The notes beneath the pieces were generated by a model that ran no database searches, was not told the origin of the DNA, and saw nothing but the letters and a program-made list of their open reading frames with translations. The translations under genes were made by a program, and so were the position numbers. A stretch of DNA of 22,086 bases from a virus, in the IMG/VR virus record IMGVR_UViG_3300008450_000517, positions 1-22,086 of that record. One strand, written 5' to 3'. Numbering within the stretch: the stretch's first letter is position 1; the number at the start of each line of letters is the position of its first letter. This document shows, piece after piece, positions 1 through 22,086 of this stretch.

Positions 1-1896
1 CTAGGATCCGGATTAGATGATATACCAGGTAGTAATGTAACCGGTAAAGTGGCAACTGCAATTCTTGCAGATAATGCAACAAAAGCGGCCACAGCCGATC
101 TTGCAACTAGAGCAATAAATTTTGACGGTGGTAGTGCAGGTGGAGTTGTATATCAAAAAGCAACCGGATCTACTGGAATAACATCCCCGGGTGATGCGGG
201 TCAATTCTTAAAATCATCTGGTGGCGGAGCTCCTACATGGGCAGCAGGAACTATTTCTACAATTCCTTTAGGTGATAACTTAAAAACATTGACATTTGGT
301 ACGGGGTTTGAAAAATCTGGTTCAACGTACATAGGTAAAGATGCACTTACTATTGCAGTAGATTTAGATGTAGCAGGTACTGCTGATAAAATTGTCAAAC
401 GTAAATCAGACGGTGGTATTAATGCAAGTGGTGAAAGTAATTTAGGTGATAAAGTTACAGCTAAGTTGTTTGTTGGTGATATACAAGGTAGTATAACTGA
501 TGCAGTTAATGCAACGTTTGCAGGCACTGTTAAAACAGCGGATCAGCCTAATATTACTGCAGTCGGAACTCTAACTAAGTTAGCTGTAACAGGTGGAATA
601 ACATCGGGCGGCACAATTGAAGGTAAATCATTTATCGGTAACGGCTCTGGCCTTACTAACATCAAAACTGCAGATGTTGCAAATCTTGTAGTAGGTTCGA
701 ATGTATCAGGTAAGGTTGCAAGTGCAACTTATGCTGATACTACCGGAGCGTCACTGAGTGCGGCAAACATATTAGGCGGAGTCTTTGGCTCAATACCTTA
801 TCAGAATGGTGTTAGTACTACAGCTATGCTTGCCCCCGGAACAGCAGATCAGGCATTAATATCTGGTGGTACTGGTGCCGCCCCTAAATGGGTAGCAGGA
901 ACTATATCTGGTATTAAATTAGGTAAAGATTTAAAAGACCATTCGAATGGTGCATACATAATAGGTGGTAAGTACAATGGAAGTGGTGATATAATTTGGT
1001 CAGTCGATGCAGTATCAGGAAATACAGCTAATAAGATTGTATTACGTGATACAAGTAGTAACTTTGAAGCAGGTAACATTACTGCTGTACAATTCATTGG
1101 TAATCTTAAAGGTAATATATCAGGTGGTGGTGATACGACGGTTATATATCAAACTGCAAAAGATACTACTGCGTTTTTAACTAAAGGACAACCAAATCAA
1201 GTATTGACTATGGCTCCTTCAGGTACAGGTTTGGCATGGACATTACCTCAGATATCTGGTGTAGGTTTAGGTGGCACATTGAAAAACTTAACAGCTGGTT
1301 ACGGCCTTGCTGGTGGTTACTATAATGGTACAGGTGACATTACATTTACAGTTGATTCTACCCCATTAGCATTAGCAAATAGAGTTGCAAATCGTGATAG
1401 TACCGGAAGTATGTATATGAATGTTGCATATGCAATAGGATTAAATGCAGGAAGTGCATCAGCTGCAGGTACAATTACTGGTAATTGGGTGTTGTCAAGT
1501 GGATCTAAATTAATGGCAACATACTCTGACTTAGCAGAATACTACGCAGGTGATAAAGATATTGAATCAGGTACTGTAGTAGAATTTGGAGGTGATAATG
1601 AAATCACTACTTCAATGACTCCAATGTCAGCAAAAGTAGCCGGTATTGTAACAACTGCTCCAGCATATGTAATGAATAGTAATATTGATTGTGAATTCCC
1701 TGTATCATTAGCATTGCAAGGTCGTGTACCTTGCAAAGTAGTGGGTGATATTGCCAAAGGTGATATAATGGTTAGTGCAGGCAACGGTAGGGCAATGGCA
1801 TGCAGTCAGCCTATCATGGGTTCAATAATAGGTAAGAGTTTAGAGAATTTTACCGGCACAGAAGGTATAGTTGAAATTGCAGTTGGTAGACTATAA
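1..1896 (+). CDS. Tail fibre-like protein, 3' part (5' end outside window)
   Basis: The frame is open from base 1 with no start inside the window, so this is the C-terminal 631 residues of a longer protein; the GTG at 49 is internal because homologous repeat sequence lies upstream of it. The protein is Gly/Thr/Ala/Ser-rich and built from repeats of about 90-110 residues plus linkers of the GNGSGLTNI type, which are typical of phage fibre and baseplate-decoration proteins. The last ~125 residues form a different, non-repetitive domain (from about YSDLAEYY at nt 1525 to the end, GRL). It contains GTVVEFGG, KVAGIV and ALQGRVPCKV segments like the C-terminal domain seen on many T4-like cyanophage fibre proteins. 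Such terminal domains often assist trimerisation or are autoproteolytic chaperones, but I cannot show that here. The likely role is a host-recognition or virion surface fibre. TAA at 1894-1896, with the endolysin start 11 bases later, suggests a late structural/lysis operon. Confidence 0.8.
   Translation, partial: LGSGLDDIPGSNVTGKVATAILADNATKAATADLATRAINFDGGSAGGVVYQKATGSTGITSPGDAGQFLKSSGGGAPTWAAGTISTIPLGDNLKTLTFGTGFEKSGSTYIGKDALTIAVDLDVAGTADKIVKRKSDGGINASGESNLGDKVTAKLFVGDIQGSITDAVNATFAGTVKTADQPNITAVGTLTKLAVTGGITSGGTIEGKSFIGNGSGLTNIKTADVANLVVGSNVSGKVASATYADTTGASLSAANILGGVFGSIPYQNGVSTTAMLAPGTADQALISGGTGAAPKWVAGTISGIKLGKDLKDHSNGAYIIGGKYNGSGDIIWSVDAVSGNTANKIVLRDTSSNFEAGNITAVQFIGNLKGNISGGGDTTVIYQTAKDTTAFLTKGQPNQVLTMAPSGTGLAWTLPQISGVGLGGTLKNLTAGYGLAGGYYNGTGDITFTVDSTPLALANRVANRDSTGSMYMNVAYAIGLNAGSASAAGTITGNWVLSSGSKLMATYSDLAEYYAGDKDIESGTVVEFGGDNEITTSMTPMSAKVAGIVTTAPAYVMNSNIDCEFPVSLALQGRVPCKVVGDIAKGDIMVSAGNGRAMACSQPIMGSIIGKSLENFTGTEGIVEIAVGRL
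178..1446 (+). repeat. Three diverged coding repeats in the fibre gene
   Basis: Three units of about 90-110 codons start near 178, 826 and 1177. Each runs in the order G-x-x-x-Q-x-L (GDAGQFL, GTADQAL, GQPNQVL), then a W (PTWAAG, PKWVAG, LAWTLP), then ISxIxLGxxLKxLT, a Gly/Tyr stretch, a VD pair, an ANKIVxR-like segment (ADKIVKR, ANKIVLR, ANRVANR), and finally a F-x-G type end in the first two. Two further linkers, at 1-110 and about 640-750, both read SGL(D/T)xI followed by SNV(T/S)GKVA. The units are too diverged for recent duplication and look like an old repeat architecture of a fibrous trimer. Confidence 0.75.
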
Positions 1897-1906
1897 AGGA
1901 AAAAAG

Positions 1907-2530
1907 ATGATAACTATTGAGATTTTACAAAAAATATGTCCTAAAACAAGAACTAGCATATTAGAAACATATGCGATGCCACTACATGAAGTAGCAGAGT
2001 ATTATGATATGTACACTAATCCTAAACGTGTGGCAGCATTTTTAGCTCAAACAGCACACGAATCCGGTGGATTTAATTTTGTAAAAGAGAACTTGAACTA
2101 TAGTGCTAAAGGATTAATGGGTACGTTCAAAAAGTATTTTCCTACAGAAGATTTAGCAAGACAATATGAACGTCAGCCAGCTAAAATCGCTAACAGAGTA
2201 TATGCAAATCGTATGGGTAATGGACCAGAAGAATCAGGCGACGGCTACAAATTTTGTGGTCGTGGTTTAATTCAATTAACCGGTAAACAAAACTATACCA
2301 AATTTGCTGAAGATTTGGGTATTAGCTTAGAAGATACAGTGGCATATTTAGAAACATCAGCAGGTGCAGTAAGTAGTGCGGGATGGTTTTGGGATAACAA
2401 TAACTTAAATCAATATTGCGATAAAGATGATTTTGTTACATTGACAAAACGTATCAACGGTGGAACTATTGGTTTAGAAGATAGAAAACATCACTACGAA
2501 ATTGCATTACATGCATTAGGCGCACATTAA
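1907..2530 (+). CDS. Glycoside hydrolase family 19 endolysin
   Basis: A 207-residue chitinase-like GH19 enzyme that probably cleaves the glycan strands of host peptidoglycan at lysis. The catalytic acid is expected to be E52 in AHESGGF (50-56). A second conserved acid lies in NGPEESGDG, most likely E108, followed by the GRGLIQLTG signature (118-126) and an NY pair. SAGWFW (157-162) and a C-terminal KRINGG (181-186) complete the GH19 fold pattern. No signal peptide or membrane segment is visible, so export would depend on a holin; a candidate holin lies at 11270, not next door. ATG 1907 was chosen because AAAGGA at 1895-1900 is a good ribosome binding site for it; an upstream in-frame TTG at 1871 lies inside the fibre gene and has no site. 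The length is normal for a single-domain phage GH19 lysin. Confidence 0.93.
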   Translation: MITIEILQKICPKTRTSILETYAMPLHEVAEYYDMYTNPKRVAAFLAQTAHESGGFNFVKENLNYSAKGLMGTFKKYFPTEDLARQYERQPAKIANRVYANRMGNGPEESGDGYKFCGRGLIQLTGKQNYTKFAEDLGISLEDTVAYLETSAGAVSSAGWFWDNNNLNQYCDKDDFVTLTKRINGGTIGLEDRKHHYEIALHALGAH

Positions 2531-2531
2531 T

Positions 2532-4709
2532 ATGGCACAACCAGTTTGGATAACTAATGCAGGAAGTCTAGGTACTTACCCGTCTAATTCAGTCATATCT
2601 ATTCCGGTAAGTGCTCAGGCAGTATTACCTGCTACTTCAGTCACTTACAAATTATTAAGCGGTAGTCTCCCTGCAGGCGCAAACGTTTCTATAAATAAGA
2701 ATGGTTTAATAACTGGTATATTAGATAGTGTAGCTGTTAATATAAATTATACTTTCACTATAAGATGCACGGATGACAAATTTAACCTCACTGATAGAAC
2801 ATTCTCTATCACTACATCCGCTGCCGCTGAACCTAAACTGACTACCCCAGCTGGTAAGATTTTGCAAACGTTCGATAGTAAGTGGGTAGACATTCAATTA
2901 AATTATACCAATCCAGTAAGTACTAATACAGTAGTTATAACAAAAACTAGTGGCTTGCTTCCTCCTGGTTTGGAAATTAATGAGACAGGAAGAATCAGAG
3001 GGTATCCTGCTCCTCCGGTTAATGCTTCAAATGCGCCTACTACAAAAACATATAGCTTTACCGTATCGTTAGCGAGCCCATTAGGCAATGACGTAAAAAT
3101 TTATTCAATAACTGTTAACAATTGGAATTTATCTAATCCTGGAAAAACAAGGGTACCGGCAATACTGAACTTAAATCCAGCAACATTTAATATAAGCCCA
3201 ACTGACTCGTATTATGATTACTATATAACATCTAATTATATTCCCACAGTTACTAGTAGTGACTTCTTTTCATTTAAAATATTAGGTAAAGATTTTGATG
3301 GATCAAATTTATATTATGATTTTAGAGGTCTACCATTAGGTTTGACAGGTGATACTAATACAGGCTGGATTACAGGTAAACCAGTTTTGAATTCAACTGG
3401 TATCTCTCAATTTAGTTTTACTGTAAGTGTTCAAAAAGCTGACACCAGGTCAATTGCATCCCCGTACCAACCATTCTTAATTACTGTAAGTAATAATGTT
3501 GTAAATGATGTAGTATGGATAACTGAAGAAGATTTAGGTTACATTTCTAATGGTGCTATCAGTGATTTGTATGTAAACGCAGACTCACAATATGCATTGT
3601 CATACAGATTGATTAGTGGTGACTTTCCTCCTAACCTAACATTATCTTCAAACGGTGAAATTATAGGTAGAGTAGCCCAACAACCTAAAACTACTATGAT
3701 GGAAGAAGGTGATACTTCTGAGTACATATTTTTAATAGAAGCGTTTTCTCCTACCTATCCTTTATTAGCAATACAAAAACAATTTAAATTAACAATTCGT
3801 ATTGATTATCCTGCAGTTTATGAAAACTTGTACTTCAAAGCCACACCTAGTCTAAATGATAGAGATGTGTTGAATACATTATTAGTTAATGATGAACTTA
3901 TACCACCTGAATATTTGTATAGACCAACCGACCCTTACTTTGGTAAAGCAACTAATGTGTCATATGTACATGCATATGGAATGAATTCTAGTTCAATAGA
4001 AAGTTACATTGACGCTGTGCAGAAGAATCATTACTGGAGACAAGTTATCTTGGGTGATCTTAAAACAGCAGTAGCAAAAGACAAAAACGGTAATGTGATA
4101 TATGAAGTCGTTTATAGTCAAGTAGTTGATGAGTTAGTCAACAGTCAAACAGGTGTAAGCGTACCACCTGAGATATATTGGCCCAAGTATATTGACTTAA
4201 ACTTAGGTCCATGGCAAATTAGTAGTACAAAAATCTTCACTAGTTTTGAAGAAGTATTAGGGCAAGATTACACAACAAGTTTAACACCGGGACAAGTTAG
4301 AAAACTTTACCCTGCTAGTTTTAAAAACATGCGAGAAGAAGTATCGTCTATCATTGGTAATAACTACAATGTAGATTTACTTCCTAAATGGATGACTACT
4401 CAACAGTCTAATGGTGTTATTTTGGGATACATTCAAGCGTGGGTAATATGCTATACATTACCTGGCTACTCTGATACTATTAAAGAAAATATAGTCAACA
4501 ATTGGGATTATCGTATCAATAGAATTAACTTCCAAGTTGACCGATATCTTGTAGATAAAACTGCAACATTTGACTACAACAATTACTTGTCACCTGCTCA
4601 ATGGAATGAATTACCTAGCGGTACTCCTGAGCCTAACCCATTAGATATTAATGACTTTGCTGTATTGTTCCCGCAGAAAACTATTTTACCAAAGCAAGTT
4701 GACTACTAA
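2532..4709 (+). CDS. Large virion protein with Ig-like repeats
   Basis: A 725-residue protein whose first ~425 residues contain about four putative Ig-like domains of the He_PIG type. The recurring signature is L-x-SG-x-(L/F)PxG(L/A)-x-(L/I/V)-x-x-x-G-x-(I/L)-x-G, seen as SGSLPAGANVS (about 43-53), SGLLPPGLEI (about 140-149), RGLPLGLTG (about 264-272) and SGDFPPNLTLSSNG (about 360-373). Each is followed by a strand-rich stretch ending in FTIR-, FTV- or FLI-like sequence. Such folds decorate phage tails, baseplates and capsids and bind carbohydrate weakly. Residues ~430-725 are a separate region rich in Tyr, Trp and Asn that I do not recognise. The gene starts 1 base after the endolysin stop with no clear ribosome binding site, suggesting coupled translation. 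It is probably a late structural gene, since fibre-like genes flank it. Confidence 0.75.
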   Translation: MAQPVWITNAGSLGTYPSNSVISIPVSAQAVLPATSVTYKLLSGSLPAGANVSINKNGLITGILDSVAVNINYTFTIRCTDDKFNLTDRTFSITTSAAAEPKLTTPAGKILQTFDSKWVDIQLNYTNPVSTNTVVITKTSGLLPPGLEINETGRIRGYPAPPVNASNAPTTKTYSFTVSLASPLGNDVKIYSITVNNWNLSNPGKTRVPAILNLNPATFNISPTDSYYDYYITSNYIPTVTSSDFFSFKILGKDFDGSNLYYDFRGLPLGLTGDTNTGWITGKPVLNSTGISQFSFTVSVQKADTRSIASPYQPFLITVSNNVVNDVVWITEEDLGYISNGAISDLYVNADSQYALSYRLISGDFPPNLTLSSNGEIIGRVAQQPKTTMMEEGDTSEYIFLIEAFSPTYPLLAIQKQFKLTIRIDYPAVYENLYFKATPSLNDRDVLNTLLVNDELIPPEYLYRPTDPYFGKATNVSYVHAYGMNSSSIESYIDAVQKNHYWRQVILGDLKTAVAKDKNGNVIYEVVYSQVVDELVNSQTGVSVPPEIYWPKYIDLNLGPWQISSTKIFTSFEEVLGQDYTTSLTPGQVRKLYPASFKNMREEVSSIIGNNYNVDLLPKWMTTQQSNGVILGYIQAWVICYTLPGYSDTIKENIVNNWDYRINRINFQVDRYLVDKTATFDYNNYLSPAQWNELPSGTPEPNPLDINDFAVLFPQKTILPKQVDY

Positions 4710-4713
4710 ATAC
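4706..4713 (+). promoter_or_regulatory. Late-promoter-like box CTAAATAC
   Basis: CTAAATAC overlaps the TAA stop of the preceding gene and lies 18 bases before ATG 4731. It is close to the T4 late -10 element TATAAATA, with mismatches in the first two positions. Initiation 6-7 bases downstream would leave a short leader of about 12 bases. Support comes from the recurrence of similar boxes at other gene starts in the window. Confidence 0.4.
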
Positions 4714-4730
4714 AATATCGGAATAATATT

Positions 4731-5537
4731 ATGAGTACAATTGACACAAACGGAATAGACCCAAATTACCCAGTACCCGGAGTAAACAATAGCTCCCAAG
4801 GTTTCAGAGATAATTTTTCTAGTATTAAGGTTAACTTAGATACTGCTGCCACTGAGATTACAGATTTACAAAACAAAGTAGTTGTAAAGTCTGCATTAAC
4901 CGGATCAGTAGTTGATAACAACATGGCTAACACATTGATTAGCAATGCTTTAGTGAGAAGCTTTAGAGCAACCACATTTAATTTAGGTAATAACATATCA
5001 GGCACAGCGACTATTGATGTAAGTAAAGGTGACGTACAATATGGTACAATCGTAGCTAATACTACTCTTAACTTTGGCGGATGGAGTCCTTCTAGTACAC
5101 AAAGCAATGTGCAATTACAATTAACTGTTGCTAATGCTAATGCTGTAGTTTCTTTCCCTGTTACTACTAATGATGCTAATGCAAAACCAGTATTAGGTAT
5201 GACAAAAACAGCATCGCTATTAGAAAATTATACAAGTAACTTAGCCACACCTATTGCTAATTCAGTATATACTAATAAAATTACTGCACCATACAATACA
5301 AAGAATCTATCGTATAACATCACTACAACCGATTGCGGTGTAACACTAGATATTGAACCATTAACTCGCCCACAAAAAACAACACAAGTAACTGGTAATA
5401 GAACTATAACTGCTATTGGTGCACAGGGTGACTTACCCGGTGCGATAGCTACTGATGGTGCTAACTTGTATTTTTGTACAGGTACATATGACGGCTCTAC
5501 TGTTATATGGAAAAAAGTTACTCTAGGTAGTGTGTAA
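4731..5537 (+). CDS. Short tail fibre-like virion protein
   Basis: A 268-residue protein. Its N terminus (about 5-50) reads DTNGIDPNYPVPGVNNSSQG, then an FRDNF stretch and a helical ITDLQNK segment. I associate this arrangement (NYPxPGVNNSxQGFRDNF) with the attachment region of tail-fibre proteins in T4-like cyanophages and related aquatic phages. The middle is Thr/Asn/Val-rich beta sequence. The C terminus, around TDGANLYFCTGTYDGSTVIW, resembles the closing motif found on many phage fibre and baseplate proteins. It is therefore probably a homotrimeric fibre or baseplate wedge decoration. ATG 4731 has only a weak GGAA upstream and follows a late-promoter-like box, so late expression is likely. 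The exact place in the virion cannot be told from sequence alone. Confidence 0.7.
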   Translation: MSTIDTNGIDPNYPVPGVNNSSQGFRDNFSSIKVNLDTAATEITDLQNKVVVKSALTGSVVDNNMANTLISNALVRSFRATTFNLGNNISGTATIDVSKGDVQYGTIVANTTLNFGGWSPSSTQSNVQLQLTVANANAVVSFPVTTNDANAKPVLGMTKTASLLENYTSNLATPIANSVYTNKITAPYNTKNLSYNITTTDCGVTLDIEPLTRPQKTTQVTGNRTITAIGAQGDLPGAIATDGANLYFCTGTYDGSTVIWKKVTLGSV

Positions 5538-5547
5538 TAAATACCTA
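5524..5547 (+). promoter_or_regulatory. Inverted repeat abutting a start codon, containing a late-promoter-like box
   Basis: TAGGTA (5524-5529) and TACCTA (5542-5547) are perfect complements separated by 12 bases, and the ATG at 5548 follows directly. The loop and 3' arm contain AATAAATACC (5536-5545), a T4-late-like box. A read-through RNA could fold a 6-bp hairpin against the start codon, whereas an RNA begun at the box could not. The stem is short enough for chance to be possible. Confidence 0.35.
5536..5545 (+). promoter_or_regulatory. Late-promoter-like box AATAAATACC
   Basis: AATAAATACC differs from the T4 late core TATAAATA only at the first position and overlaps the TAA stop at 5535-5537. 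Its last A of TAAATA (5543) is only 5 bases before ATG 5548, so a transcript started at the usual 6-7 bases downstream would be leaderless or lose the ATG. It could instead serve genes further downstream. Confidence 0.4.
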
Positions 5548-5778
5548 ATGCAACATCCCTTCATACATAACTTAGAAGATAAAACTATAGACGAATTGCA
5601 GAAAACTATTTCTCAATTGAATTCTAGGTTATTTCAAGCTAGTAGAACACTACACCCTACGTTGGTTCCGCAAATACAAATGGCATTAGAAAGCTATAAT
5701 GCAGAGTACACCCGCCGTATAGATGAAGTATACAAGAAACAAAATTTAGAAAACAAAATTAACATTACCAAATCATAA
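5548..5778 (+). CDS. Small helical protein of unknown function
   Basis: A 76-residue protein beginning MQHPF. From about residue 10 it is dominated by heptad-like helical sequence (LEDKTIDELQKTISQLNSRL), which suggests a coiled coil, and it ends in a Lys/Asn-rich tail. ATG 5548 was preferred over the in-frame GTG at 5530 because the GTG lies inside the previous gene's last codons. There is no Shine-Dalgarno sequence; a late-promoter-like box and an inverted repeat sit immediately upstream. Its stop overlaps the next ATG by one base (TAATG at 5776-5780), so the two genes are probably translationally coupled. I do not recognise the family; small helical proteins of this kind in T4-like genomes are usually uncharacterised. 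Confidence 0.6.
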   Translation: MQHPFIHNLEDKTIDELQKTISQLNSRLFQASRTLHPTLVPQIQMALESYNAEYTRRIDEVYKKQNLENKINITKS

Positions 5779-6392
5779 TGACAGCTAGAATTAATAGAAG
5801 TTTTGACTTCCAAACAGGCGTACACTTCAGTGATGATTTTTTTATGAACTTGTACGATGTAGATATTGACTTTATGGTAGAATCAGAATCTATAAGAGAA
5901 CAAAACATTGCACTAGAACGAATAAAATACTTCTTACAAGAAAGTATTGAGAATTGCATCTTTGTACAAGACACTGAAACAATAGCTATTGAAAAATATG
6001 CTGAAGCTAACATGAAGGTCTGTATACTACCAGAAGAACCGTATGACCAAATCATAGGCATCATGCTTATGGTAAAACTAAACGCTATCACAGAGGGTAG
6101 ATTATCTATCACTGACCTTTCTATCTGTAGTAAAATGAGTGATGGTGTACGTTGTCTACATGGATATGATGAGAATACCGGGCCATTCAAGTTACCCGGA
6201 TGGTGGCATGATAGTAACACTAAAATTTCTAATCTATTATCTAATAGCAAAAACAAGAAGATTCTTAAATTGTCCAAACCACCTGTTGATTGGGAAGACG
6301 TTTTTTTGGGTTGGGAAGAGAAACCACAATTGGGTAAAAGCACACCAAGCGCAGAAATAGTTTTTGGCATATTTGACAACAAAAATAAATAA
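5778..6392 (+). CDS. Conserved-looking protein of unknown function
   Basis: A 204-residue protein with no recognised domain. The N-terminal half is rich in acidic residues and isoleucine with mixed alpha/beta character. Near its middle is ICSKMSDGVRCLHGYDEN, with two Cys and one His, followed by a PGWWHDS turn; a metal site is possible but incomplete. No signal peptide or membrane segment is visible. It overlaps the preceding small gene by one base and lacks its own ribosome binding site, so it is probably translated by coupling. The stop TAA at 6390-6392 lies within an AATAAATAA box. No function is assigned. Confidence 0.6.
   Translation: MTARINRSFDFQTGVHFSDDFFMNLYDVDIDFMVESESIREQNIALERIKYFLQESIENCIFVQDTETIAIEKYAEANMKVCILPEEPYDQIIGIMLMVKLNAITEGRLSITDLSICSKMSDGVRCLHGYDENTGPFKLPGWWHDSNTKISNLLSNSKNKKILKLSKPPVDWEDVFLGWEEKPQLGKSTPSAEIVFGIFDNKNK
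6384..6392 (+). promoter_or_regulatory. Late-promoter-like box AATAAATAA
   Basis: AATAAATAA overlaps the stop of the preceding gene, 28 bases before ATG 6421. As a T4-late-like -10 element it would start RNA near 6397-6398, exactly at the 5' foot of the hairpin at 6399-6421. Confidence 0.4.
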
Positions 6393-6398
6393 CCATAA

Positions 6399-6421
6399 TA
6401 GTTGATTATTACAATTAACTA
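6399..6421 (+). promoter_or_regulatory. Nine-base-pair hairpin ending on the A of the start codon
   Basis: TAGTTGATT (6399-6407) can pair with AATTAACTA (6413-6421) through eight Watson-Crick pairs and one G-U, with a five-base loop. The 3' arm includes the A of ATG 6421, and no Shine-Dalgarno sequence exists for this gene. The fold would hinder or regulate initiation. AT-richness makes chance folding possible. Confidence 0.4.
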
Positions 6422-6942
6422 TGCTATCATATGGTATGCATGTAGATAAACATAGTAGGCAAATTCTAACTGAACAAGATTTATGCAATCTGTATATGTC
6501 TGATCCTACACGTTCAATCAGAAATGCATTAGTTGATACTACTATAGATTTTTCAGATATATTGGGTATTACAAATTTACCTACAATTACTCAATATCAA
6601 CCTGAAGATATATCAACAATCGAATTTGATAATCGTAGTCAGAACAATTGGAATATGCCAACTGAATATAGTGAGTTAGATATCGCTAAATTTGTGTTGG
6701 ACCAATGTAAAACTGAAGAAGAATTACAACGTGCGGGAAAAGAACTAATAATGTTTCAAGAACGGGAGATGTTCCCGCTGTTACAATATTTAAAGTATCT
6801 CGTAGATACAATGCGTAAGAATAATGTAATTTGGGGAGTAGGTAGAGGAAGTAGTGTATCTAGTTATGTTCTTTACCTAATAGGAGTACATAGGATAAAT
6901 AGTTTGTTCTACGACCTTTCTATAGACGAATTTTTAAAATAA
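6421..6942 (+). CDS. Free-standing fragment resembling the GRGS region of DNA polymerase III alpha
   Basis: A 173-residue protein whose last ~70 residues match the palm entry of bacterial family C polymerases (DnaE). The parts are a helical RAGKELIMFQEREMFPLL-like segment (104-121), a helix ending NNVIW, then GVGRGSSVSSYVLYLIG (139-155) and LFYDLSIDEFLK at the C terminus. E. coli DnaE has VGPGRGSGAGSLVAYALK followed at the same spacing by LLFERFLN. The protein stops exactly where DnaE continues to its catalytic PDFDVDF aspartates, so it lacks the metal-binding residues and cannot be a polymerase on its own. The N-terminal ~90 residues are unrecognised. A new gene with its own AAGGAG site follows at once, so this does not look like a recent frameshift. 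Possible roles are nucleotide or DNA binding, an accessory to the phage replisome, or a domesticated remnant. The fold assignment is inference from motif alignment by eye. Confidence 0.7.
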   Translation: MLSYGMHVDKHSRQILTEQDLCNLYMSDPTRSIRNALVDTTIDFSDILGITNLPTITQYQPEDISTIEFDNRSQNNWNMPTEYSELDIAKFVLDQCKTEEELQRAGKELIMFQEREMFPLLQYLKYLVDTMRKNNVIWGVGRGSSVSSYVLYLIGVHRINSLFYDLSIDEFLK

Positions 6943-6953
6943 GGAGAAAAATC

Positions 6954-7259
6954 ATGTCAATGTACAAATCAGCAAGAGGTAAAACAATTGATATGTCCAC
7001 ATTAGCTACAAAGAATGAAAAGACACGTGCTGTGGGCAATATGAATGTTAATGCAAGAGGGGATATTATTGATCCTCATGGTAAGATAGTACGTGATTCT
7101 ACTAATAGAATCAAAAACTCTTACAATAAAACAGTTACTACTGCTCCTAACAATTTGAATCGATCACCTATTGAAGCAGATAAAACAATCGATAAAAACG
7201 AGTTGACTGCTGAAGAATTAGAATTTGAAGAAGATGATGACGAGGAAATTAAAAAGTGA
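6954..7259 (+). CDS. Small protein with acidic C-terminal tail
   Basis: A 101-residue protein with a basic, polar N-terminal part (KSARGKTIDM, KNEKTRAVGNMNVNARGD, IKNSYNKT) and a strongly acidic tail (ELEFEEDDDEEIKK). It has no membrane segment or signal peptide and is probably largely disordered. A very good ribosome binding site (AAGGAG at 6941-6946) precedes ATG 6954. The stop TGA (7257-7259) overlaps the GTG start of the co-chaperonin gene, so the two are coupled. The pattern resembles a small protein common in T4-like aquatic phages that I know only as a conserved hypothetical. A capsid-assembly or chaperonin-substrate link is suggested by the coupling alone. Confidence 0.65.
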   Translation: MSMYKSARGKTIDMSTLATKNEKTRAVGNMNVNARGDIIDPHGKIVRDSTNRIKNSYNKTVTTAPNNLNRSPIEADKTIDKNELTAEELEFEEDDDEEIKK

Positions 7260-7624
7260 AATTAGCATTTGAACCACATAGATTCAACAAGGATCAATTT
7301 AAACCATTAGGTGAACATGTCATTGTATATGACATGACATTTGATGAACGTATCACGCACAGTGGTATCATTTTACCAAACGATGATATGAAGTCATCAG
7401 GTATCAGACCTCGTTGGGCGCAGATTTATGCAGTAGGACCCGATCAAACTGATCCTGAATTAGTTCCGGGTAAATGGATCTGTATATCACACGGAAGATG
7501 GACTCGAGGTGTCGATATTGAAGATGAAACGGGCAAACACACCATACGCAGAGTAGATATTAATGATATACTACTTGTAAGTGACGAGCCCGTCTACGAT
7601 TTAACAATGAGTGACAAAGTATAA
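7256..7624 (+). CDS. GroES-like co-chaperonin, T4 gp31 type
   Basis: A 122-residue Cpn10-fold protein. The FKPLGEHVIV opening (15-24) and the mobile-loop segment ERITHSGIILP (31-41) carry the hydrophobic IIL tripeptide, equivalent to GroES IVL, that docks on GroEL. A roof/beta-barrel part then runs AQIYAVGP (55-62), VPGKWICISHG (70-80) and DILLVSDEP (104-112). In T4, gp31 replaces GroES so that the host GroEL chamber folds the major capsid protein gp23. The same role is inferred here, as the phage would supply the cap and use host GroEL. The length is slightly more than T4 gp31 (111 residues). The start is GTG 7256, overlapping the preceding stop, with GAGG at 7240-7243 as a distant ribosome binding site and likely coupling. 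Confidence 0.85.
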   Translation: MKLAFEPHRFNKDQFKPLGEHVIVYDMTFDERITHSGIILPNDDMKSSGIRPRWAQIYAVGPDQTDPELVPGKWICISHGRWTRGVDIEDETGKHTIRRVDINDILLVSDEPVYDLTMSDKV

Positions 7625-7633
7625 AGGAACACA

Positions 7634-7936
7634 ATGATAAACTGGTTAAGATTAAAACTACATAATTTTATTTTTCCACAGGATATTAATGAGGTGGTAG
7701 AATCAAAACATCCTTCTACTAGAAGAGGTGTTGCCCTTGTTAGTCGCGGCTCACACCTCGATAGTAGAGGTATGAATTTTACAATTCATATGGCTAATGG
7801 TGGTTATGTATTGGAGTATTCATCGTATAATGAGAAAACAGACAGGCACGATACCGCACTACATATTATCAATAGTGAAACTGATTTAGGTCAAGGTATT
7901 GCACACGTTATTACATTGGAAATGTTAAAAAAATGA
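7634..7936 (+). CDS. Small protein of unknown function
   Basis: A 100-residue protein starting MINWLRLKLHNFIFPQ, an amphipathic or weakly hydrophobic N terminus, followed by mixed strands with a SRGSHLDSRGMNFTIHM segment and a GGYVLEYSSYNEKTDRHD turn. No family is recognised. AAAGGAA at 7623-7629 gives a good ribosome binding site. The last codons overlap the clamp-loader start by four bases (ATGA at 7933-7936), so the two are likely co-translated and this protein may be made in step with the replication gene. No function is assigned. Confidence 0.65.
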   Translation: MINWLRLKLHNFIFPQDINEVVESKHPSTRRGVALVSRGSHLDSRGMNFTIHMANGGYVLEYSSYNEKTDRHDTALHIINSETDLGQGIAHVITLEMLKK

Positions 7937-8856
7937 AGAATCAACTATGGGTTGAGAAGTATCGTCCTAATATAATTGAGGACTATGTTTTTGTAGATGA
8001 CAATCAACGACAACAGGTTACTGGCTGGGTTAAGACTCAGAGTATCCCTCACTTGTTGTTGAGTGGTGAGCCAGGTACAGGTAAGACCACACTAGCAAAA
8101 ATATTGATTAATGAACTAGGTATTAATGAATACGATACACTAGAAATCAATGCTTCACGTGAAAATAGTGTTGACGTTGTACGTGACAAAATTTTAGGAT
8201 TTGTGCAAACAATGCCATTTGGTAAGTTTAAAGTCGTATTATTAGATGAAGCTGATTACTTGACCCCAGCTGGTCAGGCAGCATTGCGTAATGATATGGA
8301 AGCGTATCATATGACTGCACGATTCATTCTAACATGTAACTATCAGCATCGTATTATACCAGCACTTAAGAGCAGATGTCATGAGTTTCACATCACAAAG
8401 ACAGACAGAACAGAGTTTACTACACGTGCGGCAAAAGTGTTGTTAACTGAGGGTGTTGAATTTGATTTAGATGTATTGGATAACTATATACGTGCTACAT
8501 ATCCAGACTTACGTAAGTGTTTGAATCAACTTCAAGTCAACAGTAGTACTGGTAAACTTATCAATACATCCACTACAACAGACGGAGAAGACAGTTTGTT
8601 AGCAGAAGCTACACAGTTGTTTAAGTCCGGTAAGATTATTGAAGGTCGTCAACAACTACTTCAATATCTTGCGTTGTATCCAAGTCGTATTGAAGATACA
8701 TACAGATGGATGTACGAAAATTTAGATTTGTGGGGAAATTCACAAGAACGCAAAGATGCGTCAGTTATTATAATTCGTAATGGTTTGGCAAACTTAAGTC
8801 TTGTGGGTATTCCAGAAATCAATCTAGCAGCCACAATTATTGAACTTACCAGTTAA
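7933..8856 (+). CDS. 44: Sliding-clamp loader AAA+ subunit, T4 gp44-like
   Basis: A 307-residue AAA+ ATPase of the RFC small-subunit/gp44 family, opening with the typical WVEKYRPNIIEDYV (6-19). Walker A is GEPGTGKT (45-52). Walker B is VVLLDEAD (101-108), with E106 as the catalytic base. Sensor 1 is TCNY (134-137) and the SRC arginine-finger motif is at 147-149 (LKSRCHEF). The C-terminal helical collar follows. It loads the phage sliding clamp (gp45 type) onto DNA using ATP and normally assembles with a gp62-like fifth subunit. No gp62 or gp45 gene is visible in this window; the next gene is too short and unlike gp62. It overlaps the preceding gene by four bases. The length agrees with T4 gp44 (319 residues). 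Confidence 0.93.
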   Translation: MKNQLWVEKYRPNIIEDYVFVDDNQRQQVTGWVKTQSIPHLLLSGEPGTGKTTLAKILINELGINEYDTLEINASRENSVDVVRDKILGFVQTMPFGKFKVVLLDEADYLTPAGQAALRNDMEAYHMTARFILTCNYQHRIIPALKSRCHEFHITKTDRTEFTTRAAKVLLTEGVEFDLDVLDNYIRATYPDLRKCLNQLQVNSSTGKLINTSTTTDGEDSLLAEATQLFKSGKIIEGRQQLLQYLALYPSRIEDTYRWMYENLDLWGNSQERKDASVIIIRNGLANLSLVGIPEINLAATIIELTS

Positions 8857-8864
8857 GGAAAAAC

Positions 8865-9116
8865 ATGAGATATTTTTTAGTTACATATACCACCAAAGCA
8901 GGTGGACAGATCGATGAAGTTGTTAGTGTTAGTAAAAATACTAGACCAAATGACATTCAGACTTGTAATGTGATTATGGATTACAAGAATCGGAGAGTAG
9001 ATAAGTGTGTTATTGAAGGAAAGAAAGTAGATACTGATTGGGAAAAGTTAGATGCCTATTATAGGCAATTATACCCTAACATTATTGAACGGTTAGAAGC
9101 AGAAGCTAAAACATAA
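8865..9116 (+). CDS. Small conserved-looking protein downstream of the clamp loader
   Basis: An 83-residue protein opening MRYFLVTYTTKAGGQIDEVV, with a strand-rich first half, then a VIMDYKNRRVDKCVIEGKKV segment, then a helical C-terminal part (DWEKLDAYYRQLYPNIIERL). No domain is recognised, and it lacks the size and features expected of gp62. TAAGGAAAAAC precedes ATG 8865, a good ribosome binding site, and the gene is 8 bases after the clamp loader in the same operon. It ends at a terminator. A role in replication is only suggested by position. Confidence 0.65.
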   Translation: MRYFLVTYTTKAGGQIDEVVSVSKNTRPNDIQTCNVIMDYKNRRVDKCVIEGKKVDTDWEKLDAYYRQLYPNIIERLEAEAKT

Positions 9117-9140
9117 AAGAGGGCTTTCGCCCTCTTTTTT
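9115..9140. terminator. Bidirectional intrinsic terminator between convergent genes
   Basis: AAAAGAGGGC (9115-9124), loop TTTC, then GCCCTCTTTTTT (9129-9140). The core is a 6-bp GC-rich stem, extended to 10 bp by A-T pairs, with a run of six T on the + strand and a matching AAAA run on the other strand. It ends the + strand operon and overlaps the phoH stop codon by two bases. Confidence 0.93.
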
Positions 9141-9921
9141 ATAAGTACAATTTAAGTACATGCTCAATTATCTTGTGTCTTTGAACATCTTTCAGTTCAA
9201 AGTGGCACTGTTGCAACCCTGGAATCACCCCCTTCCTCAATCGATTTTGTAAGTCTAGTAGCCCATTGTCGGCTGTTTTTCTATCGGCTTGTTCAATGTC
9301 GCCAGTAATTACAATCTTACTACCAACGCCGATTCTAGTCATAATCATTTTGAGTTGACCAGGTGTTGCATTTTGAGCTTCATCTAATATTATATAGCTA
9401 TTTTTAAAGTTTCGACCTCGACAGAATGCTAGGGGTGCAATTTCAACTATCTGTTCTTCTAGCATGTGGGCGATTTCCGCTGCCGTATAATATTCACGTA
9501 AAACATCAAGTAAAGGTCTTGTCCATGGTTCCATCTTTTGATTAAGATCACCTGGCAAGAATCCATGCTTTTCATCGTCTACACCCACTGCCGGGCGTGT
9601 TAAGATAATACGATCTACCTCACCTGCTTTTAATGACTTAATAGCAGCCAGCATTGCAAGATACGTTTTACCTGTCCCAGCCGGTCCTCCAACCACAACT
9701 ATATCAGTATCTTTATCTAAAAGAGCTAGAATGTATTTTTCTTGATTTAAAGATTTGGGTACCAGTTGTATCGGTCTACGGTCTAGTTTGATGCGACTTT
9801 GGTCAAAATTGATTGTTTTGCTTTCTTGTTTATAGAATGTTTGTGGATCATGTTTTTTACTGTGTGAATAACGTGTGTCTTGTTCTTGTTTGCGTAATGC
9901 GCCTGTTTTGCGTTTGCTCAA
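9139..9921 (-). CDS. phoH: PhoH-family ATPase
   Basis: A 260-residue P-loop ATPase of the PhoH family, common in T4-like aquatic phages. Walker A is GPAGTGKT (79-86), followed by the family blocks ILTRPAV and GFLPGDLNQKMEPW (Q and W conserved). Walker B is YIILDEAQN (176-184), followed by TRIG and ITGDIEQ (sensor region). The family couples ATP hydrolysis to RNA-helicase or RNase-linked activity in some bacteria; its purpose in phages is unsettled. I chose TTG 9921 because AAAGGAG (9934-9928) lies 6 bases before it, giving an MSKRKTG start. An ATG at 9954 and a TTG at 9963 in the same frame are possible but have poor ribosome binding sites. The N-terminal ~50 residues are basic and probably disordered. 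It is the only gene on the minus strand and is transcribed divergently from 10091. Confidence 0.92.
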   Translation of the reverse strand: MSKRKTGALRKQEQDTRYSHSKKHDPQTFYKQESKTINFDQSRIKLDRRPIQLVPKSLNQEKYILALLDKDTDIVVVGGPAGTGKTYLAMLAAIKSLKAGEVDRIILTRPAVGVDDEKHGFLPGDLNQKMEPWTRPLLDVLREYYTAAEIAHMLEEQIVEIAPLAFCRGRNFKNSYIILDEAQNATPGQLKMIMTRIGVGSKIVITGDIEQADRKTADNGLLDLQNRLRKGVIPGLQQCHFELKDVQRHKIIEHVLKLYL

Positions 9922-9966
9922 AGTATTCTCCTTTGTATCGAGCCGAGTTCTCATAACACTCAAGTC

Positions 9967-9974
9967 TATTTACA
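9967..9974 (-). promoter_or_regulatory. Late-promoter-like box TGTAAATA toward phoH
   Basis: On the minus strand the sequence reads TGTAAATA, one mismatch from T4 late TATAAATA and identical to the box at 18419-18426. Initiation about 7 bases downstream would give a leader of roughly 40 bases to TTG 9921, or a very short one to ATG 9954. Confidence 0.3.
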
Positions 9975-10021
9975 TCCATATGGATCATGCAATATAGAGT
10001 AGTTTTTAAGTAATGAAAAAC

Positions 10022-10031
10022 GATAAATATT
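10022..10031 (+). promoter_or_regulatory. Late-promoter-like box GATAAATATT
   Basis: GATAAATATT shares the ATAAATA core with the box at 10077 and lies 60 bases before ATG 10091, giving a leader that would contain the hairpin at 10052-10074. Confidence 0.35.
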
Positions 10032-10051
10032 AGGCTCAGTCCGTTTTTTGA

Positions 10052-10074
10052 TTATCAATACAATGTGTTGATAA
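10052..10074 (+). promoter_or_regulatory. Ten-base-pair hairpin upstream of a late-promoter-like box
   Basis: TTATCAATAC (10052-10061) pairs with GTGTTGATAA (10065-10074) with one G-U and a three-base loop; seven outer pairs are perfect in DNA. It has no following T run on either strand, so it is not a simple terminator. An operator, or an RNA element in transcripts from 10022, fits better. Confidence 0.4.
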
Positions 10075-10076
10075 AA

Positions 10077-10086
10077 GATAAATACT
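10077..10086 (+). promoter_or_regulatory. Late-promoter-like box GATAAATACT
   Basis: GATAAATACT is identical to the box at 15680-15689. The last A of TAAATA (10084) is 7 bases before ATG 10091, so initiation at the standard distance would give an RNA starting at the AUG; no Shine-Dalgarno sequence is present. Confidence 0.5.
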
Positions 10087-10090
10087 AATT

Positions 10091-10720
10091 ATGAGCAAAC
10101 TTCCAGCAGACGATTTCTTTACCAACATTGATTACCCTAGTATTATAGATACTGTCAAGGGTATATATACCAGTGATGCTTCCATTAACACTTTATTAGA
10201 TTTTGAACGTGTTTTGGATGAAGCTGACTTGTATGCATACAAAAACTGGGGACTAGGTGAACTAGTAGACGGTCCGGACAGTAAACGATATAGTGTTTCT
10301 TGCATTTTTATGTATCCTGAAAAACTAATGCCAGACCCAAGAGGTGGCAAACGTTTAATAAATTTAGGATGCACTATACAGTTTAAGAAAACTACAATTA
10401 AAGTACCAGTAGATATAAAGACTCCTGAAGACTATAAACCAGGAACACATTACCCTAAACTAACTGAGCGCATGGTTTGGTTAGTTAGAATTGAAATCCC
10501 TAGAGAATTGATGAATGATATCCGTGAGGGTAGTATTGATTTAGCAGACCAAACTATTGACCTAGAAGAACTAGATAGTGCATACGATGATGATTTAGAT
10601 AAAGAAGGTTTAGAGGGTGAAGAGGGCAGAGCACCCGCAGATCAAATGGGAGGCATGCCAGCACCCGGAGGACCTGCATTACCAGTAGGCGGACAAATTC
10701 CCCTAGGCGGAGGTCTATAA
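10091..10720 (+). CDS. Unknown protein with acidic, Gly/Pro-rich tail
   Basis: A 209-residue protein. Residues 1-150 look folded (a DYPSIIDTVKGIY helix, then strands around RYSVSCIFMYPEKL and LINLGCTIQFKK, and a LVRIEIPRELM segment). From about 150 there is an acidic stretch (LEELDSAYDDDLDKEGLEGEEG). The last 25 residues form a Gly/Pro/Met linker-like tail (GGMPAPGGPALPVGG). No family is recognised. It lacks a ribosome binding site but has a late-promoter-like box immediately upstream. Its stop overlaps the next ATG by one base (TAATG). Its position before a holin candidate and its late-type promoter suggest a virion or assembly protein, which is inference only. Confidence 0.65.
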   Translation: MSKLPADDFFTNIDYPSIIDTVKGIYTSDASINTLLDFERVLDEADLYAYKNWGLGELVDGPDSKRYSVSCIFMYPEKLMPDPRGGKRLINLGCTIQFKKTTIKVPVDIKTPEDYKPGTHYPKLTERMVWLVRIEIPRELMNDIREGSIDLADQTIDLEELDSAYDDDLDKEGLEGEEGRAPADQMGGMPAPGGPALPVGGQIPLGGGL

Positions 10721-11259
10721 TGAGAAAAATTATTAATGAAACATTAGATTACCATGATTTAGAAAACATGGTAGTACCTATAGCAACAATAGATAAGTAT
10801 GAAGCTAAAATGGGCGATGATGACGAAATCGTTACAGTGACTTTCACGGTTAAGGGCAAACAAGTTGCAGAAGATTTAGTAGATTGGTTAGAGCGTGGTT
10901 ATGACTATGTACTAGATGCACAAACAAGCGAAGGTGAAGTAAGTCCAGGCAAATATTTAGTATTTGTTGAAATGGATCGTAGAACAAGAACACCTGAACG
11001 TATTATTGAAATGATAGAAGATATGGATACATTAACTGATCTTTCTTTAAAAGATTGGTCTGTAATCATTGACGAAGAAGAACATGAAGTTACTGTGGAA
11101 TTATTAAAATCTAAAATAATACTAAGTCCACATGAGTATAGAAAATTAAAAGAAACGGATCTCAATGAGATGCGTAGTCGTGCTGGATTAGAACCGCACA
11201 ATGTGTATTTTGAAAAAGATAACATACTAAAAGATTTTATAGCAAAAGCTGGATTATAA
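10720..11259 (+). CDS. Unknown acidic protein, coupled to its upstream neighbour
   Basis: A 179-residue protein, strongly acidic, with an alpha/beta pattern. A strand pair around DDEIVTVTFTVKG is followed by VAEDLVDWLERGYDYVLDAQ, a KYLVFVEMDRRTRTPERIIE segment and a helical C-terminal region (LSPHEYRKLKETDLNEMRSR). No signal peptide, membrane helix or catalytic motif is visible. It starts on the TAATG overlap with the previous gene and is followed by AAGGAGAAC leading into the holin candidate. The two genes at 10091 and 10720 probably act together, but I do not recognise the family. Confidence 0.6.
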   Translation: MRKIINETLDYHDLENMVVPIATIDKYEAKMGDDDEIVTVTFTVKGKQVAEDLVDWLERGYDYVLDAQTSEGEVSPGKYLVFVEMDRRTRTPERIIEMIEDMDTLTDLSLKDWSVIIDEEEHEVTVELLKSKIILSPHEYRKLKETDLNEMRSRAGLEPHNVYFEKDNILKDFIAKAGL

Positions 11260-11269
11260 GGAGAACATA

Positions 11270-11878
11270 ATGGCGCAAACGCTACTAGCAAGAAAATCGG
11301 GACCACAAGACAATACAATTGCAAAAGATGACGATCACTATGAGCAATTAGCGGCAGATCCTACTGTTAGTGAGTTCTCGAAAAATAGTAGTTTTGGAGG
11401 TTCAAGTAATGCATTCAGTACATCAGCAATCGGTAGTTCAACAGGAGACTTTGGCTCATTTGGTTCACCAACCACAAACAATTTTGGATCACAACCATAT
11501 GGCAGCAGAGGCGGCTTTGGTAGCAATTCAAACTTTGGAGCGGGAGCGAATTCATCTGGATCGACACCAAATCTTACACAAGCAGGATCAAATGCCGCAC
11601 AAGGGGCAGACGTATTAGTAGCTAATGACAATACTGATTGGATTAACAAAAAATGGCGTCCAGTTATGGGCTGGGTATATATGTTAACTTGTACAGTTGA
11701 CTTTGTTATATTCCCGGTATTATGGAGTTTATTACAAGCATTAAGTAAAGGTTCAGTAACAAGCCAGTGGCAACCATTAACATTACAGGGTGCTGGTCTT
11801 TACCACATTGCTATGGGTGCAGTTCTAGGTATCGCCGCGTACGGTAGAACAAAAGAAAAAATTGAGGGTAAATCTTAA
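11270..11878 (+). CDS. Probable holin, GTA-type, with a long Gly/Ser-rich N-terminal extension
   Basis: A 202-residue protein in two parts. Residues ~36-115 are low-complexity Gly/Ser/Asn/Phe sequence (GFGSNSNFGAGANSSGS). Residues ~124-202 match the GTA/3TM holin pattern: WINKKWRPVMGWVYM (124-138), a long membrane segment (about 132-157) containing DFVIFPVLWSLLQAL, then WQPLTLQGAGLYHIAMGAVLGI (167-188) as a second membrane segment, and a basic end. Holins of this family open the inner membrane to release the endolysin, here presumably the GH19 enzyme at 1907. The usual family member is only the C-terminal part, so the extension is unusual. The ribosome binding site AAGGAG (11259-11264) is excellent. 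Confidence 0.78.
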   Translation: MAQTLLARKSGPQDNTIAKDDDHYEQLAADPTVSEFSKNSSFGGSSNAFSTSAIGSSTGDFGSFGSPTTNNFGSQPYGSRGGFGSNSNFGAGANSSGSTPNLTQAGSNAAQGADVLVANDNTDWINKKWRPVMGWVYMLTCTVDFVIFPVLWSLLQALSKGSVTSQWQPLTLQGAGLYHIAMGAVLGIAAYGRTKEKIEGKS

Positions 11879-11879
11879 T

Positions 11880-11907
11880 TTGACTTTTAACACTAAGGTG
11901 TTATAAT
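11880..11907 (+). promoter_or_regulatory. Sigma70-like promoter with an inverted repeat in its spacer
   Basis: TTGACT (11880-11885), a 16-base spacer, then TATAAT (11902-11907): the -10 is perfect and the -35 has one mismatch from TTGACA. The spacer contains the inverted repeat TAACAC (11888-11893) / GTGTTA (11898-11903), which overlaps the -10 and looks like an operator. The expected start (about 7 bases on) falls on the A of ATG 11914, implying a leaderless or near-leaderless dnaJ message. It is the only textbook host-type promoter I see in the window. Confidence 0.75.
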
Positions 11908-11913
11908 TATCAG

Positions 11914-12678
11914 ATGGATCATTATCAAATTTTAGGGGTAGCAAAAAACGCTACTCCTGACGAAGTAAAAAAAGCATATCGTAGACTTGCAAGTATTCAT
12001 CACCCGGATAAGGGCGGTGATACTGCCCAGTTCCAAAAAATTCAAGTAGCATATGACACATTAAGCGACCCGCAGAAAAAACAAGACTATGACAATCCAC
12101 ATGCACAAGGTTTCCCCGGTGGATTTCACTTCTCTAACCAAGGATTTAACATCAACGATTTATTCGGTCAAATGTTTAGTCAGAGACAACAACCTTCTAA
12201 TCCAACCTACAAAACCGATGTATGGATATCATTGGAACAGGTGTACACTAGCGGAGAACAGGTATTACATTTCAATGGTAATAACCTTAACCAAACCATA
12301 AGGGTAGAAATACCACAAGGTATAGAAAACGGTCAACAAATACGCTATGAAAATATGCTTCCTAACGCTATACTTATAGTAGAGTTTAGAGTTAAACCTC
12401 ATCATAAATTTGAAAGAAGAGGTATGAACTTGTACTCTACACACAAAATAAGTGTTTTGGATCTAATCGTAGGTGATAGCTTTGAGTTTACTACTATCAG
12501 TGGTAAAACTTTAGCAGTAACAGTTAACCCAAAAACACAACCTGGAAGTTTACTACGTATTTCGGGACAGGGTTTAATTAGAAATGGTATAGCAGGGGAC
12601 CAAATGATCTTGCTTGATCCATTCATTCCTGATATAATTGACAGTTCTATCACTAATAGCATTATTGCTAGTAAATAA
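11914..12678 (+). CDS. dnaJ: DnaJ/CbpA-like J-domain co-chaperone
   Basis: A 254-residue Hsp40. The J domain spans residues 1-67, with YQILGVAKNATPDEVKKAYR, the invariant HPD at 30-32 (HHPDKGGD) and a YDTLSDPQKKQDYD end. A short Gly/Phe-containing linker follows (FPGGFHFSNQGFN). The C-terminal substrate-binding domains then come directly (KTDVWISLEQVYTSG, then VEIPQGIENGQQIRYEN, GDSFEFTTISGKTLAVTV and LLRISGQGL). No Cys-rich zinc finger is present, so this is a class B/CbpA-type J-protein. It would stimulate host DnaK; no dnaK or grpE is in the window. It is expressed from its own sigma70-like promoter and is 18 bases upstream of clpA, so the two form a chaperone-unfoldase pair. Confidence 0.92.
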   Translation: MDHYQILGVAKNATPDEVKKAYRRLASIHHPDKGGDTAQFQKIQVAYDTLSDPQKKQDYDNPHAQGFPGGFHFSNQGFNINDLFGQMFSQRQQPSNPTYKTDVWISLEQVYTSGEQVLHFNGNNLNQTIRVEIPQGIENGQQIRYENMLPNAILIVEFRVKPHHKFERRGMNLYSTHKISVLDLIVGDSFEFTTISGKTLAVTVNPKTQPGSLLRISGQGLIRNGIAGDQMILLDPFIPDIIDSSITNSIIASK

Positions 12679-12696
12679 CTTAAAAGAGGTAACATA

Positions 12697-14973
12697 ATGA
12701 ATCATAGCCCAGAAATTGAACATATTATTGAACAGGCAATAGGCCTAGCAAAAGTTCGTAGACATGAATATTGCACTATTGAACATTTATTATTGTCTCT
12801 AATAACATATTCACCCTTTAGTAAAGTTTTAGACGACTTTGGAGTTGATACTGCAACTATGGTTAAAGATGTAAGTGGATACCTAGATAACCAACGTAGT
12901 ATTGAAGCATCTTCTGATATTGAACAAGAAATTCAACCACGTAAAACAAATAGCTTAGAACGTGTAATGAATCGTTCGGTAACACAAGTATTGTTTACTG
13001 GTCGTAAATTTGTTACAACTATTGATTTGTATCTTAGCATCAGTAACGAAACAAATACACACGCACATTACTTCTTCTTAAAGTATGGTATTAATAAAAA
13101 CGAATTTATACCATTCTGGCAAAAATACTACAAAAACAATGAAGGCGAAGCACCATTAACTACCGATCGGGCTGATGAAATCTTGGAAGAATATACAACC
13201 AACTTAACTGATTTGGCCCGTCAAGGTAAACTTGAACCAATGATAGGTCGTACTAAAGAAGTAGATGACATAGTTAACGTTCTTGCTAAACGATTTAAAT
13301 CAAATGTATTGATGGTAGGTGATCCTGGTGTAGGTAAAACTGCAATTGCAGAAGGTCTAGCAAGTAAAATCATCAACGATGAGGTACCCAAGTTCTTAAA
13401 GGATCATGAGTTGTATTCGCTTGAAGTGGGATCATTACTTGCTGGTTCTAAATATCGTGGTGACTTTGAAGAAAAGATTAAATCGGTACTAGAAGCATTA
13501 GTTACTAAAAAGAAAGCAGTACTATTCATTGATGAAGCGCATACTATGAAAGGCAGTGGTTCAGCTAACAATGGTAGTGTTGACTTTGCTAACATGATTA
13601 AACCGGCTATTACTAAAGGTAACTTGAAAGTTATTGCTAGCACTACTTGGGAAGAGTACTATGAATCATTTGAGAAGGATCGTGCATTGATGCGTAGATT
13701 CTATCGTGTGGGCGTAGATGAGCCGGATCGTGATTCTACTATTCGTATCCTTAAAGGTCTAAGCACACGATTGAATGACTTCCACTCAGTAAACATTACC
13801 GATGATGCAATTACAGCGGCAGTTGATAGTGCTACACGTTATATGCATGACCGTAAGAATCCTGACAAATCCATAGATTTGATTGACGCGGCTTGTGCCA
13901 AACAACGTGTATTAGGTAATCAACAAGTAGATATTACAAAAGAGTTAGTATATGAACAAGTTGAACGCATGACTAAAGTTCCTGCTGATAAACTAAACAG
14001 TGATAGTTATGAACGTATCTTTAGTTTAGAAGCTAACATTAAGAATAAGCTTTATGGTCAAGAAGATACAGTTGATAAAGTACTTGAGCGTATCTATGTG
14101 TCGTTTGCAGGTATCGGTAATCAAACACGACCAATGAGTAGTTTTTTGTTCTTAGGCCCGACTGGTACAGGTAAAACTGAACTAGCTAGATTATTGAGTA
14201 GTAGTTTAGATATGCCCTTACTCAAATATGATATGTCAGAGTATTCAGAGAAGTATTCAGTTTCTAGTTTGATTGGTCCCCCACCGGGTTATGTTGGATT
14301 CAATGATAGCCAAGTATCAGGTGGACGATTGATTAATGACTTGAGCAAGAATCCTCACAGTATATTGTTGTTTGATGAAGTTGAAAAAGCTCATCCTGAT
14401 ATATTTAATATCTTCTTGCAGATGTTAGACGAAGGACGTATTACCGGATCTAATGGTAAAGAAGTTAACTGCAAGAATACTATCATTATCTTAACAAGTA
14501 ATTTAGGTGCAAGTGATAGTGAACGAAATCAGATCGGGTTTGGTAATCAAGAACGTACAGGTGATGATGACCGAGCATTAAAAGAGTTCTTCAAACCAGA
14601 GTTCCGTAATCGGTTAGATATGATATGTAAGTTCACTAAACTTGATATGTTGGCTATTAAGAAGATTGTTATCAAGTTTACCGATGAGTTGAAGAAATCG
14701 TTAAAAGAAAATAACGACATCACAATCAATCTGACTGAACCTGTAGTAGAATATCTAGCAGAGCATGGATATGATAGCAAGATGGGTGCTAGACCATTGA
14801 GTAGAAAAATTGATGAACTTATTAGAGTTCCTTTAAGTAAGAAGATTCTATTTGATAGAATCAAAGGTGCACATATCAATATCAATTTAGTAGATTACAA
14901 GATTATGTTTGATGTACAACCTAAATTAACAGCAACGGTGGGTGAGAATGGGATTATTGAAATCAGTCAGTGA
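12697..14973 (+). CDS. clpA: ClpA-type AAA+ unfoldase with ClpP-docking-like loop
   Basis: A 758-residue two-ring Hsp100 protein, the same length as E. coli ClpA. The N domain is at about 1-140. AAA-1 has Walker A GDPGVGKT (208-215) and Walker B VLFIDEAH (D279, E280). AAA-2 has Walker A GPTGTGKT (487-494), Walker B LLFDEVEKAHPD (D560, E561), GPPPGYVG and FRNRLD. The long coiled-coil middle domain of ClpB is absent, so it is ClpA/ClpC-like rather than a disaggregase. IGF at 613-615 lies at the position of the IGL loop (617-619) with which E. coli ClpA binds ClpP, so it probably feeds substrates to host ClpP. No clpP or clpS gene is seen nearby. The ribosome binding site is AGAGG. It lies 18 bases after dnaJ and overlaps the next gene by 26 bases. 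Confidence 0.93.
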   Translation: MNHSPEIEHIIEQAIGLAKVRRHEYCTIEHLLLSLITYSPFSKVLDDFGVDTATMVKDVSGYLDNQRSIEASSDIEQEIQPRKTNSLERVMNRSVTQVLFTGRKFVTTIDLYLSISNETNTHAHYFFLKYGINKNEFIPFWQKYYKNNEGEAPLTTDRADEILEEYTTNLTDLARQGKLEPMIGRTKEVDDIVNVLAKRFKSNVLMVGDPGVGKTAIAEGLASKIINDEVPKFLKDHELYSLEVGSLLAGSKYRGDFEEKIKSVLEALVTKKKAVLFIDEAHTMKGSGSANNGSVDFANMIKPAITKGNLKVIASTTWEEYYESFEKDRALMRRFYRVGVDEPDRDSTIRILKGLSTRLNDFHSVNITDDAITAAVDSATRYMHDRKNPDKSIDLIDAACAKQRVLGNQQVDITKELVYEQVERMTKVPADKLNSDSYERIFSLEANIKNKLYGQEDTVDKVLERIYVSFAGIGNQTRPMSSFLFLGPTGTGKTELARLLSSSLDMPLLKYDMSEYSEKYSVSSLIGPPPGYVGFNDSQVSGGRLINDLSKNPHSILLFDEVEKAHPDIFNIFLQMLDEGRITGSNGKEVNCKNTIIILTSNLGASDSERNQIGFGNQERTGDDDRALKEFFKPEFRNRLDMICKFTKLDMLAIKKIVIKFTDELKKSLKENNDITINLTEPVVEYLAEHGYDSKMGARPLSRKIDELIRVPLSKKILFDRIKGAHININLVDYKIMFDVQPKLTATVGENGIIEISQ

Positions 14974-15676
14974 CGTTCCGGGTATTGATTTTTTCGATTA
15001 CCGAGATGATAATTACTATGGTAAATATAAGTATAGAGTACGATTCACTATAGAGGGTATAAGATATGCCACATATGAAAAAAATATTGAAGGTTTAATA
15101 AAGCGATATAACGCTACCACAGGTTGGAAAAAAATCAGAAAAGAAGATTTACCTGTTGTAACTTTTAACTTAGAAGCTCTTAAACTGTTTATAGAACTTC
15201 GCAATTCTTTCAAAGAAAACGTTGCAGGAACAGTTAGAGTAGAACATAATAAAATAGCATTTTTTAGTAATGATTTAAGTTTGTTAAAAACTGTTGAGAC
15301 CATTAAACCGGGAATATATTATGATTATACCGAAGTACAAACTAGCAATTTTATAGGGGTAAAGTCTTTTGTCAATAACCCCAAACATAGATTCAGAGTA
15401 TATCTAAAATCTAAAAAAGTTGAAAATAATTTTGCTATACAACTGAATGATTTATTCAACCGTATTTCGGGATTACATCCTAGCCCGTCTTTAAAATATT
15501 GGGTAAAAGGGTCTACTGACGGTACATCACCTCATTGGAGTTGGCGTTATAGATTTACTAATCCTAATCATTTCATTGATTATGATGATGAAAGCGTGTT
15601 AAGTTATCTATCATTAATGCATGGTGAATTTTTAGGAAAACGCTACAAATTAGAAAAACGACCTGAACCTATCTAA
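14948..15676 (+). CDS. Protein of unknown function overlapping clpA
   Basis: A 242-residue basic protein rich in Tyr and aromatic residues: a FFDYRDDNYYGKYKYRVRF segment, then strand-helix alternation, and a C-terminal WSWRYRFTNPNHFIDYDDES followed by YKLEKRPEP. No enzyme motif is recognised. The start overlaps the last 26 bases of clpA in another frame. ATG 14948 was preferred to the GTG at 14942, with the GGTG stretch upstream as a weak ribosome binding site. Co-expression with dnaJ and clpA follows from the overlap, and an adaptor or substrate role for ClpA is possible but unsupported by motif. Confidence 0.6.
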   Translation: MGLLKSVSDVPGIDFFDYRDDNYYGKYKYRVRFTIEGIRYATYEKNIEGLIKRYNATTGWKKIRKEDLPVVTFNLEALKLFIELRNSFKENVAGTVRVEHNKIAFFSNDLSLLKTVETIKPGIYYDYTEVQTSNFIGVKSFVNNPKHRFRVYLKSKKVENNFAIQLNDLFNRISGLHPSPSLKYWVKGSTDGTSPHWSWRYRFTNPNHFIDYDDESVLSYLSLMHGEFLGKRYKLEKRPEPI

Positions 15677-15679
15677 AAT

Positions 15680-15689
15680 GATAAATACT
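15680..15689 (+). promoter_or_regulatory. Late-promoter-like box GATAAATACT
   Basis: GATAAATACT is an exact copy of the box at 10077, placed 22 bases before ATG 15712. Here the geometry is conventional: initiation near 15694 leaves a leader with AGGG (15700-15703) as ribosome binding site. It probably drives the 15712-18393 group late in infection. Confidence 0.55.
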
Positions 15690-15711
15690 CTATTACAATA
15701 GGGTATATACC

Positions 15712-15876
15712 ATGGCAAAGATTGTCGAAGATGTATTAGTCATCAAATTTAGCAGAATAGTTAAGGACAGTGATGAAGGTACTAGCATAACTAGTGCTGA
15801 AATTCAGGCTGCATTAGAACAAGTCGCCCAAGAATTAGTAGGCGATTCCGTTGTTGTTGAAGTAGAAAGCGCATAA
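15712..15876 (+). CDS. 54-residue protein of unknown function
   Basis: A short gene beginning MAKIVEDVLVIKFSRIVKDS, continuing with a Ser/Thr/Glu stretch, a helix (SAEIQAALEQVAQELVG) and a final beta strand of Val residues (DSVVVEVESA). AGGG at 15700-15703 is a usable ribosome binding site, and a late-promoter-like box lies just upstream. Its TAA overlaps the ATG of the next gene (TAATG at 15874-15878), which supports it being real and translated. The strand-helix-strand pattern suggests a small alpha/beta domain; no family is recognised. Confidence 0.65.
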   Translation: MAKIVEDVLVIKFSRIVKDSDEGTSITSAEIQAALEQVAQELVGDSVVVEVESA

Positions 15877-16211
15877 TGAGCCAAGTTACTACAATAACAT
15901 TATTACCACAGACGCCGCATACGTCGGGGCCTAATGTGACAGGTACTGCACAACCCGGAGCGGGCTATTACATAAATCATAACTATCAAACATTCTCATG
16001 GAGTTTGACTAATTTCACAGGTCTTATTATAATACAAGCTACAATAGTAGATGAGCCTTCTGCTACTGATTGGATTAACATATATACTATTAATGGTACT
16101 AATTTAACTCAAAGAAGTTTTACAAATATACGTGGTAATTTTACATACTTACGTGCTATAGCCGCCGGGTTTACTAATGGGTTAATTGATAACGTTAAGG
16201 TAGCATACTAA
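15876..16211 (+). CDS. Small beta-rich, probably virion-associated protein
   Basis: A 111-residue protein, nearly all beta strand in appearance and rich in Thr, Asn, Gly and aromatics. It has the blocks YQTFSWSLTNFTGLIIIQA, ATDWINIYTI and RGNFTYLRAIAAGFTNGLID. This pattern resembles jelly-roll or carbohydrate-binding-like modules on phage tails, where an FxGxIxIQAT strand and a late GNFxxLRA strand recur. There is no Cys, signal peptide or membrane helix. It begins on the TAATG overlap with the 54-residue gene and ends one base before the next ATG, so three genes run as one unit. The virion role is inferred from composition and the late-type box upstream. Confidence 0.6.
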   Translation: MSQVTTITLLPQTPHTSGPNVTGTAQPGAGYYINHNYQTFSWSLTNFTGLIIIQATIVDEPSATDWINIYTINGTNLTQRSFTNIRGNFTYLRAIAAGFTNGLIDNVKVAY

Positions 16212-16212
16212 A

Positions 16213-18393
16213 ATGGCGGTAGTTGTTGTTTATGGTGGAGGGTTTCAACCCTTTCATGCAGGACATTTGAGCAGTTATGTAGAGGCTAAACGTGCCTTTC
16301 CTGATGCTGAATTCTTTGTTGCCGCCAGCAATGATGTTAAACAACGACCTATTCCTTTTAAAGTAAAGAAGTTTCTAGCACAACAAGCAGGTGTTAGAGA
16401 TGCGTTTGTTGAAGTAAGGCAGCCGCTCAATCCTAAAGAAATTTTAGAAATATTTGACCCTGCAAAAGATATATTTGTATTAGTACGTAGTGAGCGTGAC
16501 CCTATGCCATACACTAAAAAAGATGGTAGTCCCGCATACTTCCAACCATTTGTCAGTTTAGACCAATGTAATCCATATGGTAAAAATGCTTATGTACTAG
16601 TCACAAAGAAAAAAGATTTTACTGTTAATGGTCAAGAAGTATATTCTGGATCACAAGTACGTGACATGTATACTAATGCAGACGATGTAAATAAAGAACA
16701 AATCATTAGTCAGTTATATCCTAAGAGTAGCCACAAAGATACAATCAAACAAGTCTTGGATCAATATTTGCAATCTACACCTAAAACAGTTTTGGAGCCC
16801 AAAGTGCCAGCAGCTAAACAATTAAAGAATAAGAAACTAGCAGAGATGATTAAACAAGCTAGACCTTTACTAAAAGAAGCATCAATTGAAAAGAAAGTAA
16901 AGTTTCTTAAGTTGTTAAAAGATTATGCAATAACAAATATAGAAGAAGCAGTTAGTCCTACGTATGGTGACGTAATTAAAACACGTAATAAGATAGCACA
17001 ACAAACTAATCCTACTCGTAATAAGTTTATATGGAAACGTCCTAATCAGATCCGTGGTAGTTATACTGACCAACAATTAATTTCACAAGGTTTTCGTAAA
17101 TCAGCACAAAACAATCTATGGGGCGGTACACAAGAAATGTGGGATCGTTTATCAGAATCATTGAATGAATTTGCCCCACCAAGTAGAGATGACGGCGGTG
17201 GCGAGAATGATAGAAATCGTAGAATAAGAAAACTATTAGAAATTGCCATACAAGTAGCAAAAGAAAAAAATGTCGATGAATTGGGTATGATACATGCCAT
17301 GAATATGATAGCAGGTGATGACTTTTTCAATACAGCAGTTGAAGGTATATTACCGGACATAACAGATAAAGAATATATGTTTGTGCTACAGAGTGCTTAT
17401 AAAACAGTAAAGCAAGGTTTAGCAGAAGCAAAGAAAAAAAGAAAAAAGAAAAGTAAAAACCGTAGTATTGGAAGATACTTCTTTCCGGGATATGGTTACT
17501 ATGGTGGTAGTGGGGAATCAGGTGAGGGTGGAGGAGATGCCGGCGGTGAAGGTATGGCGGAAGGCGTCCCTCAACCAGGACCAAGTTCAGGTGCTCCAAA
17601 ACAGTTCGGTGCTGATGCCCAAATACAAACTCGCCAAATGACGGTAAAAGATATTATATCATCTATACCCGGTGTGCCTTACTATAACAATGTAGTCGAT
17701 GATTGGGACGCTAAAGATTATAGTTGGGGCGTTACTAAAAAAGTTATAGAGTATGCTACTTACTTGAAGGATCATCCAGAAAGTTTATCAAAGTTGCCAC
17801 CAGCAATAGTATTAAACGGTAAGTTTGAAGATGGTGCCCATAGGGTATCTGCCATATGGTTGCTACAACAAAGAATGGATCCTAAAAATCCATTGTGGAA
17901 AAATGCTAAATTAAATGTTCAATTTGTTAAGCAAGGTGTAGCGGAAGGCTCCTTAAACGAACTTGCACCAGGTGGGAACGGTGGCGACGGTGATGATGAC
18001 AAATATATTCCGCCAGACTTTGGTAAACCTTTCAAAGCAAACTATTTGGGACAGAATAAATTTCAAGTATTTTGTCGCAGACCACAAGATCCATCTAATG
18101 TCATTACATTAATTGCCGAAGTTCAAAAGTATGGACTTGAATGGGAGGATAATTTTGGATTTTGGTTCTTAGACAGCCCTGGTGCTGTGTACCTTAGTTG
18201 GAAGTACGGTGAAATACCATTGCCCAAAGCCATTGATCAGGCTAGAAATCCAGGACATATTCACGATTTAGTCACAGACTATCTAACCAATTCTCCACAT
18301 GCATCTGAGATACAACAAATAGCAACAGAATATTTTGGCTTTACTATGGATGGTGACATGAATGAATCTGTGGATTATTTAGACGAGAAATAA
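16213..18393 (+). CDS. Multi-domain protein: nucleotidyltransferase, ParB-like domain and linker modules
   Basis: A 726-residue mosaic. Residues 1-~188 are a cytidylyltransferase-like nucleotidyltransferase fold (NMNAT/NadM-like) with GGFQPFHAGH (HxGH at 15-18) and SGSQVR (145-150, the SxSxxR-type motif). Then come a Lys-rich helical linker (about 191-245), a basic segment (246-315), a helical module (316-405), a Lys-then-Gly/Tyr-rich segment (406-450), a ParB/sulfiredoxin-like domain with DGAHRVSA (540-547) ending near 578, and an unrecognised C-terminal module (579-726). Module borders fall on LKE-A (222/223), IEE-A (245/246), LSE-S (315/316), LAE-A (405/406), MAE-G (450/451) and VAE-G (578/579). 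These fit the T4 prohead-protease rule (L/I)xE before A/S/G, with V or M allowed. Two modules open with SLNE(F/L)AP and two close with VKQG(L/V)AE. It may be a head-packaged, processed polyprotein or simply a multidomain enzyme. Confidence 0.75.
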   Translation: MAVVVVYGGGFQPFHAGHLSSYVEAKRAFPDAEFFVAASNDVKQRPIPFKVKKFLAQQAGVRDAFVEVRQPLNPKEILEIFDPAKDIFVLVRSERDPMPYTKKDGSPAYFQPFVSLDQCNPYGKNAYVLVTKKKDFTVNGQEVYSGSQVRDMYTNADDVNKEQIISQLYPKSSHKDTIKQVLDQYLQSTPKTVLEPKVPAAKQLKNKKLAEMIKQARPLLKEASIEKKVKFLKLLKDYAITNIEEAVSPTYGDVIKTRNKIAQQTNPTRNKFIWKRPNQIRGSYTDQQLISQGFRKSAQNNLWGGTQEMWDRLSESLNEFAPPSRDDGGGENDRNRRIRKLLEIAIQVAKEKNVDELGMIHAMNMIAGDDFFNTAVEGILPDITDKEYMFVLQSAYKTVKQGLAEAKKKRKKKSKNRSIGRYFFPGYGYYGGSGESGEGGGDAGGEGMAEGVPQPGPSSGAPKQFGADAQIQTRQMTVKDIISSIPGVPYYNNVVDDWDAKDYSWGVTKKVIEYATYLKDHPESLSKLPPAIVLNGKFEDGAHRVSAIWLLQQRMDPKNPLWKNAKLNVQFVKQGVAEGSLNELAPGGNGGDGDDDKYIPPDFGKPFKANYLGQNKFQVFCRRPQDPSNVITLIAEVQKYGLEWEDNFGFWFLDSPGAVYLSWKYGEIPLPKAIDQARNPGHIHDLVTDYLTNSPHASEIQQIATEYFGFTMDGDMNESVDYLDEK
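17407..17955 (+). repeat. Repeated module-border motifs in the mosaic protein
   Basis: Codons at 17407-17430 encode VKQGLAEA and codons at 17926-17952 encode VKQGVAEGS, the same motif 519 bases apart. The sequence after the second border, SLNELAP (17950-17970), matches SLNEFAP (17158-17178) after the earlier LSE border. The repetition lies at domain junctions rather than inside domains. Confidence 0.7.
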
Positions 18394-18407
18394 AAATATT
18401 TCGGGCC

Positions 18408-18444
18408 CCTCTTTATAGTGTAAATATCTTTATCTTTAAAGAGG
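18408..18444 (+). promoter_or_regulatory. Hairpin masking the ribosome binding site of the glycosyltransferase gene
   Basis: CCTCTTTA (18408-18415) is perfectly complementary to TAAAGAGG (18437-18444), with 21 bases between. The 3' arm is the Shine-Dalgarno sequence of ATG 18450. The loop contains TGTAAATA (18419-18426), a T4-late-like box, so RNA begun there would lack the 5' arm and leave the site open. This is the arrangement known from T4 genes e, soc and 49. Confidence 0.65.
18419..18426 (+). promoter_or_regulatory. Late-promoter-like box TGTAAATA inside a hairpin loop
   Basis: TGTAAATA has one mismatch from T4 late TATAAATA and equals the phoH-side box on the minus strand. Expected initiation is near 18432-18433, leaving a leader of about 17 bases that contains AAAGAGG. 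Confidence 0.5.
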
Positions 18445-18449
18445 ACCAA

Positions 18450-19406
18450 ATGGCAACAAAGAAAACAACTAAATCATTAAAAGACGCTAAATCAGAAGCA
18501 AAGACCGTACCCATTGAAAAAGTACAAGAAATTGCTGAACAGGCAGCACAGCAGCAACCAGCTGGCAATCAAGTACAAGTTAATGTAGATTATCTACGCA
18601 CAACAAGGGTACATATTGCAATGCCATGTTATGGTGGTATGCTAACAGAATCAACATTCATGTCATTCATTAAGTGGGCAAATACAGCCCGTCAACTTGG
18701 TATTGATTGGACACTAGAAACAATGGTTAATGAGTCATTGATTTCACGTGCAAGAAATACATTAACTGCTAAGTTTTTAGAACAAAAAGATTCAACTCAT
18801 TTGTTTTTTGTTGACGCAGACATTGGATGGGAACCATGGCATTTACTAGTTCTATTGAACCGTGATGTTGATGTTATCGGTGGACTATATCCAATGAAGA
18901 CAATGCCAATCAAGTGGGTTGTTAATGGATTTGAAGGTGCCGAAGAAGGTGCCGACGGATTACAAGAAGTATCTAAAGCAGGTACAGGTTTCTTGTTAAT
19001 GAAACGTCATGTATTTGAAAAATTAAAAGCACACCCAGCTGTCAAACAATACAAGAACGACATTGGGCTAGATCCAAAGTATGACCAACACTTAAAAACA
19101 TATTTTGATACAGCAGTTCGTCAGAATCGCTATTATAGTGAAGATTGGACATTCTGTGAAAACTGGCGTGATTTAGGTGGTAAAATCTGGATTGACAAAC
19201 GTGTATTACTACGTCACTCCGGATCATATGTATTCTGTATGGAAAATCAACAGCATTTAATGGACACAATTGGTCCAATGTATGTACAAGAATTACAGAA
19301 AAAACAACAACCTTCAGTAGCGACTCCAGTTGATACACAACCTGAAATTGTGCCAACATCTGCCCCTGCTATTAAAAAAGCGGCAGCAAGAAAGAAAAAA
19401 GTTTAA
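18450..19406 (+). CDS. GT-A fold glycosyltransferase
   Basis: A 318-residue glycosyltransferase of the GT2-like kind seen in many phages. Residues 1-50 are a Lys/Ala/Gln-rich tail. The catalytic domain has VHIAMPCYGG (54-63), SRARN (99-103), the DxD-type metal/nucleotide-sugar motif in FFVDADIGW (119-127), GGLYPMK (144-150), GTGFLLMKRHVF (178-189) and a SEDWTFC acid motif (230-236), then a His in LLRHSGSYV (253-261). The C-terminal ~35 residues are again Pro/Thr and Lys/Ala-rich. It probably transfers a sugar to phage DNA, a virion protein or the host surface, and the sequence does not say which. A ribosome binding site (AAAGAGG) lies in a hairpin, suggesting timed translation. A hairpin terminator candidate follows. 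Confidence 0.85.
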   Translation: MATKKTTKSLKDAKSEAKTVPIEKVQEIAEQAAQQQPAGNQVQVNVDYLRTTRVHIAMPCYGGMLTESTFMSFIKWANTARQLGIDWTLETMVNESLISRARNTLTAKFLEQKDSTHLFFVDADIGWEPWHLLVLLNRDVDVIGGLYPMKTMPIKWVVNGFEGAEEGADGLQEVSKAGTGFLLMKRHVFEKLKAHPAVKQYKNDIGLDPKYDQHLKTYFDTAVRQNRYYSEDWTFCENWRDLGGKIWIDKRVLLRHSGSYVFCMENQQHLMDTIGPMYVQELQKKQQPSVATPVDTQPEIVPTSAPAIKKAAARKKKV

Positions 19407-19425
19407 TATAAACTAATCTTAGCAC

Positions 19426-19451
19426 AAACGGCTGGCATCTGTCAGCCGTTT
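19426..19451 (+). terminator. Hairpin, candidate terminator without a clean T run
   Basis: AAACGGCTG (19426-19434) and CAGCCGTTT (19443-19451) form a perfect 9-bp stem with an 8-base loop, 20 bases after the glycosyltransferase stop. Only TTT, part of the stem, and then CCATATTTA follow, so termination may be partial. A new promoter-like box begins at 19463, consistent with a transcription-unit border. Confidence 0.65.
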
Positions 19452-19462
19452 CCATATTTACG

Positions 19463-19472
19463 AATAAATACT
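19463..19472 (+). promoter_or_regulatory. Late-promoter-like box AATAAATACT
   Basis: AATAAATACT lies directly after a terminator-like hairpin. TATTTA (19455-19460) and TAAATA (19465-19470) form an inverted repeat around CGAA. The box ends 2 bases before ATG 19475, leaving no room for a ribosome binding site if RNA starts at the usual distance. Confidence 0.45.
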
Positions 19473-19474
19473 AT

Positions 19475-20917
19475 ATGCAGTTAAACGAACTAGATAATTT
19501 CAGCCTCAGCGATGCGGTCTTCTTTCATGACGAGTTAAATCCCGCTATATTTGCCGGTGACCATATGAAATACGATGTTAGAGAACAACTATTACATATT
19601 GCTGAAGACTTTGTAGAACATCTTGGCATACCGAATATAGACATAGTAGACATTACTATATCAGGTAGTAGTGCAGCCTATTCGTATACAAAATACAGCG
19701 ATATTGACCTACATATTCTAGTTGACATGAACAAATTCTCCGATGATGATGTATATCGTGAACTATTTGATGCTAAAAAAGTCGTATATAATGACCAACA
19801 CGATATTGTTATTAACGGATATGAAGTAGAGTTATACGTACAAGATACAAATCAGCCTGTAATTAGTTTAGGTGAGTATTCAGTAATGAATGACAAGTGG
19901 ATCAAACTTCCTAGAAAACGTAGAGCACATTTAGATCAGGCTGCTACTAAAGCCAAGTTTGAGAAGTTATATAAGTTATCAGAATATGCTGTAAAATCTA
20001 AAAATTTAGAAAAGATAAGACAAGTATTAAAGACAATTAAGAAGTATAGACAAGCAGGATTAGATGTTCATGGGGAGTTTGGTCCTGAGAATTTAGCATT
20101 TAAAGCAATACGTAGTAAAGGTATAATAAAGCATCTATATAATATGGTAGATGAATTGCATAGTAAACAGTTAAGCATACCTGAGAGTAAATTGTTAGGT
20201 CAACTAGATGAAATCATTGACATGCCTCCAGTAAAAAAACGATTGGATATAGAATCAATGTATAATGATTTACAGTACAAAATTAGATACCATGAAGCCA
20301 GTGAATTAACTTCAATAAAATTTTCAATGAAAAATCGTGTATTTCGTGATGGAGATCATGGATTAAAATTTTTCTTATTTAATAAAGATAAACCAGTCTT
20401 TTATCTTGGTATAAGTAAATTCCATGATGGATTTAAAACAGGTGCGGTTGCTAGTAGTCCTGAAGTACAGGGTCAGGGTTTAGGTTGGAAATTATATAAA
20501 GCTGTTAGTGAGTATCTAAATGTACCGTTATATAGTGACAGCACACAAACACCTGACAGTAAGAATGGCATTTGGCAGAAATTGATTCAAAATTATCCTA
20601 AACAAGTTATAGGGTATAATCAAATATTGCGTAGAAATGTTCCTATTAATAACATATATCAAACATTGCCTCAAGATCAATTAAAAGATATAGAGGATGA
20701 TACTAGAAAAAATACATTATTATTAAAGTTATTGCCCATAGCAGTAACAGATATGTATGAGGCATCAGGTTATATCCCTAGTGAAGGTGAAAAGAACGAC
20801 CCTAGATGGGAACGTGCATTAAGTATAGATGTGCATCCAGATACAATGAAAAAGCAGGCTAAGAAATTCGGTTGGAAGATTAGTCGTGCCGGAATTCCCC
20901 CATTGCTAAGAAAATAA
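19475..20917 (+). CDS. Nucleotidyltransferase-GNAT acetyltransferase fusion with C-terminal tag
   Basis: A 480-residue two-domain protein. Residues ~35-150 are a Pol-beta-type (MNT-like) nucleotidyltransferase with TISGSSAAYSYTKYSDIDLH (61-80): GS at 64-65, metal acids D76 and D78, and a third acid probably E119 in VELYVQD. Residues ~280-385 fit a GNAT N-acetyltransferase, with the acetyl-CoA loop VQGQGLGWKLY (331-341; QxxGxG). The C-terminal ~50 residues (from about YEASGYIPSEGEKNDPRW to SRAGIPP) form a short basic tail that I remember as recurring at the ends of unrelated proteins in uncultured phages. Before it, MYE-A (429/430) fits a prohead-protease-type site. Possible roles are nucleotidylating or acetylating a host target or antitoxin. 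ATG 19475 has no ribosome binding site; the next in-frame ATG is codon 31 (nt 19565). Confidence 0.78.
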   Translation: MQLNELDNFSLSDAVFFHDELNPAIFAGDHMKYDVREQLLHIAEDFVEHLGIPNIDIVDITISGSSAAYSYTKYSDIDLHILVDMNKFSDDDVYRELFDAKKVVYNDQHDIVINGYEVELYVQDTNQPVISLGEYSVMNDKWIKLPRKRRAHLDQAATKAKFEKLYKLSEYAVKSKNLEKIRQVLKTIKKYRQAGLDVHGEFGPENLAFKAIRSKGIIKHLYNMVDELHSKQLSIPESKLLGQLDEIIDMPPVKKRLDIESMYNDLQYKIRYHEASELTSIKFSMKNRVFRDGDHGLKFFLFNKDKPVFYLGISKFHDGFKTGAVASSPEVQGQGLGWKLYKAVSEYLNVPLYSDSTQTPDSKNGIWQKLIQNYPKQVIGYNQILRRNVPINNIYQTLPQDQLKDIEDDTRKNTLLLKLLPIAVTDMYEASGYIPSEGEKNDPRWERALSIDVHPDTMKKQAKKFGWKISRAGIPPLLRK

Positions 20918-20929
20918 GGACAATAATAA

Positions 20930-22086
20930 ATGGCAACGTCAAATCAAAAACCAGTAAAAACAGTAACAATATCATATGTTGATCCTGCTCCTGGACAATC
21001 TACTCAATTAGAAATTATTAATGATCCAGGCGGTAACGTAGGTGAAGTACAATTTAATGCAAAAGGTGGCCTCTTCGGAGGATCTAATGCCTTTGTATGG
21101 AACAATACTACTAGCAATTTAGGAGTTCGTGGTAACCTCAGTGTTACGGGTAATATTTATGGAAATATAAGTGCTAGCTCTACAAACTTAAAAATTAAAG
21201 GTGGGGTGTCAGGTGACGTTTTAGTTACTGACGGTACTGGTAATTTAACTTGGACAAGTCTTCAAGATGCAGGTGGTTACGGTAACAGTGAAGTTGCTAA
21301 CTATCTACCTACATTTGAAGGTGAGTTATCTGCAGGTAATGCTGATTTAGGTAATGCGGTTACTGCAAATTACTTTATTGGTAAATTTTATGGTACAGCA
21401 AATCTAGCTACATTTGCAACAACTGCAAACGGTGTTGCGGCTGCAAACGTTTCAGGTCTGGGTAATATAGCTACACTTAACTTAGATGGTAGTAATAACA
21501 ATGTGTTGTACGGCAACGGAGTGTTTGCTTCAATACCCTCAGGTGCTAATACAGGTAATGTTACATTTAATGACATTAGTATTATTGGCACTAGCAACTT
21601 AAAGTTACAACCTGATTCTGCTAATAGTAGTGCTTATTTAGATATCTATCTAACCAGTGGTCCAGACATTCATATTGCTGGAAACGGTGAAACTGTTATT
21701 CTTGGAACTGATGACTATGCAAATGTCGCCGTCAATATTGATGGTAATGTGTCTATACAAGCCGGTGATGCCAATGGAACACAAACTTGGAACTTTGGTA
21801 CAGATGGTAATACTACCATCCCAGGTTTTATCACATCAAACAATACAATAACTATTGACAATCAAAATTCAGGTAATTCAGCAGATATCAACATTTATTC
21901 AGCAGATAATATTTTACTACAAGGTAAAGATATGCCTGTAGGGGCTGATGCTGAAGGCGGTGATATCAACATCTATGGTGGTGATGGTAGCCCAGATGAT
22001 GGTACAGACACATCAGGCACTGGTGGAGATATACATATCTCCGCTGGTGTGGGTGGATATGCTAATACATTTAGTGCATCAGGCGG
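20930..22086 (+). CDS. Fibre-like structural protein, 5' part (3' end outside window)
   Basis: Starting at ATG 20930 (AAGGA at 20916-20920) the frame stays open for 385 codons to the end of the window. The start MATSNQKPVKTVTISYVDPA leads into NDPGGNVGEVQFN and then GGLFGGSNAFVWNN. This GxxGxxQFN then F-GG-x-x-F-x-W arrangement is usual at the head of phage fibre proteins, where the first pattern set is followed by LGVRGNLSVTGNIYGN-type repeats. Later parts are Gly/Asn/Asp/Thr-rich beta-helix-like sequence (DINIYSADNILLQGKD, then GDINIYGGDG and GDIHISAG, a short repeat of GxDIxIxxG). It resembles the fibre gene at the start of the window in composition and linkers (for example TANYFIGKFYG). 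It is probably a late virion gene. Confidence 0.8.
   Translation, partial: MATSNQKPVKTVTISYVDPAPGQSTQLEIINDPGGNVGEVQFNAKGGLFGGSNAFVWNNTTSNLGVRGNLSVTGNIYGNISASSTNLKIKGGVSGDVLVTDGTGNLTWTSLQDAGGYGNSEVANYLPTFEGELSAGNADLGNAVTANYFIGKFYGTANLATFATTANGVAAANVSGLGNIATLNLDGSNNNVLYGNGVFASIPSGANTGNVTFNDISIIGTSNLKLQPDSANSSAYLDIYLTSGPDIHIAGNGETVILGTDDYANVAVNIDGNVSIQAGDANGTQTWNFGTDGNTTIPGFITSNNTITIDNQNSGNSADINIYSADNILLQGKDMPVGADAEGGDINIYGGDGSPDDGTDTSGTGGDIHISAGVGGYANTFSASG

Follow-up and report, generated by a model that had tools for sequence, protein, structure and literature searches.

The locus

The window, meaning the whole stretch of DNA that was analysed, is a virus fragment of 22,086 bases. It holds a gene for a modular protein of 726 residues, P0001, encoded in one open frame, and a second modular open reading frame downstream (Table 1). 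In the motifs below, an arrow marks a module border or a possible cutting position.

Table 1. Features of the two modular genes, in positions of the window
Feature	Position	Strand	Basis or remark
P0001, 726-residue modular protein	16213..18393	+	single open frame; seven [LIVM]xE↓[AGS] sites
Nucleotidyltransferase-like module, about residues 1-150, no targeting peptide ahead	16213..16662	+	Pfam CTP_transf_like
Site E222 (LKE↓A)	16870..16881	+	sequence alone; in alignment A2 shared only with L001; doubtful
Site E245 (IEE↓A)	16939..16950	+	sequence alone; in alignment A2 shared only with L001; doubtful
Site E315 and SLNEFAPP (LSE↓SLNEFAPP)	17149..17181	+	related contexts LSEGSLNEFVPP (L038), LAEGSLNEFVPP (L044), VSESSLNEFAPG (L017)
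Junction word variant encoding KQGLAE↓A (E405)	17410..17430	+	relatives have the same joint with different modules after it
Lys-rich and Gly/Tyr segment, residues 406-450	17428..17562	+	sequence; low model confidence
Site E450 (MAE↓G)	17554..17565	+	[LIVM]xE in 16 of 24 aligned rows
ParB/Srx-like module, residues 451-578, shuffled among many proteins	17563..17946	+	comparative matches; ordered part of the model
Junction word encoding KQGVAE↓G (E578), AAGCAAGGTGTAGCGGAAGGC	17929..17949	+	one base off the commonest form
C-terminal module, residues 579-718, starts GSLNELAPGG	17947..18366	+	sequence; low model confidence
Site E718 and tail SVDYLDEK	18358..18390	+	tail common to 25 distinct frames
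Second modular ORF: nucleotidyltransferase-like, GNAT-like and ASGYIPSE modules	19475..20917	+	phrog_36119
Site E429 of the second modular ORF (MYE↓A)	20753..20764	+	border without the DNA word

An earlier, sequence-only reading had proposed that P0001 is a polyprotein, packaged in the phage head and cut there by a prohead protease, and had listed six sites of the form (L/I/V/M)xE↓(A/G/S). All six are found at the residues it gave: E222, E245, E315, E405, E450 and E578. The same is true of the two module ends in VKQG(L/V)AE (residues 400-405 and 573-578) and of the two module starts in SLNE(F/L)AP (residues 316 and 580). A seventh site, DMNE718↓SVDYLDEK, had been missed. Shuffled versions of P0001 contain a mean of 1.75 sites (20,000 shuffles, P=0.0013 for seven). 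Since other proteins of the window exceed their shuffles too, for instance the product of positions 7933-8856 with four sites against a mean of 0.89, the site count is weak evidence by itself. The pattern coding for KQGxxE occurs twice in the window and in none of 100 shuffles.

Conservation of the motifs at the borders holds for some sites and fails for others. At the position of E450, [LIVM]xE is found in 16 of 24 aligned rows (followed in 13 by A, G, S or N) and is missing from eight. In alignment A2, no row other than P0001 and L001, a near-identical copy of it, has E222, E245 and E315. Counterparts of E315 exist in L017, L038 and L044; E222 and E245 are doubtful.

Module identities

The N-terminal module of P0001 matches the Pfam family CTP_transf_like at 21.6 bits, where the cut-off is 21, and a profile of its alignment matches phosphopantetheine adenylyltransferases (best E 0.00098). 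A fold search with the structural model of P0001 also gave nucleotidyltransferase matches, none at E≤0.001. The mean pLDDT of the model is 42.2, with order confined to the ParB-like region and a portion of the N-terminal domain. The ParB-like region is the best (pLDDT mostly 50-84, residues 461-575), and it is flanked by low-confidence stretches that contain the joints at 450 and 578. Confidence is likewise low in the 406-450 segment and in the C-terminal module. The module at residues 451-578 is presumably ParB/Srx-like, a name given after a sequence motif; a Pfam search with a relative of it gave no match.

P0001 has no match in PHROGs. In a tblastn search of 50,697 named phage records it matched a single record, at 28.8% identity over residues 3-153, and two of the modules searched in the same records had no match. 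The second modular ORF matches phrog_36119 with an E value of 2.7e-43, and its Pfam scores for NTP_transf_2 and GNAT fall short of the cut-off.

At E≤0.001, the 113 module representatives have matches to 18 Pfam families, and no family is found in more than two of them. These include ParB_N, Polbeta, GNAT, LysM, GH19 chitinase, TonB C-terminal and Tat signal families. PHROGs matched 58 families, mostly without an assigned function. No embedded peptidase is among the Pfam matches of P0001 or of the 113 modules. A module with the motif YLWHGSR was considered as an ADP-ribosyltransferase and rejected as such, since it has no PDB sequence match, no Pfam match and no fold match (best E of the fold search 0.49).

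Shuffling of modules among relatives

Strong support for the domain borders comes from comparison of sequences, rather than from the number of sites. A search with P0001 found 56 related loci, and most of the loci used below are among the matches listed in scans for a DNA word that encodes the KQGxxE motif. The modules of P0001 recur in many unrelated fusions with the same joints, which bears out the proposal that domain borders coincide with the sites. For instance, matches to the module at residues 446-579 mostly start at about residues 434-490 and stop at about 578-597, with identities of 78-98%; two longer matches, in L025 and L034, have 59 and 61% identity. At the end of a 180-kb record (G001) lies a copy of P0001 with 100% identity over residues 1-573. 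The module that follows E450 begins behind KQGVAE↓ in L007, L022 and L032. Likewise, the second modular ORF has the border DMYE429↓ASGYIPSE, and its relatives there read KQGVAE↓ASGYIPSE.

Over all loci, KQG[VLIM][AST]E has 230 distinct in-frame contexts, de-duplicated by their flanking letters, which form 135 upstream and 175 downstream clusters. Different downstream clusters, between two and 15 of them, are joined by 34 of the 135 upstream clusters, and 29 of the 175 downstream clusters join two to five upstream ones. Similarity between the shuffled genes stops at the edges of the DNA word. Pairs that share only the upstream module have an identity of 0.88 up to the word and about 0.30 past it (339 pairs), and in the 51 pairs with only the downstream module in common it climbs from 0.28 ahead of the word to about 0.8 beyond. 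Where neither module is shared, identity is about 0.29 on both sides and 0.93 inside the word, whose non-synonymous bases are fixed by the search (25,872 pairs).

Some genes are related by the presence or absence of a whole cassette. In a P0001-like gene on the contig of L003 (L145), a cassette of 173 residues that includes the ParB-like module is flanked by YKTVKQGLAE and GEEITEGPFV, segments that are fused directly in L039. L003 and L079 form a second such pair. A third candidate, L183, proved to be a tandem duplication instead.

A DNA word at the joints

The repeated border motif noticed in the sequence-only reading is real as a protein motif, but a protein-only reading misses its single DNA spelling. 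As judged from the loci compared, the motif is a DNA word conserved at synonymous positions, beyond the protein motif. One conserved word of 20-21 bases, (N)AGCAAGGTGTGGCGGAAGGC, spells the commonest separator, KQGVAE↓G. A scan at full degeneracy for KQGVAEG gave 86 distinct contexts, 84 of them in the KQGVAE frame (80 loci listed of 119 stretches). In 62 of these 84 the spelling is AARCAAGGTGTGGCGGAA, which the codon usage of the same frames predicts in 0.57% of cases. Contexts that read xQGVAE with x other than K were not selected by any scan, and 116 of these 158 have the exact core CAAGGTGTGGCGGAA. Where these contexts begin with E, the codon is GAG in 45 and GAA in 17; where they begin with Q, it is CAG in 41 and CAA in six. 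Usage in the same frames is 82% GAA and 78% CAA. Thus the bases AG are kept while the amino acid changes.

Synonymous heterozygosity points the same way in several families. In the ParB-like family (15 sequences, from loci of the P0001 search only) the word has a value of 0.075 and the module one of 0.262; the word's value is not reached by any of 54 six-codon windows. With all loci, two of three families have the lower value in the word (0.095 against 0.267, and 0.190 against 0.424). The KQGLAE family of P0001 itself has no extra synonymous conservation of the word (0.208 against 0.158).

The word is coding: for 209 of 215 contexts it falls within the longest open frame of 100 codons or more. 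A single frame can contain up to seven xQGxxE words. A signal at the level of RNA or translation could account for synonymous conservation across 20-21 bases. Such a signal is very improbable, given that the word marks a module joint in every context examined, that Rfam has no match in four sources, and that three word regions fold no better than shuffled sequences (z 0.27, 1.08 and -0.37).

When contexts that are unique on both flanks are considered, 115 of them share the DNA word and nothing else. Information there is 0.07 bits one base ahead of the word and drops to 0.15 bits at base 21, with the non-synonymous positions fixed by the search and some loci taken from the exact-word scan. These contexts leave very little room for an ordinary, intact multidomain protein whose linkers are alike by common descent of a few fusions. 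Its domain kinds (nucleotidyltransferase, GNAT, ParB-like and LysM) do recall the polyvalent proteins of phages, as far as the available portions of PMC5512222 describe them.

In 84,980 bacterial and archaeal genomes, the exact word was found in one stretch (L279), in frame within a 263-codon open frame; this is probably a chance occurrence, about 0.1 being expected from 4^21. The word was not found with up to three mismatches in T4, Vibrio phage 2.275.O or PA5oct, and blastn against all named phages gave only partial matches (best E 2). By their titles, none of the papers listed as containing the letters KQGVAE is a phage paper.

A protein signal at the joints

Module borders can also be examined where the word is missing. 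At borders without KQG or xQG, [LIVM]xE lies exactly at the joint in 149 of 272 non-redundant cases, and at the other 23 offsets tested it is found in 0-13%. Alignments with less than 50% identity, shorter than 25 residues or starting beyond query residue 2 were dropped. A stricter set leaves out every border with a remnant of the DNA word, defined as more than eight of 18 bases matching it, and every alignment starting beyond query residue 1. In the 85 borders that remain, [LIVM]xE is present at the joint in 35 and absent from 50 (59%), with 0-13% at 14 other offsets; some of the absences reflect alignments whose start is shifted by one or two residues. Examples of borders with no remnant are IAVTDMYE↓ASGYIPSE (the E429 border of the window, where seven of 18 bases match the word and the background mean is 5.2), QYRGGISE↓ASGYIPSE and SSPEPLAE↓GVLDNPGQ. 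Comparison of these borders suggests a protein signal at the joints that is separate from the DNA word.

One alternative is that the short motifs are docking peptides, with KQGVAE and LNEFAP binding the scaffold or core and pulling an uncut protein into the head. The motifs are indeed short and repeated at linkers, and the LNEFAP-like segments resemble the N-terminal sequences MRLNEF and MILNEFFE. Docking would explain neither the synonymous conservation nor the E kept at the joint after the rest of the motif is gone, and is quite improbable.

At word-bearing borders the residue after the joint (P1') is G, A or S, and also N, D or E. D or E at this position is outside the classic T4 rule as the sequence-only reading had given it.

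Capsid-targeting-like peptides

In phage T4, the internal proteins IPII and IPIII begin with MKTYQEFIAE↓A, and IPI begins with MKTFKEFTSTTTPVSTITE↓A. P0001 has no such N-terminal targeting peptide; it starts MAVVVVYGGGFQPFHAG, directly with the nucleotidyltransferase domain. Of 159 modular genes on the loci, 42 fit M(K/R)xxE(F/I/L)xxE (MRxxEFIxE-like) at an early start. The same kind of N-terminus is found in 147 of 1627 non-modular genes on these loci, which may be cargo too. As a control, the expression picks two of 44 open frames of T4, exactly IPII and IPIII, and does not pick IPI.

Some modules occur behind either kind of sequence. In ten rows from five module families, the joint is at the same place behind a targeting peptide and behind KQGxxE, as in MRANEFIVE↓NFADGKHP. 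An eleventh row, MKTHDIDE, was not counted as a targeting peptide and probably reflects an internal Met. Over 63 families the targeting peptide has ordinary codon variation, so the uniform spelling of KQGVAE stands out. A narrower pattern, ATG-MGN-GCN-NNN-GAR-TTY, matches 22 times across nine records, never in T4, and once when reversed as a control. A targeting-peptide pattern had no match in T4, Vibrio phage 2.275.O or PA5oct, which says little because T4's own peptides have another spacing.

Protease and capsid protein

The proposed cutting of P0001 calls for a gp21-like protease, and a Peptidase_S77 gene of the gp21 type is indeed present in G001, as is a Gp23 gene. Peptidase_S77 gave no match in the 22,086-base record, a result that carries no information because the controls also gave nothing over the cut-off. 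Among 17 records tested for both families, ten have Gp23 and Peptidase_S77, seven have neither, and none has one alone. The seven may be fragments.

The capsid proteins of eight related records contain, near the N-terminus, KxLL(S/A)E↓S, YLAE↓S, SLME↓N, MLAE↓N or YLKE↓N. By analogy with the T4 capsid protein, LxE↓(S/N) would be the position at which they are cut. Their closest counterparts in named phages are those of Vibrio phage 2.275.O (67%) and of the PA5oct group (66%). In the available portions of the sources, T4 gp21 is described as cutting after L/I-X-E (PMC9026906), and gp245 of SPN3US as cutting after AXE with V preferred at P4 (PMC10052503). The change E10D in the T4 IPIII peptide is described as preventing its processing (PMC9026906).

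These records also bear on the idea of a recombination scar only, in which a recombinogenic linker spreads together with the modules, the proteins are never cut, and VAEG resembles a protease site by coincidence. Synonymous conservation and the free first base of the word do indicate that the DNA is constrained or homogenised, and P1' is permissive at the word. The scar is nevertheless unlikely to be the whole explanation. Borders without the word still have [LIVM]xE exactly at the joint (35 of 85), these modules are also preceded by T4-like targeting peptides with xE at their end, and S77 is present in every record with Gp23 (10 of 10).

A proposed model for exchange and processing

The model preferred here starts from the borders, the motif enrichment, the targeting-like N-termini, the synonymous conservation and the steps in similarity at the word. 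From these we infer cleavage, packaging and injection of the modules, and recombination as the cause of the word's identity. In this model, the proteins are a head-packaged, protease-processed modular cargo, and the word that encodes the cutting site doubles as a recombination joint. Its probability is put at roughly 0.6.

The P0001 family would consist of modular proteins of uncultured large phages of the Gp23/S77 (T4-like) kind, destined for the head. During head maturation, the phage's own S77 prohead protease would cut the E↓(G/A/S/N) separators. The modules would thereby become separate mature proteins, which would enter the host with the DNA. Phages would exchange modules by recombination at the DNA word, which is taken as the place of exchange because unrelated modules share only that word. 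A module arriving at the word would keep its frame and would bring or meet a cutting site.

A protease accounts for the kept E and the residue two before it, and leaves the single spelling unexplained. Recombination accounts for the spelling, and leaves the motif at word-less borders unexplained. Together, the two account for the observations.

The core of the original proposal, a protease-cut modular head cargo, gains strong support at the level of sequence. In favour of the polyprotein itself are the S77 gene, LxE↓(S/N) near the N-terminus of the capsid proteins, [LIVM]xE at the joints, the exchange of modules there and the families found behind targeting peptides. The lack of such a peptide in P0001 counts against it.

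More tentatively, and with the odds somewhat against it, the word may be a dedicated exchange site on which a homing-type endonuclease, a recombinase or the phage's strand-annealing machinery acts. Phage populations as a whole would then share a system of cassettes, the injected effector modules, with swaps taking place at a sequence that at once fixes the reading frame and specifies the cut by the head protease. Such a coding site would serve both recombination and protein processing.

T4-like phages carry proteins that decide the first minutes of infection of the host, and how they acquire new ones is poorly known. If the joint and the protease site are one connector, this would explain a fast turnover of cargo without problems of frame or targeting. 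The connector would also offer a tag by which injected proteins of uncultured phages could be recognised from sequence, and cargo recruitment would become open to direct testing.

Relation to known systems

No description of a word-joined, protease-cut cargo system was found in the open-licence literature. Several known systems are similar in part. T4-type phages reportedly have modular shuffling cassettes bordered by PeSLs, said to have been described by Arbiol in 2010 and Comeau in 2014. PeSLs are promoter-terminator motifs located between genes. Both they and the word are short conserved sequences that border exchanged units in T4-like genomes. PeSLs are intergenic, however, whereas the word is coding and in frame (209 of 215 contexts).

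The T4 internal proteins IPI-III and Alt resemble the proteins described here in three ways: relatives of P0001 have an N-terminal targeting-like peptide ending in (L/I)xE↓, S77 protease and Gp23 are found in the same records, and (L/I)xE↓ sites lie at module borders. The T4 proteins differ in being single genes with a terminal propeptide, whereas here up to seven words lie inside one frame. P0001 also lacks the N-terminal peptide that T4's gp21 removes.

Polyvalent proteins of phages and conjugative elements are large mosaics that combine diverse domains and are proposed to pass into the host together with the DNA; the modular proteins described here may be comparable. In the available portions of Iyer 2017 (PMC5512222) they are likened to RNA-virus polyproteins, and their release is proposed to occur through embedded peptidase domains. 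In the present case the S77 protease is separate and the modules' Pfam matches include no peptidase. Those portions of PMC5512222 describe no repeated junction word.

The head proteins of SPN3US and phiKZ are cut at AXE or S/A-X-E, according to the accessible parts of PMC10052503 and PMC9026906. As far as these parts go, many ejected head proteins are cut after E by a gp21 relative, with several sites per propeptide, much as proposed here. The cuts identified in SPN3US make N-terminal propeptides (the protease itself excepted), whereas the sites described here separate modules.

Finally, the C-terminal tail of P0001, DY(L/I)(D/E)E(K/N), also occurs in relatives and other proteins. At the loci, 25 distinct frames end in DY(L/I)(D/E)E or one residue beyond it. 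T4 Alt has a C-terminal propeptide (PMC9026906, in the portion available), and by analogy the tail could be one too. [LIVM]xE stands immediately before it in 14 of the 25 frames, counted by hand.

Possible targeting and export-like signals

A stretch of about 3.2 kb in G012, a larger related record, holds four genes whose starts (MRAxEF) resemble T4 capsid-targeting sequences. The junction word, the conserved in-frame DNA word of the module joints, adjoins these genes at position 294343, and on its sequence the stretch is a putative cargo cluster. At the other end of the proteins, 25 distinct and often unrelated frames in the loci finish in the same tail as the 726-residue protein of the window. 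This shared ending may act as a movable signal at the C-terminus, either for targeting or as a propeptide.

One shuffled module begins with EEIDRRGFLKG (in L066, L070, L165 and L200), and one module representative matched the Pfam Tat signal. Together, this start and this match suggest an export-like signal within putative phage cargo. Another module, with a CHAP match that is weak and below the cut-off, possibly has a cysteine peptidase or amidase fold.

Features and their coordinates
Feature	Coordinates	Basis
Putative cargo cluster	G012:C1:291389-294611	MRAxEF starts
Tail DY(L/I)(D/E)E(K/N/R)	window:18358-18390	frame listing
Module with weak CHAP match	L156:3508-3876	CHAP score below cut-off
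GroES-like, clamp-loader-like, PhoH, DnaJ-like and Clp-like genes	window:7256-14973	
HNH-endonuclease-like frame	L125:2626-3405	by eye

Matches and likenesses in cellular and phage genomes

In the bacterial and archaeal genomes searched, the exact 21-base junction word had a single match (L279), in frame within a 263-codon open frame on a Rhizobiales contig.

The 'moraphages' are described as having a core genome that includes a Gp23-type capsid, prohead protease, ClpA and PhoH (PMC12619734). PhoH and Clp-like genes occur in the window too, a likeness in kinds of gene. In L125, the endonuclease-like frame immediately follows the capsid gene; in phage PA5oct, the matching position is held by an annotated Hef-like homing endonuclease.
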